From: Alphaproteobacteria bacterium
GTDB lineage: Bacteria > Pseudomonadota > Alphaproteobacteria > UBA7985 > JAUIBT01
NCBI GenBank assembly: GCA_030428565.1
Contig: JAUIDR010000015.1
Span: 1 to 63,879, forward strand
DNA length: 63,879 nt
Reading direction: 5' to 3'
Shown: piece by piece, positions 1 through 63,879 of the stretch
Layout: each line of letters starts with the position of its first letter
How positions within the stretch are numbered: the first letter of the stretch is position 1
Program-made: the position numbers and the translations under genes
Notes under the pieces: model-generated
Databases searched by the model: none
What the model was told of the DNA's origin: nothing
Seen by the model: the letters and a program-made list of their open reading frames with translations, nothing else

Positions 1-1
1 C

Positions 2-41
2 CGCGACAATCAAAATCAATAAAAACCTTGATGGTGTCGCG
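2..41. other. inverted repeat at left edge of window
   Basis: Positions 2-8 (CGCGACA) pair with 35-41, and 9-13 pair with 28-32 across a two-base bulge, giving a stem of about 12 bp. No T-run follows on either strand, so it is not a clear terminator. It lies upstream of the first gene and could be a leader structure or an operator; its role is unknown. Confidence 0.35.
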
Positions 42-112
42 AAAACCCGCCACCATCACAAACGTCGCGACCAAGGACTATCATCCTGATTGACGCACAA
101 CTCTCATCCAGA

Positions 113-1339
113 TTGTCGCTCTATACTGACGCCTCACTGCAGCCTGACGCCTCACTGCAGCCTAACGAAGACACCGCCGCTCCAGAGGAAGCTGAGACTC
201 CCGTAGGGTCAGATACGCCTGAAGGTCAAGCCCCCGCAAGTCCGATGCCAGAAGCAACGGCAAGCGAAGAGGCCCCAGACCACCAGAGCACAGACCACCA
301 GAGCACAGACCACCAGAGCACAGACCACCAGAGCACAGGCGAAGAAGCCAACAGCAACACCGCTGCCAGCGCAGGCGACGCTGAAGCGCTCCTTGCCGGG
401 GCTAACGAACCACCTACGTCACAGCTCAGCGACAGCCAACGCGCCAGTTTTGACGCCTGCGAGCAACAAGCCGCACCGCAACAATACGGCGGCCCGGCAT
501 TCAGCGACCTGCAACCTGATCTAGCTTTGGCGGCCTGCAACCAGGCCTGGCAGCAAGTTCCCAGCAAAATTGCGACCATATCGGCCTACATCGGGCGCAT
601 CGTCGAATCACAAGGCCAGACCGAGGCCGCCTTCTGGCTCTATAAGCGTGCGACCGCCGACGGCCTGCCGGTTGGTTATGGCCTCATGGCCTATCGCTTA
701 ATGCGTTTGGGCGAAGACGACGCCAAAGCCGCCCAAATTGCAGAGACCGGCCACGCCTTGGGAGACTGGAACGCGGCGAATGTCTTGGCGACCCTCTACG
801 CTCAAGAACGGATCGAAGGTAAGGGACCGGCGGATGCACTGGCACTGATCGAATACGTAGCCGAGCAAGGCAGCCCCTTTGCCCAATATCTGACCGCCTG
901 GCTCTATGAGACCCACGCCGACGACACGCTTGCAGCGCTCGACTGGTATGAGCGCGCCGTTGAAAATGGAGAGGATGCAGCGGCCGCCTTTTTGGCCGAT
1001 CTACTTGAGCGCGGTCTCGCCCAGCAGGGGAATGAAAACGAAGGCGACGACGGCGGCGATACGACGGTTGATGCAGATAGTTCCCCTGATACCGCCATAC
1101 CCAGCGACGAAGACGTGGAGCGGGCCGCTGCCCTTTACTGGCAGGCTCTAAAGCGCGGTGATTCTTGGGCTGAACAGCAGTTCACCCAGCGTGGCAAGGA
1201 ACGCGCGCCCGCCATTTTGATGGACATCCAGCAACGGTTAGCGGAAGCCGGGTTTAAAGTGGGCACCCCTGACGGCATCTATGGCCGCAAGACCGAACGC
1301 GCCATTCGGGCACTAGTGTCACACGCGGCCAAGCCTTAA
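113..1339 (+). CDS. Sel1-like repeat protein with C-terminal peptidoglycan-binding domain
   Basis: The protein is about 408 residues. The first 130 or so are low-complexity, acidic, Pro/Glu/Ser-rich and include two in-frame tandem repeats (DASLQP twice, DHQST four times). The middle (about 150-300) consists of helical TPR/Sel1-like repeats rich in Ala, Leu, Tyr and Gly. The last 40 residues resemble a PG_binding_1 domain (QQRLAEAGF, GTPDGIYGRKTERAI). Such domains usually place proteins in the envelope, but no signal peptide is visible in this start choice. The start is uncertain: the reading frame is open from position 32 without ATG or GTG; TTG at 113 is the first conventional start, while an AAGGA at 73-77 would better suit a CTG at 86. 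Function is unknown; an envelope scaffold is inferred. Confidence 0.7.
   Translation: MSLYTDASLQPDASLQPNEDTAAPEEAETPVGSDTPEGQAPASPMPEATASEEAPDHQSTDHQSTDHQSTDHQSTGEEANSNTAASAGDAEALLAGANEPPTSQLSDSQRASFDACEQQAAPQQYGGPAFSDLQPDLALAACNQAWQQVPSKIATISAYIGRIVESQGQTEAAFWLYKRATADGLPVGYGLMAYRLMRLGEDDAKAAQIAETGHALGDWNAANVLATLYAQERIEGKGPADALALIEYVAEQGSPFAQYLTAWLYETHADDTLAALDWYERAVENGEDAAAAFLADLLERGLAQQGNENEGDDGGDTTVDADSSPDTAIPSDEDVERAAALYWQALKRGDSWAEQQFTQRGKERAPAILMDIQQRLAEAGFKVGTPDGIYGRKTERAIRALVSHAAKP
126..161 (+). repeat. 18-bp in-frame tandem duplication
   Basis: Two perfect copies of an 18-bp unit at 126-143 and 144-161 encode two DASLQP hexapeptides at the extreme N-terminus of the first gene. Confidence 0.9.
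276..335 (+). repeat. 15-bp in-frame tandem repeat, four copies
   Basis: Four perfect copies of CAGACCACCAGAGCA at 276-290, 291-305, 306-320 and 321-335 encode DHQST four times in the disordered N-terminal part of the first gene. The period is a multiple of three, so copy-number change would keep the frame. Perfect identity suggests recent expansion. Confidence 0.95.
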
Positions 1340-1370
1340 GTCTGGCAAGACCCGAAATTTCAAAGCGCCA

Positions 1371-1410
1371 GCAAAACAAAAGCGCCCACTGCAAGAAAGC
1401 AGCAGGCGCT
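1371..1410 (-). terminator. rho-independent terminator after clpP
   Basis: On the minus strand an AGCGCC/GGCGCT stem extended by CTGC/GCAG is followed by a T-rich tail (TTTTGTTTTG). It lies 130 bases downstream of the clpP stop and also faces the end of the first gene, so it may serve the convergent pair. Confidence 0.75.
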
Positions 1411-1540
1411 CCTGTGTCCAACCTTTCGTCGGTCGCTTAGCGCAAGCTGCGAACCAGTGCCAACACGAGTGAGCATGGACTTGCGTTAGAGATCAGTCAG
1501 CTAGAGCGGCTGGGCTGTTGCTACACCAGCGCCCGGTGCT

Positions 1541-2179
1541 CTAGTCCTCGCTAGCACCCGTGGGGCGCTGGGTGACGACCTCGTCAATCAGCCCAAATTC
1601 CAACGCTTCTTCGGGTGTCAAGAAGGTGTCGCGCTCCATGGCCTTTTCGATCTCTTCTTCCGATTTGCCGGTGTGCTTGGCGTAGAGTTCATTCAGTCGC
1701 TTGCGGGTCTTGAGGATCTCTTGAGCCTGAATCGCAATATCGCTGGCTTGGCCCTGAGCGCCGCCCGAGGGCTGGTGCACCATGATCTTAGAGTTCGGCA
1801 AACTATATCGTTTTCCGGCCGCACCGCCCATCAGCAGCAGCGAGCCCGCCGAGGCAGACAGGCCGATCGAGACCGTACAAACATCCGGGCGCACGTATTG
1901 CATGGTGTCATACATGGCTAAGCCCGCCGACACCGAGCCGCCTGGGCTGTTAATATAAAGGAAAATATCTTTCTTGGGATTCTCGCTCTCAAGGAACAGC
2001 AATTGAGCGCAGACCAGCGAAGCCATGTAGTCTTCAATGGGACCGGTCAGGAAAATAATCCGGTCCTTGAGCATGCGCGAATAGATATCATAAGAACGCT
2101 CGCCACGGTTGGTCTGCTCGACCACCATTGGGACAAGGTTCATTGACGGGGGCGTCCAACCGGAAAATTCTGAGCTCAT
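1541..2179 (-). CDS. clpP: ATP-dependent Clp protease proteolytic subunit
   Basis: ClpP forms the tetradecameric serine-protease chamber that degrades substrates unfolded by ClpX or ClpA in the cytoplasm. With the chosen start the protein is 212 residues, normal for the family. The catalytic triad is visible with canonical spacing: Ser110 in GLSASAGS, His135 in MVHQP and Asp184 in MERD. INSPGG near residue 77 forms part of the oxyanion region. An ATG six bases further upstream overlaps the AGGA ribosome-binding site, whereas the ATG at 2179 has AGGA five bases before it, so the shorter start is preferred. tig lies upstream on the same strand, but a terminator separates them. The partner clpX is 55 kb away beside lon rather than adjacent. 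Confidence 0.97.
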
Positions 2180-2322
2180 GGTCATCCTAAAGTCATGGTG
2201 TCAAATGCGGAGGCAAGCCCCCTGCCGACAAGGCTAATGCTCCATAGGTGGCGGTTTGGCGGCAGGATTCAATCCCTTTTTCATCCTGGCTGGCTAAGAA
2301 CGCCGAACGAGGCTGCCAAGGC

Positions 2323-2364
2323 AAAGAAAAAGGGCGCTGAAGCTGATCTAGCTCCGCGCCCTTC
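2323..2364 (-). terminator. rho-independent terminator between tig and clpP
   Basis: On the minus strand AGGGCGC and GCGCCCT pair with an inner GAAGCTGATCTAGCTCC-type extension, followed by TTTTTCTTT. It lies 25-65 bases after the tig stop, so clpP probably needs its own promoter in the roughly 140 bases before its start. Confidence 0.85.
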
Positions 2365-2388
2365 ATGTCAATGGCGACAACCCAAGCT

Positions 2389-3723
2389 TTACATTTCTTC
2401 CAGGCTATCAACCAGTTCTTTTAGCTCATCAACGCTGATGACCTTTTCCTTGGCACCGGCCAACTCAGCGATGAAGTCCACGACCTTCTGCTCCAAAACG
2501 GGAGCCGACAGGCTGCGCATGGCTTCTGGAGTCTTTTGCATGTACTCCAAGAAAGCTTGCTCCTGGCCGGGGTAACGACGGGCTTCGCGGAACAGTGCCG
2601 CGCGCAGATCGTCTTCTTCAACCGTGATCTTGTTGGCAGACGCCACTTCTTGCATGACCAAGCCCAGCTTGACGCGACGCTCGGCGATCTTGCGATAGTC
2701 GGCCTTCAGCTCGTCTTCGTCTTTCTTTGCTTCTTCTTCGTCCAACTGGCCCGCTTCTTTGGCCTTTTCGATCTGTTCCCAGATGCCGTTGAACTCAGCG
2801 TCTACCATAGATTGCGGCAGGTCGAAGGTGTGGCCTTCGTCCATGGCGTCCAGAACGCGGCGCTTCAAGACCTGACCGGTCAGCTCGCTGTAGTGACGCT
2901 CGATGTCATTGACGATGTTTTCCTTCAGTTGATCCAGGCTCTCCAGACCGACTTTCTTGGCCAACTCGTCGTCGATTTCAGCGGCTTTGGTCACGCGAAC
3001 TTCTTTGATAGTGACGTGGAACTTGGTGTCGTTGCCCGCCAACTTATCAACGCCGTAGTCCTCAGGGAACTTGACGTCCAAATCGCGCTCTTCACCGGCT
3101 TTGGCGCCGATCAACTGCTCTTCGAAGCCCGGCACGAATGAACCAGAGCCGATTTCCAGGTTGAAATCATCGGCGGACATGCCCGGCAGGCTCTCGCCAT
3201 TCACTTCGCCCTTGAAGTCGATAATAGCGATGTCACCTTCTTCGATGGCCTTGCCTTCAGGGGCTGCTTCGCTGTCCTTAGACTGGCTTGCGATGCGCTC
3301 CAAGGTGCTGTTGACTTCATCTTCAGGCGCTTCGACTTTGACACGCTCCAAAGTCAGACCCGCGAAGTCCATAGGCGCGATTGTCGGCAAGATGTCCAGA
3401 GAGACGCTGAATTTCAGGTCTTTGCCTTCGTCGAAATCGACTTCTTCGACTTTCGGCTGCGCTGCCGGCTTCAGTTCATTGTCCTCGATGGCCTTTGCAA
3501 CGCCTTCGTTGACGCTGGCTTCAAAGATCTCGCCCATAACGGACTTGCTATAGCGCTGGCGCAGCAAGTTCATCGGCACTTTGCCGGGACGAAAACCGGG
3601 GAGCTTGATCTCAGTAGAAAGCTCCTTAAGGCGCGCATCGACCTTCTCGGCGATGGTCGCCGCAGGAATGACAATATCGTAGGCGCGCGCTAGGCCTTCG
3701 GATTTCGTTTCGGTAATTTGCAT
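2389..3723 (-). CDS. tig: trigger factor, ribosome-associated chaperone
   Basis: Trigger factor binds ribosomal protein L23 at the exit tunnel, shields nascent chains and carries a peptidyl-prolyl isomerase domain. The 444-residue product matches family length. The N-terminal ribosome-binding signature GFRPGKVP is at about residues 44-51. The FKBP-like domain (about 160-245) includes EEGDIAIIDFKG and VPGFEEQL; the C-terminal arms are helical and Glu/Lys-rich. The start MQITETKSEG at 3723 was chosen because a longer open frame runs back through the tRNA-Leu gene and is artefactual. No strong Shine-Dalgarno is visible. tRNA-Leu lies immediately upstream on the same strand and may be cotranscribed. 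Confidence 0.97.
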   Translation of the reverse strand: MQITETKSEGLARAYDIVIPAATIAEKVDARLKELSTEIKLPGFRPGKVPMNLLRQRYSKSVMGEIFEASVNEGVAKAIEDNELKPAAQPKVEEVDFDEGKDLKFSVSLDILPTIAPMDFAGLTLERVKVEAPEDEVNSTLERIASQSKDSEAAPEGKAIEEGDIAIIDFKGEVNGESLPGMSADDFNLEIGSGSFVPGFEEQLIGAKAGEERDLDVKFPEDYGVDKLAGNDTKFHVTIKEVRVTKAAEIDDELAKKVGLESLDQLKENIVNDIERHYSELTGQVLKRRVLDAMDEGHTFDLPQSMVDAEFNGIWEQIEKAKEAGQLDEEEAKKDEDELKADYRKIAERRVKLGLVMQEVASANKITVEEDDLRAALFREARRYPGQEQAFLEYMQKTPEAMRSLSAPVLEQKVVDFIAELAGAKEKVISVDELKELVDSLEEM

Positions 3724-3752
3724 GCTGTTTGAATCTTCGGAGCTGTTATTTG

Positions 3753-3837
3753 TGGTGCGGGTGGAGGGACTTGAACCCCCACGCCCGAAGACACCAGAAC
3801 CTAAATCTGGCGCGTCTACCAATTCCGCCACACCCGC
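3753..3837 (-). tRNA. tRNA-Leu (anticodon UAG)
   Basis: Read on the minus strand, the 85-base gene starts GCGGGTG, has a D-arm TGGCGGAATTGGTAGACGC typical of leucine tRNA, an anticodon loop TTTAGGT giving UAG, a long variable arm (TGTCTTCGGGCG) and a T-arm GGTTCAAGTCC; the acceptor closes and the 3' CCA is encoded. It sits 29 bases upstream of tig. No integrase or attachment-like duplication is visible nearby. Confidence 0.97.
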
Positions 3838-3848
3838 AAGGAAGCCGC

Positions 3849-3877
3849 TCTATAGCGCGCTCCTTGGCTGGGTGCAA
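3849..3877 (-). promoter_or_regulatory. sigma-70-type promoter for tRNA-Leu/tig
   Basis: On the minus strand TTGCAC (3872-3877), a 17-base spacer and TATAGA (3849-3854) form a near-consensus promoter ending 11 bases before the tRNA 5' end. Confidence 0.65.
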
Positions 3878-3992
3878 GCCCTGTCTTGCTCAAGCTTGGC
3901 TTCTTATGCTCCTTGGGGGCAAACCAGGGCAAGGGCGTGCCAAAATGGCTCAGGTATTTTCCACCGGTGGCCGCCATGCCAAAAGCCCCACG

Positions 3993-4060
3993 ACCGAGAA
4001 CCCACTACCGGGGCCTAGAGACCGGGGCCTGGAGACCGGGGCCTGGAGACCGGGGCACCT
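3993..4060. repeat. 14-bp tandem repeat overlapping the recJ stop
   Basis: Units of 14 bases beginning ACCG: a degenerate unit at 3993-4006, ACCGGGGCCTAGAG at 4007-4020, two identical ACCGGGGCCTGGAG at 4021-4048 and a truncated, diverged unit at 4049-4060. The recJ stop codon (4059-4061) overlaps the last unit. The rest of 3838-3992 holds the tRNA promoter and nothing else recognisable. Confidence 0.9.
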
Positions 4061-5858
4061 AGTTCGCCGCGCTCGCCACATCGTCCACCAGCATTTGCAC
4101 CGCTTGGGGCCCCGACCAATTGTCGGCACGCAAGTGCCCTGCGATTGCAATCGGCTGCTTGCCAGCCGAGGCCTGCTGCAAGAACTGGCCCAAAGGCGAG
4201 CCTGCAGCACGAAATGCCATGGCCTTTAGTTTATAGCTTTGCCCGGCCTGGCTCAGGCGAAGACGATAGTGCTCCTTGCCCGCTCCCACAGCGCTTAAGT
4301 GATCGACACTGACGCCCGCCAGGGCAAATCTCGGCTCGGGGTTAGCTTGGCCAAAGGGCGCGGCTTGCTGGACTTCCTCGACCAAGCGGATACGCGCGCC
4401 CGGCAGGCCAATGACCGCATCGACACCAAGGCGCGGGACCATGGTATCCTCGTCCAGACTTTCGAGCTGCTTTTCGGCAAAAGCCAAGAAGGCCGGCAAT
4501 TGCTCCCGAGTCAGGCTGAGGCCAGCAGCCATGGCGTGCCCGCCACCTGCGGTCAACAGGCCGCGATGTTTGGCCTGCAAAACCAGAGCCCCGAGGTCAA
4601 AGCCTGGAATAGAGCGCGCCGAGCCCTTGGCCTCATCGCCGTTCCAAGTCAGCACGAGTGCCGGGCGGTGGTAGCGTTCCTTCAGGCGGCCCGCGACAAT
4701 ACCTATGACGCCTTCGTGCCAGCCCTCGCGCTCTGCGACCAAGAAGCGGCCTTTGTGATGGCGCACCTGATCTTCAGCCTGTTCGATCATGGCCGCCTCC
4801 AGAGCCTTACGCTCGTCGTTTTGGCGGTCGAGTTGCTGGGCGATGCGCTGCGCACGATCAAAGTCGCCGGTAGTCAGCAGCTCCAGACCCAGGCCCGCAC
4901 TGCCGATGCGACCCGCCGCATTGAGGCGCGGGCCGAGCTGAAAGCCCAAGGTCGAGGCGTTGAGCGCTTCGTGCAGGCGACAGCATTCCAACAGCGCTCT
5001 AAGACCGATGTTATCGCGCTGACCCAAAACGCTGAGGCCCTGCTTGACCAACACACGATTGAGCCCCACCAGCGGCACGACATCGCAAACGGTTGCCAAG
5101 GCCGCCAAATCCAGGGCTTCGCGCAGATCAACAGGGCGTCGGTCGCTTGTAAAAAAGTTTGCCTCTTTAAGGCGGCGCTGTAGGGCGACCAAAAATAGGA
5201 ACACCACCCCGCCCGCACAGAGATAGCCAAGCTCGCTATCGTCGTCGATTCGGTTCGGATTGACCACCGCGTCCACCTCGGGCAGTCGAGCTTCGGCCTT
5301 GTGGTGATCCAAAACCAAGACCTGCAAGCCCAGCTCCTTCGCGCGATCTAGCGGTTCAAAAGCTGTAATTCCGCAATCGATGGTGATGAGCAGCTCGGCG
5401 CCCTGCCCGGCCAAAGTCTCCATGGCAGCCACGTTGGGGCCATAGCCCTCCTTTTGGCGATTTGGCAGGTAGACAAGGGGCTCATGACCATAGGCCACAA
5501 GCGCCTTGCGCAGCATGGCGGTCGAGGACATGCCATCGACGTCATAATCACCAAACAGCGCGATCTTTTGGCCGGCCGCTAGCGCGCCCGCAACCAAAGC
5601 CGCGGCTTGGTCCATATCGGCTAGCACGCTGGGATCGGGCATCAGCTCACGCAGGCGCGGATTGAGAAAATGCGGCGCATAGTCGAAGTCGATTTGCCGG
5701 GCTTCCAGCACCGCACCCAGCGTGGCCGAAATCCCAAGTTTTTGTGACAAAAACTCCGCCTGACGCGCGTCCTTGCCTCGAAACTCCCATCGCTTGCCGC
5801 TCGCCGAGCGCTCAACACCCAGAACAAGCCTGCGTTGCGGAGGAGCGGAGGACTTCAT
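4059..5858 (-). CDS. recJ: single-stranded-DNA-specific 5'-3' exonuclease RecJ
   Basis: RecJ degrades single-stranded DNA 5' to 3' in recombination and mismatch/base-excision repair. The 599-residue protein has the DHH phosphoesterase motifs: DYDVDG at 104-109, TIDCG at 159-163 and LDHHK at 183-187, all metal-binding. The C-terminal half has the DHHA1 signature (GSARS, GGGHAMAAGLSL) and an OB-like tail. It follows hom by 10 bases on the same strand, so the two are probably cotranscribed. In many alphaproteobacteria glpX sits between them; here it does not. No clear ribosome-binding site precedes the ATG, consistent with translational coupling. The stop codon lies inside a tandem repeat. Confidence 0.97.
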   Translation of the reverse strand: MKSSAPPQRRLVLGVERSASGKRWEFRGKDARQAEFLSQKLGISATLGAVLEARQIDFDYAPHFLNPRLRELMPDPSVLADMDQAAALVAGALAAGQKIALFGDYDVDGMSSTAMLRKALVAYGHEPLVYLPNRQKEGYGPNVAAMETLAGQGAELLITIDCGITAFEPLDRAKELGLQVLVLDHHKAEARLPEVDAVVNPNRIDDDSELGYLCAGGVVFLFLVALQRRLKEANFFTSDRRPVDLREALDLAALATVCDVVPLVGLNRVLVKQGLSVLGQRDNIGLRALLECCRLHEALNASTLGFQLGPRLNAAGRIGSAGLGLELLTTGDFDRAQRIAQQLDRQNDERKALEAAMIEQAEDQVRHHKGRFLVAEREGWHEGVIGIVAGRLKERYHRPALVLTWNGDEAKGSARSIPGFDLGALVLQAKHRGLLTAGGGHAMAAGLSLTREQLPAFLAFAEKQLESLDEDTMVPRLGVDAVIGLPGARIRLVEEVQQAAPFGQANPEPRFALAGVSVDHLSAVGAGKEHYRLRLSQAGQSYKLKAMAFRAAGSPLGQFLQQASAGKQPIAIAGHLRADNWSGPQAVQMLVDDVASAAN

Positions 5859-5868
5859 AACCAGCGCT

Positions 5869-7185
5869 TTATAGCTCTTGAATGATCATCATGTGCATGG
5901 GCTCAACCACTATCGGCAAAGCGTCCAGCTCCTTGCGTGCGGCACGAATATTAGCGAACCGCGCTTCATGCGTGATGATAATCAAAGAAACAGGCAGCCC
6001 TTCGCGCCCTTCGCGCTGAATGAGGCTTGCTATGGAGATTTCTTCACGACCGAAGATCTCCGCCACTTTGGCCAGAGCGCCCGGTTGATCCAAAATTGTC
6101 AGATGCATATAGACCGCACGATAGAGGTCTTCGTCATTGGAGAGCTTGGCTGGCGTCAAGGCATCGCAAGGAACGCCCAAGGTCGGGACCGATGTGCCGC
6201 GCGCCAGGTCCACTAAATCGCTCACCACGGCCGAAGCCGTTGGCCCCGCGCCCGCGCCGCGGCCAACCATCATGACCTCATCGACATAATTGCCATTGGC
6301 AACGACCGCATTGAAAACGCCCTCGACCTTGCCGATTTCGCTCTCCTTGGGCACCAAGACTGGGCGCACAAACTGCTCGATGCTGCCGTCAGGCAAGCGC
6401 CGTGCAAGGCCCAGCAGCTTAATGCGATAGCCCAGTTCGTCGGCGATTTGGATATCGGGAGCGCTGATGCGCCGGATGCCTTCGACCTGCAGTTTGTCGA
6501 AGTCTAGTTGGGTGCCAAAGGCCATGGAGGCCAAAAGGGTCAGCTTGTGGGCGGCGTCATATCCGTCCACGTCCAAGCTGGGTTCGGCCTCGGCATAGCC
6601 CAGCTCTTGAGCCTCTGCTAGAACCGCATCAAAGCCGCGACCGGTCTCGCGCATGCTGGAAAGAATGTAGTTACAGGTGCCGTTCAAGATGCCGTAGACC
6701 ATCTTGATTTGGTTGCCGGCCAAGCCTTCGCGCAGGCCCTTGACCGCAGGAATACCCCCGGCGACCGCAGCTTCAAACAGCAACTGCACGCCATTTTCTT
6801 CGGCCAGGCGGCTCAAGCGCATACCATCGTGCGCCAGCAGGGCTTTATTTGCCGTGACCACCGACTTGCCGTTTCGAAGCGCGGTTTCAACCAGCTCCAG
6901 CGCTGTGCCGGTCTCACCGCCGACCATTTCCAGCACCACGTCAACGTCGTCCCGACGGGCGAGCGCAATCGGGTCTTCTTCCCAGGCCAAATCTGACAGA
7001 TCCATCCCGCGGTCTTTGGTACGCGAACGCGCAGAGACGGCCACGACCTCAAGGTTCTTGCCCGTGCGTTGACAAATCACCTCGCCATTGTCGCGCAACA
7101 ACGTCAGCACACCCATCCCGACGGTTCCAAGACCAGCAAGAGCAATGCGAATGGTAGAGCGAGGCGCAGGTTTGTCAGACGACAC
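5869..7185 (-). CDS. hom: homoserine dehydrogenase
   Basis: This enzyme reduces aspartate semialdehyde to homoserine with NAD(P)H, on the route to threonine and methionine. With the GTG start at 7185 it is 438 residues, the usual length. The nucleotide-binding loop GLGTVG lies near the N-terminus; the catalytic region includes NGTCNYIL and the substrate-binding stretch YAEAEPSLDVDG; the C-terminal 80 residues form an ACT domain (LTILDQPGALAKV), suggesting threonine feedback. The start was chosen because AGGAAAG lies nine bases upstream; ATGs at 7215 and 7323 would add basic, family-atypical residues. It is the first gene of a hom-recJ operon. Confidence 0.95.
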   Translation of the reverse strand: MSSDKPAPRSTIRIALAGLGTVGMGVLTLLRDNGEVICQRTGKNLEVVAVSARSRTKDRGMDLSDLAWEEDPIALARRDDVDVVLEMVGGETGTALELVETALRNGKSVVTANKALLAHDGMRLSRLAEENGVQLLFEAAVAGGIPAVKGLREGLAGNQIKMVYGILNGTCNYILSSMRETGRGFDAVLAEAQELGYAEAEPSLDVDGYDAAHKLTLLASMAFGTQLDFDKLQVEGIRRISAPDIQIADELGYRIKLLGLARRLPDGSIEQFVRPVLVPKESEIGKVEGVFNAVVANGNYVDEVMMVGRGAGAGPTASAVVSDLVDLARGTSVPTLGVPCDALTPAKLSNDEDLYRAVYMHLTILDQPGALAKVAEIFGREEISIASLIQREGREGLPVSLIIITHEARFANIRAARKELDALPIVVEPMHMMIIQEL

Positions 7186-7331
7186 GAGAGAGATCTTTCC
7201 TGTAAGGGGGGGCATGATCGAATTAGCAGATCGCCGCGCCCTCAATCGGGGCGCAGCGCGCTGACTGCTTAAACCATCTAGCGCCAGGCTGGCAAAAGGA
7301 AATACGCCCAAAAGGGTGCGCACATTGGCAC

Positions 7332-7359
7332 AAAAAAGGGGAGCCAGGCTCCCCTTTTT
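7332..7359. terminator. bidirectional rho-independent terminator
   Basis: A perfect 14-base inverted repeat (AAAAAAGGGGAGCC and complement) flanked by six A and six T. On the minus strand it ends the OmpA-like gene, 20 bases after that stop, and separates it from hom. Confidence 0.9.
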
Positions 7360-7381
7360 TCATACATTGCTTGGACTGAGC

Positions 7382-8362
7382 TTATTGGCTGACCAACAAT
7401 AGCTCGACCCGGCGGTTGTAATCAGCACCACCAGGCACTTGATTCGCGGTGCCTCGGGCTTGCGGGATGATGAGCTGCTTTGGCACCTTCAGGGTCTCCA
7501 TCAGGTAACGCACCACAACACCTGCCCGCTTTGCAGACATTTTGCGGTTGACCTCTTCGCTGGTCTTACCGTCCTTCGATGCGTGGCCGATGACCGCCAG
7601 GCGACCGCCCTTCTGCTTCAGGATCTGCACGACGTCTTTCAAGATCAGCGTATCGCGGCGCGACAGGCTAGACGAGCCGTTTTGGAAGTAGATCACCGCA
7701 AGCTTGGCAACGTTCGGCGCCGCTGACGGGCTGCTGGTCGAAGCAGCGCTACTGGCTGTGCCTGCCGATGGAGACAGGCTTGCCGTTGAATTATTGAGCG
7801 CTGAGGGCGTCACAATATTTGACGGTGCTGGCAAGCTGGTGCTGCTGGTCGTTGCGCCCGCGGTTCCCAAACCAGAGGGAGTGCCGAGGCTTGGTGCGGT
7901 GGCCGCGCCGGTCGGAGCGGTTGGGATTGATGACAGATTCGCGACCTGCTGATTGAGCTGCTGACCGCTGGATGAATACTGCTGGCGCATCGCCGCCAAG
8001 CGGTCATTCGCGCTGCTCGCCGATGCGTTGGGCTGCGGCAAACCGGTGTTTTGAGCCGTCACAGGAACGGCAGGCATCGCGGGCGTCGAAACGCTGGGCG
8101 CTGGTGCGCTCGCCAGGCTCTGACCCGTGCTGGAGACAGACGCTGCCGTGGTGTTCAAACCGTCTTGGATGGTGTTGACTTGTTGCGCAGAGCTGGTTTG
8201 TGGCGCTGGTGGCACGGAACTCAAGCTGGGATAAGGGTCTTGATACAGCGCCTCATCCGAATTGCGTGAGAACTTAGGCAAGCGGTTGCGCAGACCACAG
8301 CTTGTCACCAACATGACACCCACCAACGACAGTAGGATAAGGGTTGTGGATTGCAGTCGCAT
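7382..8362 (-). CDS. OmpA-family lipoprotein
   Basis: A 326-residue envelope protein. The N-terminus is a lipoprotein signal with Cys22 in LVTSC. A long Ser/Thr/Ala/Pro/Gln-rich linker (about 40-215) follows, then a C-terminal OmpA domain that should bind peptidoglycan (VIYFQNGSSSLSRRD, VIGHASKDG, NRKMSAKRAGVV, YNRRVELLL). It probably tethers outer membrane to cell wall. The ATG at 8362 is preferred over a TTG four codons upstream because GGGG lies six bases before it. It is followed by a strong terminator and appears monocistronic. The linker is too low in complexity to assign a precise family. Confidence 0.88.
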   Translation of the reverse strand: MRLQSTTLILLSLVGVMLVTSCGLRNRLPKFSRNSDEALYQDPYPSLSSVPPAPQTSSAQQVNTIQDGLNTTAASVSSTGQSLASAPAPSVSTPAMPAVPVTAQNTGLPQPNASASSANDRLAAMRQQYSSSGQQLNQQVANLSSIPTAPTGAATAPSLGTPSGLGTAGATTSSTSLPAPSNIVTPSALNNSTASLSPSAGTASSAASTSSPSAAPNVAKLAVIYFQNGSSSLSRRDTLILKDVVQILKQKGGRLAVIGHASKDGKTSEEVNRKMSAKRAGVVVRYLMETLKVPKQLIIPQARGTANQVPGGADYNRRVELLLVSQ

Positions 8363-8574
8363 AAGGATCCCCAAATATTTCGTAATGTGTCTTCCCGGCC
8401 AGGCTTGCCCGTTCAGTCAGACCTATAGCGCTGGTTCTTATATGATTTTCCAGCTAAATGCCTCGGGCAGCCGCTTTGAAGCGCCGAGGCGACTTATCCC
8501 AAGCTTAGCCGCAAATGCGCCTGATTTTAGGCATTTCGCTGCAAAGCGCGACCCGATTGGCGCTACCTAATGTT

Positions 8575-9102
8575 TCATTTTGCATAGGACTTTGCAAGTT
8601 GCACGTAGTGCTGAGCCGACTCCTTAAAGGATCGATCCTGCTCCGGGCCCAGCGCGCGCATAAAACGTGCTGGCGAACCGCCCCAAAGCTGACCGCTCGG
8701 CACGCACTTGCCGGGCGTTAGCAATCCGCCCGCTGCCAGCATGCCACCGGCCTCAATTTTCGAGCCGTCCAAGAGGCAGGCTTTCATGCCGACAAAGCCT
8801 CCATCTTCGACCACACAAGCATGCAGCAACGCCATGTGGCCGACCGTGACGCCCGCCCCCACAATGGTGGGAAACGGTGTCTGGCCAGGACGGTCAGCAG
8901 CCACGTGAATGACCGTGCCGTCCTGTATGTTGGTCCCCGCGCCGATACGGATGTAGTTCAAGTCACCGCGCAAAACGCAGCCGTACCAAATCGAAGCCTC
9001 TGGCCCGATCTCGACATCGCCAATGATCACCGCGTTATCAGCAACGAATGCTGAAGGATGAATACGGGGGCTCTTGCCGTGATGATCGCGTATCAAAGCC
9101 AT
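8575..9102 (-). CDS. gamma-carbonic-anhydrase-like hexapeptide-repeat protein
   Basis: A 175-residue left-handed beta-helix protein of the YrdA/PaaY/CaiE type. The hexapeptide-repeat pattern runs from about residue 20 to 150. The three zinc-ligand histidines of gamma-carbonic anhydrases are present as His66 (TVIH), His89 and His94 (GHMALLH). The protein ends in a helical tail. The substrate of this subfamily is often unknown; carbonic anhydrase activity is possible but not shown. The start at 9102 was chosen because the longer open frame runs into eno; TAAGG lies eight bases before the ATG. It is 10 bases downstream of eno, probably in the same transcript. Confidence 0.88.
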   Translation of the reverse strand: MALIRDHHGKSPRIHPSAFVADNAVIIGDVEIGPEASIWYGCVLRGDLNYIRIGAGTNIQDGTVIHVAADRPGQTPFPTIVGAGVTVGHMALLHACVVEDGGFVGMKACLLDGSKIEAGGMLAAGGLLTPGKCVPSGQLWGGSPARFMRALGPEQDRSFKESAQHYVQLAKSYAK

Positions 9103-9112
9103 GGCGCGCGCC

Positions 9113-10390
<1,278 letters not shown>

Positions 10391-10436
10391 TCACCTTTTC
10401 TTTGGTGTTGGGGTAATTTTGAGCAGCACGGAGCTT

Positions 10437-11288
10437 CTAGGCGCCCGATATATCAACAGGGTTGGCCTTCGCCAAGGCGTCGAATTGTTTCATGAGCGTC
10501 AACAAAGCGGGCATGCGATCCAAGGGCACCATGTTCGGGCCGTCGCTGGGTGCGCTCTCGGGGTCTTGGTGGGTTTCCATGAAGACGGCCGCGACGCCGA
10601 TCGACAGAGCCGCACGCGTCAGCACAGGCACGAACTGGCGCTGGCCGCCCGATTTACCGCCCAGACCGCCGGGCTGCTGCACCGAGTGGGTCGCATCGAA
10701 AACCACCGGGTAGCCCGTCGCCGCCATGGTCGGAATACCGCGAAAGTCAGAGACCAGGGTATTGTAGCCAAAGGATGTACCGCGCTCACAGAGCATGATT
10801 TGCTCGTTACCTGAAGCGGCCAACTTGTTGGCGACGTTCTCCATGTCCCAAGGGGCCAGGAATTGCCCCTTCTTAACGTTGACCACACGGCCTGTTTTTG
10901 CCGCCGCCACGAGCAGATCGGTCTGGCGGCACAAGAAGGCGGGAATTTGCAGCACATCTACGGTCTCGGCCACTTCGGCGCATTGGGCAGGCTCGTGAAC
11001 ATCGGTGATGACCGGCAATCCGAATTCTTGGCGAATATCTGCAAAAATCTGCATGGCCTTCTCAAGCCCTATGCCGCGCGCCGAGCTCGCCGAGGTACGG
11101 TTGGCCTTGTCGAATGAGGACTTGTAGATCAATGGGATGTCCAGGCCGCCGCAGATGTCTTTAAGCTGGCCAGCCATATCGAAGGCGTGCTGTCGGCTCT
11201 CCATAGCACAAGGACCTGCAATCAGGGCGAATGGCCGATCATTGGCGATGGAAAATTGAGGAAGCGTTACTGTCTTGCAAGATGTCAT
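10437..11288 (-). CDS. kdsA: 3-deoxy-D-manno-octulosonate 8-phosphate synthase
   Basis: KdsA condenses phosphoenolpyruvate with arabinose 5-phosphate to make KDO-8-phosphate for the inner core of LPS. The 283-residue TIM-barrel protein has [10 protein letters not shown] at residues 22-31. Cys27 occupies the position used by metal-dependent (class II) enzymes, where metal-independent E. coli-type enzymes carry Asn. Further signatures are [40 protein letters not shown] and [12 protein letters not shown]. No clear Shine-Dalgarno precedes the ATG. A perfect palindrome (11319-11334) lies about 30 bases upstream. eno follows. Confidence 0.97.
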
Positions 11289-11318
11289 GGGCTCGGCCGT
11301 CGCTGAGGCTTGGTCGCG

Positions 11319-11334
11319 GCGCTCGAACGAGCGC
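11319..11334. promoter_or_regulatory. perfect palindrome upstream of kdsA
   Basis: GCGCTCG-AA-CGAGCGC, two 7-base arms around AA, lies about 30 bases upstream of the kdsA start. There is no T-run, so it is not a terminator; it could be an operator or a leader hairpin. Confidence 0.35.
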
Positions 11335-11401
11335 GCACCAGCACGGGGGAAAGTTGCTTTGGTTTAGCACTCCCCCCGAATGGGGCAAACGACAAATCGC
11401 C

Positions 11402-12400
11402 CTACAGCCTGCCCGCTTCAAGATCGGCAACGAATTCCTCACAGGCGTTCAACACCAGAGTGTTATTCTTCGGCGAGGCCAGGTTGCCACAAATGACATG
11501 GCGATTGCTGTGTTCGCTTGCTACTTCGATGAGCCGCTTGGGGGCGGCCCAGCGCGGAATAACTCCTTGGGTCGTCACGCTGGATTTTACGGTCTTATCA
11601 CTTGGGTCCAGCATGAACAAGGCGGGCGTGGTCATCTCCTCAAAGGGCGCGCGCCTAGCCGCCAGCGCCGCCACAGCGACCGGCAATGCTGCTGCGGTGT
11701 CGTGCTCCATGGTGCCGATATAGCGCGCGCGCTCCCACTCGGCCTCGCCCCACCAAGGTTCGCCGACCCAACCGCGCCGGGGCGGCTCGACCAGCCGCAT
11801 GAGTTGACGCGCCCAGCGGGTGGTCAACAGGAACGACATGGGATGATTGATTTGAAAATTCGGAGCGATGAAGATTGAGGCATCAACCGCTTGCGGCATG
11901 TGCTGAACCGCCCATGTCGCCAGGGACCCGCCCGTCGAACAGGACATCAGAAGGGTCTTGTCGCCCAGCTTGCAGCCCACTCTCAGCGCCTGCTGTACGT
12001 CATTGATCCAGTCGGCATAGGTGACTTTTGCGATGCCCGTGCCATTGTCATCCAAACCATGCCCGGCAAAGCGCACATAATAGGCATTGGCCTTCAATGA
12101 CTTGGCAAGCTCCTGAGGCACCGGGTCCAGCTCTAAACGCGAAGCGGTAAAGCCGTGCAAATAGACCAGCACCCACTCGCTGGGCTTGCCAACTTCATCG
12201 TACCAGACGATTTGCTTTTCTAGCCCCGGTTTGATGCCCTTGCCCGCTTCGCAGTCTTTTAGGTAGGCGTCCAAGGCCTCCGGCTCTTCGGGGATGTCAT
12301 GGCGCGCCCAGCGCCAGCGCCGGGGTTCCCTTGGCCCCAACCGATAGGCTAGGCCCAACAGCAAGATAGCTGCCACGATAACCACGGCCCAAAATGACAT
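11402..12400 (-). CDS. membrane-anchored alpha/beta hydrolase
   Basis: A 332-residue alpha/beta-hydrolase. The first 20 residues form a hydrophobic N-terminal segment (FWAVVIVAAILLLGLAY), suggesting membrane anchoring. The oxyanion motif LHGFTASR is at about 81-88. The nucleophile elbow is SCSTGGS with Ser155, so the first Gly of the usual GxSxG is replaced by Ser. An Asp in MLDPSD and the His in SEHSNRHV are probable acid and base. The substrate is unknown; esterase or lipase activity is inferred from the fold. It lies upstream of kdsA on the same strand with a 113-base gap, so cotranscription is uncertain. Confidence 0.8.
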   Translation of the reverse strand: MSFWAVVIVAAILLLGLAYRLGPREPRRWRWARHDIPEEPEALDAYLKDCEAGKGIKPGLEKQIVWYDEVGKPSEWVLVYLHGFTASRLELDPVPQELAKSLKANAYYVRFAGHGLDDNGTGIAKVTYADWINDVQQALRVGCKLGDKTLLMSCSTGGSLATWAVQHMPQAVDASIFIAPNFQINHPMSFLLTTRWARQLMRLVEPPRRGWVGEPWWGEAEWERARYIGTMEHDTAAALPVAVAALAARRAPFEEMTTPALFMLDPSDKTVKSSVTTQGVIPRWAAPKRLIEVASEHSNRHVICGNLASPKNNTLVLNACEEFVADLEAGRL

Positions 12401-12515
12401 CGGCTATTCCCCTTTTTTGGCTGTCACAAAAGGCAAGTTCGCTGTATCGCCTCCGGTGCTAAGCTCTAATATATGCAGTGAGCCTTGCCGCTCCAAGTCA
12501 ACGAAAGGCAGCGCC

Positions 12516-13058
12516 TTGACCAAAGATAGCTCAAAATTACCGCAGGCGAAATGCCCAGCCGAGGCCTTGATTGAACGCTTGGACCTGGCGCCGCACCCTG
12601 AAGGCGGTCATTTTCGTCAGACCTACTGTTCAAGCGTCCAGGTAGACACCCCGCGCGGATCGCGTCCGGCCTCAACGGCCATCTTTTTCCTGCTGAGTGG
12701 CGATGAGCGCTCGCACTGGCACCGCATCGCGAGCGATGAGTTGTGGTATTTTCACGAAGGCGCGCCTTTAGAAATCTGGGAAATCGACGAGGAAGGCCGC
12801 CTCCAGACAACCACGCTATGCCCCGATCACCCGCAGTATCGCGTGCCAGCGGGACGATGGTTTGGCTCGCGTCTAGCAGAGCCCGACGGCTATGCTCTGG
12901 TCAGCTGCGGGGTCGCTCCAGGCTTTGTGTTCGAAGACTTTGAGCTTGCGGGCTCGATTGAGGCGCTGGGCCTTGAACCTACCGCGCTCTTATCCTCTGA
13001 CACGAGACGCCAGCTTGAAATGCTGCTGCACCCCGAAGCCCGAGGGCCTGGCACCTAA
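12516..13058 (+). CDS. cupin family protein (DUF985/cupin_5)
   Basis: A small beta-barrel protein, about 180 residues from the chosen start. It shows the DUF985 pattern: HPEGGHFRQTY, AIFFLLSG, SHWHRI, DELWYFHEG and a C-terminal FVFEDFEL. His and Glu in these motifs resemble a cupin metal/ligand site. Family members bind small ligands but have no established general reaction. The start is a TTG at 12516 with AAAGG seven bases upstream; a TTG at 12417 also opens the frame but adds an unconserved extension without a good ribosome-binding site. It is convergent with rodA 23 bases away. Confidence 0.75.
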   Translation: MTKDSSKLPQAKCPAEALIERLDLAPHPEGGHFRQTYCSSVQVDTPRGSRPASTAIFFLLSGDERSHWHRIASDELWYFHEGAPLEIWEIDEEGRLQTTTLCPDHPQYRVPAGRWFGSRLAEPDGYALVSCGVAPGFVFEDFELAGSIEALGLEPTALLSSDTRRQLEMLLHPEARGPGT

Positions 13059-13081
13059 CCTGTTTGGCCGCTGTGCAGGCC

Positions 13082-14281
13082 TCACGTACCGTCGTAGAAG
13101 CGGCCGCGCTCGGCTTCGATGGTAAATCGACCAATGGCAACGTGACGGTTGATATAGACCGACATGACCAACCCCAAAGACAGCATGGTGGTCAGCATGA
13201 TGGTGCCGCCATAGGATATCAGCGGCAAGGGCACGCCCACGACCGGCAAGCTGCCCGAGACCATGGCAATGTTCACCGTCACATACAAAAACAAGTTGGT
13301 CGCCACGCCCAGCACCACCAAGCGGCCGAACTGATTGGGAATGCGGGTCGCCAATATCAGCAGGTAGGCGAACAGCAGACCATAGATGGCCAGGACGAAG
13401 AAGGCCCCAAACAGGCCCCATTCTTCTGAGATGAGCGCGAAAATAAAGTCGGTTTGCTTTTCCGGTAGGAACTGCAGTTGGGACTGCGTACCGTTCATAA
13501 AGCCCTTACCGAACAAGCCGCCCGATCCCATGGCAATCTTGGACTGGATGATCTGATAGCCGTCGCCAAAGGGATCTGCCTCTGGATTGCGAAAGGTGAT
13601 CAGTCGCGCTTTTTGATAATCCTTCAGCAAATATTCCCAAGCGGCCCAAAAGGCCAACAGCGCCGACATGAGACCCGCCAGAACCTTCCAATGGCGCAGC
13701 CCGCCCGCGTAGAGCATGATGCTGCCCAAGAAGAACAGCAGCAAGCCTGTGCCCAGGTCCGGCTGAATGAAGATCAAAATAAAAGGTAAGAGCAACATGA
13801 CAAACGGCAGGATCAAGAACACCAAGTAGCCCATCTGCTCGTAGGTACGCTCGTGCAAATAACGGGCGAGAGCCAGGATCAAAAAGACCTTCATCAGCTC
13901 AGACGGTTGCAAATTGAAGACATACAGGTCCAGCCAACGCTGCGCACCACCGCCTTGGGTGCCAACCAGCTCGACCAAGACCAACAGCACGATACCGATG
14001 ACGAACCAAATATAGGCGCTGCGCATCCAAAATCGCACATCCACCATAGCCACCGCCACCATGATGACCAAACCTAGGCCAAAACGAACGAGGTGATTGA
14101 GCGCCCAGGGCGTCCAAGAGCCTTGAGCCGCCGAATAGAGCGAGAGAACTCCGATGAGCAGCAAAACCAAGGGGATCAACAACAAGCCCCAATTCATTTC
14201 AATCAGGCGCTGGCGCAAAGATAGGCCAGTGGCTTCGAAACCGTCCTCATAGTGCAGGTTAAAAGAACGAATGGGCCTCAT
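13082..14281 (-). CDS. rodA: peptidoglycan glycosyltransferase RodA
   Basis: RodA is the SEDS-family glycosyltransferase of the elongasome and polymerises lipid II with PBP2. The 399-residue protein has about ten membrane segments. Visible SEDS signatures include QPSELMKVFLILALARYLH, FIQPDLGTG, IQSKIAMGSGG and the C-terminal PLISYGGT. The ATG overlaps the mrdA stop by four bases (ATGA), indicating translational coupling with its partner transpeptidase. It is the last gene of mreB-mreC-mreD-mrdA-rodA. Confidence 0.97.
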   Translation of the reverse strand: MRPIRSFNLHYEDGFEATGLSLRQRLIEMNWGLLLIPLVLLLIGVLSLYSAAQGSWTPWALNHLVRFGLGLVIMVAVAMVDVRFWMRSAYIWFVIGIVLLVLVELVGTQGGGAQRWLDLYVFNLQPSELMKVFLILALARYLHERTYEQMGYLVFLILPFVMLLLPFILIFIQPDLGTGLLLFFLGSIMLYAGGLRHWKVLAGLMSALLAFWAAWEYLLKDYQKARLITFRNPEADPFGDGYQIIQSKIAMGSGGLFGKGFMNGTQSQLQFLPEKQTDFIFALISEEWGLFGAFFVLAIYGLLFAYLLILATRIPNQFGRLVVLGVATNLFLYVTVNIAMVSGSLPVVGVPLPLISYGGTIMLTTMLSLGLVMSVYINRHVAIGRFTIEAERGRFYDGT

Positions 14282-16131
14282 GCCGATGCTCCCTGAGCGT
14301 CCAAAATTTCGGCCTCTTCGTTATAGCGTGCAGACATCGCCGCCGACAGCAGGTCGCGCGCGATGGGGGCCGCCACCGCAGAACCTGAGCCGCCGTGCTC
14401 AATCACGACCGAGGTCGCGTAGCGCGGCTGATCAACGGGGCCATAGCCAATGAACAACGAATGGTCGCGCTGCAAATAGTCGATGTCCTCGTTGGTCAAG
14501 ACACCGGACTCACGCTCTGAAATTGAGATGCGCCGCACCTGAGCCGTCCCGGTTTTACCCGCCATGCTCATTTCAGGCGAGCGAATGCGCGAACGGCGCG
14601 CGGTCCCAACCTCAGAATTGACCACGTCATCCAACATGCGCTGAACCAACAGCAAGTGATACGGATCAACATCGAGCTTTGGCGCCAGGCTGCGACCTTG
14701 ACCCGCCACGAAGTGCGGCTGCACTTTGCGGCCGGTGGCCAATCGCGCGCTCATCGTTGCGAGTTGCAAAGGGGTTGCCAGCATGAAACCCTGCCCGATG
14801 GATACCTGGATCGTATCGCCAACATTCCACTTACCACGGTTAAGCTTGGTCTCTTTCCACCGCCGCGACGGCAGCAAGCCCGGATTTTCGAATTCGTGAT
14901 AGTCCAGTGAGACGCGCTCACCGAAACCGAACTCCTTGGCCACTTCGGCAATGCGTTCGATGCCGAGACGCTGCGCCAGCTCGTAATAGTAGACATCGCA
15001 GGAATGCACGATGGAATCGTGCATATTGACCAAGCCGTGCCCCTCACGTTTCCAGCAGTGAAAGCGCTGGTTTGAGACGTCGATAAAACCCTTGCAGTTC
15101 ACCCGTGTCTCGACCGAGATATTGGCCTTCATCGCCGCAAGCGCTACGATCATCTTGAAGGTGGAGCCCGGCGCATAGACGCCCGAGGAAATCTTGTTAT
15201 TGAGCGGCGCTGCGGGATTACCGATGATCGTCTGCCATTCTTCAGTCGAAAACCCACGCACGAAACTGTTGGGGTCAAAACCGGGATGAGAGACTGCAGA
15301 CAGTACCTCGCCCGTATTGAGATCCATTAGCACAGCCGCGCCTGCCTTGTGCTTGGCAAGCTGCTTGTGGGTTAGAAGCTGCAAATCGCGGCTGAGCGTC
15401 AGTTGCAGATTCTCACCGGCCGCCGGTTGCAAACGCTCCAATTCGCGCCGGGGACGCCCACCTGCATTGACCTCGATTTTCTTCAGGCCGGGTTTGCCCA
15501 TCAAGCTGGCATCGAACAGCCGTTCAACACCTTGCTTGCCAATCTTAAAATTGGGCATGCGCAGCAAGACCCGGCTATCCCGCTTGACGTCTTTGTCAGT
15601 AACAGAGCTAACGTAGCCGACGATATGGGCAAAGCTATCGCGATCGGGATAATAGCGCTGCAAAACCTCGCGCACTTCAATGCCCGGCAGTTCGGGTAAG
15701 CGCGTCTCTAAGATCATCGCCTGGTTTTGGGTCAAGTTACGCTTGACCAGGACTGGCACAAAGGTCGGTTTGTCTTTTAGCTGAGCGTGGATATCGTCAA
15801 CCTGACCAGGCGTGAGCTCGGTATAGCGCTGCACTTCGCCCAGTAATTTATCGACGTCTTGTGCCTTGTCGGCAGTAATGTACAGCTCGAACGACGGTAC
15901 ATTTAGCGCCAGCGCCTTGCCAAAGCGGTCGGTAATCAGGCCACGGTTGGGAACCAAAAGGCGCGTGGCTATGCGGTTGTCTTCAGATTGCGAGCGGTAC
16001 AGTTTGCCGTCTGATATTTGCAAGGCATAGAGGCGCGCGCCCAACGCCGACAAAATGGCCGCTTGCAACCCGCCGACCATCAACGTTCGGCGGGTAAATA
16101 CGTTTGACCTAAGGTTTTCGTGACGTTTCAC
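14278..16131 (-). CDS. mrdA: penicillin-binding protein 2, elongasome transpeptidase
   Basis: PBP2 cross-links peptidoglycan during cell elongation. The 617-residue class B PBP has a short cytoplasmic N-terminus, one membrane segment (about 16-38), a dimerisation/pedestal domain and a C-terminal transpeptidase domain. Active-site motifs are visible: Ser323 in PGSTFK, S377-C-D379 as the SxN-equivalent and KTGTAQ at 526-531. The start is GTG with GGAG seven bases upstream. It overlaps rodA by four bases and follows mreD after a 120-base gap in which no separate gene is seen. Confidence 0.97.
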   Translation of the reverse strand: MKRHENLRSNVFTRRTLMVGGLQAAILSALGARLYALQISDGKLYRSQSEDNRIATRLLVPNRGLITDRFGKALALNVPSFELYITADKAQDVDKLLGEVQRYTELTPGQVDDIHAQLKDKPTFVPVLVKRNLTQNQAMILETRLPELPGIEVREVLQRYYPDRDSFAHIVGYVSSVTDKDVKRDSRVLLRMPNFKIGKQGVERLFDASLMGKPGLKKIEVNAGGRPRRELERLQPAAGENLQLTLSRDLQLLTHKQLAKHKAGAAVLMDLNTGEVLSAVSHPGFDPNSFVRGFSTEEWQTIIGNPAAPLNNKISSGVYAPGSTFKMIVALAAMKANISVETRVNCKGFIDVSNQRFHCWKREGHGLVNMHDSIVHSCDVYYYELAQRLGIERIAEVAKEFGFGERVSLDYHEFENPGLLPSRRWKETKLNRGKWNVGDTIQVSIGQGFMLATPLQLATMSARLATGRKVQPHFVAGQGRSLAPKLDVDPYHLLLVQRMLDDVVNSEVGTARRSRIRSPEMSMAGKTGTAQVRRISISERESGVLTNEDIDYLQRDHSLFIGYGPVDQPRYATSVVIEHGGSGSAVAAPIARDLLSAAMSARYNEEAEILDAQGASA

Positions 16132-16251
16132 GCCTTAACTCCGCAAGACACGCGCTGGCGTCAGCGCGACCTGATCGATTTGAGCTGTCCTGTTCCAATT
16201 GCACCGCAAGGCATGCCCGCATGGCGCCTAAAAAGCCCAATTCAGCCCGAT

Positions 16252-16815
16252 TTATTTTAGGGTTCTTGCACCGGAATCGACCCCTTTTGTGGCGCTAGAA
16301 AGGCGGATCTCGAACCAAGCGAATCCGATCGCGATCAAGGGATAGATAAGAATGGCAATGCCATAGCGCGACGCCACCGGTCGCACGTCCAAAATTTGCC
16401 AAGCCATGGCACAGCTCACCGCGTAATGAACAAAACCGCTCATGGCCATGACCAAGATGCACAATATCCAAGAGAACCAAAAGCTGGAGCCAAATCGGTT
16501 GGCGGAGCGGCTGCGCGTGACCAGCACGATGGGCAGATAAGTCAAAAAACCGAGCCCCAGCATGTCACCAAGCGCCACATCTTGCATGAGACCCAACAAG
16601 AGGAGCCCCCATAGGGGCATCAGGCCCGGTAGATGCAGCGCCCAATAATAGACAACCAAGGTGCCGAGCATGGGCACAAAGCCGTCGGCGTGCCCGTCGG
16701 TCGAAAATAGCGTCGAAATCAAAATCGCCCAAAAGGCCATTTGCACGGGAAAACTACGCTCGACCAAGGACCAAATTGGCGGTAACTGCCGATGTCCGAT
16801 GAAGGGAAGCCGCAT
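16252..16815 (-). CDS. mreD: rod shape-determining protein MreD
   Basis: A 187-residue integral membrane protein with about five hydrophobic segments. MreD is poorly conserved in sequence; this identification rests on the pattern (MLGTLVVYYWALHLPG, GLMQDVALGDMLGLG) and the position between mreC and mrdA. It couples the MreB filament to the wall-synthesis machinery at the inner membrane. A GGAG lies seven bases before the ATG, just after the mreC stop (14 bases upstream). Confidence 0.92.
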   Translation of the reverse strand: MRLPFIGHRQLPPIWSLVERSFPVQMAFWAILISTLFSTDGHADGFVPMLGTLVVYYWALHLPGLMPLWGLLLLGLMQDVALGDMLGLGFLTYLPIVLVTRSRSANRFGSSFWFSWILCILVMAMSGFVHYAVSCAMAWQILDVRPVASRYGIAILIYPLIAIGFAWFEIRLSSATKGVDSGARTLK

Positions 16816-16829
16816 GGCTGTTCTCCGCC

Positions 16830-17696
16830 CTATTCCAAATCCGCGCTCGGCGCGGGCCGGCTTCCAGACACGACTTGCACTTCCATCAAGGCGTCTATCT
16901 CCAGGTAGGGCAAGACCGATACGCCTTTCGAGGAGACCGTCGCGACGATGCCAACAGGCAGTCCCGCGGGATAGAGGCCCCCCTGCCCCGAAGTTACAAC
17001 CCGATCCCCGCGCTTGAGCGAACGCTGGATGGTTTGGTTGATATAACGCATGTCGAGCATGTTGGTATTGCGGCCAGCCACCATGGCAGTCCGGCGAACT
17101 TGTTCGATGAACACGGGTACGCGGGCGTTGATATCGGTGATCAACATGACCCGGCTATACGAGGCCCCGACCTCGACCAAACGCCCAACCAGTCCGCTGG
17201 GCCCCACAACGGCATCGCCGATTGAAAAGCCCTGCGCCAACCCGCCTTCGATCAGCAAGGAGCGCGCGTAGGCGGAGCCTGGATCGGTCACGATACGGGT
17301 GGTATGGTATTCAAAGCTGAAGGGTTCAAGAAAGTCCGTAGCGGCGCGCAGGCGCTCATTTTCTGCCTGGACCGTGCGGTACGCGCCTTCCCATTGGATG
17401 AGCTGGTCGTTTTGTCGTCGCAACTCCACGACCTCGGCTTGCAGGTCGGCATAAGAACGGACCCCGGTTGCGGTCTGCTTGATGACCTCGGTCGGTTGGG
17501 CGATCAAATTGATGACGGGCGCAAGAAAGGTCAGCAAGGCCGAGCGTGCACGGCTCTGCGACGCGGGTGCCAGTTGGCCCCAAAGGATTAGGAAGAAGGA
17601 CAGGCCAATCGTGCCAAACAGGGCGAAACGGCTCAGTGGTACTCCCAGATTGGGCGAAGTCGATAAAAATGTCCGACTTTGAATGCGACGGCTCAT
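16830..17696 (-). CDS. mreC: rod shape-determining protein MreC
   Basis: MreC is a periplasmic scaffold with one N-terminal membrane anchor (about residues 24-42) that bridges MreB and PBP2. The 288-residue protein then has a coiled coil (about 75-115: LQAEVVELRRQND, QAENERLR) and two beta-barrel domains typified by VVGPSGLVGRLVEVG, YSRVMLITD and GDRVVTSGQGG-LYPAGLPVG. No strong ribosome-binding site precedes its ATG. It is separated from mreB by 165 bases containing a short GCCGC/GCGGC hairpin but no clear terminator. Confidence 0.96.
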   Translation of the reverse strand: MSRRIQSRTFLSTSPNLGVPLSRFALFGTIGLSFFLILWGQLAPASQSRARSALLTFLAPVINLIAQPTEVIKQTATGVRSYADLQAEVVELRRQNDQLIQWEGAYRTVQAENERLRAATDFLEPFSFEYHTTRIVTDPGSAYARSLLIEGGLAQGFSIGDAVVGPSGLVGRLVEVGASYSRVMLITDINARVPVFIEQVRRTAMVAGRNTNMLDMRYINQTIQRSLKRGDRVVTSGQGGLYPAGLPVGIVATVSSKGVSVLPYLEIDALMEVQVVSGSRPAPSADLE

Positions 17697-17861
17697 GGAA
17701 AAAATTCAGCTAGCAACAAATATCCTCGTGCCATGCCGCCCAAATGCGGCAAAGGTAAGAAACTCTATTTTAAATAGATAAATGCGGCAGAATTTCGCTT
17801 TACAGGAATGTCGAATTCGCAGCCTGCGCCAGCCCAGCCTAGGCGTTTGCAATTTGCGATG

Positions 17862-18911
<1,050 letters not shown>

Positions 18912-18949
18912 TTAAATTCCTGGCCCTGCTTCTGGGCCTCACCGCGCCT

Positions 18950-18977
18950 TAAATACGCGTTTCGCGCAAAATGACAA
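18950..18977 (-). promoter_or_regulatory. probable sigma-70-type promoter of the mre operon
   Basis: On the minus strand TTGTCA (18972-18977), a 16-base spacer and TATTTA (18950-18955) end 48 bases before the mreB ATG. The spacer contains a small GCGCGAAACGCG inverted repeat. Confidence 0.5.
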
Positions 18978-19068
18978 ACACATCAAGCGGGCAAAACGCG
19001 CAAAAAAGCGCGCAAAGGCCTAGCTTCGCGCGCTTTTCCTTATATTTCACCCCCTGAAAGCCACAGCT

Positions 19069-20664
19069 TTAGGCAGCAGCGACCTCAGAATCTGCCTTTT
19101 CGCGCTTAACGATATAGCGATTCAGCGCATTGGCATAGGCACGCGCAGAGGCGACAAGCGTATCCACATCTGCGCCCAAACCGGTCACGGTCCAGCCGTC
19201 GTGCTCCAACTTCACCGACACTTCCGCCTGCGCATCCGTGCCGCCGGTCACCGCATGAACTTGATAGAGCTTGAGGTTGGCTTCGTGCGGATAGGCTTTG
19301 TGGAAGCCATTAAAGATCGCATCAACCGGACCATTGCCTTCGGCCGTCACGGGCACCCGCTGACCATCAACACGCACCACCAAACTTGCGACGTGGGGGC
19401 CTTTGTGGCCACAATGGATGGACAGCTCTTCGAACTTGATCGTGTCATTGGCCCGCGCCGTATCGTCCACAAGGGCAATCAAGTCCTCGTCGAACACGTC
19501 TTTCTTTTGGTCCGCCAAGTCTTTGAAGCGCTGGAACGCGTCGTTCAATTGATTATCGGCAAGCGTGTAACCCAATTCAGCCAGCTTGGTCTTGAAGGCA
19601 TTGCGGCCCGAGTGCTTACCCATGACCAAGTTAGAATCGGTCAGACCGACCCACTCCGGGCGCATAATCTCATAGGTCTCGGCGTTCTTGATCATGCCGT
19701 CTTGGTGAATACCGCTCTCGTGGGCAAACGCGTTGGCACCGACGATTGCCTTGTTCGGCTGAACGCCAAAGCCGGTGATATTCCCCAAAGCCTTAGAGGC
19801 CTTCATGATCTTGGTGGTGTCGATATCGGTAAAGAAAGGCAAGCGATCTGCACGGGTGCGCATGGCCATGACCACTTCTTCCAACGAAGCATTGCCCGCA
19901 CGCTCGCCGATGCCGTTGATGGTGCATTCGATCTGGCGCGCGCCGGCAAAACAGCCCGCCAAGGAGTTGGCAACCGCCACGCCCAAATCGTTGTGGCAGT
20001 GGGTTGAGATTGTCGCCTTGTCGATGTTGGGCACCGAGTTCATCAGCATCTCGATCAACTCCTGATACTCGTCGGCCACCATATAGCCCACCGTGTCAGG
20101 AATATTGATGGTGGTCGCGCCGTGCTTGATTGCGGTCTCGACCACCCGGCACAAGAAATCGCGCTCTGTGCGGGTGCCGTCTTCGGGCGACCATTCGACA
20201 TCATCTACCTTTGAGCGCGCATAGCTGACGGAATCAACGATGGCGTCCATTACCGCGTCCGGCTCCATGCGCAGCTTGTACTTCATGTGGACCGGCGAGG
20301 TTGAAATAAAGGTGTGAATGCGCGCGCGCTGGCCGCCGTCGGCGTGTTGCAGCGCCTCCCAGGCACGGTCAATGTCCTTGCGGTTGGCGCGGCACAGGCC
20401 AGCGATGACGGAGCGCGTTGATTGCTCGGCAATGGCCTTAACGCTCTCGAAGTCGCCGTTTGAGGCGATGGGGAAACCGGCCTCAATAATGTCTACACCC
20501 ATCTCTTCCAAGATGGCTGCAATGCGCAGTTTTTCTTCAAGGTTCATCGAACAGCCTGGGGACTGTTCACCGTCGCGCAAAGTCGTATCGAAGATCTTGA
20601 TGCGATCGCGGTTTGTCGTGTCGATACCTTGGATGTTGGTATTGGTCGTCATAGTAGCACTCAT
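19069..20664 (-). CDS. leuA: 2-isopropylmalate synthase
   Basis: LeuA condenses acetyl-CoA with 2-oxoisovalerate, the committed step of leucine synthesis. The 531-residue protein has the catalytic TIM barrel with [13 protein letters not shown] near residue 25, the metal-binding HCHNDLG and NGIGERAGN, and a C-terminal allosteric domain ([16 protein letters not shown]) where leucine feedback acts in the family. Two ATGs four codons apart (20664 and 20652) are possible starts; neither has a clear ribosome-binding site. An upstream Leu-rich leader peptide and mutually exclusive stem-loops indicate attenuation by leucyl-tRNA supply. Confidence 0.97.
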
Positions 20665-20769
20665 TTAGCTTGGCAGCGCGGGGGCCCATTTGGGCCAAGG
20701 CGCGTCTGTATTATCGGTAAAATACGGCTTCAGCAAGGTGCGTTCCAGATCAAAGCTGGGGAACGACGG

Positions 20770-20828
20770 TGCCCCTGAGCGCTAGAATCGCGCTCAGCCA
20801 AACACGATCCCGTCTGCCCTCAGGGGCA
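20770..20828 (-). promoter_or_regulatory. leuA leader, mutually exclusive RNA structures
   Basis: In the minus-strand transcript the segment at 20819-20828, which overlaps the end of the leader ORF including its stop, is perfectly complementary over 10 bases to 20770-20779. Bases 20776-20779 of that second segment also form part of a local hairpin (20776-20782 with 20790-20796, TGAGCGC/GCGCTCA, 7-base loop). Both pairings cannot exist at once. Ribosome position at the leader's end should decide between them. No U-run directly follows, so termination may be Rho-dependent, or translation of leuA may be the regulated step; a further GGCCC/GGGCC hairpin lies just before the leuA start. Confidence 0.65.
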
Positions 20829-20876
20829 AAATAGGCCTAGGTTTAGAACCAGCAGGAGGCGTGCGGCTTTGATCAT
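20820..20876 (-). CDS. leuL: leuA leader peptide (attenuator)
   Basis: An 18-codon ORF encodes MIKAARLLLVLNLGLFCP, six of 18 residues Leu, using CTC, CTG and CTA codons. It lies about 155 bases upstream of leuA on the same strand. An in-frame stop lies three codons before its ATG, so it is a discrete ORF. There is no Shine-Dalgarno, but the A of the ATG falls seven bases after a -10 element, as expected for a leaderless transcript; leaderless attenuator peptides such as trpL are known in alphaproteobacteria. Its last codons overlap one arm of the alternative RNA structure. Assignment rests on composition, position and structure, not homology. Confidence 0.7.
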   Translation of the reverse strand: MIKAARLLLVLNLGLFCP

Positions 20877-20906
20877 GCAAAAAGGCTAGCGGCTCGCTGA
20901 GCCGCT
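20877..20906 (-). terminator. hairpin with T-run after the EamA gene, overlapping the leuA promoter
   Basis: AGCGGCTC/GAGCCGCT (20888-20895 and 20899-20906, loop of three) followed on the minus strand by AGCCTTTTTG. It lies about 120 bases after the EamA stop and would insulate leuA from read-through, though the stem-to-T distance is not ideal. Confidence 0.5.
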
Positions 20907-20911
20907 GCCAA
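20883..20911 (-). promoter_or_regulatory. promoter of leuL-leuA
   Basis: On the minus strand TTGGCA (20906-20911), exactly 17 bases, then TAGCCT (20883-20888). Predicted +1 is the A of the leader-peptide ATG at 20876. The spacer is filled by an 8-base-arm inverted repeat (20888-20906), which could be an operator. Confidence 0.5.
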
Positions 20912-20991
20912 GGAAAAATTGCGCGCTTGGGAAATTTTGTTAGCCCCTTCCTCGCCGCGATAGCGCATCGCGGACTAACAATTGGCCGATA

Positions 20992-21027
20992 GACCAGGTG
21001 CTAGATCAGATGCTAGACGGGGCGCTA
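20992..21027. repeat. imperfect 12-bp tandem repeat at the EamA-gene stop
   Basis: Three 12-base units, GACCAGGTGCTA, GATCAGATGCTA and GACGGGGCGCTA, at 20992-21003, 21004-21015 and 21016-21027. Each ends in CTA, the complement of a TAG stop; the third CTA is the actual stop of the minus-strand gene. Confidence 0.75.
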
Positions 21028-22020
21028 AACCGGGCGACGGCGCACCCATGCATGAACACGCCCGCGGTTGCGAATGGCTGGCAACTTGGCCTCGCGTAAG
21101 GCGATATACAGCCCCGAAGCGCAGATCAAGGCGATGCCAGCCCAACCAAGAGCATTGGGCATGGTGCCAAAGACCAACAGGCCGAACAGGCTCGCCCAAA
21201 TAATCGTGGTATAGTCCATGGGCGCAACGAGGGACGCTGGAGCGAGCGAGTAGGCTTGCGTCAACAGGTATTGCGCCAAGGCTCCGCCGACAGCAAAGCC
21301 AGCCAACAAAAGCCATGCTTCAAGGTCCGGCCAGCGCCAGACCCAAAATTGAATCGGACCGGTCAAAATCAAAAAAGCGAACTGAGTATACCAGAAGGTC
21401 GTGATTCCCCGATCGGTCGCGCCAGCCTTGCGGGTCAAAACGTTAGAGAGGGCGTAGAGCATCATCGATACCAGCGCGATGCCGGTATAGGCCGACACAC
21501 ATTGCGCGCCCGGTTGTGCCACCATCGCTACGCCGACAAAGCCCAAAGCCACTGCGGCGCCGCGATGCCAGCCAATTTTCTCGCCCAGCAAGGGCACGAC
21601 CAGGATCGTCACCGCGATGGGCGCGGAATAGACGATGGCCACGGCGTCGGCCAAAGGCATCGCCGAATAAGCAAAGATGGCGATCAGCATGGAAACCGAG
21701 CCCGCTGCCGCGCGCCCGACCTGCACCATGGGCTGAACAGTTCGCAAGGTCTGCCAACCGCCCCTAGACCGCGCCAACAGCACACCCAAACCCAGCCCTG
21801 CCAGACAACGCAGCAGCAAAATTTGCGTGGGATGATAGTCGTCCGCCAGCAGCTTTGAGACCGTCTCGAGCATGGCATAACAGAGCATGGCGGCGGCGGC
21901 GCACAGAACCCCGATTAACACGGCTGACTGGCTGGCATTGATGCCAGGCTGGGGCAGCTTGACCGTCTCCAGTTGGATCGACGGCTCGGGCGGTGTGGGC
22001 AAAGGCAAAGACGTGGTCAT
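21025..22020 (-). CDS. EamA/DMT-family transporter
   Basis: A 331-residue inner-membrane protein with about ten membrane helices arranged as two EamA domains (AMLCYAMLETVSKLLADD and LALVSMMLYALSNVLTRK-type repeats). Members export metabolites or amino acids; the substrate here is unknown. The N-terminal 30 residues are Pro-rich and cytoplasmic, the C-terminus strongly basic. ATG at 22020 is preferred over a GTG three codons upstream because AGG lies eight bases before it. The stop lies inside a 12-base tandem repeat. leuA is downstream on the same strand but probably insulated. Confidence 0.88.
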   Translation of the reverse strand: MTTSLPLPTPPEPSIQLETVKLPQPGINASQSAVLIGVLCAAAAMLCYAMLETVSKLLADDYHPTQILLLRCLAGLGLGVLLARSRGGWQTLRTVQPMVQVGRAAAGSVSMLIAIFAYSAMPLADAVAIVYSAPIAVTILVVPLLGEKIGWHRGAAVALGFVGVAMVAQPGAQCVSAYTGIALVSMMLYALSNVLTRKAGATDRGITTFWYTQFAFLILTGPIQFWVWRWPDLEAWLLLAGFAVGGALAQYLLTQAYSLAPASLVAPMDYTTIIWASLFGLLVFGTMPNALGWAGIALICASGLYIALREAKLPAIRNRGRVHAWVRRRPV

Positions 22021-22174
22021 GGCGCGCACCTAGGCAAAGCTGCGATCCGCCCACCAACGTCGGATCGCGTGTTGGCCCAGCTAACCTCAGCCAGGTGATA
22101 CAACCCGCTCAATCGCGTCTACTGCGCCGCTTTTAGGCGGGTTTGCCCAAAAAAACTCACCGCGAAATATGTTG

Positions 22175-22190
22175 GTTACGGCCTCGTTAC
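22175..22190 (+). promoter_or_regulatory. GTTAC direct repeat, possible response-regulator site
   Basis: GTTAC at 22175-22179 and 22186-22190 are spaced 11 bases start to start, one helical turn, as in OmpR/CpxR-type half-sites. A third GTTAC lies at 22228-22232. The site is in the 301-base divergent interval between the EamA gene (start 22020) and the Spy-like gene (start 22322). The rest of this interval shows only an AACCCGC/GCGGGTT inverted repeat near 22103-22142. Confidence 0.35.
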
Positions 22191-22321
22191 AAATGTTTCC
22201 AATTTCCCGGCCTGCCGACATGTCCGCGTTACACGACAGGCGCAAGTTCATAAGCGTTCCCAGAGCACAACCGCTCAAAACAAACCGCTCAACGCAACCC
22301 CTTCTTACGAGGATCTCTGTC

Positions 22322-22891
22322 ATGAAAAAAGTAACGCTTATTGCACTCGCAGGCCTGGTCGGCGTTTCAGCCCTCGGCACTTTTGCCGTCGCCCAAAACG
22401 CGCCCTTCCAGAACCAAAGCCAAAGCTTTGGTGCCTTTGATCAGACCCAGTTCGCTGATGCCTCTGGCAATCGCGGGCACGGCTTCAATCGCCAAGGCCC
22501 AGGCAAGGGCCACGGCCCACGCTTTTGCAACGCGCAATTCGAAGAGCGCATGGAAGAGCGCCAAGATGCTGTCGATAATTTCGTATCTAGCTACTTAGGC
22601 CTCAACGCCCAACAGCAGGCGCTGTATGCGGCGGTCGATCAGGCCAAGGAGAGTGTTGAAGACCAACAAGAAGCCGTTTGCGAACAGATCAGCCAAGGAC
22701 AGCGCCCTGATCGCCAAGCCATGCAGGGCCTGCACGAGCCGGTCAAGCAAGCCATGGATGCTTTTGTCGCAAGCTTGAGCGACGATCAAAAACAGGCCTT
22801 CAGCCTCGTCGCGCCAAAGCCCATGGGTGGCCCTGGCGGTCACGGCGGCCCCGGCGGTCATGGCGGCAAGCGCGGTAGCTTCAACAACTAG
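22322..22891 (+). CDS. Spy/CpxP-like periplasmic protein, Gly/His-rich tail
   Basis: A 189-residue exported protein. The signal peptide (MKKVTLIALAGLVGVSALGT) probably ends at AVA-QN around residue 24. The middle is helical and charged (EERMEERQD, LGLNAQQQALYAAVDQA); LSDDQKQAF resembles the LTxxQ motif of the Spy/CpxP chaperone family. The tail is a GGPGGH repeat ending KRGSFNN, which could bind metal. GAGGA lies nine bases upstream of the ATG. Family membership is inferred from layout and the LTxxQ-like motif. A terminator follows, so it is probably monocistronic and stress-regulated. Confidence 0.7.
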   Translation: MKKVTLIALAGLVGVSALGTFAVAQNAPFQNQSQSFGAFDQTQFADASGNRGHGFNRQGPGKGHGPRFCNAQFEERMEERQDAVDNFVSSYLGLNAQQQALYAAVDQAKESVEDQQEAVCEQISQGQRPDRQAMQGLHEPVKQAMDAFVASLSDDQKQAFSLVAPKPMGGPGGHGGPGGHGGKRGSFNN

Positions 22892-22908
22892 AGCCAAGCT
22901 TCCCCTAA

Positions 22909-22940
22909 GGGCGCGACTTCCCGCTCGCGCCCCCCTTTTC
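22909..22940 (+). terminator. rho-independent terminator after the Spy-like gene
   Basis: GGGCGCGA (22909-22916) pairs with TCGCGCCC (22925-22932), followed by CCCTTTTC, 18 bases after the stop codon. Confidence 0.75.
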
Positions 22941-23038
22941 CCTGAGGCCTTTGCCAGGTTCGCACACGTGGGCCTGGCACTTTTTTTCGAGCCGCGGTTT
23001 CGAACGCCGATATGGCTAAGGTACTAAGTGCCCAAGTA

Positions 23039-23521
23039 TTAGGTGCCTGAATAATGGCGGGTCAGCCAAAGCGCCGACAGCGCGGGCTTGTCATGGCCTT
23101 CAATCTCGACTTCCACCCGCCAGGTCGCGGTGAACTCTTGCGGCTTGCGCTCCTCAAAGGCTTCCAAGTGGAAATGTCCGCGAATGGCCGTCCCGCTGGG
23201 CACGGGGGCCAAAAAACGCAACTTGTCAAAACCATAGTTGATGACCAGCCCCATACCGACGAGCTGCGGCAATGCTTTTTCCATCATCCAAACCAAGCGC
23301 GAAACGGTCAAGAACCCATGCGCGATGGTGCCTGCAAAGCCCGCCCGCGCGCGCGCTTCCTCGGCGTTCACATGCACGAATTGATGGTCGCCCGTAGCGT
23401 CTGCGAAATCATTAATGCAGGCCTGCGTGACCTTGTACCAGTCCGACACACCGACTTCCTGCCCGACGTATCCGGCTAGGTCTTCCAGGCGGCTCAAGGT
23501 CAATTTCGAGTCTTGGCTCAT
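23039..23521 (-). CDS. MaoC-like (R)-specific enoyl-CoA hydratase
   Basis: A 160-residue single hot-dog protein. The hydratase-2 catalytic pair is visible in TGDHQFVH: Asp45 and His50. IAHGFLTVSRLV forms the following conserved helix. Members hydrate trans-2-enoyl-CoA to (R)-3-hydroxyacyl-CoA. AGGAGG lies seven bases before the ATG and overlaps the stop of the upstream SDR gene (11-base gap), so the two form an operon. Adjacent reductase and hydratase suggest fatty-acid or polyhydroxyalkanoate-type metabolism. Two diverged 15-base units, each carrying a stop complement, flank the stop codon. Confidence 0.9.
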   Translation of the reverse strand: MSQDSKLTLSRLEDLAGYVGQEVGVSDWYKVTQACINDFADATGDHQFVHVNAEEARARAGFAGTIAHGFLTVSRLVWMMEKALPQLVGMGLVINYGFDKLRFLAPVPSGTAIRGHFHLEAFEERKPQEFTATWRVEVEIEGHDKPALSALWLTRHYSGT

Positions 23522-23532
23522 CGTATCGCCTC

Positions 23533-24396
23533 CTATGACGTGCGTTTTTCGAGCGCCTGCTTGGCTTCATCGAACAGCGGTGGACCAGTCATGACATTTA
23601 TGCCGCCACTGAGCGGTAAGACCGCCCCCGTGACATAGGCGCCTGCCCGACTACAAAGATAGATAACAGCGCCGGCCATGTCCTCTGCTGCACCGATCCG
23701 CCCTAAAGGCACTCCTGCGCCAACGATATCTTGGCCTTCCTGGTCAGCGGTCACAAAGGCGGTCATTTTGGAGGCAAAGGGTCCGGGAGCCAAGGCATTG
23801 ACCGTGATATTTTGGTCGGCCAACTCTTTGCCAAGAATTTTGGTCAGATGAACAACGGCGGCCTTGGAAGCCGCATAAGAATAGCTGCCGTCACCCATGG
23901 CTTGCTCGCCCATGACGGACGCCAAGTTGACAACACGTGCTGGATCACCCGCTGTGCCGCGGCGGCGCAGCTCGGGCAGAAGAGCCTGGGTCAGGGAAAA
24001 TAGTCCTGCCACGTTGAGGTTCATAACTTTGTCCCAAGCCTCGAACGGGAAGTCGCCCAGCGGCGCGCCCCAAGCTCGGCCAGCGTTATTTATCAATAGA
24101 TCAATGCCATCAGGGCAGCGCTGGCGCAGCGCTTCAACAAGCGCAGCAACGCCCGCCTCGTTGGCCACATCCCCGCCAAAGCCTTCGACGCGACCAGCGT
24201 GGCCTTGTTGGTTGATCTCTGCGGCGGCCTGCGCGCAAGCTTCGGCCTTACGCGAAGCAATCAGCACCCGCGCGCCCGCCGACGCCAGCCCCTCAGCAAT
24301 CATGCGTCCAATGCCCGTCGCACCGCCGGTGACCAGGGCCACCTTACCTTCTAGGCTAAACAGCGCTTCTAGAGCGTCAGATATGGGGGTGGTCAT
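23533..24396 (-). CDS. short-chain dehydrogenase/reductase, 3-oxoacyl reductase type
   Basis: A 287-residue classical SDR. The cofactor loop TGGATGIG, the NNAG motif (LLINNAGRAWG), the catalytic Ser in VNLASVMG and YAASK give the Ser-Tyr-Lys triad. The C-terminal PLSGGINVM is typical of the FabG-like group. The start at 24396 was chosen because AGGAG lies eight bases upstream; the longer frame adds unrelated sequence. It is the first gene of a pair with the MaoC hydratase; the likely substrate is a 3-oxoacyl-CoA or -ACP, but this is inference. Confidence 0.9.
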   Translation of the reverse strand: MTTPISDALEALFSLEGKVALVTGGATGIGRMIAEGLASAGARVLIASRKAEACAQAAAEINQQGHAGRVEGFGGDVANEAGVAALVEALRQRCPDGIDLLINNAGRAWGAPLGDFPFEAWDKVMNLNVAGLFSLTQALLPELRRRGTAGDPARVVNLASVMGEQAMGDGSYSYAASKAAVVHLTKILGKELADQNITVNALAPGPFASKMTAFVTADQEGQDIVGAGVPLGRIGAAEDMAGAVIYLCSRAGAYVTGAVLPLSGGINVMTGPPLFDEAKQALEKRTS

Positions 24397-24598
24397 GCCG
24401 AAAGCTCCTGGCGCTAGTGGTCTTGCAACCCGTATGCTAGCGCTGCAATCGACCGCTCGCAACACGCCGACTGGCCGCAGCACAAGCCGATCGCGCCCAG
24501 CGGCGAAGAACGCAAACTTTGGTAAGGCACAGCCGTTAGCGCGCGCAAGCCAAAGCACCGGCACCGTACATGTCTTTGAATTTCAAGGAGATAATTTC

Positions 24599-24675
24599 TG
24601 GTCGGGGCGAAAGGATTCGAACCTCCGACATCCTGCTCCCAAAGCAGGCGCTCTACCAGGCTGAGCTACGCCCCG
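24599..24675 (-). tRNA. tRNA-Pro (anticodon UGG)
   Basis: On the minus strand the 77-base gene starts CGGGGCG, has the D-arm TAGCTCAGCCTGGTAGAGC, an anticodon loop TTTGGGA (UGG), a T-arm GGTTCGAATCC and a closing acceptor with encoded CCA. No integrase gene or duplicated 3' end is seen nearby. Confidence 0.97.
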
Positions 24676-24687
24676 ATCCAGGCGGCT

Positions 24688-24716
24688 TGGATAGCTCCAA
24701 CCTGCACGCGATGCAA
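24688..24716 (-). promoter_or_regulatory. promoter of tRNA-Pro
   Basis: On the minus strand TTGCAT (24711-24716), a 17-base spacer and TATCCA (24688-24693), ending 12 bases before the tRNA 5' end. It resembles the tRNA-Leu promoter in spacing and -35 sequence. Confidence 0.55.
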
Positions 24717-24952
24717 GCCCTATCGGCAGGTTGCCCGTACTTTTTCAAATACTGCGCTTATCCGGTGAGCAAGTTGGGCCGATCCCCGCTCTAACTGCGA
24801 CCAGATGCGCTAACCGCAAGGGCTATCTCCGCCAGGGTCTGCGGTGTAGCGTGTCAAAGGTGGGTGGCGATACAGCGAGTGCCCGGTTGATCGCGGCGGT
24901 TTGGGGCTCAAGCGGCCCCGCTGGCGGCCTGGCCACGGCAGGAGAGCAGCGC

Positions 24953-26152
24953 ATGCAAGACTACGACATTCTTATCGCGGGCGCGGGCCAAGCGGGCAGC
25001 CTTGCGGCCTTGGCACTTGTGCGACAAGGCTGGCGCGTGGCGATGATTGACCCACGCCCCAACTTCAACGCCGACGCTATCATCGACCACGGCCGCACCG
25101 CCGCCATTATGGCCGACGGCTTGGCTTTTCTAGAGCGCCACGATCTGTTGGCTGCGATCCAAGACCGCTGCGCCCCGCTTTGGAAAATGCGCCTGATCGA
25201 CGGTATTGGCGCGCGCCGCGGACGACCCGACATCATCACCTTTGACGCCCGAGAGATCGGCGATCAGCCCTTTGCCCTCAACATTCCGAATGCGCCTTTA
25301 CTGGCACAGACCTTTGAGGCCCTCGCCAGCCAGGAGAATCTTACCGCTTTTCCCGGCCGCAAACTGGTGTCAGCGCGCAATGAACAAACGGAAGCGATTG
25401 TTGAGCTGGATGACGGCCAGATTTTGCGCGGCCGCCTTTTGATCGGTGCGGACGGCAAGGGCTCTTTCGTGCGCCAAGCGCTGGGCTTTGCCACCCACAA
25501 ACGGCCAAGCGAGCGCCTCACCTTCACGCTCGCCGTTACCCACAGTCTGCCGCACGATTTCGTTTCCACCGAATTCCACTACGACGACGGGCCGCTCACC
25601 TTTGTCCCCATGCCGGGCCAGGAATCGGCGGTGGTCTGGAGCCACAACCCTGCGCGCGCCCAAGAGCTGCAAGAGGCCAGCCCCGAGGCTTTTTTGAACG
25701 CTCTGCAGCACGCTTCGCACGGCATTTTGGGACGCCTTGAGATATCCCTGGAACCCGCCGCGGTGGCTCAAGAGCCCGTTTTGACCCGCGCCTACGTCAA
25801 GGGACGTTGTGCTTTGATGGCAGAGGCCGCGCACGCCTTACCCCCCATCGGCGCGCAGGGCCTCAATCTTTCTATCGGTGATGTCGATGCCCTGGCGGAC
25901 TCGCTGCAAGGTCAATTCGATCCCGGCGATGAACGGGCGCTGGCGCAATACCAACGCCGCCGCCTGCCCGACGCCCGCTTTCGCTTCTACGGAACGAACG
26001 CGCTCGATCTTGTCACCACCTCGCACAAAGCGCCGGTACGCAAGCTCCAGCAAATTGGCTTGCAAACCCTCAGAAGCAGTGCCACGCTCCGCCAGTTGGC
26101 GATGCGGGTCGGTTCAACCCCACTGCGCCTTCCTTCTATTTTCATGACATAG
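24953..26152 (+). CDS. FAD-dependent monooxygenase, UbiH/UbiF/COQ6 family
   Basis: A 399-residue flavoprotein hydroxylase, probably acting on a ubiquinone precursor ring. The FAD-binding GAGQAG is at about residues 10-15 after a short beta strand; LLIGADGKGS is the DG motif; AEAAHALPPIGAQGLN is the second FAD motif, with Glu where many families have Asp, a variant common in UbiH-like proteins. AGGAG lies eight bases before the ATG at 24953; a longer frame reaching 24731 lacks similarity. Which ring position it hydroxylates cannot be read from sequence. The 277 bases upstream hold only the tRNA-Pro promoter. Confidence 0.88.
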   Translation: MQDYDILIAGAGQAGSLAALALVRQGWRVAMIDPRPNFNADAIIDHGRTAAIMADGLAFLERHDLLAAIQDRCAPLWKMRLIDGIGARRGRPDIITFDAREIGDQPFALNIPNAPLLAQTFEALASQENLTAFPGRKLVSARNEQTEAIVELDDGQILRGRLLIGADGKGSFVRQALGFATHKRPSERLTFTLAVTHSLPHDFVSTEFHYDDGPLTFVPMPGQESAVVWSHNPARAQELQEASPEAFLNALQHASHGILGRLEISLEPAAVAQEPVLTRAYVKGRCALMAEAAHALPPIGAQGLNLSIGDVDALADSLQGQFDPGDERALAQYQRRRLPDARFRFYGTNALDLVTTSHKAPVRKLQQIGLQTLRSSATLRQLAMRVGSTPLRLPSIFMT

Positions 26153-26204
26153 CAGCATTGCGCCAGGCCAAGCGACCTGCGGGCGCGCCGCATGTCGTCT
26201 TGGG

Positions 26205-27110
26205 GTGACCGTCTTGGAAATCATTGGACTTTTGGCAGCGCTGGGTACCGCCCTGGCTTGGGCGACCTCCTCACTGGTATCGACGGATCCAGCGCGCGCC
26301 TTGGGCAGTTTGGCCTTCAATCGTATACGTCAACTCTCGGTCTTCGTTGTGTTGGCCGCCTTGGTGACCGTTTTGGGTCGTTGGCAGGGATTCGCCACCC
26401 AAGACGCACTTATCATGGTGGCGTCGGGATTGGTGGGGATCTTCCTGGGCGACACCGCGCTGTTCGCCACGCTCGCCCGGCTGGGCCCGCGCCGTACGCA
26501 GCTCGTCTTTTCCTCGCACGCCCCCATTACCGTGCTGCTGGGCGTGTTGTTCCTGGGCGAACGCCTGTCGATTTATACCGGCATCGGCTCTTTGATGGTG
26601 GTGATTGGCATTTGGATCGCCATTGTCTATGGCAAGCGCCGTGCTCAGCTTCATACTTGGGAACAAGTTCGCGGCCCGCTCTGGGTCGGGGTAGCCTTTG
26701 GGCTCTTGGCCGCTTGCGGTCAAGCCACGGGCGTTCTGATCGCTAAACCGCTGATGAACGCTGGCGTTGACCCCATGGCGGCGGCGGCCCTGCGCGTGGG
26801 AGCGGCGGGGTTTTGTTTGGCCGCCATTCGGGCGTGGCCGCTGCGCATCGGCCTTGCCAAGACGCCCTACACCCCGCGCCTTCTTAGTCTAGCGGTACTG
26901 TCAGGCTTCCTGGGCATGGGGCTTGGCATGAGCCTTTATATGATCGGCCTGGCGCATACCTCGGCGGGCAACGTCGCCATTCTATCGTCCACCGTGCCCG
27001 TCCTGACCTTGCCGCTCATGTGGATCACCACCCGCGAGCGTCCGGCGCTCATGGCTTTTGTCGGGGCCTTCTGCGCTTTTTGTGGCACTGCCATCATTAT
27101 TCTTGGCTAG
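26205..27110 (+). CDS. EamA/DMT-family transporter
   Basis: A 301-residue inner-membrane protein with about ten hydrophobic helices and two EamA repeats (LGTALAWATSSL at the start; LRVGAAGFCLAAIRAWPLR; a final helix LMAFVGAFCAFCGTAIII). The substrate is unknown. The start is a GTG at 26205 without a good ribosome-binding site; a TTG three codons later is an alternative. It lies 52 bases after the UbiH-type gene on the same strand and is convergent with comEC 38 bases downstream. Confidence 0.85.
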   Translation: MTVLEIIGLLAALGTALAWATSSLVSTDPARALGSLAFNRIRQLSVFVVLAALVTVLGRWQGFATQDALIMVASGLVGIFLGDTALFATLARLGPRRTQLVFSSHAPITVLLGVLFLGERLSIYTGIGSLMVVIGIWIAIVYGKRRAQLHTWEQVRGPLWVGVAFGLLAACGQATGVLIAKPLMNAGVDPMAAAALRVGAAGFCLAAIRAWPLRIGLAKTPYTPRLLSLAVLSGFLGMGLGMSLYMIGLAHTSAGNVAILSSTVPVLTLPLMWITTRERPALMAFVGAFCAFCGTAIIILG

Positions 27111-27148
27111 TTTTCGGGCTAACCGCAGCACTTTTTATTGCGCCCGCT

Positions 27149-29515
27149 CTACTTACTCGGCCAACGCTCTGGGCGCGGCCACCATTTGCTCCAAGGTCGT
27201 GTGCCTTGCCACGCTCTAACTTCCCGCAATTGCCAGCCCTTGCCGCTGCGATACACCGCCACCGCGCCTCGCTCCTTCAGGCGCGCATAGTCTATCAACG
27301 GCACGCCGCAGCCTTGCATTGAGGCCTGCAGCGAGACAACCAACGCCGAAGACTGGCAGTCTTCAATCAGGCTTTCATAATCCTGGCTGATAGCGATGGG
27401 ATGCCTCCCCGTCGTCACGCAAGCCAGCTCATCACAGCGGATCAGCCCCTGTGCTTCGGCCTGCTTGAGGCTCAAGACCGGCTGCCAGCCTTGGGCGTGC
27501 GACCATTGATCGGCGACAAACGAGCCCGCGCGCGTTCGATACAAAATCAGTCCTTCGGGGCTCTGAATCGCGACCGAGCGCGCATTGCCCGCGATGTAAG
27601 CGCGGGCAGGCTGGGCCGCCATGGGCCCAACAAAACTCGCCATTAACAAGAGCGCAGCCGCCGCGCGCAGAACGCCACGCGTCAACAGTGACATCCAGAG
27701 CGCAAGCCCGGTCAGAGCGGTCCAAGCGCCGCTGAAGCTGGCCATGTAGATGAGCCCGATCTCTAGCCCTGAGAACCAATGCGCCCAGTCCAGCAACAGC
27801 CTCACGCCCCAGCTCATGGGCACAAAGGCAAGATCGCCTAGACCCAATGGAGACAGCAACAGCCCCACCATGCCCCAGGGCAAAATCCACAGCCCGGTCA
27901 AAGGGACGGCGAGCAGATTGGAAAGGATGCCCGCCAAGGCCAAGCGGTGAAAGGTCGCCAAGACAAAGGGCGCCGTCGCCAATGTGGCCAAGATCGATGT
28001 CACCATCAGGCCCGCCGCCTTGCTGGCAGCCAGCAGTCCCAGGCTGCGTTCCTGGCCATCGGCACCGAAAAAACCACGATTGAGCAGGCGCTGCCAAACC
28101 GGCGCAAAGGCGATCAGCGCCGAAACCGCTGCAAATGACATTTGAAAGCTAGGCGTCAACAAGCTCTCGGGCCGCGTCAATAAGATGACCGCTGCCGCCC
28201 ATCCCACCAGTCGCGGTGAAAAGGCGCGTCGATCAAAGGCCACCGCTGCCAAGACCAGCGCCAGCATCAGAAACGCGCGTTGGGCCGGAATAGCAGTGCC
28301 GGAAATCAACAGGTACCCTGCAGCAACCCCCAGCGTCAGCACGGCCGCAATTTTCTTGGCATGCAACCGTACCGCCGGAATCCCAAAGCCCAGCAAGGCA
28401 AACCGCAAACAAAGGAAGGCAAAGCCCGCGACAATGCCCATGTGCAGTCCAGAAATGGCAAACAAATGCGCCAGACCTGATCTGCGAATGGCTTCTTTGC
28501 CCGCTTCCGAAACCCCCTGACTGTGCCCCACCACCAGCGCAGCCATGGCTTGGCCGATATCGCCCGGATAGCGTTGTCGCAAATGCTGTGCCAAGCCTTC
28601 GCGCCAAATTTCTAGCGCCGCGGTCATGGTCCAGGCGGGCGCAGCCTCAACGAGTTGCGGAGCCTCCATAAAGCGCCCGTAGCCACCGACCCCCTGGAAG
28701 AACGCCAGGCGCTGAATATCAAGACCACCCGGACGCACGGGCTCTGAAGGAGGAAAGGCCTGAACGCGCCCACGCAGCCGCGCGCCGACGCGCAGCAACT
28801 CCGGCGCGGCTTCTGGCTCCGACCAGCGAAGGCGCAACAACTTGGGCATGGGCCGGTCAACGGGCCAATCGTCGATGACCTCGGGCTCAATCCACAATCG
28901 CCAGGCCTCGGCTTCTTGCTCGCTTCGCCGTACAACGCCGGTTAGCTGCTTGGCGAAGATGGGCCGTTCAAGTTTGAGCGTGGCCTTGCTAGTGGTGCGC
29001 AAACTGGCCGCGGCAAAGCCCAGACTGCTGGCAGACATCGCAGCCAACATCAGCGTTAGAACAGACAGCAGCAGGCCGCTGGCCCACACCGCGCTTGCAG
29101 ATGCCGCCCAGCGCCGAAATGCCACGATCAGTGCGCCGCAAGCGACCAAGGCCACGATCCCAAGCCACCACGGCGGTTCGACGGGCAGAGCAAAATAGAC
29201 CAAAATACCAGCCGGCAATCCGGTCAGCGCCATCAAGGGCCATTGTGCCAACGACTGGCTGGCATCCAGCGCCAGCCTTCGCGCGACGGCATCCAGCAAC
29301 GCCCGCCACGCTTTGCCCCATTCCTGCTGTCCGTTAGCGTCAATCCCCGGCTGATCGGCCGCCGCGCTGTCACCGGCAAAATCCAGAGTCGCGCCCCAAG
29401 GTTGGCGAGCCGCCTTGACCTCGCCTTCTGCGCCGCGCGCAACGGCGTATAGCCACGCCGGTCTAGGGCGCAGAAGCGACCAAAGATGTGCGAACGATGG
29501 GAGCCATTTTGACAC
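27149..29515 (-). CDS. comEC: ComEC/Rec2-family DNA-uptake channel protein
   Basis: ComEC forms the inner-membrane channel for single-stranded DNA during transformation. The 788-residue protein has an N-terminal DUF4131-like region with membrane helices, the competence core with the hallmark HLFAISGLHMGI, and further helices to about residue 620. The C-terminal 150 residues show none of the HxHxDH metal motif of Gram-positive ComEC proteins; a degenerate tail is usual in alphaproteobacteria. It is divergent from gltX with 114 bases between. No other competence genes are in the window, so competence itself cannot be concluded. Confidence 0.92.
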   Translation of the reverse strand: MSKWLPSFAHLWSLLRPRPAWLYAVARGAEGEVKAARQPWGATLDFAGDSAAADQPGIDANGQQEWGKAWRALLDAVARRLALDASQSLAQWPLMALTGLPAGILVYFALPVEPPWWLGIVALVACGALIVAFRRWAASASAVWASGLLLSVLTLMLAAMSASSLGFAAASLRTTSKATLKLERPIFAKQLTGVVRRSEQEAEAWRLWIEPEVIDDWPVDRPMPKLLRLRWSEPEAAPELLRVGARLRGRVQAFPPSEPVRPGGLDIQRLAFFQGVGGYGRFMEAPQLVEAAPAWTMTAALEIWREGLAQHLRQRYPGDIGQAMAALVVGHSQGVSEAGKEAIRRSGLAHLFAISGLHMGIVAGFAFLCLRFALLGFGIPAVRLHAKKIAAVLTLGVAAGYLLISGTAIPAQRAFLMLALVLAAVAFDRRAFSPRLVGWAAAVILLTRPESLLTPSFQMSFAAVSALIAFAPVWQRLLNRGFFGADGQERSLGLLAASKAAGLMVTSILATLATAPFVLATFHRLALAGILSNLLAVPLTGLWILPWGMVGLLLSPLGLGDLAFVPMSWGVRLLLDWAHWFSGLEIGLIYMASFSGAWTALTGLALWMSLLTRGVLRAAAALLLMASFVGPMAAQPARAYIAGNARSVAIQSPEGLILYRTRAGSFVADQWSHAQGWQPVLSLKQAEAQGLIRCDELACVTTGRHPIAISQDYESLIEDCQSSALVVSLQASMQGCGVPLIDYARLKERGAVAVYRSGKGWQLREVRAWQGTRPWSKWWPRPERWPSK

Positions 29516-29550
29516 TCTTTACCTCGAAAGGCGTGCAGACAAGCTGCGAC

Positions 29551-29579
29551 TTGGTTCACTTTGCAGCCTATGGTATGGA
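29551..29579 (+). promoter_or_regulatory. possible gltX promoter
   Basis: TTGGTT (29551-29556), a 17-base spacer and TATGGA (29574-29579), about 50 bases before the gltX start. A partial match only. Confidence 0.3.
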
Positions 29580-29629
29580 AGCCGCAATAAAACCAATACC
29601 TCCTGATTTGATAAGCAATCGAACCCTCG

Positions 29630-31027
29630 ATGACAATTGTTACGCGCTTTGCGCCCTCCCCGACCGGCTTCTTGCACATTGGCGGCGCCCGTACCGCCTT
29701 GTTCAACTGGCTCCTTGCACGCCACCACCAAGGGCGATTCTTGCTGCGCGTCGAAGATACCGATCGCGCGCGTTCGACCCAAGAAGCCATTGACGCCATT
29801 GTCAGCGGCATGGCTTGGATGGGATTGGACCATGACGGCGATATCGTTTTCCAATCTCAAAACCTGGCGCGTCACCAAGAAGTTGCGGCCCAGTTGTTAG
29901 CCGATGACAAAGCCTATAAGTGCTTCACCAGCCAAGAAGAACTAGCCGCATTGCGCGCTGAAGCTGAAGCCAACAAGCAGCACTTTAAGTTCCAGAGCCC
30001 TTGGCGCGACCGCGACCCCAATGAGGCCCCGGCTGACACGCCCTATGTGGTGCGCATCAAGGCCCCGCAAGATGGCGAGATGACGATCGACGACCAGGTG
30101 CAAGGCGCCGTCACCAAGCCTGCAGACGACCTGGATGATTTGGTCATGCTGCGCGCTGATGGCACCCCGACCTATATGCTGGCGGTTGTGGTCGACGATC
30201 ACGATATGGGCGTGACCCACGTTATTCGCGGTGACGACCACCTGAACAACGCCTTCCGCCAAAAGGTCATCTTCGATGCCTTGGGCTGGGATTTTCCCGT
30301 TCAAGCCCACATCCCGCTGATCCACGGTCAAGACGGCGCGAAGATGTCGAAGCGGCACGGCGCATTGGGAGTCGAGTGGTACGAAGAAGCGGGCTTTTTA
30401 CCTGAGGCCATGCGCAACTACCTGCTGCGTTTGGGCTGGAGCCACGGCGACGAGGAAATCATTCCAACCGATAAAGCGATCGAGTGGTTTGATCTGGACG
30501 CCGTGGGCAAGAGCCCGTCGCGCTTCGATTTGGAAAAACTGAAGTTCATCAACGCGCACTACATGAAGACCGCGGAGCCAGAAGCGCTCTTGACCTTGCT
30601 GTGGCAGCACTTGGAAGCACAAGGCATTGAGCCCAGCGCCGAGCAAAAAGGCTGGATCAAAGCGGGCTTGGCCAGCTTGGTTGAGCGTTCAAAGACCCTG
30701 CCCGAATTGGTCGAGCAAGCCGGCATCTATTACCGCGCTCTGCCCCTCCCGCTCGATCCAAAGGCCGAGAAGGCCCTGGACGCAGACGGCTTGGCGCTTT
30801 TAGTCGCGGTAAAAGAATTTGCGCAAGGCATGAGTGACTGGCAAGAAGAGGCCATCACGTCTTCTTTGAAACAATTTGCGGCGCAAAGAGAGCTAAAGAT
30901 CGGCAAAGTCTTTCAGCCATTGCGCGCAGCCCTCACCGGCTCGATGGCCTCACCAGGCGTCAGCGAGGTGATGTCGGTGCTTGGCAAAGAAGAAACACTT
31001 CGTCGTATTGAGAGCCGCCTGGCCTAG
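29630..31027 (+). CDS. gltX: glutamyl-tRNA synthetase
   Basis: Class I aminoacyl-tRNA synthetase charging tRNA-Glu. The 465-residue protein carries the HIGH-type motif in FAPSPTGFLHIGGART at residues 6-21 and the KMSKS-type motif in DGAKMSKRHGALG around residue 238. The C-terminal anticodon-binding helices are present and full length. No strong ribosome-binding site is visible. gltA follows on the same strand after about 180 bases. In many alphaproteobacteria lexA lies near comEC, gltX and gltA; it is absent here. Confidence 0.97.
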   Translation: MTIVTRFAPSPTGFLHIGGARTALFNWLLARHHQGRFLLRVEDTDRARSTQEAIDAIVSGMAWMGLDHDGDIVFQSQNLARHQEVAAQLLADDKAYKCFTSQEELAALRAEAEANKQHFKFQSPWRDRDPNEAPADTPYVVRIKAPQDGEMTIDDQVQGAVTKPADDLDDLVMLRADGTPTYMLAVVVDDHDMGVTHVIRGDDHLNNAFRQKVIFDALGWDFPVQAHIPLIHGQDGAKMSKRHGALGVEWYEEAGFLPEAMRNYLLRLGWSHGDEEIIPTDKAIEWFDLDAVGKSPSRFDLEKLKFINAHYMKTAEPEALLTLLWQHLEAQGIEPSAEQKGWIKAGLASLVERSKTLPELVEQAGIYYRALPLPLDPKAEKALDADGLALLVAVKEFAQGMSDWQEEAITSSLKQFAAQRELKIGKVFQPLRAALTGSMASPGVSEVMSVLGKEETLRRIESRLA

Positions 31028-31206
31028 GCCAGGATCAAAGAGCGCGACGAACCCCCAAACTGGATTTCGGGCCAGCCTAAAGGTCCGAGGAAGGGAAACA
31101 GAATATGAGCGTCTTGCACAAGATACTCGGGAACATCGTCGGCCGAAAGGACCCAACGGCGGACACCGCTCAGGCCCTGCCCAACAACAAAACAAAGGAA
31201 GAGAAT

Positions 31207-32508
31207 ATGGATACATCAACCTCACAATCCTACACCCTTCGCAATAACGAAGACGGAACCGAAATCGAACTGCCGGTTTTGCAAGGCTCCGTAGGTCCGA
31301 GTGTAATTGATGTGCGGGCGTTGTATAAGAACACCGGCCATTTCACCTATGATCCAGGTTTTACTTCAACGGGCTCAACCGATTCGGCCATTACCTACAT
31401 TGATGGCGACCAAGGCATCTTGCTGCACCGCGGCTATTCCATCGATGACCTGGCCAGCAAGTCCGACTTTATGGAGACCTGCTATTTGCTGTGGTACGGC
31501 GAGCTTCCCAACGCCCAGCAAAAGGCTGAATTCGTCAACACGGTGACACGCCACACCATGCTGCACGACCAAATCACCTACTTCTTCCGTGGGTTCCGTC
31601 GCGATGCCCACCCCATGGCAATTATGGTCGGCGTCGTTGGCGCGCTGTCGGCTTTCTATCACGACTCAACCGATATTACCGACCCGCAGCAACGCCAAAT
31701 CGCAGCGATCCGCCTGATTGCTAAGATGCCGACGATTGCCGCTTGGACCTACAAGTATTCTGTCGGCCAGCCCTTCATGTATCCGCGCAATAACCTGTCT
31801 TATGCGGGCAATTTCTTGCAGATGGTTTTCGGCGTTCCGACAGAAGACTACGTGGTCAACCCCGTGCTTGAACGTGCAATGGATCGCATCTTCATCTTGC
31901 ACGCGGATCACGAACAAAACGCGTCGACTTCGACCGTGCGCATCGCTGGCTCTTCGGGCGCCAACCCCTTTGCTTGTATCTCAGCGGGCATCGCCTCGCT
32001 TTGGGGCCCCGCCCACGGTGGCGCCAACGAAGCGGTTCTGACTATGCTGGAGCAAATCGGCCACAAGGATAACATCCCCGAATACGTCGCTCGTGCCAAA
32101 GATAAGAACGACCCCTTCCGCCTGATGGGCTTTGGCCACCGCGTCTACAAAAACTTCGATCCGCGCGCCAAGATCATGCGCGAAGAAGCGCACAAGGTTC
32201 TGGGCGAATTGGGCATTAACGATCCCAAGTTGGAACTGGCGATGGAGCTGGAGCAGATCGCTCTCAACGACCCGTACTTCGTTGAGCGCAAGCTGTACCC
32301 CAACGTTGATTTCTATTCTGGCATCATCTTGTCAGCTATGGGCTTCCCCACTTCCATGTTCACCGTACTGTTCGCGCTGGCACGGACCGTGGGTTGGATC
32401 ACACAGTGGGAAGAGATGATCGAAGATCCGTCGCAAAAGATCTCTCGCCCGCGTCAGCTCTATGTGGGTGAAAAGCACCGCCCTTACGTCGATATCGACA
32501 AGCGCTAG
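31207..32508 (+). CDS. gltA: citrate synthase
   Basis: Condenses acetyl-CoA and oxaloacetate to citrate, the entry to the TCA cycle. At 433 residues it matches the hexameric NADH-sensitive bacterial type. Catalytic signatures are visible: [14 protein letters not shown], the active-site His in [11 protein letters not shown] and [14 protein letters not shown] with the second His and the Asp. Two starts are plausible: ATG at 31207 with AAGGA seven bases upstream gives the family-typical N-terminus; ATG at 31105, preceded by GGAAGGG, would add 34 residues. The shorter is preferred on family length. Confidence 0.97.
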
Positions 32509-32596
32509 GGCAAAAAAATTGTAGGTTGGACGGGCGATTCCAGCGCATTAGGGCTTGAATTTCCCGGCCACTTAGTCTTAATACAAGCCAAATTTA

Positions 32597-32626
32597 CGGG
32601 CACTTCGGGCGAGGTGCCCGCTTTTG
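32597..32626 (+). terminator. terminator after gltA
   Basis: CGGGCAC (32597-32603) pairs with GTGCCCG (32614-32620), followed by CTTTTG, 89 bases after the gltA stop and 78 before rpmA. Confidence 0.7.
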
Positions 32627-32703
32627 TCTGCGATACTCACGGCCCTTGGGGTGGCCTTTGCCAATCCATGTGGATGAGTGCCGGACCTTGAAAGGATTAC
32701 GAA

Positions 32704-32991
32704 ATGGCAACCAAAAAGGCTGGCGGTAGCTCGAAGAACGGCCGCGACTCAGAATCGAAACGCTTGGGCGTGAAGAAGTACGGCGGCGAAGCTGTACTGG
32801 CTGGCAACATCATCGTGCGCCAGCGCGGCACCAAGTTCCACCCTGGTACCAATGTTGGCATGGGCAAGGACCACACCCTCTTCGCTCTGACCGAAGGCAA
32901 GGTGAAATTCCACTCTGGCCAACGCGGCAAGTCTCTGGTCTCAATTGAGCCCGCAAACGACTCTGCCGATCAGGCCGTGGCCGCTGAATAA
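32704..32991 (+). CDS. rpmA: 50S ribosomal protein L27
   Basis: A 95-residue ribosomal protein whose N-terminus reaches the peptidyl-transferase centre. The start [16 protein letters not shown] is the canonical L27 sequence and [26 protein letters not shown] and [10 protein letters not shown] follow. AAAGGAT lies six bases upstream of the ATG. L27 is usually encoded directly after rplU (L21) and before obg; here rpmA is alone between gltA and an oxidoreductase operon, bounded by terminators on both sides. Confidence 0.98.
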
Positions 32992-33011
32992 TCAGCGCCT
33001 ATAAGATACGA

Positions 33012-33047
33012 AAACCGGGTCACCCAGTAGGGTCGCCCGGTTTTTTT
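33012..33047 (+). terminator. terminator after rpmA
   Basis: An ACCGGGTCACCC/GGGTCGCCCGGT stem followed by seven T, 20 bases after the rpmA stop. Confidence 0.9.
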
Positions 33048-33072
33048 ATGCCTTGCGTTCGACCCGTTGTCG

Positions 33073-35058
33073 TTAGAGCGCCAACGCAGTCTTGCGGCCT
33101 TCAAAGATGGCAAAGGCCGCATTGCGTGGGGCATTCGCGTCTCCAATCAAACGCGGCTCCAGACCCAGCGCCAACAGATCGTCACGCAGGCTCATGTCGG
33201 CATAGTTGGCCGTCGCCAGCACCAAGGTGTCGGCCGCCAGCGTCTCTTGCGTTCCATCAAGAAGGCTCACCAACTCAGCGCCCTCGTCGATCCAGGCTGT
33301 GATCGCTCGCTCGGTAAACAAGCGCACGCCTAAGCCAACCAAGGTCCGACGCAAGGGGAAGTCAGCCGCTGAGCGCTGTAACTCCTTGCCAACAAGGGGA
33401 TCAGGCGTCACAAGGCTGACCTCGTGACCTTGCTCGGCCAGATGCCAAGCCGTGCCGCAGCCCTTCCAAAAGCCGCCTTCGTCCAGCACCACAACGCGTT
33501 TGCCGATCGGCGCTTGCCGGGCCATGACATCCGCTGCCGACATGCCCCCGCCCCTTTCAATACCCGGCAGGCGTTCTAAGTGTGGCAGTGCTTTTTGAAA
33601 TCCGGTCTCAGGCGGCAAGGAACCGGTCGCCAAGACAACCTGACCCTCGCCCCAGGCTTGAATCTCCTCTGCCTCCCAATAGGCATTGAAATGTTGGTCC
33701 ACACCCAAACGGGTGAGTTCGCGCTCGTACCAGTCGATCAGGTCAGTGATTTGAGCGCGGCGCGGCTGCATACCCGCTAAACGAAATTGTCCGCCGAGCG
33801 AAGGCCCCGCTTCAACGAGGGTCACATCAAGGCCGCGTTCGGCCGCCACACGCGCGGCCTCCAGTCCTGCCGGACCGCCCCCCACTACCAGTAGGCGCTG
33901 ACGGTCGGCTGCCTGGCCGCGCAAATAGGGCTCTTGGCCCCAAACGTGTTCGCGGCCCGCTGCCGGATTCACCAGGCAAGATATCCAATAGTCGCGACTG
34001 CGCCGCCCCCAACACTGCTGATTGCAGGAAATACAACCGCGAATGCGCTCGGCCTGATCGGCCCTGGCCTTATTGACCAGTTGCGGGTCAGCGATTTGCC
34101 CGCGCACGATCGAAACCAAGTCAGCTTCGCCTGCCCCCAAGACCGTATTGGCGTTGTCGGGTGTGCGGATATGGGCCTCAGCGATCACCTTGGCGTGGGA
34201 CAGCTTAGATTTCAGAGCTTGTGTCAGACCGACCGTTGGCTTTTCGCCATAAAGAAAAGTCGGCATGAGTTTGTAGAAATCAAAATAGCCGCCCGAGCCC
34301 ACCGTTACATAGTCCATGAGTTGTTCGCGGTCATGCAGCGCTACGATATCGATCAAGCCCTCCCCACTCAGGGCCACGGGCACATCGGGCTCATCGCTGA
34401 CCGACAGTCCAACAATGAAATCCTCGCCGCAGGCCTTGCGGATACGCTGTAGAACTTCGCGCGAGAAACGAGTCCTGTTTTCAAGGCTACCGCCCCACTG
34501 ATCGTCGCGGGTATTGGAAAACGGCGTCCAAAATTGGTCGAGCATGCCATGATAGGCGGCCCAGACCTCCACCCCATCGAATCCCGAGTCCTGACAGCGT
34601 CGCGCGGTCTGGACGAAGCCGTCAATCGTGGCTTCAATTTCGGCCTCGCTCATAGTGTGGCTGCCATCGCTGTCGTGCCAAGACGGCCCGCCCGAAGGCG
34701 ACCAAGCGGCGTGCCAAGCGTTGTCGCCGTCGCCGTGCGCGCCCACGTGGTAGAGCTGTTGGATCATGACCGCGCCTTCGCCCCTGCAAGCTTCAGTGAG
34801 GCGACGAAAGCCTGGCACCACGGCCTCGTCATTGACCCGGAAATTACCCCGCGTCAGTACGGCTGCCGGATGCACGGGCATGGGTTCAACAACGATCATG
34901 CCAGCACCGCCGCGCGCACGAGCCAGGTAATAGCCCAGGTGCTGATCGCCCGGCAGCCCCAACTCACTCATGTTGGTAGTGTGGGCACCAAAAACGATGC
35001 GGTTAGACAAAGTTTTATGCCGCAAAGTCAGTGGCTTAAAAACGTGTTCAAATGCCAT
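33073..35058 (-). CDS. FMN/FAD iron-sulfur oxidoreductase (TMADH/dienoyl-CoA reductase family)
   Basis: A 661-residue protein with an N-terminal old-yellow-enzyme TIM barrel for FMN, a [4Fe-4S] site and a C-terminal FAD/NAD(P) domain ([19 protein letters not shown]). The four cluster cysteines are visible as Cys342, Cys345, Cys349 and Cys361 with the C-x2-C-x3-C-x11-C spacing. Relatives include trimethylamine and dimethylamine dehydrogenases, 2,4-dienoyl-CoA reductase and N-methylproline demethylases. The neighbours suggest a secondary or tertiary amine substrate such as an N-methylated proline, but this is inference. AAGGAG lies nine bases before the ATG at 35058. It is the last gene of a four-gene minus-strand operon, 16 bases after the ProC-like gene. 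Confidence 0.88.
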   Translation of the reverse strand: MAFEHVFKPLTLRHKTLSNRIVFGAHTTNMSELGLPGDQHLGYYLARARGGAGMIVVEPMPVHPAAVLTRGNFRVNDEAVVPGFRRLTEACRGEGAVMIQQLYHVGAHGDGDNAWHAAWSPSGGPSWHDSDGSHTMSEAEIEATIDGFVQTARRCQDSGFDGVEVWAAYHGMLDQFWTPFSNTRDDQWGGSLENRTRFSREVLQRIRKACGEDFIVGLSVSDEPDVPVALSGEGLIDIVALHDREQLMDYVTVGSGGYFDFYKLMPTFLYGEKPTVGLTQALKSKLSHAKVIAEAHIRTPDNANTVLGAGEADLVSIVRGQIADPQLVNKARADQAERIRGCISCNQQCWGRRSRDYWISCLVNPAAGREHVWGQEPYLRGQAADRQRLLVVGGGPAGLEAARVAAERGLDVTLVEAGPSLGGQFRLAGMQPRRAQITDLIDWYERELTRLGVDQHFNAYWEAEEIQAWGEGQVVLATGSLPPETGFQKALPHLERLPGIERGGGMSAADVMARQAPIGKRVVVLDEGGFWKGCGTAWHLAEQGHEVSLVTPDPLVGKELQRSAADFPLRRTLVGLGVRLFTERAITAWIDEGAELVSLLDGTQETLAADTLVLATANYADMSLRDDLLALGLEPRLIGDANAPRNAAFAIFEGRKTALAL

Positions 35059-35074
35059 TCTGGCCATCTCCTTG

Positions 35075-35860
35075 TCAGTCGTACCGCGCCTTGAGACCGT
35101 CCAGACCCTTGTTGAGCGCCTCGTAGGCTCCTGCCTGCCCCAGCACTTCGCGCAGTTCAGCGTTGAAGCCACCGGGCGTGTTCAGAGCCGCGATAAGATC
35201 GGTTAGCGTGTCACCATCGGCCAGGGGCCGCGCCATCAAGCTGTTGCCGATAAGTTGACGCAAAAAGGCTTGGCTCGCTTGCGGGTCAGCCTGACCACCC
35301 GCCTCCAGATGCACTGTGAGCCAATCGTTGGCTTCGCAAAGCAGCTTGACTACCGGAGAAAGCACCGCTTGCGCCGACATATAGGATTGCAGGGCCGCAT
35401 CGCTGGCCATGGGGTAAAGGCTATCTTCCGCGCCAAACAAATCCTGCAACACGTCAGAAGCTGGCTGCACCAAGACCGGCGAGCCGCCTTGCGCGATGCC
35501 GGGAAAGGGGATCATCAGCGCTTCAAATTGCGCAGGCGCGACCAACTTGGCAACTTCGCGAACGTCCAGGTCGGCCATAAAGGACACCACGCGCTGATCG
35601 GCACGAAACGTCAGCTCTGATAGGACGCCTGGCGCTTGCGCCCCGGTCGTGCCGATGAAGACCAGATCGGACGCATCCACGACGGCCTGGTTGGGCGCCA
35701 CGGTGACATGGGTAAACTCCGCCCCCAGCTTTGCGGCATTCGCCGCGCCGCGCTCAGAGACCGTGAGCGCAAAGCCGCGCCGCGCCAAGCTGGTCGCGAC
35801 CGCGGTTGCAATGGTCCCCAGCCCGACGATACCTAGCCTCAGCGTTTGCGGGTCGCTCAT
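35075..35860 (-). CDS. ProC-like NAD(P)-dependent reductase
   Basis: A 261-residue Rossmann-fold protein. The loop GIVGLGTIA lies at the N-terminus. The C-terminal half resembles the dimerisation domain of pyrroline-5-carboxylate reductase, including a TPGG segment (AALNTPGGFNAELR) where ProC has SPGG. ProC reduces delta1-pyrroline-5-carboxylate to proline; next to a proline-racemase-superfamily gene, reduction of delta1-pyrroline-2-carboxylate is an attractive alternative. GGAGG lies seven bases before the ATG at 35860. It lies between the racemase-like gene (39-base gap) and the iron-sulfur flavoprotein gene. Specific activity is inference. Confidence 0.75.
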   Translation of the reverse strand: MSDPQTLRLGIVGLGTIATAVATSLARRGFALTVSERGAANAAKLGAEFTHVTVAPNQAVVDASDLVFIGTTGAQAPGVLSELTFRADQRVVSFMADLDVREVAKLVAPAQFEALMIPFPGIAQGGSPVLVQPASDVLQDLFGAEDSLYPMASDAALQSYMSAQAVLSPVVKLLCEANDWLTVHLEAGGQADPQASQAFLRQLIGNSLMARPLADGDTLTDLIAALNTPGGFNAELREVLGQAGAYEALNKGLDGLKARYD

Positions 35861-35899
35861 GAGATTTCCTCCACTCTCATTCATAGAAACTTGGCTTAG

Positions 35900-36931
35900 C
35901 TATTGTTTTTGTGGCCAAGTATCGCTCAATTTATAGCCGCCTGGCCAGGGGTCGTCCGGGTCCAACATGTGTTGATGCACGCCGGTTATCCAGGCGCGGC
36001 CGGTGATTTGCGGAACGATGGCTGGGCGGTCGCCGACTTGGCAATTTTCGATAACCTCTCCAATGAAGGTCGAACCGATGATCGAGCGCCCGATTAGCTT
36101 ATCGCCCTTCTTCATGCGCCCCTTGGCCGCTTCCACCGCCATACGCGCCGAAATCCCTGTACCGCAGGGTGAACGGTCCAGCTTGCCCGGTTGAATAGCG
36201 ACCGCAGAGCGCAAGGTCCGGCCCTCATCGCAAGGCTCGAGAGGACTCATGAAGTTGCAAAAGGAGATGTGCCGCCAGTCGGGGTTATCTGGATGGTGAA
36301 AGCCCAACTGCTCGTTGGCTGAATGGGTAATTTTCGCACCTAATTGCGATAGATCGCGCGCTTCATCGGGTGCAATGGCAAAACCTAGGGCCTTGGCATC
36401 GACGATGACAAAGCTATCGCCGCCAAAGGCTGTGTCCACGGTCAACGTCCCCAACCCTGCCACCTCCAGCGCTATGCTAAGATCGCAGGCAAAGGACGGC
36501 AGGTTTTGCACGCTGACACGCTTGGCCTTTCCGCCTTGGCATTCAGCGCGCACTTTGACCAGTCCGCCCGGAGCCTCCAGCAGCATTTCTGTGACCGGTT
36601 CTTGCATGGGCACCAGCCCGGTATCCAGCAGTACGGTTGAAACGCAAATAGCGTTTGAGCCCGACATGGGCGGCGTATCTTCGGGCTCCATGATGATAAA
36701 AGCCGCGTCGGCATCTGGGTGTTTGGGCGGCACCAGCAAGTTGACGTGTCGAAACACACCGCCGCGCGGCTCGTTCAGCATGAAGCGGCGTAGCGTCTGA
36801 TCCTCAGCTATAAAGCGGCGCTGATCCCAAAGCGTTTCGCCCGGTGGCGGCGCAACACCACCAACGATGACGTCGCCTACCTCGCCCTCAGCGTGGCAGG
36901 AGACCGTGTGAATGACCTTGGAGCTGCGCAT
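35900..36931 (-). CDS. proline racemase superfamily protein (hydroxyproline epimerase/dehydratase type)
   Basis: A 343-residue two-lobed cofactor-independent enzyme. The superfamily uses two thiols that work as acid and base: Cys/Cys in proline racemases and 4-hydroxyproline epimerases, Cys/Thr in trans-3-hydroxyproline dehydratases. Here the first position is Ser90 ([10 protein letters not shown]) and the second is Cys256 (DRSPCGTG), so it belongs to the less-studied Ser/Cys group. The N-terminus ([23 protein letters not shown]) is typical. The neighbouring ProC-like reductase and demethylase-like flavoproteins favour a hydroxyproline or N-methyl-(hydroxy)proline substrate. It is one base from the upstream flavoprotein gene, indicating coupled translation. 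Confidence 0.85.
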
Positions 36932-36932
36932 T

Positions 36933-38978
36933 CTAAATGTCCTTTACCAAGCGCAAGGCATCATAGATGGCTGCATGGGTATTGCGCGCTGAGACCGCAT
37001 CGCCGATGCGAAACAGCTGAAAGCCGCCCTCAGGGTGGCGAACAAGGCTCTGCGGTTGCCCTGCTATTAGTGCATCGTAGTCCACCGCGCCCCGATTGCT
37101 GGCCAGTGGCTTGAGCTCGAAATAAAGATCATCCAACGGCATGGTGCCATAGTTCAGGACGACTTGGTCCACGTCTTGACGGCGAGTCATGTCCGAATAG
37201 TCGGTGCCGATAGTCGCCGACAGCCGATTGCCATTGCGCTCTACGGATAACAGACGCCGGGTCACGGTAAAGGTGACATCCTTGTCTTGCAGCGCGCGCA
37301 TATAGGGCACCAGGTTCATCGCCATGATGTCCGGCGCAAAGACACGATCCGGGGTCATGATTTCGACCATGGCACCCGCCGCCGCGGCAACTTCAGCGGC
37401 TTGCAGGGCGGCGTGATCCCCGCTCTCGTCATAGATCAAGACATTCTGTCCGGGTTTGACATCGCCTGAGATGATATCCCAGGAGCTGACTACAAGTTCC
37501 GCCTCGCCATGGGTCTCGAACAGCTCGATGTTGGGTTGGCCGCCAGTGGCGATAATGACCACATCGGGGTCTTCCGCCAGAACCGTATCGGCTTCGGCCC
37601 AGGTGTTGAAGTGAAAGGCCACATCGCGCGCCGCGCATTGGGCCATGCGCCAATCGATGATGGCCAGCATTTCCTTGCGTCTTGGCGATTGAGCGGTCAG
37701 GCGCACTTGTCCGCCCGGATCGGGGGCCGCCTCAAAGACCTTTACCGCATGGCCACGTTCTGCAGCGACCCGAGCGGCTTCCAAGCCCGCCGGTCCCGCC
37801 CCCACCACGACAACGCGCCGTTGCTTTGCTGCTGCTGAAATACGGTGCGGCATGGTCAGCTCGCGCCCAGTAGCCGGGTTGTGGATGCACAACGCCTCGC
37901 CGGCCTGATAGATGCGATCCAGGCAATAGGTCGCCCCCACGCATGGGCGAATATCTTCCTCGCGACCTTCGCGGAGTTTTTCTACAATGTGCGGATCGGC
38001 CATGTGAGCGCGAGTCATGCCCACCATGTCCAGCAGACCTTCCGCCACAGCGTGCCTTGCGGTCGCCAGATCAGGGATACGCGAGGCATGGAAGGTAGGC
38101 ATGCCCGTCGCTGCGCGCACGGCGCCGGCAAAATCCAAGTGCGGCGCAGAGGCCATACCCTGAACCGGGATGATGTCCGTCATGGCCGGGTCGGTGTGGA
38201 TGCGCCCGCGAATGACATTGAGAAAATCGACCATGCCGCTGTCGGCCAAACGCCGGGAGATCTCAACGCCTTCTTCTGGGCTTATCCCGCCCTTCTGGGC
38301 CTCATCGGCGGTATAGCGCACTCCGACGATAAATTCGGGGCCGACGCGCTCGCGAATGGCGCGCAGCACATCGAAGGAAAAGCGCAAGCGGTCATCCAGG
38401 GTTGCCCCGCCATAGGGGCCCTCAAGCCGGTTGGTGAGCGGCGACCAAAACTGGTCCAGCAAGTGCCCATAGGCTTGCAGTTCGATGCCGTCCATGCCGC
38501 CCGCTTGCATACGCTCGGCCGCGTCGGCGTAATCGCTGATAATGCGCTCTATGTCCCAGTCTTCAACCACCTTGGGAAAGGCGCGGTGTGCGGGCTCACG
38601 GTGCGGACCCGACGAGAGCGATGGCAGCCAATCACCCTTATTCCAGCCCGTGCGCCGCCCTAAGTGGGTGAGCTGGATCATCACCGCGCAATCATGCTCG
38701 TGACAGGCGTCGGTCAGCTCCTTAATCCAGGGAACCACCTCATCCTTGTAGGCCAAGATGTTGTTGAAAACCGGCGGGCTGTCCTTTGACACCGCTGCCG
38801 AGCCCGCCGTCATGGTCATGGCGATGCCCGCGCGCGCACGTTCTTCATGATAGGCACGATAGCGCTGTTTGGGCATGCCGTCTTCGGGATAGGCCGGTTC
38901 ATGACTGGTGGTCATGATGCGGTTCTTCAGCGTCAAGTGTTTGAGCTGATAGGGCTGCAATAGTGGATCTTGCGACAT
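36933..38978 (-). CDS. FMN/FAD oxidoreductase, N-methylproline demethylase-like
   Basis: A 681-residue member of the same fold as the downstream flavoprotein: an FMN TIM barrel ([16 protein letters not shown]) then a FAD/NAD(P) domain ([20 protein letters not shown]). The sequence resembles what I know of StcD-type N-methylproline demethylases, which oxidise N-methylproline to proline and formaldehyde; this is recognition, not a search. The cluster region has Cys346, Cys352 and Cys364 but Ala349 where four-cysteine relatives have a ligand. It is the first gene of the operon, divergent from the TetR gene, with a -35/-10 pair just upstream containing a likely operator. No Rieske-type betaine demethylase is present, so the input is unlikely to be fully methylated unless that enzyme is elsewhere. 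Confidence 0.85.
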
Positions 38979-39013
38979 GCGGCTTCCTGAAAAATCGGAC
39001 TTAGCTTCCTCTC

Positions 39014-39042
39014 ATGCTGCCTTTACTCGACACAAGTGTCAA
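39014..39042 (-). promoter_or_regulatory. promoter and candidate TetR operator for the flavoprotein operon
   Basis: On the minus strand a perfect TTGACA (39037-39042), a 17-base spacer and CAGCAT (39014-39019). A GACAC-AA-GTGTC inverted repeat (39029-39040) lies inside the spacer and touches the -35, ideal for repression. TGTCAA recurs on the plus strand at 39037 and 39059, 22 bases apart. Confidence 0.5.
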
Positions 39043-39047
39043 GTCGC

Positions 39048-39076
39048 TTGTTCATACCTGTCAATCCCGATATAAG
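39048..39076 (+). promoter_or_regulatory. promoter of the TetR gene
   Basis: TTGTTC (39048-39053), a 17-base spacer and TATAAG (39071-39076). The TetR ATG begins seven bases after the -10, so the mRNA may be leaderless, although AGAGG also lies directly before the ATG. Confidence 0.5.
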
Positions 39077-39082
39077 AGAGGC

Positions 39083-39739
39083 ATGACTGACCTTGCACCG
39101 CTTTCGAATGACACCAACTCTGGCCCGGCCTTGTGGCTGGACGCTGCGTATGCGCTGTTGCTGGAAGGCGGCGTCGAGGCGGTCAAAATCATGCCACTGG
39201 CGCAACGCGTCGGCCAATCGCGGACCAGTTTCTATTGGCATTTCAAGGATCGAAAGGCCCTTTTGGAAGCGCTGGTGCAGCGCTGGGAGGCCCTGAATAC
39301 GGACCAGCTCGTCGCACGTGCCCAAGCCTATGCCGATGATATTTGCGAAGCTTGCTTCAACTTGTTCGATTGTTGGCTCGACACGCGTTTGTTCGACACA
39401 GAGCTAGAACTAGCAATTCGCGCCTGGGCCAATGCTGACGCAAAGCTGAAGCAGCGCGTAGACAGCGCCGACGCTCAGCGCTTGGCGGCCGTAAAGGCCA
39501 TGTTCGAACGCTTTTCTTACCCCAAGCAAGCCGCAGAGGTGCGGGCCATGACGCTGCTGTTTACCCAACACGGCTATATGGCGCTGGGCAAGGTCGAGAG
39601 TAACGCCGAGCGATTGGCTCGCATGCCCGCCTATATCGAGGTCTTTACCGGCCAACGCCCCAGCTTGCGCCAATTACAGCGCTTTTGCGCGCGCCATAGC
39701 TTGGAGCCGCCCGCTGAAGCCCTGAGCATACTGGCCTGA
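39083..39739 (+). CDS. TetR-family transcriptional regulator
   Basis: A 218-residue regulator. The N-terminal helix-turn-helix is typical: AAYALLLEGGVEAVKI, LAQRVGQSRTSFYWHFKDR, with the recognition helix at about residues 40-52. The remaining 150 residues are the helical ligand-binding and dimerisation domain. It is divergent from the flavoprotein operon and convergent with the mesaconyl-hydratase-like gene, so it probably represses one or both and itself; the ligand is likely a pathway intermediate. ATG at 39083 was chosen from the promoter and AGAGG; a frame extending to 39014 would include the promoter. Confidence 0.88.
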   Translation: MTDLAPLSNDTNSGPALWLDAAYALLLEGGVEAVKIMPLAQRVGQSRTSFYWHFKDRKALLEALVQRWEALNTDQLVARAQAYADDICEACFNLFDCWLDTRLFDTELELAIRAWANADAKLKQRVDSADAQRLAAVKAMFERFSYPKQAAEVRAMTLLFTQHGYMALGKVESNAERLARMPAYIEVFTGQRPSLRQLQRFCARHSLEPPAEALSILA

Positions 39740-39759
39740 CCGCTGGCGGGCTCGTCTGG

Positions 39760-40629
39760 CTACCAGTTGGCTTGGCCCAACAGAGCGACTTCGCCCGCAA
39801 AATTGGTAACGCGGACCGCGGCCGACTGGCCGCTTGCCTCGGCATCCAAGGCCGCCGAGACCTGAATTGGGCGATTGACGAAACAAGGTTGCTGGCTGCG
39901 GAAATCAAAGCGCTGCATCGGCTCTTCGCGCAACTCCGCGCTAGCTTGGGCTGCCAAGAACCCCATCAACGGCCCATGAACCACAATGTCGGGGTAGAAC
40001 TCGTGCTGCTGGCAAAACTGGCGATCGTAATGGATGCGATGGCCGTTCCAAGTGAGGGCCGAGAAGCGAAACAGCATAACCTCATCCGGCTGATAGGCAC
40101 GGCTCACAGTCGAGGCAAAGGGCTCGACGGGGCGCCCCATGGTCTCCGGTGCCATGCTGGTCGGTGCCTCGCGGTAGACAACGGTGCGGGTCTCGACCAA
40201 AGCACCGCCCGAACTTGAAGAAAACGCCCGCTCCAAAGACACGAAGACCAGCGTGCCGCTACGCCCATGCTTTTCGGTCACGGATCGAATGGTCGAGCGT
40301 CGCTCAATGCAGTCCCCGATCTTGATCGGCGCTTGAAATTGCGTGTCCGAGCCCGCCCACATGCGCCGCGGCAAGGGTACCGGTGGCATGAAGGGGCCGC
40401 GCTTGGCGTGCCCATCGACGTTAAGCTCTGCTGCGGGCGTCAGCTCATTGCAAAAGAACAGATGCGCCAAAGGGGCCAATGGCGCGCCTGCTACCAACCC
40501 CTCCTGGGGCCAATTGAAAGTAGCCGCCAATTGCTGCATGCGCCCCAAGGAAACCGTGTCAACCTGGGTCTCGCTGCGCCCAACCCACGCTTGCAGCTCA
40601 TCAATGTTCAAGGCCTGCTCAGTGCTCAT
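39760..40629 (-). CDS. FAS1-like/MaoC dehydratase, mesaconyl-C4-CoA hydratase-like
   Basis: A 289-residue double hot-dog protein. The N-terminal half has a FAS1-type dehydratase domain (PPVPLPRRMWAGSD), the C-terminal half the active-site helix region (WNGHRIHYDRQF, VVHGPLMG). Known relatives include mesaconyl-C4-CoA hydratase of the 3-hydroxypropionate bicycle and HTD2-type 3-hydroxyacyl dehydratases. The neighbouring class III CoA-transferase and MmgE/PrpD protein support a short branched or C5 acyl-CoA substrate. Its start overlaps the end of the MmgE/PrpD gene by 11 bases with a GGAGGGAG upstream. It is the last gene of the operon. Confidence 0.82.
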   Translation of the reverse strand: MSTEQALNIDELQAWVGRSETQVDTVSLGRMQQLAATFNWPQEGLVAGAPLAPLAHLFFCNELTPAAELNVDGHAKRGPFMPPVPLPRRMWAGSDTQFQAPIKIGDCIERRSTIRSVTEKHGRSGTLVFVSLERAFSSSSGGALVETRTVVYREAPTSMAPETMGRPVEPFASTVSRAYQPDEVMLFRFSALTWNGHRIHYDRQFCQQHEFYPDIVVHGPLMGFLAAQASAELREEPMQRFDFRSQQPCFVNRPIQVSAALDAEASGQSAAVRVTNFAGEVALLGQANW

Positions 40630-41968
40630 GTTCGGCTCCCTCCATCAGCAATTTGTGGATACGCGGCAAGCGGCTGCCATCCTCGGGCAGAGCCAAGCAA
40701 GCGGCAATAAGGGCTTCACCCTGATCGGCATCGACCTGTCCCAGCGCCAGCAAACCCCGCGCTTTAGCGACAACGGCTGTTTCGTCCAGAGGCTTAGCCG
40801 GATCACCCAGAGCCTGATCGGTCTCGGCGGCAAAGCGGCGACCATCGCGCAATGTGACGGTCAAGGCGCTGCCCCAGGCGTCTGGGTAGGCGGTTTCGTA
40901 GGCCTCGCCTTCTTGCAACGTCACCCGCGTACTCCCCCCTTGCAGGCGGGCCCGCGCTTCACCATTGAAGCTGTCAAAGCCGATTGCGCCTTGGGTCAGG
41001 GCCTCAAGCAAGGTGTGCTGAAGCGAGAATTTAGCTTGATAATCGCTGCTTGCATCAGGGCGATCACAGACGTTGAGCGCCGCGGCATAGGTGGCCAGCG
41101 CCACTTTTTCGATCTGCTCCAGCGCGAGCGGCTGCCCCCCGGCCTGCGCCACGATATCAAGCGCGCAGTCTATGGCTGGATGGGTATGACGGCAGCACGG
41201 ATAGGGCTTCATCGAGGTCTCGACCAGTGCCCAAGGAGCATCTGGATCGCGAACAACTGCTTGCGGATCGGCATCAGGACAAGCCCCCGCGAACAGCCCT
41301 TGCGCGCCCTCAAGGATATGGGCGGGACCCGTAAAGCCGTGCGCGGCCAGGTCTGCGGCGGTCATGCCCGCCTCGCAAGCACGCGCTGTATGCAAGTGCT
41401 TGGACATGGCCCCATCGGGCAAGAATTGCCAAAGTCCCGCGGACTGGGTGCCAGCATTGCCGAGCGCCCAAACGCTGGCTTCCTGGTCCAAGCCCACGAG
41501 GTTCGCCGACGCCATGGCCGAGCCAAAGGGCCCGCAAGTGGCGGTATTGTGCCAAACCTTATAATGCGCGGGGCCTACCGCCGCTCCCACTCGGCAACAG
41601 GCCTCATAGCCGTGCAGAACAGCAGTCAGAAAGGCAGGGCCCGAGGCTCTGGTATCCAGCGCCATCGCCAGCGCGGGCGGCACCACGACACCGCCCGGAT
41701 GCGTGACAGAGCCGCGATGCAAATCGTCCATCTCAACAATGTGCGCCAGACCGCCGAACAAGAAGGCCTGCATGGCCGGAGCATCGCCGCGATGCGCCAA
41801 GAACTGCTTTAGTGCCATGGCTTGCGGCGTATGACGTCCCGCCAGAGCGCAGGCCAGCGTATCCAGTACAAACAAGCTGGCCGCTTTCAGATCGTTATCA
41901 GTGATTGGCTTGCCACGAATCAACTCTATGAGTTGGCTAGTCAGGCTGCCGTCAGCGTGCTTTGTCAT
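40619..41968 (-). CDS. MmgE/PrpD family protein
   Basis: A 449-residue member of the family containing 2-methylcitrate dehydratase, cis-aconitate decarboxylase and iminodisuccinate epimerase. Visible features are LDTLACALAG in the N-terminal helical domain, the conserved EMDDLHRGSVTHPGG and KPYPCCRHTHPAID in the lid domain. The reaction cannot be read from sequence; dehydration, decarboxylation or isomerisation of a tricarboxylate or amino-dicarboxylate is possible. ATG at 41968 overlaps the CoA-transferase stop by four bases (ATGA). The downstream hydratase gene also overlaps, so the three genes are translationally linked. Confidence 0.85.
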   Translation of the reverse strand: MTKHADGSLTSQLIELIRGKPITDNDLKAASLFVLDTLACALAGRHTPQAMALKQFLAHRGDAPAMQAFLFGGLAHIVEMDDLHRGSVTHPGGVVVPPALAMALDTRASGPAFLTAVLHGYEACCRVGAAVGPAHYKVWHNTATCGPFGSAMASANLVGLDQEASVWALGNAGTQSAGLWQFLPDGAMSKHLHTARACEAGMTAADLAAHGFTGPAHILEGAQGLFAGACPDADPQAVVRDPDAPWALVETSMKPYPCCRHTHPAIDCALDIVAQAGGQPLALEQIEKVALATYAAALNVCDRPDASSDYQAKFSLQHTLLEALTQGAIGFDSFNGEARARLQGGSTRVTLQEGEAYETAYPDAWGSALTVTLRDGRRFAAETDQALGDPAKPLDETAVVAKARGLLALGQVDADQGEALIAACLALPEDGSRLPRIHKLLMEGAEHEH

Positions 41969-43116
41969 GTGTTGTTTCCAAATCGAGCGATAATCTCGTC
42001 TGTGTGCTGACCAATGCTGGGCACCGCGCCAAGGCTGCGCTCGTGCCCGGCCCAAGTCACCGCGGGCGCAGGAATGCCTGCCTCCTGGCCGGGCGTCACT
42101 TCGATGGAAGACCGCTGCAATTGCGGGTGCTGGGACAGGCCGTCAACGCCGTTTACTCGCGCATAGGCCAGTTTGGCCGCCTCCATACGCGCTTCCAGCT
42201 CCTCAAGCGACAGGCCCGAGAATACGGCATTGATCTCTGCGTCCAGCTCTGCCCGATTGGCGACCCGCGCGTCGTTTGAAATGAAGCGATCTTGCCCAGC
42301 AAGTTCGCCCTGGCCCAAGACCTGTGCGCAGAGGCGCTGCCATTCGCGCTCGTTCTGGATCGAGAACATCAGCGGGCGACCGTCGGCGCTAGCATAGGCC
42401 CCATAGGGCGCAATGGAAGGATGATTGAGCCCGACGCGCTTGGGCGCCTTGCCGCCGTAATCATAGTGCAGCAAAGGCACCGCCATCATGTCGGCGATTG
42501 AGGCGAACAGCGAGGCCTTCAGATGGGCGCCCCGCCCTGTCTTTTCGCGCAGCATCAAGGCTTCCAAAATCGCCGCGTGCGCGAACATTCCAGTTGAAAT
42601 GTCGGCGATGGAGATGCCAACCCGTCCCGGCGCTTCGGGCGAGCCGGTTATCTCGGCCAGCCCGGTCTCGCACTGCGCCAACAGATCATAGCCGCGCCGC
42701 TGGGCATAGGGGCCGTCTTCGCCATAGCCGGAGATATCGCAGGTAATGAGGCGCGGGTTCAGGGTCTCCAGCGCGGCGTTGCCCAGCCCATTGCGTTCAG
42801 CCGCGCCGACCGACATGTTCTGAATAAAGACGTCGGCTTTGGCCAGCATGCTCAGCAAGACCGCTTTGTCGTCGGGGTCTTTGATGTCCAAGACCACCGA
42901 CTTTTTCCCGCGATTGAGCCAGACGAAATAAGAGCTTTGGCCGTGAACAACTGAATCATAGTTGCGGCCAAAATCGCCTTCTTCGCGTTCAATTTTGATG
43001 ACTTCAGCGCCCATATCGGCCAAGCGCGAAGACGCAAAGGGCGCGGCGACGGCTTGCTCAAGACTGACAACCAGCACCCCGTCCAGTAGGCGCTGCGGGT
43101 TCGTTTCCTTGTTCAT
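41965..43116 (-). CDS. class III (CaiB/BaiF) CoA-transferase
   Basis: A 383-residue enzyme that moves CoA between carboxylic acids through an aspartyl anhydride. The catalytic Asp is Asp172 in GISIADISTG. N-terminal signatures are GVLVVSLEQAVAAPF and MGAEVIKIE; LNRGKKSVVLD follows. Family members act on carnitine, oxalate, succinate, citramalate or mesaconate. With a mesaconyl-hydratase-like partner, mesaconate, itaconate or citramalate are reasonable candidates, but this is inference. It lies eight bases after the M24-family gene and overlaps the MmgE/PrpD gene. Confidence 0.92.
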   Translation of the reverse strand: MNKETNPQRLLDGVLVVSLEQAVAAPFASSRLADMGAEVIKIEREEGDFGRNYDSVVHGQSSYFVWLNRGKKSVVLDIKDPDDKAVLLSMLAKADVFIQNMSVGAAERNGLGNAALETLNPRLITCDISGYGEDGPYAQRRGYDLLAQCETGLAEITGSPEAPGRVGISIADISTGMFAHAAILEALMLREKTGRGAHLKASLFASIADMMAVPLLHYDYGGKAPKRVGLNHPSIAPYGAYASADGRPLMFSIQNEREWQRLCAQVLGQGELAGQDRFISNDARVANRAELDAEINAVFSGLSLEELEARMEAAKLAYARVNGVDGLSQHPQLQRSSIEVTPGQEAGIPAPAVTWAGHERSLGAVPSIGQHTDEIIARFGNNT

Positions 43117-43124
43117 GTCTGTCC

Positions 43125-44276
43125 TTAGAATACCAAAAGATCGGTCGGGCGATGAGACAAAGGCGCGTTGCCATGCGCGGTGACTTCAACGCTGTGGCCA
43201 TAGCACATGGCGGTGCCGCTGGCGCTGTCCATGATGATCATATGAGCAAAAATGACCATGCCCGGTAGGATCTCAACAGGATTGTCCTGATACATCATAG
43301 GCCAATCCATCCAAGTCGGCGTAAAGGTCGTGCCCAAAGAATAGCCGCTGGCGTTTAGGCGATGTTCGGACAGGCCGAAATCGTCCATCACGCGCGCATG
43401 TTCAGCGAAGGCCTGGCCATAGGTCTTGCCGGGCACCAAGCTTGCGCAAGTCGCCTCCAAGGCGGCGACAGATGCTTCGTGCAATTGGCGGTGGCGCGCG
43501 CTGGACTCGCCGATGCACCAGGTGCGCATCATAGCGGCGTGGTAATGGCGATAGGCTCCGGCCCATTCTAGGGTCAGCTGATCGCGCGCTTGCAAGATCC
43601 GGCGGCCAGATTGATAACGGCACAACAGCGCGTGGTCGCCCGATCCAATGATGAATTCGTTGCCAGGATAATCGCCGCCACCGGAGAAAATGGCGTTGTG
43701 CATGGCCCCCAAAATGACCCCCTCATCAGCCCCTGCCCGGGTCTCGGCCGCGGCCGCATCCAGGGCCAAGTCAGCCAACTCACCGGCCTTGCGGACATAA
43801 ACGAGTTCGTCTTCCGATTTGACAACGCGCAGGCGGTCCACCAGCCCGCTTGCATCCTCCAAAGCAGCCTGTCCTTCAAAGGCGGCGTCCAAACGCTTGC
43901 CGAGCGCTGCGGTGAGTCCATAGGCCTGATATTCGACGCCCAGCCGCTTGCCCGCCAAGCCGCGATCCTTCACCAGCGCCAAGAGATCGCGCGCAGGCTC
44001 TGCATCGGCGGCATCCTTCCAAATTGTCAGGTCGGAAACGATAGAAGTCAGCTCAACCTGACGCTTGTCTGCCGAGCGTGTCAGTATGGCATAAGTGCCT
44101 TGCGCATCGACCACGAGACACTGAAAAAAGCAGTAGCCGAAGGTGTCATAGCCGGTGAGGTAGAACATGCTCTCTTGCTTGAATATGAGCATGCCATCCA
44201 AGTTTGCCTCCTGCATAGCAGAGACCAAAGCTTGGCGTCGGCGGGCGAATTCTTGGGGCGTAAAGTGCAGAGCCAT
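43125..44276 (-). CDS. M24-family creatinase-like hydrolase lacking metal ligands
   Basis: A 383-residue pita-bread-fold protein with the N-terminal creatinase domain (GMLIFKQESMFYLTGYDTFG) and the C-terminal M24 domain. The five metal ligands of aminopeptidase P are not conserved: the LTLEWAGAYRHYHAAMMRT segment (235-252) has Glu and Ala where the two Asp are expected, and ASGYSLG (309-315) replaces HG-type. This fits the non-peptidase branch (creatinase, ectoine hydrolase DoeA, DMSP lyase DddP), which cleaves small osmolyte-like C-N or C-S substrates. GAGG lies six bases before the ATG at 44276. It is the first gene of the CoA-transferase operon. Substrate unknown. Confidence 0.82.
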   Translation of the reverse strand: MALHFTPQEFARRRQALVSAMQEANLDGMLIFKQESMFYLTGYDTFGYCFFQCLVVDAQGTYAILTRSADKRQVELTSIVSDLTIWKDAADAEPARDLLALVKDRGLAGKRLGVEYQAYGLTAALGKRLDAAFEGQAALEDASGLVDRLRVVKSEDELVYVRKAGELADLALDAAAAETRAGADEGVILGAMHNAIFSGGGDYPGNEFIIGSGDHALLCRYQSGRRILQARDQLTLEWAGAYRHYHAAMMRTWCIGESSARHRQLHEASVAALEATCASLVPGKTYGQAFAEHARVMDDFGLSEHRLNASGYSLGTTFTPTWMDWPMMYQDNPVEILPGMVIFAHMIIMDSASGTAMCYGHSVEVTAHGNAPLSHRPTDLLVF

Positions 44277-44425
44277 GGGCCACCTCGACGGTTGGGCGTT
44301 AGAATTGCGGTCGTCGCAAGATAGGGCCTTGGCCAAAGATGGAAAGCGCTTTTTTCTAGGCTCTTGGCCCGACGCCAGCGCGAAGCGTACCGAAATTTCT
44401 GACAGTGGGTCTACCGCCGCCGCGC

Positions 44426-44581
44426 CTAGGCCATCGTAAACAACACGATGCAGAACAAGCACAAGAGGATGACAGCGACCGCCATCAAGGCCACCTGGTG
44501 ACGAAACTTCTGACACCATCGGTCGAAGCGGGACGCCTGAGACGCCAGGGAGCGATCATCTTGAAGCAAAGGGCGTGGCAT
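44426..44581 (-). CDS. small single-span membrane protein
   Basis: A 51-residue ORF. The first 28 residues are polar and basic (MPRPLLQDDRSLASQ, FDRWCQKFRHQ), the last 23 a hydrophobic helix (VALMAVAVILLCLFCIVLF), so the C-terminus is membrane-embedded. AAAGGG lies six bases before the ATG, and a TTGACC/TTCATT pair with 17-base spacing is seen further upstream. I recognise no family. It lies between the M24 operon and glyA on the same strand. Confidence 0.55.
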   Translation of the reverse strand: MPRPLLQDDRSLASQASRFDRWCQKFRHQVALMAVAVILLCLFCIVLFTMA

Positions 44582-44785
44582 GGGGATCCCTTTCTGACTG
44601 GTTGTTTTTGTCGCGCCTAATGAACAGAATGTCACACCCCGGGTCAACTCCAGATGAGAGAAAGGCGCAAATGGCAGTCAAAAATTTTACTAGAGGCTGC
44701 AAAAACCAGTAAAACTACCCAGGCATTTCTTCGTTTCACACACTATTTGCGATTTATTCAACGCCTATTACTTTTTAAGTGTCAT
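44582..44785. other. AT-rich intergenic stretch
   Basis: Between the small membrane protein and the glyA terminator. Besides a possible promoter for the small gene I see no gene, tRNA or strong hairpin here. A/T-rich tracts around 44690-44785 stand out from the surroundings and might carry upstream promoter elements. Confidence 0.4.
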
Positions 44786-44828
44786 TCAAATAGAAAACCC
44801 CCAAAGATGAACGCACATCTTCAGGGGT
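44786..44828 (-). terminator. terminator after glyA
   Basis: On the minus strand CCCCTGAAGATG pairs with CATCTTTGGGGG around a TGCGTT loop, followed by TTTTCTATTT, about 105 bases after the glyA stop. Confidence 0.8.
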
Positions 44829-44930
44829 GCGATTCGCATTGCGAGTCGAGGATAGACCAATTTGGCCTAGACCGCCGCGCTGCTCAAATCAGGCAATCGC
44901 GAGGAGGAAGCCCACCCCGCGCCACCTAGC

Positions 44931-46229
44931 TTACGCCAACGGCGAGCTGTAGATCGGGAAGCGATCACACAGCGCTTTAACCTGCTGTGCGACTTCTGCT
45001 TCAACCGCCGCGTTGCCTTCTTCACCATTGGCAGCCAGACCGTCCAAGACCTTGGCGATAAGCTGGCCGATCAGGCGGAATTCATCTTCCTTGAAACCGC
45101 GCGTGGTGCCCGCAGGGCTGCCCAAACGGACCCCAGAGGTAATCATCGGCTTTTCGGTATCGAAGGGAACCGAGTTCTTGTTGCAGGTAATGTGAGCACG
45201 ATCCAGGGCCTTTTCCGCCGCATTGCCTTTGACGCCTTTGGGGCGCAGGTCGACCAACAGCAGGTGGGTCGCGGTGCCGCCGGAAACGATATCCAGGCCT
45301 TGCTCCTGCAACGTTTCGCCCAGCACCTGCGCATTGCGGACAACTTGCTGGCTGTAAGCTTTGAATTCGGGCTTCAATGCTTCGCCAAAAGCAACGGCTT
45401 TGGCTGCAATGACGTTCATCAAAGGACCGCCTTGCAGGCCGGGGAAGACCGCCGAATTTATCTTTTTGCCCAGGTCTTCATCGCGGCTTAGGATGATGCC
45501 GCCACGCGGACCACGCAGGGTCTTGTGCGTAGTCGAGGTAACAACGTGGGCATGATCAAGCGGATTCGGGTGGCAGCCGCCAGCCACGAGTCCTGCGAAG
45601 TGGGCCATATCGACGTGCAAATAAGCGCCGACACTGTCAGCGATTTCGCGGAAGGCTTTGAAGTCAATGATCTGCGGATAAGCAGAGCCACCGGCGATGA
45701 TCAGCTTGGGCTTGTGCTCTTCAGCCAGCGCGCGGACTTGATCCATGTCGATCTGCTGATCCTGCTCGCGCAGGCCATAGGCAACGGCGTTGAACCACTT
45801 GCCCGATTGGTTGACCTTAGAGCCGTGGGTCAAGTGTCCGCCGTGATCCAGCGACAGGCCCATAATGGTATCGCCTGGCTTGACCAGCGCCATGGTCACG
45901 GCCTGGTTGGCTTGCGCGCCCGAGTGCGGCTGCACGTTGGCGAAGCTACAGTCAAACAACTGCTTCAGGCGCTCAATCGCTAGGGTCTCAGACACGTCAA
46001 CGTACTCACAGCCACCATAGTAACGACGACCGGGGTAGCCTTCCGCGTATTTGTTGGTGTGGACCGAGCCCAGCGCCTGCATGACCGCGTTGGACACAAT
46101 ATTTTCTGAAGCGATCAATTCGATGAAGTCTTGCTGGCGAACAAGCTCCTGGTTCAGCGAAGCGAACAGCTCAGGGTCGGCTTGCTCAACATCGGCGGTC
46201 CAGAAGCCCTGAGGCACTTGATATTCCAT
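44931..46229 (-). CDS. glyA: serine hydroxymethyltransferase
   Basis: PLP enzyme converting serine and tetrahydrofolate to glycine and 5,10-methylene-THF, the main one-carbon source. The 432-residue protein has family length. The PLP lysine lies in [23 protein letters not shown] and [14 protein letters not shown] are further signatures, and the N-terminus has [13 protein letters not shown] lies seven bases before the ATG. rpiB is 78 bases upstream on the same strand, a common alphaproteobacterial pairing. The usual downstream nrdR is absent; instead a terminator follows. Confidence 0.98.
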
Positions 46230-46307
46230 TTGGGTATCCTGTCTTTTGTCAGATCAAGGGGGTATCAGATCGGGGATCAAAAAGGTAGGGGAGTGTCGCC
46301 GGGCCCG

Positions 46308-46754
46308 CTATGCGCTGGCATCGTCGCCTAGACTGAGCTTATCGACCCGTCGTTGATGACGGCCGCCTTCGAAGGCGACCTCTAAAAAGGCAGCCACGAC
46401 ATCCTTGGCGGTCTCGATCCCAATCAAGCGCGCACCAAGGGCCAAAACATTGGCATCGTTGTGGGCGCGGGTCAGGCGCGCGCCGGTCACATCGTGGCAG
46501 AGCGCTGCGCGGATGTGCTTGTGTCGGTTTAGTGCGATCGAGATACCGATACCCGTGCCGCACATGGCGATACCGCGCGCATCGGGGTCTGCACTCAAGG
46601 CTTGCGCCAGCTTGTTGGCATAATCGGGATAGTCAACCGAGCTGTTGTCAAACGGCCCTAGATCCACAACATCGTGACCCTGTTGCTTCAGCATATCGAG
46701 CAAGGCCGCTTTGAGTTCAATCGCGGCGTGATCGCTGGCAAAATAAGTGCGCAT
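46308..46754 (-). CDS. rpiB: ribose-5-phosphate isomerase B
   Basis: Interconverts ribose 5-phosphate and ribulose 5-phosphate in the pentose phosphate pathway. The 148-residue protein has the RpiB/LacAB signatures: FASDHAAIELK at the N-terminus, VDLGPFDNSSVDYPDYA and the active-site GIAMCGTGIGISIALNR with its Cys base. HNDANVLALGARLIG is in the C-terminal half. AAGGA lies 11 bases before the ATG. It probably shares a transcript with glyA. Confidence 0.96.
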   Translation of the reverse strand: MRTYFASDHAAIELKAALLDMLKQQGHDVVDLGPFDNSSVDYPDYANKLAQALSADPDARGIAMCGTGIGISIALNRHKHIRAALCHDVTGARLTRAHNDANVLALGARLIGIETAKDVVAAFLEVAFEGGRHQRRVDKLSLGDDASA

Positions 46755-46816
46755 GGCGAACGGCTTCCTTCGCTTAGATTTTCATGGTGGGCTGAGGACG
46801 GCAGCAGCCTAGCGGG

Positions 46817-47884
46817 CTAGACCAAAAAGGCAATGCGATCCGCCGGGAAAGATAGAGCCTGCGCCACTTGGTCCGGTGTTACATCGTCAACCTTGCTGGG
46901 GTGCCAGCGCGGGTTGTGGTCCTTGTCCACCAAGACCGACCGGATACCTTCGAAGAAATCGCTCCGCTCCAGCCGTTTGGGGTTGAACAGCCATTGCGCG
47001 ACATTGAACTCCAATTGCAGGCATTCTTTAAAACTGCGGCCCTCGGCGTTCCGCTGCAAGGCCAAGGAGAGCACCATAGAACTGGGGCTACGGGTCTGCA
47101 TGACCTCAGCCATGGCGGCGGCCTCCCCGCCCTCGTGGTGCAGGCGCTCCACGATCTCCGAGACTCGATCCGCCGAAAAACAGCGCTCAATCATGGCCAT
47201 TTGCTCGGTCAGTTGTGAGGGGCCGGCCGCCTCTTTCGGCTCCGCGAAGCGGTCCAGCGCGGCACGGCTGCCCTGCTCCTTGGTCATATCGATCAATGCT
47301 GGCAAGTTCTCTTGGGGTACAAAGTGCGTGGCCAAGCCAACGGCCAGGGCATCGGCTGGGCTCAGGCGTGCGCCGGTCAGGGCCATGTAGGTGCCAACTT
47401 CGGACGGCAAACGGCTCAAGAAATAGGTCGCGCCCACGTCCGGGATAAAGCCGATCGCGGTCTCCGGCATGGCAATCTTGGTGGTCTCGCTGACGATGCG
47501 ATTGTTGGCATTGATCGCCAGGCCCATGCCGCCGCCCATACACACGCCGTTCATCAATACGCTGAAGGTCTTGCGCAGTTCAGACAAGAGCGCGTTGAGC
47601 TGGTACTCGTAATAGAAGAAATCGCGCGTAATCGCCACAGCTTCGCCCTTCGGCGCTGCAACCGCTTCGGTATAGAGCGCCTTTACATCACCGCCCGCAC
47701 ACAGCCCCTTATCAAGGCTGCCGACCATCAGGTATTCGCTAATGCTTTCGTCCGCTTCCCATGCCACGATTTTATCGCGCAGACCGGACACCATCTCCAT
47801 GCTGAGCGCATTGAGGGCCCTGGGTCGATCAAGCTGCAAGAGGCCAAGGCCGTTGTGTTGAGAAAAGGAAAGGTGTTCGCTCAT
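46817..47884 (-). CDS. 3-hydroxyisobutyryl-CoA hydrolase (crotonase family)
   Basis: A 355-residue crotonase-fold enzyme; the family hydrolyses 3-hydroxyisobutyryl-CoA in valine degradation. The identifying block is MPETAIGFIPDVGATYFLSR, where Glu and Asp are catalytic and distinguish hydrolases from hydratases. CAGGDVKALY and GVCMGGGMGL form the oxyanion loops. The C-terminal extension (about 260-355) is typical of HIBYL-CoA hydrolases and absent from simple hydratases. The start at 47884 gives the family N-terminus, but no ribosome-binding site is evident. It is divergent from hemB; no other valine-degradation gene is adjacent. Confidence 0.9.
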   Translation of the reverse strand: MSEHLSFSQHNGLGLLQLDRPRALNALSMEMVSGLRDKIVAWEADESISEYLMVGSLDKGLCAGGDVKALYTEAVAAPKGEAVAITRDFFYYEYQLNALLSELRKTFSVLMNGVCMGGGMGLAINANNRIVSETTKIAMPETAIGFIPDVGATYFLSRLPSEVGTYMALTGARLSPADALAVGLATHFVPQENLPALIDMTKEQGSRAALDRFAEPKEAAGPSQLTEQMAMIERCFSADRVSEIVERLHHEGGEAAAMAEVMQTRSPSSMVLSLALQRNAEGRSFKECLQLEFNVAQWLFNPKRLERSDFFEGIRSVLVDKDHNPRWHPSKVDDVTPDQVAQALSFPADRIAFLV

Positions 47885-48191
47885 AAGGGAAAGACTTAAC
47901 TGCAAGGACGAGGGACAAAACGTAGGCACTCTGCTTTAGCGCATCTGGCCAGCGCTTGGAAATAGGCAAGCTGCCTCAACCCCCAAGGCAAACGCAGAAA
48001 AGGGAGCAAGCGTGGCGGTTACGGGCCCTTTTTAGTTGCAAAAGGCGCCGACTTTGGCTCCGGCCATACGCGGCAATCGGCGTTTCAGTCCGCCATTGCA
48101 CCCGCCCACGAAGGCGTATACATCAATGTGCATCTTGGAAATCGTGGCCCATAGCCCCGCTCCCCCATTTCGACAGCCTAGAGGATTCCCC
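47885..48191. other. divergent intergenic region between the CoA hydrolase and hemB
   Basis: A weak hemB promoter is possible: TTGCAC (48096-48101) and TATACA (48117-48122) with a short 15-base spacer. No RNA gene, repeat or strong hairpin is seen. Open frames crossing this stretch lack family similarity and look fortuitous. Confidence 0.35.
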
Positions 48192-49250
48192 ATGACAGAC
48201 CGCCCCACTTCGGCCGCTTCGGCTTCTTCGTCGGCGGTCAAGTTGCCCGGGACAACAGCCGGTCTCAGTCAATTTCCCGCGGTACGCCTGCGCCGCCGCC
48301 GTTCGTCGGACTGGATGCGCCGTCTGGTTCAGGAAAACCATCTTCAGACCAGTGACCTGATTTGGCCGATCTTTGTACAAGAAGAAAACGGCCGCAGTCC
48401 TGTGCCCAGCCTGCCGGGCGTTGACCGCATCGGCCCGGACCTTTGGGTCGATGTTGCCGGTGAGGCCAAGGCTTTGGGCATCCCCGCGATTGCCCTGTTC
48501 CCGGTTGTTCCTAGCCACCGCAAGACCCATGCCTGCGAAGAAGCGTGGCGAGCTGACAATCTGGTCTGTCGGGCCATGCGCGCCATCCGCGCTGAGGTCG
48601 ATGGCCTGGGCCTGATCGCTGACGTTGCCTTGGACCCCTACAACGCCAGCGGCCAAGATGGCCTGTTGTCTGATACGGGAGAAGTGCTGAACGACGAGAC
48701 GCTGGAAGCTTTGATCAAGCAATCTTTGGCGCAAGCCGACGCCGGTGCCCATATCCTGGCTCCGTCCGACATGATGGACGGGCGGATCGCGGCCATTCGC
48801 GCAGCATTGGACGACGCCGGCTACAGCGAGGTTGCGCTCATGTCCTACGCCGCGAAATTCGCTTCCGCCTTCTATGGCCCCTTCCGCGATGCGGTGGGCT
48901 CATCCGGGGCGCTCATGGGCGATAAGAAGACCTATCAGCTCAATCCAGCCAACGTGCGCGAAGCCGAGCTTGAAGCTCGCTACGATGTCGACGAAGGCGC
49001 GGACATGCTGATCGTCAAGCCCGGCCTGCCCTACTTGGATATTTTGCAGCGCATCGCTGCCACCAGCCCTATTCCTGTCTACGCCTACCAAGTGAGCGGT
49101 GAGTTCGCCATGTTGAAGGCCGCCGCCGCCCAAGGCTGGCTAGACGAACAAGCGACCGTCGCCGAAACGCTCATGGCCTTCAAACGCGCCGGTGCTGACG
49201 GCATTTGGAGCTACGCAGCGCTGGATATCGCCCGGGCGATGAAGGGCTGA
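48192..49250 (+). CDS. hemB: delta-aminolevulinic acid dehydratase (porphobilinogen synthase)
   Basis: Condenses two 5-aminolevulinate molecules to porphobilinogen in tetrapyrrole synthesis. The 352-residue protein has the two active-site lysines in MSYAAKFASAFYGPFRD and MLIVKPGLPYLD. The metal-binding region reads DVALDPYNASGQDG without the three cysteines of zinc enzymes, placing it in the magnesium-dependent group found in other alphaproteobacteria. The N-terminal 35 residues are Ser/Thr/Ala-rich and nonconserved. AGAGGA lies six bases before the ATG at 48192; a longer frame to 48036 is not supported. A bidirectional terminator follows. Confidence 0.97.
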   Translation: MTDRPTSAASASSSAVKLPGTTAGLSQFPAVRLRRRRSSDWMRRLVQENHLQTSDLIWPIFVQEENGRSPVPSLPGVDRIGPDLWVDVAGEAKALGIPAIALFPVVPSHRKTHACEEAWRADNLVCRAMRAIRAEVDGLGLIADVALDPYNASGQDGLLSDTGEVLNDETLEALIKQSLAQADAGAHILAPSDMMDGRIAAIRAALDDAGYSEVALMSYAAKFASAFYGPFRDAVGSSGALMGDKKTYQLNPANVREAELEARYDVDEGADMLIVKPGLPYLDILQRIAATSPIPVYAYQVSGEFAMLKAAAAQGWLDEQATVAETLMAFKRAGADGIWSYAALDIARAMKG

Positions 49251-49303
49251 AACGCCCGTAACGCGGACGACACTTGGAGGCTGCACCAACAATGGCCTGG
49301 ACA

Positions 49304-49343
49304 CAAAAAAACCCGCCAGACCTATGCGTCTTGCGGGTTTTCT
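49304..49343. terminator. bidirectional terminator between hemB and a lipoprotein gene
   Basis: AAAACCCGC (49308-49316) and GCGGGTTTT (49333-49341) pair, with inner AGAC/GTCT and a CTATGC loop; A-run on the left, T-run on the right. It serves hemB and the convergent lipoprotein gene. Confidence 0.9.
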
Positions 49344-49370
49344 TACTTTAACATCAAAGCGTAAATAAAG

Positions 49371-50030
49371 TTACGCGCAGACGAATTCCAAATTTTTGCT
49401 GCCATTCGGCATGGCCACGGCAGGTTGGCTACGCGCGGATAGGCCCATTTCCTGGCAGGATGCACTCGCTTGTGCGCGGGCCTCTTGCTCGCTCATGCTG
49501 TCAGCAAAATTTACATAGCCGCGATTGTCGTTGATATAGACCCTAAGATCAGAGCTACTAGAGCTCAATCCGACATCAGAATTTGAAAAAGCCCCATTGC
49601 CGCTCTTAATTTCGGCGCCAGACCCAACAAAGTTCGGCCCTTGGCTAGCACTCAAGTTGACGTATTGGCCCGGCATGGGGTTGAGCCGATAGAGGCCTTC
49701 AGCGGACTTTTCAGCCTTCATTCGCTCGCCAGTAGCAGCATTATAGTAGACATGGCCAACCTGGAGCACCTCATTCGAACGCACAAAGGAGCGCTGTCCA
49801 TTGACGTAGGTAGGGATCAGAATATGGCCGCTCTTTTCCGAGAAATAGACCGGATCAGGCGCTTCCGCAGGTTTAGCATTCGGATCGATTTTGGAGCGGT
49901 CGATGACCCGTTCTGCGGTCACGCGATAGGGGTGGCGATTGGCGAAAGGAGCCTTGGCGCCGGGTTTTGGCGCGCAAGCGGTGGTCGCCGCTACCCCTGC
50001 CAGCGCCAGAAAAATCAGCGCGTATTTCAT
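49371..50030 (-). CDS. predicted lipoprotein of unknown function
   Basis: A 219-residue exported protein. The N-terminus (MKYALIFLALAGVAATTAC) is a signal peptide with a lipobox-like TTAC; Cys19 would be acylated. The mature part has a basic stretch, then a region with FSEKSGHILIPTYVNG and VGHVYYNAATGERM, a Ser/Gly-rich linker and a C-terminal SMSEQEARAQASASCQE segment with a conserved-looking Cys pair (the second in the last residues, EFVCA). I recognise no family. AGGG lies six bases before the ATG. hflX is upstream on the same strand, about 95 bases away. Confidence 0.7.
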   Translation of the reverse strand: MKYALIFLALAGVAATTACAPKPGAKAPFANRHPYRVTAERVIDRSKIDPNAKPAEAPDPVYFSEKSGHILIPTYVNGQRSFVRSNEVLQVGHVYYNAATGERMKAEKSAEGLYRLNPMPGQYVNLSASQGPNFVGSGAEIKSGNGAFSNSDVGLSSSSSDLRVYINDNRGYVNFADSMSEQEARAQASASCQEMGLSARSQPAVAMPNGSKNLEFVCA

Positions 50031-50124
50031 ATAATACCCTAAAAAAAATCAGCACAGGTCGAATACGCCTATGCAAAAGTCTATGCTGCGTGTTTTGGGC
50101 TTAGAATGAGCCTTTTCTATGGCG

Positions 50125-51579
50125 TCAAAGGTAGAAAAGTCTGACACCTGGCCGGCTTTGCAACAATTGCTCAAGTTGCCCGCGACCTTTGGCGTCCACC
50201 TGCCCGCTCAAGACGATAAAGCTGTCACGGCTCTGATCAAACGCCGGGCTTTCTTCGTCTTGTTCGCCAATATCGTGCTGTGCGACCGGGTCATGATCTT
50301 CAGCCACATTGCGCGCAATTTGATAAATGCGCGCTCTGGCGGCGCCGTCGCTGACCGGCAGCACGGCTTGGAAATGCTGATCCTTGTGCTGCAAGCGCGC
50401 TTCGATCTGGGCCAATAACTCGGGCACTCCTGCCCCCGTTATCGCCGAGACTGTCTTCAAGTCCGCGTCTGGCAGTCGATCACGCTGGGAGGGCTGCAAA
50501 CGGTCAATCTTGTTGCCGACCTCTAGCACGCGCTCGTGGCAAGCTTGCTCGCCGATCAGCTCCAGCAATATCCTCAGCACATCGCGCCGCTGCGCACCGG
50601 TGTTGGGATGCGAGAGATCGCGTAAATGCAAAATCAAATCGGCGCTCTCGACCTCTTCCAAGGTCGCCTTGAAGGCTTCAATCAGCTCGGTCGGCAAATC
50701 AGCGATAAACCCAACCGAGTCCACCAGCATGCAGACCCCGCCACCGGGCAGTTCCAAACGGCGGTGGGTCGGGTCCAGGGTTGCGAACAGCATGTCCTTT
50801 GCCATGACTCCTCCCTGGGTCATCGCATTGAACAGAGTGGATTTGCCCGCATTGGTATAGCCCACCAGCACCACCACGGGATAAGGCGCCCGCTCGCGCG
50901 CTTTGCGATGGAGCGCGCGGGTCTGGCGGACCTTGGCCAACTCCTTTTTGAGGCGCAAGATGCGATCATCAATGCGCCGGCGGTCCAATTCCAACTGCAT
51001 CTCACCAGGGCCACCGCGCATGCCGCGCCCGCCGCGTTGGCGATCCAGGCCGCTCCAAGCGCGTACCAAGCGCGAGCGTTGGTAGGTCTGCGCGGCTAGC
51101 TCGACCTGCAATTGGCCCTCGCGGGTCTGGGCGCGCTGCGCGAAAATCTCGATAATGAGGCCGACGCGATCCATGACCTTAAGCCCCAAAGCCCGCTCCA
51201 AATTGCGTTGTTGCAAGGGGGTCAAACTGGCATTGAAGACAATCAGCTCGGCCTTGCTCTGCTCGACGGCTTCTTTGATGCTCTCAATGTGGCCACCGCC
51301 AACTAGGGTCGATGCCTTGGGTTTGGTGACGCGAAAGTTAAGACTGGCCGCCAAGTCCAAGCCCAAAGCCTGACAGAGGTTCTGGGCTTCTTCCAAGCGC
51401 TCTTCGCTCGATCGGCTGTCGGGCTCGCTGGCGTTTTGCGCAACCTGGGCTCCGGCGAACACCCCACCGTGGAGATTGGGCAGCCCGTCGGGTTGCACCA
51501 AAATGGCTCGGCTTTTATCGCTGTCATCGCGATTTTCTGCCATTGAAGTTGTATTGTACGTCTCGCCAGACATGCTCAT
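50125..51579 (-). CDS. hflX: ribosome-associated GTPase HflX
   Basis: HflX binds the 50S subunit and splits stalled or stress-damaged ribosomes. The product is about 484 residues. The N-terminal HflX domain has TLVGGGHIESIK and VFNASLTPLQQRNLE; the glycine-rich linker RGGRGMRGGPGE is typical; the G domain has GYTNAGKST (G1), DSVGFI (G3) and GNKIDRL (G4). Starts at 51579, 51573 and 51543 are all possible; none has a strong ribosome-binding site. It lies downstream of hfq on the same strand, the conserved hfq-hflX order, separated by a short tandem repeat. Confidence 0.95.
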   Translation of the reverse strand: MSMSGETYNTTSMAENRDDSDKSRAILVQPDGLPNLHGGVFAGAQVAQNASEPDSRSSEERLEEAQNLCQALGLDLAASLNFRVTKPKASTLVGGGHIESIKEAVEQSKAELIVFNASLTPLQQRNLERALGLKVMDRVGLIIEIFAQRAQTREGQLQVELAAQTYQRSRLVRAWSGLDRQRGGRGMRGGPGEMQLELDRRRIDDRILRLKKELAKVRQTRALHRKARERAPYPVVVLVGYTNAGKSTLFNAMTQGGVMAKDMLFATLDPTHRRLELPGGGVCMLVDSVGFIADLPTELIEAFKATLEEVESADLILHLRDLSHPNTGAQRRDVLRILLELIGEQACHERVLEVGNKIDRLQPSQRDRLPDADLKTVSAITGAGVPELLAQIEARLQHKDQHFQAVLPVSDGAARARIYQIARNVAEDHDPVAQHDIGEQDEESPAFDQSRDSFIVLSGQVDAKGRGQLEQLLQSRPGVRLFYL

Positions 51580-51690
51580 CGACCATAACCGTGAATTGCC
51601 AAGTCCGTCTGCTCGCTCACCGGCGCGCAGCATGCACAAACACCAAAACCCGGCGCACGCAGACGGCGTGCCCGGCTTTGGGCGTTCAAA

Positions 51691-51720
51691 TAGTGATAGG
51701 CCAGATAGCGATAGGCCAGA
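51691..51720. repeat. 15-bp tandem duplication after hfq
   Basis: TAGTGATAGGCCAGA (51691-51705) and TAGCGATAGGCCAGA (51706-51720) differ at one base. The array ends six bases from the hfq stop codon (51727-51729). Confidence 0.85.
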
Positions 51721-51726
51721 CGGGGC

Positions 51727-51969
51727 TTAGTCGTCTTTTTGCTCTTCATGCAAATTGACAGGCGCGCTGGGCATGACTGTCGAAATGGCGTGCTTATAGA
51801 CCAACTGCACGTGGGTATCGCGGCGCAACAGCACAGAGTAATTGTCGAACCAGGTTACGATTCCTTGCAGCTTGACGCCGTTTACCAGGAAGACCGTGAC
51901 GGGAATTTTGCCTTTGCGAATGTGATTGAGGAATACGTCTTGGACGTTTTGGCTTTTTTCGGCGGCCAT
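51727..51969 (-). CDS. hfq: RNA-binding protein Hfq
   Basis: Hexameric Sm-like RNA chaperone that pairs small RNAs with mRNAs. The 80-residue protein has the canonical core: [34 protein letters not shown] (Sm1) and the YKHAIST-type Sm2 motif. The tail is short and acidic, as in alphaproteobacteria. GGAG lies nine bases before the ATG at 51969; an extended frame to 52041 is not supported. hflX follows. Confidence 0.97.
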
Positions 51970-52146
51970 ATTATTGGACTCCAGTTTGTTCTTTATTGCG
52001 TTTGGAGGAGTCGAGCGGTTCGACTTGGATGCTATCCTCATCCAGACTTAGGAGAGATTGTGGTAAAAACCAGGGGGGATGTGGATTTCTCCACATTTTG
52101 AACCAGGTTTCCCACATTAAGGCAAGCCATCGGGCAAGCGCGCCGG

Positions 52147-53916
52147 TCAAATACCCAGCTGCGCCGCCAATTCTGCGTCTTTGCCATAGACGTCGGGGTA
52201 AAGCTTCAACTCGCCCTGCGGATCAATGAGAGCGGTATAATAGACCAGATCGACCGCAACCGGCTGCTTGAGAAGCTGAATATGGGTCTTGCCCGACCCC
52301 ATGGCGCGTTTGACCTGGCTACGTGACCAGCCTTGGTCCTGCGCCAAAATCCAGCTTGCCAGCTTTTCAGCATCGGCGACGCGCACGCAGCCTGACGAGA
52401 TCATGCGCACCTTTTCTGAGAACAACTCGCGCTCGGGCGTATCGTGCAAATAAATGTCTTGGGGGTTGGTCAGCGAAAAGCGGACGCCGCCCATAGCGTT
52501 CTTTGGACCCGGTCGCTGGCGGAAAGTATAGGGAAGATTGGAGGCCGAATAGCGGTTCCAATTTACAGACAGCGGATCGACCGCTTTGCCACGCCGGAAC
52601 GCTTGCAAGCCCATTTTATCAACCAAAGCTCTGGCATCGTGTTTCAACAAGGGCAGCAAATCCTCGCCCGCCGCAATTGGCGGAACGCTCCAATCGGGGC
52701 TGAACTTCAAATTTACAATCTGATCGCGCAGCACCGGTGTTGCGCGATCAGGCTGGCCAACAATGACCGGCATAGACATTACGTGTCTTTGCCCATCAAA
52801 GACGTCCAAATTGTAGCCCGGCAGATTGACCCGCACGCGCCGCCCGCCGGCTTGCTCTTGGGCGGTACGAAAGCGGTGCATATTAAGTGCGATCAGCCGC
52901 TTGGCGCTGTCGTCCATGGACTTTGTCAGCACTGCCTTGCGTAGCCCCTGAAACTGAGCGTCCTGCGGGCGCAGGCGCTCCAAAGCTGTCGCGAAATCGC
53001 CGGAGGCCAGCGCCGCTTCGAGCAGCGGCAAGCCGTTTTGAGAACCTGCCGTCAACCCTTCGCGTAGTTCGGGCAAATACAGGATCATGCCTTGGGTTAG
53101 GGCAAGCTCGGTGCGCGCGATGCTTGCCAGCGTGTTGGCATGTGACAGGTCGATCCCTTCCGCCGGTACATAGCGGCGCGGCGGCAGGCCGTCTGCCCAA
53201 GACTTTGCCAAGCTGGCCTGGGCGACTTTGGCTTCTTTGGACCAGGCGCCCCGGTACCAAATCGGCTGATAGCCATAGCTGCTGTAGAAACGGTCCAAGG
53301 TTCGCGCCCAATCTGGGTGCGTCTCGGCGCGCTTTGCGATCAGGCTGCGAACTTGGCGACCAATGTCTTGGCTACTAAAGCTCTGCTGGTCCGCGCTCAA
53401 ATCCAAATAGGGTTGTTGGGTCGCCGTCGCTTGTTGCTGGGCGTTCGGGCTTTCATATTCCGATTGAAAGTTGCCCGCCTCTTGCATGTAGGCACTCGGT
53501 TGTTGGATGTAGGCGTCAGCGCTGTTGCTCGAACCTGGGGCGGCATAGGTGCTGCCAGCGCCGCCGGAAGACACGACCTGCCCCTGCTCGGCTAAAGGCG
53601 GCATGGCCATTACCGCGCCATTCACCTCAGAATAGCGCTCGTAGCGCGTGATCGAGCGACTTGGCGCCTGGTTGAAGCCGCCCCTTTCAATCACACCACA
53701 GCCCGACACCAACAAAAGCGCGCTGACTAGGAGCCAGCCCTTACGCAGGCTCGCGGTCCGCAAGCAATCCGTGCGGTGCCCCCAGTCCGGTCGCGCGCTC
53801 GCAGCGCTGCCCGTCAGTAACGCTGATGAGCTGAACACTAGTGACTTGTTCACCTGATCGGCTTCAAAACCAGCCAAAACGGGGTCTAATTTGGCGCTAG
53901 AAATCCCCAAACCCAT
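52147..53916 (-). CDS. L,D-transpeptidase, YcbB/YkuD family
   Basis: An envelope enzyme making 3-3 peptidoglycan cross-links. The C-terminal YkuD domain shows YLHDTPERELFS and SSGCVRVADAEKLA with the catalytic Cys and the His (HxxT ... SxGCxR). The central part (about 180-330) resembles the YcbB scaffold domain (FYSSYGYQPIWY, GLPPRRYVPAEG). The N-terminal linker is Ser/Gln/Ala-rich. A lipobox-like segment (LLVSALLLVSGC) occurs 60-70 residues into the reading frame, so the true start may be a TTG at 53763, giving a 538-residue lipoprotein; the ATG at 53916 has only a weak GAG upstream. The stop and catalytic domain are certain, the start is not. Confidence 0.88.
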   Translation of the reverse strand: MGLGISSAKLDPVLAGFEADQVNKSLVFSSSALLTGSAASARPDWGHRTDCLRTASLRKGWLLVSALLLVSGCGVIERGGFNQAPSRSITRYERYSEVNGAVMAMPPLAEQGQVVSSGGAGSTYAAPGSSNSADAYIQQPSAYMQEAGNFQSEYESPNAQQQATATQQPYLDLSADQQSFSSQDIGRQVRSLIAKRAETHPDWARTLDRFYSSYGYQPIWYRGAWSKEAKVAQASLAKSWADGLPPRRYVPAEGIDLSHANTLASIARTELALTQGMILYLPELREGLTAGSQNGLPLLEAALASGDFATALERLRPQDAQFQGLRKAVLTKSMDDSAKRLIALNMHRFRTAQEQAGGRRVRVNLPGYNLDVFDGQRHVMSMPVIVGQPDRATPVLRDQIVNLKFSPDWSVPPIAAGEDLLPLLKHDARALVDKMGLQAFRRGKAVDPLSVNWNRYSASNLPYTFRQRPGPKNAMGGVRFSLTNPQDIYLHDTPERELFSEKVRMISSGCVRVADAEKLASWILAQDQGWSRSQVKRAMGSGKTHIQLLKQPVAVDLVYYTALIDPQGELKLYPDVYGKDAELAAQLGI

Positions 53917-54111
53917 GAATTTTCTCAAAATGGCATTAAATAATCTTGGTGTCAGTCGCACAGCAATTCGACCAGAACGAGGCCAGCCTATCCTTTATTG
54001 AGAAGGGATAGCCCTATTTGCGGTGGCTTTGTGACAGCCATGCTGGAAATTGCGGTCGTTCACTACGCTGGTTGACGGACACCCCGCGGCCCCTCAAACC
54101 CTCACAAATAT

Positions 54112-54300
54112 GTGACGGCGCGGAATCCCACGATTTCCTTTAAGTTGAGCAACCTGCAAAAACGGATAAACCGAAAATGGCTCGTTTTCGGTTGTAAATT
54201 TCGCAAGTTGACCAACCAAAGGTTGCATTTTGCAATTTACTATGCAAATTCAGAGCAAATCCATGTGGACAAACGCGATTTGCTCTGCGGTCAGCTCCCC
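54112..54300 (+). ncRNA. AT-rich structured leader or small RNA upstream of an OmpA-like gene
   Basis: Between the L,D-transpeptidase and OmpA-like genes (464 bases without a convincing gene) lies an AT-rich segment with successive inverted repeats: a 9-bp stem 54169-54177/54185-54193 (AACCGAAAA), a CAACC/GGTTG hairpin near 54213-54226 and a perfect 10-bp stem 54252-54261/54277-54286 (AGAGCAAATC, 15-base loop). GCAAAT recurs three times. No T-run ends the last hairpin. It could be a stabilising 5' UTR of the OmpA-like mRNA (ATG at 54381) or an Hfq-dependent small RNA. Confidence 0.4.
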
Positions 54301-54380
54301 AAGCAGTCAAGGATGACATCAGTCGGACGGGACGCGCTTTGGCCGCTCCAGTCCATATCTTGGTTTAGGAGACGACATTA

Positions 54381-55406
54381 ATGCGCTTTGGATTGTTAGC
54401 AGTTCCCGCGGTGGTGGTCTTGGGGCTTTCGGCGTGTCAACCGCTGGAAAGCGCAGACACAGTTGAGACCGCAGAAGTCGCCGCACCGGTACACGACGGC
54501 ATTTGTACCCCTCGAGTGGTTCAGGCTCAGCCTAACCTGCCCCCGCAGACGATTATGGATGACCCCGATTGTGCGCCAGCAACCGTCGTTGCTCCCATTC
54601 AATCGGTGGCCGCCTATTCGACCGAGCCTCTGGTGACCATCAGCGGTGACGTGGCGTTTGATACAGATAGCGCCACCATCAAGACCCGCTTCAAGAGCGA
54701 GCTGGACGATATTGCAGCGCGCCTTATGTCATCAGGCGGTACCTCCTTTACCGTCGTCGGCCACACTGACACCCGCGGTTCAGAAGACTATAACCAGAAG
54801 CTATCTGAAAAGCGCGCTCGCTCAGTTGCAGACTACTTGGTCACTCGCGGTGTACCGCGTGCCTACTTGCAGGTTCGTGGTGACGGTGAGACCAGCCCGA
54901 TTGATCCGGGTTTCAGCGATGAAGCGCACCGCCGCAATCGCCGCGTAGAGATCATCGGCACCGGTGGCGCAAGCTTCAGCGGCGCAGGCTACCAGCAGCA
55001 ACTGCCTGCTGGCGCTCAAGGCTACAGCTACACGCAAGCAGCACCGCGCTATACTTACGGCGCTGCTCCGGCGGCTGGCATGCAAGCCGCGCCTGTTCCA
55101 GCACAAATGCAGCCTGGTTCGCACGCAATCACCAACTACACCCAGGCTCCTAACGGTGGTTACGTAGCCCCGGGTTACGGCGCGACACCTGGCTATCCGC
55201 CAGCCTACGGCGCCCCCGCATACGGCGCTGCGCCGACCTGTGGCGCTTACCCGCTGCAGCCCTGCCCGCAGCCTGCCCCTTACGCCTATCCTTACCAGCC
55301 AGCTCCGCAGACCTCTCAGGCCGCCCCGTCGCAGCCGCAGCCGGTTACCAATTCTAACGGCACAACTTTGCGGTCAACCTACGGCACCTTTAACGGCAAC
55401 GTCTAA
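54381..55406 (+). CDS. OmpA-family lipoprotein with Pro/Ala/Tyr/Gln-rich tail
   Basis: A 341-residue outer-membrane lipoprotein: signal peptide with lipobox LSAC (Cys19), a short linker with cysteines, then an OmpA peptidoglycan-binding domain at about 85-195 (DVAFDTDSATIK, VVGHTDTRGSEDYNQKLSEK, RRNRRVEIIG). The remaining 145 residues are a repetitive tail rich in Tyr-Gly-Ala-Pro. AGGAG lies nine bases upstream of the ATG, and a strong terminator follows 30 bases after the stop, so it is monocistronic. The structured upstream region suggests post-transcriptional control. Confidence 0.9.
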   Translation: MRFGLLAVPAVVVLGLSACQPLESADTVETAEVAAPVHDGICTPRVVQAQPNLPPQTIMDDPDCAPATVVAPIQSVAAYSTEPLVTISGDVAFDTDSATIKTRFKSELDDIAARLMSSGGTSFTVVGHTDTRGSEDYNQKLSEKRARSVADYLVTRGVPRAYLQVRGDGETSPIDPGFSDEAHRRNRRVEIIGTGGASFSGAGYQQQLPAGAQGYSYTQAAPRYTYGAAPAAGMQAAPVPAQMQPGSHAITNYTQAPNGGYVAPGYGATPGYPPAYGAPAYGAAPTCGAYPLQPCPQPAPYAYPYQPAPQTSQAAPSQPQPVTNSNGTTLRSTYGTFNGNV

Positions 55407-55436
55407 GGGCGCACCCGCTGGCCTATAAAAAGATCG

Positions 55437-55466
55437 AACCCTCTGCCCCGAAGGCAGAGGGTTTTT
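55437..55466 (+). terminator. terminator after the OmpA-like gene
   Basis: AACCCTCTGCC (55437-55447) pairs with GGCAGAGGGTT (55453-55463), loop CCGAA, followed by five T. Confidence 0.92.
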
Positions 55467-55684
55467 CTTTGCCCGCTATTCGCTAGCCCCCGTCCGCTGC
55501 TTCGCGAAGCCACCGCAAGCAAACTTGCAGGCTTTGCACGACTCATCGCAAAAGCGTCTTATTTCACCAATCCAAGATGCACCTAGCTTCTCCACTTTGT
55601 TGGGGATCGGCCCGCAATTTTGCGACGCCGACCCTTGTTCGTGCTCGCCACGTTCGTCCCCACGAGAATTCAAAAGGTGCCCCG

Positions 55685-57316
55685 ATGAACACCCTACCTC
55701 GCTTTGACACCCCCGCGCTCACCCAAACATTGGCTCGAAAATCTGCGACTGCTGGCCGCTTTGCCACTTGGTCAAGCTGCCTCGCCCTTGCCGGCTTGGC
55801 CTTAGCCTACAACGCCCCGGCTTTTGCGGCCTCGCTTGATATGCAGCTTAGCTTTGATCGCCCCGTGGTACTGGCTGGCCAGAACGATCAAGAGATCTAC
55901 GCTCTTATTCGCCTGAAAGCCGACAAACCCGCCGAGCGCGAAGATCACGAAGACGTCCGTCTCAACGTGGCGCTAGTGCTGGATCAATCGGGTTCCATGG
56001 AAGAAGCGGGCAAGCTCAGCTACGCAAAGCGCGCGGCCAAAGATTTTGTCTCGCGCCTTGATGCAGATGATCGCGTTGCGCTCGTGGCCTTTTCTTCCCA
56101 AGTGCATCTGCTGGCCCGCGCCGACGCGCCCAATGAACGCCGACTTCACCGGCTCATTTCCCAACTGGAGCCCACCAACGCTACCAACATTTCCGGCGGC
56201 ATTGACATGGGCGGACGCCAGGTCAAAGGCGATCTGCTGGAGCGCGGAATTAACCGGGTCATTTTGCTGTCCGACGGGCTGGCCAATCGCGGCGTGGTCG
56301 ATGAACAAGAAATCGGGCAATTTGCACGACGCTGGCGCGAGCGCGGCGTTAGCATCACAGCCATGGGCCTGGGCGCAGACTACGATGAAGACTTCTTGGC
56401 CACCATCGCCAGCAACGGCCAGGGCAACTATCATTTCATCGAGAGCCCCGCACAAATGGCGCGGGTCTTCGATCAAGAAATCCGCTCGCTACAATCGACG
56501 ACCGCCCAAGACGTTGAGTTGCGTTTCGACATCAACAACAAGATCGTTCGCGATGCGCATTACTTCTCTATTGAAGAGGAGCCGCTGAGCAAACTGGCCG
56601 ACCTTGGCACCTTCTTTGGCGGCGAGCAGCGCGCCTTTTTGATCAAGATGACCTTGGATGCCGACCAGACTTCCACGCTCGATCTGGGCTCGGTACAACT
56701 GGCCTACATCGATGCCCAAACAGGGCTGCGAAAGACCCAGACCTCCAATTTGATGCTGACAACCAGCGACGATGAAGCCGCGCTTGAGGTCAACGTCGAG
56801 ATTGAAGAAAAGGTCGCGCTGATGCGGGCCAACCAAATCGAGCAAGAAGCCCTGCGCTTGGCACGTGAGCAGGACAATCAAGCGGCGGCTGGCTACCTGC
56901 AAAGCGCGCTAACAGAGCTGGAAGAAGCAGCACCGGCGGTGCCTGGCGTCGCCAAGAAGCTGCAAGGTCTGGCCCTGCAAGCCGACGAATACAGCACCTT
57001 GGATCAGCAATCGGACGCAGAGCAAGAGCTCTATTTGAAGGCGCGCCAAAATGCGACCGTCAACGTCAAGCAAGGCAAAGGCGCGCTGGACCTTTTGGGC
57101 GAGGGCGACACCGGCTTTATGGTTGAGCGTTTGCAAAAGGCGCTCAAGGCGCAGTTGCAAGGTCAGGCAGGCGGCAGCCTGGATCTAGACACTATGGCTA
57201 CCGGTCAGTTCGACGCAGCCACCGCCGAAGCCGTTCGCGCCTTCCAGCGCAGCCAGGGTCTGGATGACGACGGTTTGGCCGGCCCCCTAACGCTAGAAGC
57301 GCTAGGTCTGCGCTAA
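55685..57316 (+). CDS. exported von Willebrand factor A protein with peptidoglycan-binding domain
   Basis: A 543-residue protein. The N-terminal 48 residues include a hydrophobic signal segment (CLALAGLALAYNAPAFA). A vWA domain follows (about 90-260) with a complete MIDAS site: Asp100-x-Ser102-x-Ser104, the Thr in PTNATNISGG and the Asp in LLSDGLANRG. A beta-sandwich and a helical region lie between about 270 and 470. The last 65 residues are PG_binding_1-like (LLGEGDTGFMVERLQKAL, FDAATAEAVRAFQRSQGL). This suggests a metal-dependent adhesion or scaffold module attached to the wall. AAGG lies seven bases before the ATG at 55685. A tandem repeat follows the stop. No MoxR-type ATPase gene is nearby. 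Confidence 0.88.
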   Translation: MNTLPRFDTPALTQTLARKSATAGRFATWSSCLALAGLALAYNAPAFAASLDMQLSFDRPVVLAGQNDQEIYALIRLKADKPAEREDHEDVRLNVALVLDQSGSMEEAGKLSYAKRAAKDFVSRLDADDRVALVAFSSQVHLLARADAPNERRLHRLISQLEPTNATNISGGIDMGGRQVKGDLLERGINRVILLSDGLANRGVVDEQEIGQFARRWRERGVSITAMGLGADYDEDFLATIASNGQGNYHFIESPAQMARVFDQEIRSLQSTTAQDVELRFDINNKIVRDAHYFSIEEEPLSKLADLGTFFGGEQRAFLIKMTLDADQTSTLDLGSVQLAYIDAQTGLRKTQTSNLMLTTSDDEAALEVNVEIEEKVALMRANQIEQEALRLAREQDNQAAAGYLQSALTELEEAAPAVPGVAKKLQGLALQADEYSTLDQQSDAEQELYLKARQNATVNVKQGKGALDLLGEGDTGFMVERLQKALKAQLQGQAGGSLDLDTMATGQFDAATAEAVRAFQRSQGLDDDGLAGPLTLEALGLR

Positions 57317-57367
57317 GCCAAGGCTGTTAGGCCTTGAAAGCGCTGGCCTGCCCTCTCACCTAAGGGG

Positions 57368-57437
57368 GCGGACCAGTGAATGCGGACCAGTGAATGCGGA
57401 CCAGTGAATGCGGACCAGTGAATGCGGACCAGTGAAT
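57368..57437. repeat. 14-bp tandem repeat, five perfect copies
   Basis: GCGGACCAGTGAAT repeated exactly five times, with a partial sixth, 51 bases after the vWA gene stop. The rest of 57438-57752 up to clpX contains no recognised gene; a TTGTCA with TAACCT 18 bases downstream near 57684-57713 is a possible clpX promoter. Confidence 0.97.
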
Positions 57438-57752
57438 GCGACCAAGCCAATGACGGGGCAAAGCCAAAGATGCAGCAAAGCCAGTGGCGGAGACGGCAGC
57501 AACGCTGCTTCACTTCACGACGGGCCACGCCAAAGCTGCTTCGCGCTAAACGTCTGCGATCAAAGAACTTGCTGACAAGCCAAGGCGCGAGCGGGTTCAA
57601 GACCAGCGACGGCGGCGCGGCGTTCGATTGTCGCGCCATCCACAAGGCCCATCACACATGGACGAGCGCAAAGTTAGCTATTGTCAGCCTTGCGTGGCCC
57701 GGGCTAACCTAGAGGCCGTATTTGAACGGTCGAATAGAAGACGGAAAATTCA

Positions 57753-59009
57753 ATGAGCTCCACCGGAGATAAATCCGACGCCAAATCAACTCTTTACTGC
57801 TCGTTTTGCGGCAAGAGCCAGCACGAAGTGAAAAAACTGATCGCAGGGCCGACGGTCTTTATTTGCGATGAGTGTGTTGAGCTGTGCATGGATATCATCC
57901 GGGAAGAGACCAAAACACAGCAGCTTAAGTCGTCCGGGGCGGTGCCGACGCCCAAAGAAATCTTCAAGATTTTGGATGACTATGTCATCGGCCAGAGCGC
58001 AGCCAAGCGCATGCTGGCGGTCGCCGTTCACAACCACTACAAGCGTCTGGAACACGCGGCAAAAAACAAGGACGTCGAGCTGGCTAAATCCAATATCCTG
58101 CTGATCGGGCCGACGGGCTGCGGCAAGACGTTGTTGGCTCAGACCTTGGCGCGGATTTTGGATGTGCCCTTCACGATGGCCGACGCCACCACTTTGACCG
58201 AGGCCGGTTATGTGGGCGAGGACGTGGAGAACATCATTCTCAAGCTGTTGCAAGCCTCAGACTATAATGTCGAAAAGGCCGAGCGCGGCATTGTCTACAT
58301 CGATGAAATCGACAAGGTAAGCCGCAAGTCGGACAACCCCTCCATCACGCGCGATGTCTCGGGTGAAGGCGTTCAGCAAGCACTTCTAAAGCTGATGGAA
58401 GGCACGGTTGCCGCGGTCCCGCCCCAAGGCGGACGCAAGCACCCTCAGCAAGAATTCCTGCAGGTTGACACCTCCAATATCTTGTTCATTTGTGGTGGCG
58501 CGTTTGCCGGGCTGGATAAAATCATCTCCGCGCGCGGACAAGGCAAGCAGATCGGCTTTGGCGCCGATGTGCGCGATCCGGATGACCGCAAGGTCGGTGA
58601 GCTGTTGGCCGAAGTGGAGCCCGAAGACCTGCAGAAGTATGGTCTGATCCCCGAATTCATCGGCCGCCTGCCGGTTCTGGCGACCTTGCACGACCTGGAT
58701 GAAGACGCGCTGATCCAAATCCTGACTGAGCCCAAAAACGCGCTGCTTAAGCAGTACCAGCGTTTGTTCGAAATGGAGAACGTCTCGCTGCACTTTAACG
58801 ACGAAGCGCTGGCTGCGGTCGCCAAGCGGGCCATCGCCCGCAAAACCGGTGCGCGCGGTTTGCGCTCGATCATGGAAGATATCTTGCTGGATACTATGTT
58901 CGACCTGCCCGACCTGAAGGGCGTCGAAGAAGTAGTGATCAATCAAGAAGTGGTCGACAACGAGGCGAGCCCGCTGTTGATCTATTCCGATGTAGAGGCC
59001 AGCGCCTAG
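57753..59009 (+). CDS. clpX: ATP-dependent Clp protease ATPase subunit ClpX
   Basis: AAA+ unfoldase that feeds substrates to ClpP. The 418-residue protein starts with the C4 zinc-binding domain ([18 protein letters not shown] at about 15-40). The Walker A is GPTGCGKT, followed by sensor and pore motifs, VYIDEIDKV (Walker B) and the C-terminal [16 protein letters not shown]. No strong ribosome-binding site is visible. lon follows on the same strand, the usual alphaproteobacterial order, but clpP and tig, which normally precede clpX, are at the other end of the window on the minus strand. Confidence 0.98.
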
Positions 59010-59034
59010 GCGTTCGCCAAACAGCCTCCGCGGC

Positions 59035-59060
59035 GCTGGTCGGTCGGCCAGCTTTGTTTT
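59035..59060 (+). terminator. probable terminator after clpX
   Basis: GCTGGTC (59035-59041) and GGCCAGC (59046-59052) pair with one G-U, followed by TTTGTTTT. It separates clpX from lon. Confidence 0.6.
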
Positions 59061-59330
59061 CGCTGCCGATCGCAGCGCTTGGGGATGTTCAATTCCCTCG
59101 CGCCAGTGATGGTGGTGTAAGCGAGAGCGGCCTTGCGCACTAAAATCGCGCTGCCAGCCGACCAATTGCGCAAATTGCGACCAAATTCGAAGCCGCGCAC
59201 ACTTGGCAACGTTGAAAAACTAACCGCGACGCCTACATGTGCCTAAACACTAGAAAAGACTCAATAATCTGACCTGGATGGCGCTGATTTCTAGCGCCGA
59301 ACCGATCCCCAGCCCCGTTTGGAGAATTGC
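59061..59330. other. intergenic region before lon
   Basis: The stretch contains no gene. A GGCGCT/AGCGCC hairpin (59280-59298) lies just before the lon ribosome-binding site and might modulate translation. I do not find a convincing heat-shock promoter. Confidence 0.35.
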
Positions 59331-61757
<2,427 letters not shown>

Positions 61758-61766
61758 AGGAACCGG

Positions 61767-62084
61767 ATGGATCAAGTGCTAGCGCATTTGATCCATCTAA
61801 ATCAGACCCGCCCCGTGCGCTTAGTCCGCCTGCCCGTGAGCGATGGTAAAGCGGGCGAAGCGGATAAGGCGCTTGCGCGCCCATCTGCGGACCCGGAAAC
61901 CGGCGCGGGCAGTGTGCGCCCGGTGCCTGACAAAGCGCCAAGTCCGGCCATGGCGGATGCTTTGAGGCCAGCGGTCGCCAAGGCTTCTGCTGAACCGCCA
62001 GCGGCTATCAAGGTTACTCCGCCTGCCAAAGAACCACCGGCGACCGAACGCCGCCGTTCTGGGCTGTGGCCTTTCTCACGCTAG
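61767..62084 (+). CDS. small Pro/Ala-rich hypothetical protein after lon
   Basis: A 105-residue ORF starting nine bases after the lon stop with AAGGA five bases before its ATG, so it is probably translated from the lon transcript. The first 25 residues (MDQVLAHLIHLNQTRPVRLV) look folded, the rest is Pro/Ala/Glu-rich and ends in a basic RRRSGLWPFSR. I recognise no family and see no export signal. Composition and spacing support a gene, but no homology is known to me. Confidence 0.5.
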   Translation: MDQVLAHLIHLNQTRPVRLVRLPVSDGKAGEADKALARPSADPETGAGSVRPVPDKAPSPAMADALRPAVAKASAEPPAAIKVTPPAKEPPATERRRSGLWPFSR

Positions 62085-62157
62085 GAAGGCCCTGTTCGCC
62101 CTGGGATCGCCTCTGCTCTGCCAAGCGCGGTTGATGCGACGACAAGCGAGCCATTAA

Positions 62158-62230
62158 CAGGCCCAAGTGTCTCCAGGCCCAAGTGTCTCCAGGCCCAAGT
62201 GTCTCCAGGCCCAAGTGTCTTCAGGCCCAA
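62158..62230. repeat. 16-bp tandem repeat, four and a half copies
   Basis: CAGGCCCAAGTGTCTC at 62158-62173, 62174-62189 and 62190-62205, a copy with one change at 62206-62221 and half a copy to 62230. It lies 73 bases after the small ORF. The remaining bases up to purB (62231-62414) contain no recognised gene or clear promoter. Confidence 0.97.
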
Positions 62231-62414
62231 CCACGGCGACAAGCTGCGGTGGGGTTTCTTGTTGCTCGCCCCCGCGAGCCAGGACGCTGGGTCGCAGAGC
62301 ACAAAGGGGGCAAGGGCTTGGCCCGCCGCGGCCTTGGCCCTAAAGTGAGCGGGTCAAGAGCACCCTTCCCTGACCCTAGACACTTGACCTTCAACAAAAG
62401 AAAAGCCTGCCCGC

Positions 62415-63713
62415 ATGATCCCCCGCTATACCCGCGATGTCATGGCGTCGATTTGGACGCCCGAAAACAAATTCCGCATTTGGTTTGAAATTGAGGCGCA
62501 CGCCACCGACCGCCTCGCGCAGTTGGGCGTTGTCCCTGCCGACGCTGCCGCTGCTATTTGGGAGCGCGGCAAGCCCCCATTCGACATTGACCGTATTGAC
62601 GAAATCGAGCGCGAGACCAAGCACGATGTCATTGCCTTCTTGACCCACGTGGCTGAAAAAGTTGGCGATGAAGCCCGTTTCTTGCACCAGGGCATGACCT
62701 CAAGTGACGTGTTGGACACCACGCTTGCCGTACAAATGCGCGACGCCGCCGACATCCTGTTGGACGATTTGGATAAGTTGCTGGAGGCGCTGAAGCGCCG
62801 CGCGCACGAACACAAAGATGACATCTGCCTTGGCCGCTCGCATGGCATCCATGCCGAGCCGACCACCTTTGGCGTCAAACTGGCCGGTCACTTTGCGGCT
62901 TTCCAGCGCTGCCGCCTTCGCCTGGAGGCCGCCCGCGCAGAGGTGGCCACTTGCGCGATTTCTGGTGCGGTGGGCACCTTCGCCAACATCGACCCCAGCG
63001 TCGAAACCTACGTGGCCGACAAGATGGGCCTTGCGCCCGAGACGCACTCGACCCAAGTCATTCCGCGCGACCGTCATGCCATGTTCTTTGCAACGCTGGG
63101 CGTCATCGCGTCTTGCGTCGAAAATCTGGCGACCGAAATTCGCCACTTGCAGCGCACCGAGGTCTATGAAGCTGAAGAGTTTTTCTCAAAGGGCCAGAAG
63201 GGCTCTTCGGCCATGCCGCACAAGCGCAATCCGGTTCTGACCGAAAATCTGACCGGCTTGGCTCGTCTGGTTCGTGCAGCCGTCACCCCCGCCCTGGAAA
63301 ATGTGGCCCTGTGGCACGAGCGCGATATCTCGCACTCCTCGGTAGAGCGTGGCATCGGCCCCGACGCCACTGTGACCCTGGACTTTGCTTTGGCGCGCCT
63401 GACCGGCGTCATCGACAAGCTGTTGGTCTATCCTGAGCGCATGCAGCGCAACCTGGATCAGCTCGGCGGCCTGGTGCATTCCCAGCGCGTGCTGCTGGCT
63501 CTAACGCAGGCCGGATTGTCGCGCGAGCAAGCCTATTCGGCGGTGCAGCGCAACGCTATGAAAGTATGGACTGAGGGGGCCGACTTCTTGGAGAGCCTAC
63601 TGGCCGATGACGAAGTGGTCGCCCACATCAGCAAAGAGGCCCTGACGCAGGCCTTCGATCTCAGCTACCACACTAAGCACGTCGACACGATCTTTCAGCG
63701 CGTCTTTGGATAG
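62415..63713 (+). CDS. purB: adenylosuccinate lyase
   Basis: Cleaves SAICAR to AICAR and adenylosuccinate to AMP in purine synthesis. The 432-residue protein belongs to the fumarase/aspartase superfamily; the signature GSSAMPHKRNP lies near residue 265, with TSSDVLDT and GRSHGIHAEPTTFG earlier supplying the catalytic residues. The ATG at 62415 has no clear ribosome-binding site. It is flanked by tandem repeats on both sides. Confidence 0.97.
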   Translation: MIPRYTRDVMASIWTPENKFRIWFEIEAHATDRLAQLGVVPADAAAAIWERGKPPFDIDRIDEIERETKHDVIAFLTHVAEKVGDEARFLHQGMTSSDVLDTTLAVQMRDAADILLDDLDKLLEALKRRAHEHKDDICLGRSHGIHAEPTTFGVKLAGHFAAFQRCRLRLEAARAEVATCAISGAVGTFANIDPSVETYVADKMGLAPETHSTQVIPRDRHAMFFATLGVIASCVENLATEIRHLQRTEVYEAEEFFSKGQKGSSAMPHKRNPVLTENLTGLARLVRAAVTPALENVALWHERDISHSSVERGIGPDATVTLDFALARLTGVIDKLLVYPERMQRNLDQLGGLVHSQRVLLALTQAGLSREQAYSAVQRNAMKVWTEGADFLESLLADDEVVAHISKEALTQAFDLSYHTKHVDTIFQRVFG

Positions 63714-63725
63714 GCTGTATCGGGA

Positions 63726-63823
63726 ACTCGGTGTCCTGAACTCTTCGGCTTAAACTCTTCGGCTTAAACTCTTCGGCTTAAACTCTTCGGCTTAAACTCT
63801 GCGGCCTAAACTCGATGTCCTGG
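63726..63823. repeat. seven-unit 14-bp periodic array after purB
   Basis: Seven consecutive 14-base units: a diverged outer unit (63726-63739), four identical ACTCTTCGGCTTAA (63740-63795), a variant with three changes (63796-63809) and a diverged outer unit (63810-63823) similar to the first. It begins 13 bases after the purB stop. A perfect 9-base-arm hairpin (63819-63827/63829-63837, CCTGGCCGC) follows, without a T-run. Nothing else is recognised up to the window end. Confidence 0.95.
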
Positions 63824-63879
63824 CCGCTGCGGCCAGGCGGCGGATCTTCGCGTCACCGCCTGTGCCAAATTTCACTTCT

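Follow-up and report, generated by a model that had tools for sequence, protein, structure and literature searches.

A leucine-rich leader peptide ahead of leuA as a candidate translational attenuator in Alphaproteobacteria

A short leucine-rich open reading frame ahead of leuA is, judging by its pattern of conservation, a leucine sensor kept across the Alphaproteobacteria. We studied it in a stretch of 63,879 nucleotides from an alphaproteobacterial contig (the window), and we propose that it is probably a leucine-responsive leader-peptide attenuator whose read-out is the initiation of leuA translation. An earlier note, made from the letters of the window, had suggested a leucine leader-peptide attenuator at this site, and the alignment of relatives and the conservation of their Leu codons support it. 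More tentatively, we raise the possibility that this is an undescribed alphaproteobacterial leuA attenuator in which a single RNA stretch acts both as leucine sensor and as anti-Shine-Dalgarno strand, whichever type of LeuA follows, and that the genus of the window has rewired it into a relay with the leaderless 5′ end as the switch strand.

The leuA gene of the window encodes a 2-isopropylmalate synthase (TIGR00973, 698 bits; NF002087, 820 bits), and its longest reading frame covers 19069-20664 of the minus strand. Neither sister species has the ATG at 20664, so we moved the start to the ATG at 20652, which is probably the true one. Below, the window is locus L001, and the sister species of the same genus are L031 and L032. 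The leader sits ahead of leuA on the same strand, as the earlier note had described, and is arranged with its promoter as follows.

19069..20652, minus strand: leuA with its likely start
20650..20668, minus strand: translation-initiation region of leuA, with GAGT ahead of the ATG at 20652
20820..20876, minus strand: leader ORF, 18 codons plus TGA, encoding MIKAARLLLVLNLGLFCP, predicted to be leaderless; peptide and nucleotides are kept in the sister species
20883..20888, minus strand: −10 element TAGCCT, identical in the three species
20906..20911, minus strand: −35 element TTGGCA, identical and at an equal distance in the three species

The leader contains six Leu codons, at positions 7, 8, 9, 11, 13 and 15 (CTC CTG CTG CTA CTA CTA). 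CTA supplies three of the six; over eight genes of the window, 5% of all Leu codons are CTA. The sister species encode the peptides MIKATRLLLVLNLGLSCP and MIKAHRLLLVLNLGLICP, and peptide, promoter hexamers and pairing are all conserved there. Across the three species, leader codons 6-15 show zero nucleotide changes; fourfold sites in leuA differ by 46-52%. The pairings that we propose below leave this nucleotide-level conservation unexplained. Within the invariant codons lies a palindrome, TAGGCCTA (20832-20839), through which an RNA-RNA contact is possible.

The three genus members have a common promoter layout (TTGGCA, 17 nt, TAGCCT, 6 nt, ATG) with spacers of unrelated sequence. Six nucleotides lie between the −10 element and the ATG, whose A is thus the seventh base, just as the earlier note had counted, and transcription is predicted to start at this A, position 20876. 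Similar spacing in most other lineages with short leaders adds to the case for a leaderless ORF: among leaders of at most 19 codons, those of the genus included, the best promoter-like site ending 4-9 nt before the ATG outscored every shifted control position, by a hand count, in 14 of 19 loci. Longer leaders, whose start codons are uncertain, gave no such promoter-to-ATG spacing signal. The −35/−10 spacer of the window also holds a perfect palindrome, AGCGGCTCAGCGAGCCGCT, followed by TTTTT (20888-20906), which resembles the terminator of the upstream gene. We rejected this palindrome (20906-20888) as a component of the device because it is absent from the sister species. Farther upstream, on the strand of the leader, is an EamA-type transporter gene (21025-22029). 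Additionally, an imperfect inverted repeat of 15 nt links the leuA start region (20664-20678) with the leader promoter (20903-20917), the latter arm falling outside the transcript if the predicted start is used.

A leaderless layout of this kind, as predicted here, could also mean that the leader yields an sRNA or an 18-residue peptide acting in trans, for which rnTrpL/peTrpL of Sinorhizobium meliloti is the precedent (PMC10117765). The codons 6-15, frozen at the nucleotide level and containing TAGGCCTA, would suit such a role, but the window has no terminator to release a short RNA, and the peptide itself is conserved within the genus only; other lineages keep just the pattern of Leu residues and the final residues. 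We therefore regard action in trans as very improbable. The proposed leuA attenuator does resemble S. meliloti trpL (PMC10117765) in being an alphaproteobacterial leader peptide whose transcript is predicted to start at the AUG; it differs in amino acid and gene, and trpL yields an attenuator sRNA whereas this locus shows no sign of a terminator or of sRNA release.

The core of the element is a helix that runs through the stop codon of the leader and involves the following strands.

20819..20828, minus strand: 5′ strand of the stop-codon helix, TGCCCCTGAG, with covariation across 46 loci, stop codon included
20770..20782, minus strand: GCGCTCAGGGGCA, in which 20770-20779 form the 3′ strand of the stop-codon helix and 20775-20782 the 3′ arm of a competing hairpin
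20790..20797, minus strand: CTGAGCGC, 5′ arm of the competing hairpin

In the window, TGCCCCTGAG (20828-20819) pairs perfectly over 10 bp with CTCAGGGGCA (20779-20770). The earlier note had pointed out this pairing, and covariation argues that the helix is real. In an alignment of 46 loci (A1), which were chosen partly by the helix, 6 of the 10 pairs show double changes, and the double-changed cells number 28 compared with 5.2 in shuffles, none of 500 shuffles reaching 28. The stop codon follows its pairing partner, with TGA opposite TCA and TAA opposite TTA among 50 loci profiled, and the same loci have Leu at codon −4 in 50 of 50 cases and at codon −6 in 47. Both the compensatory changes and the Leu-codon conservation that had been proposed as a check in relatives were thus found. 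The competing hairpin, formed by CTGAGCGC (20797-20790) and GCGCTCAG (20782-20775), shares a strand with the stop-codon helix. It too had been noticed beforehand, and it is present in the window, but it is confined to the three genus members, and for this reason we rejected it as the general switch.

Folding programs recover less of this. Single-sequence folding of the window region is weakly unusual (z −1.95), as it would be if a chance ORF had met chance complementarity. That account is refuted by class-wide conservation, by covariation and by the exclusive position upstream of leuA, which leave it a negligible probability. RNAalifold over all loci recovered the 6-bp core alone because the loop and the distal pairing differ in register between loci; the distal pairing was therefore tested by permutation, as described below.

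We picked 61 leuA upstream regions, from 101 alphaproteobacterial ones, that have a Leu-rich ORF ending in xCCCCTGA and pairing with TCAGGGG; the 50 loci profiled above are among them. A covariance model, R1, built from the 46 loci of A1, matched 91 of 241 alphaproteobacterial genomes at E <= 0.01, and these matches were not chosen by distal pairing. All 70 matched loci that were examined directly precede a 2-isopropylmalate synthase gene, about 12 of them overlapping the training genomes. Among sampled genomes from the rest of the phylum, R1 gave three matches only, all weak. Some of the matched loci encode the other LeuA type, about 28% identical to the query. At L149, L180 and L186, for example, the leader element stands ahead of a yeast-type LeuA (NF002991) that is about 28% identical to the LeuA of the window, and the element is therefore tied to function, not to one gene family. 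A variant was seen at L191, L200 and L203, where the leader ends in LLLLSRL or similar and CCTCTGA pairs with TCAGAGG or TCAGGGG.

The element has no evident counterpart among catalogued RNA families. Rfam 15 (4227 families) gave no credible match in the window region, and 12 relatives yielded no leader family at gathering score; a search covering the open, as opposed to the subscription, literature found no description of the element in Alphaproteobacteria. So strongly conserved a core as CCCCTGA/TCAGGGG could be the mark of an RNA that binds a regulatory protein or a ligand, with the leader ORF secondary, as has been proposed for the actinobacterial LEU element (discussed in PMC1262725). However, Leu at codon −4 is invariant, and the inner loop is free in sequence and length, whereas the reading frame is kept throughout the class. 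No conserved unpaired pocket is present either. On this evidence we judge protein or ligand binding to be rather improbable.

What the leader appears to act on is the Shine-Dalgarno region of leuA. Two segments were tested against each other: the 29 nt of leader that immediately precede the helix, and the 32 nt that immediately precede the leuA ATG. Overall, leaders pair more strongly with their own leuA start than with those of other loci (z −5.8 over 52 loci; 0 of 3000 permutations with GC-matched blocks), and the signal recurred (z −6.7; 0 of 3000) in an independent set of 36 loci, found through the model alone and likewise not chosen by distal pairing; the loci are related, so these permutation figures are nominal. 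In the first set the control segments gave a weaker signal (GC-block z −2.2 for the coding segment that follows the ATG), and in the second they gave none. The pairing is densest between leuA positions −14 to −10, where the Shine-Dalgarno sequence lies, and Leu codons −6 to −5. Across the family its register is locus-specific: at L084 CTGCTCCT pairs with AGGAGCAG, at L004 CCTTAGC pairs with GCTAAGG, and at L190 ACTTAGC pairs with GCTAAGT. In 62 of 88 loci, the leuA start became cheaper to open when leaders were swapped between loci (Wilcoxon p 9e-6). When a ribosome stalled on one of the Leu codons was modelled, the opening cost dropped by over 1 kcal/mol in 49 of 61 loci; this figure uses the best of several Leu codons, a choice which favours a drop.

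The earlier note had found no classical U-run terminator and had left the read-out as either Rho-dependent or translational. The first point holds: the window has no intrinsic terminator (GC hairpin plus U-run) downstream of the leader, just 2 of 88 loci have five or more U among the 8 nt that follow the helix, and just 7 of 88 have any U-rich stretch before leuA. These counts weigh against classical transcription attenuation at an intrinsic terminator, as in Escherichia coli leu or trp. Such a system would have the Leu-rich leader ORF and the alternative, strand-sharing helices seen here, but with no Rfam leader family matching either, we consider it extremely improbable. As to the read-out, the Shine-Dalgarno pairing, the near absence of U-runs and the leader-swap result together lead us to prefer translational attenuation through the leuA initiation region. 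Of the two options left by the note, Rho is now the less favoured. Leader translation might still govern Rho-dependent termination between leader and leuA, with a stalled or absent ribosome altering Rho access. The window lacks a U-run terminator, the gap of 155-180 nt in the genus has room for a Rho site, and Rho has been raised for leader peptides without terminators (PMC1262725). Yet the distance from the helix to the leuA ATG is only some 42-60 nt in about half of the relatives (median 59), and the family-wide signal on the leuA Shine-Dalgarno region would be unneeded under Rho control; we think this explanation unlikely.

By analogy with other ribosome-mediated attenuators, translational control of leuA would work as follows. 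When leucyl-tRNA is plentiful, the ribosome would complete the leader and depart. The helix CCCCUGA around the stop codon would then close, bringing leader and leuA start together, and leader sequence would pair with the leuA initiation region and turn leuA off. In most relatives the Leu codons themselves would be the anti-Shine-Dalgarno strand. When leucyl-tRNA is scarce, a ribosome stalled at the Leu codons would cover that strand, the initiation region would stay open and LeuA would be made. Given the usual ribosome footprint, the Leu at codon −4 would place the stop-codon helix beneath a ribosome stalled there, and a stall would therefore keep the helix from closing and the anti-Shine-Dalgarno strand from pairing. 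RNA structures that share strands are present at the locus; their switching by ribosome position is a result of modelling.

This arrangement has likenesses to known systems. The nearest in the open literature, the actinobacterial LEU element (Seliverstov et al. 2005), lies upstream of leuA and has been described as a pseudoknot (PMC1262725). Mutations of Leu codons in an actinobacterial leuA leader are reported to have deviated from the prediction of classical attenuation (PMC1262725), which counts against our reading. Both elements precede leuA with a leader ORF that holds a run of Leu codons, and both lack a terminator. For both, a base stem is predicted in which Leu codons pair with the Shine-Dalgarno box of leuA; in the alphaproteobacterial family it has statistical support, and in the window it is weak. 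Unlike the LEU pseudoknot, which we know by description, the alphaproteobacterial core (CCCCTGA/TCAGGGG) is a helix that spans the stop codon of the leader. With the gammaproteobacterial leu and trp attenuators, of the kind of Rfam Leu_leader, the element has in common an amino-acid-rich leader peptide, alternative helices and the ribosome as sensor; unlike them, it has no intrinsic terminator, no Rfam match and a predicted translational read-out.

A large share of the Alphaproteobacteria would have a leucine-sensing mRNA element that stands outside Rfam 15 and the open literature searched. If our proposal is right, the codons that sense leucine double as a lock on the leuA ribosome-binding site, making for a compact, terminator-free form of translational attenuation. 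The likeness to the actinobacterial LEU element, as seen from its published description, raises the question of convergence versus common descent. The lineage with leaders predicted to be leaderless offers a simple setting in which to study a leaderless leader ORF as a sensor.

In that lineage the direct pairing is weak. The later Leu codons of the window pair with the leuA start at −7.6 kcal/mol, and foreign leaders were as good as its own in 11 of 40 swaps, compared with 1 of 40 and 2 of 40 in the sisters. Within the genus, a relay through the 5′ end of the leader seems to replace this pairing; this is the least certain part of our proposal and comes from folding models. The strands concerned are as follows.

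20866..20874, minus strand: strand X, leader nt 3-11, GAUCAAAGC, a perfect 9-nt complement of 20748-20756
20760..20765, minus strand: 5′ arm CGUUCC of hairpin P, which would sequester GGAACG; conserved in the genus
20748..20756, minus strand: strand X′, GCUUUGAUC, complementary to strand X and located within the hairpin P loop
20738..20746, minus strand: strand Y′, GGAACGCAC, the predicted partner of the leuA initiation region

The complementarity of X and X′ is exact in L032 and includes one G-U pair in L031. A ribosome that stalls at Leu codons 7-9 would cover leader nt 3-11. In the putative relay, GAUCAAAGC:GCUUUGAUC would alternate with the hairpin CGUUCC:GGAACG, and the choice between them would free or capture GGAACGCAC. 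Modelling a stall at Leu 7 in L032 raised hairpin P from 0.02 to 0.99 and lowered leuA-start pairing from 0.98 to 0.08. L031 follows this behavior in part. In the model of the window, the leuA start pairs directly with leader nt 6-16, and the relay is ambiguous. Across the genus, the 5′ part of the leader (nt 3-16) would be the strand that the ribosome covers, acting either directly or through the relay. With a modelled stall at Leu 7, the cost of opening the leuA start fell from 5.4, 6.9 and 8.4 to 3.2, 3.0 and 2.3 kcal/mol in the three species, a drop of 2-6 kcal/mol in all three.
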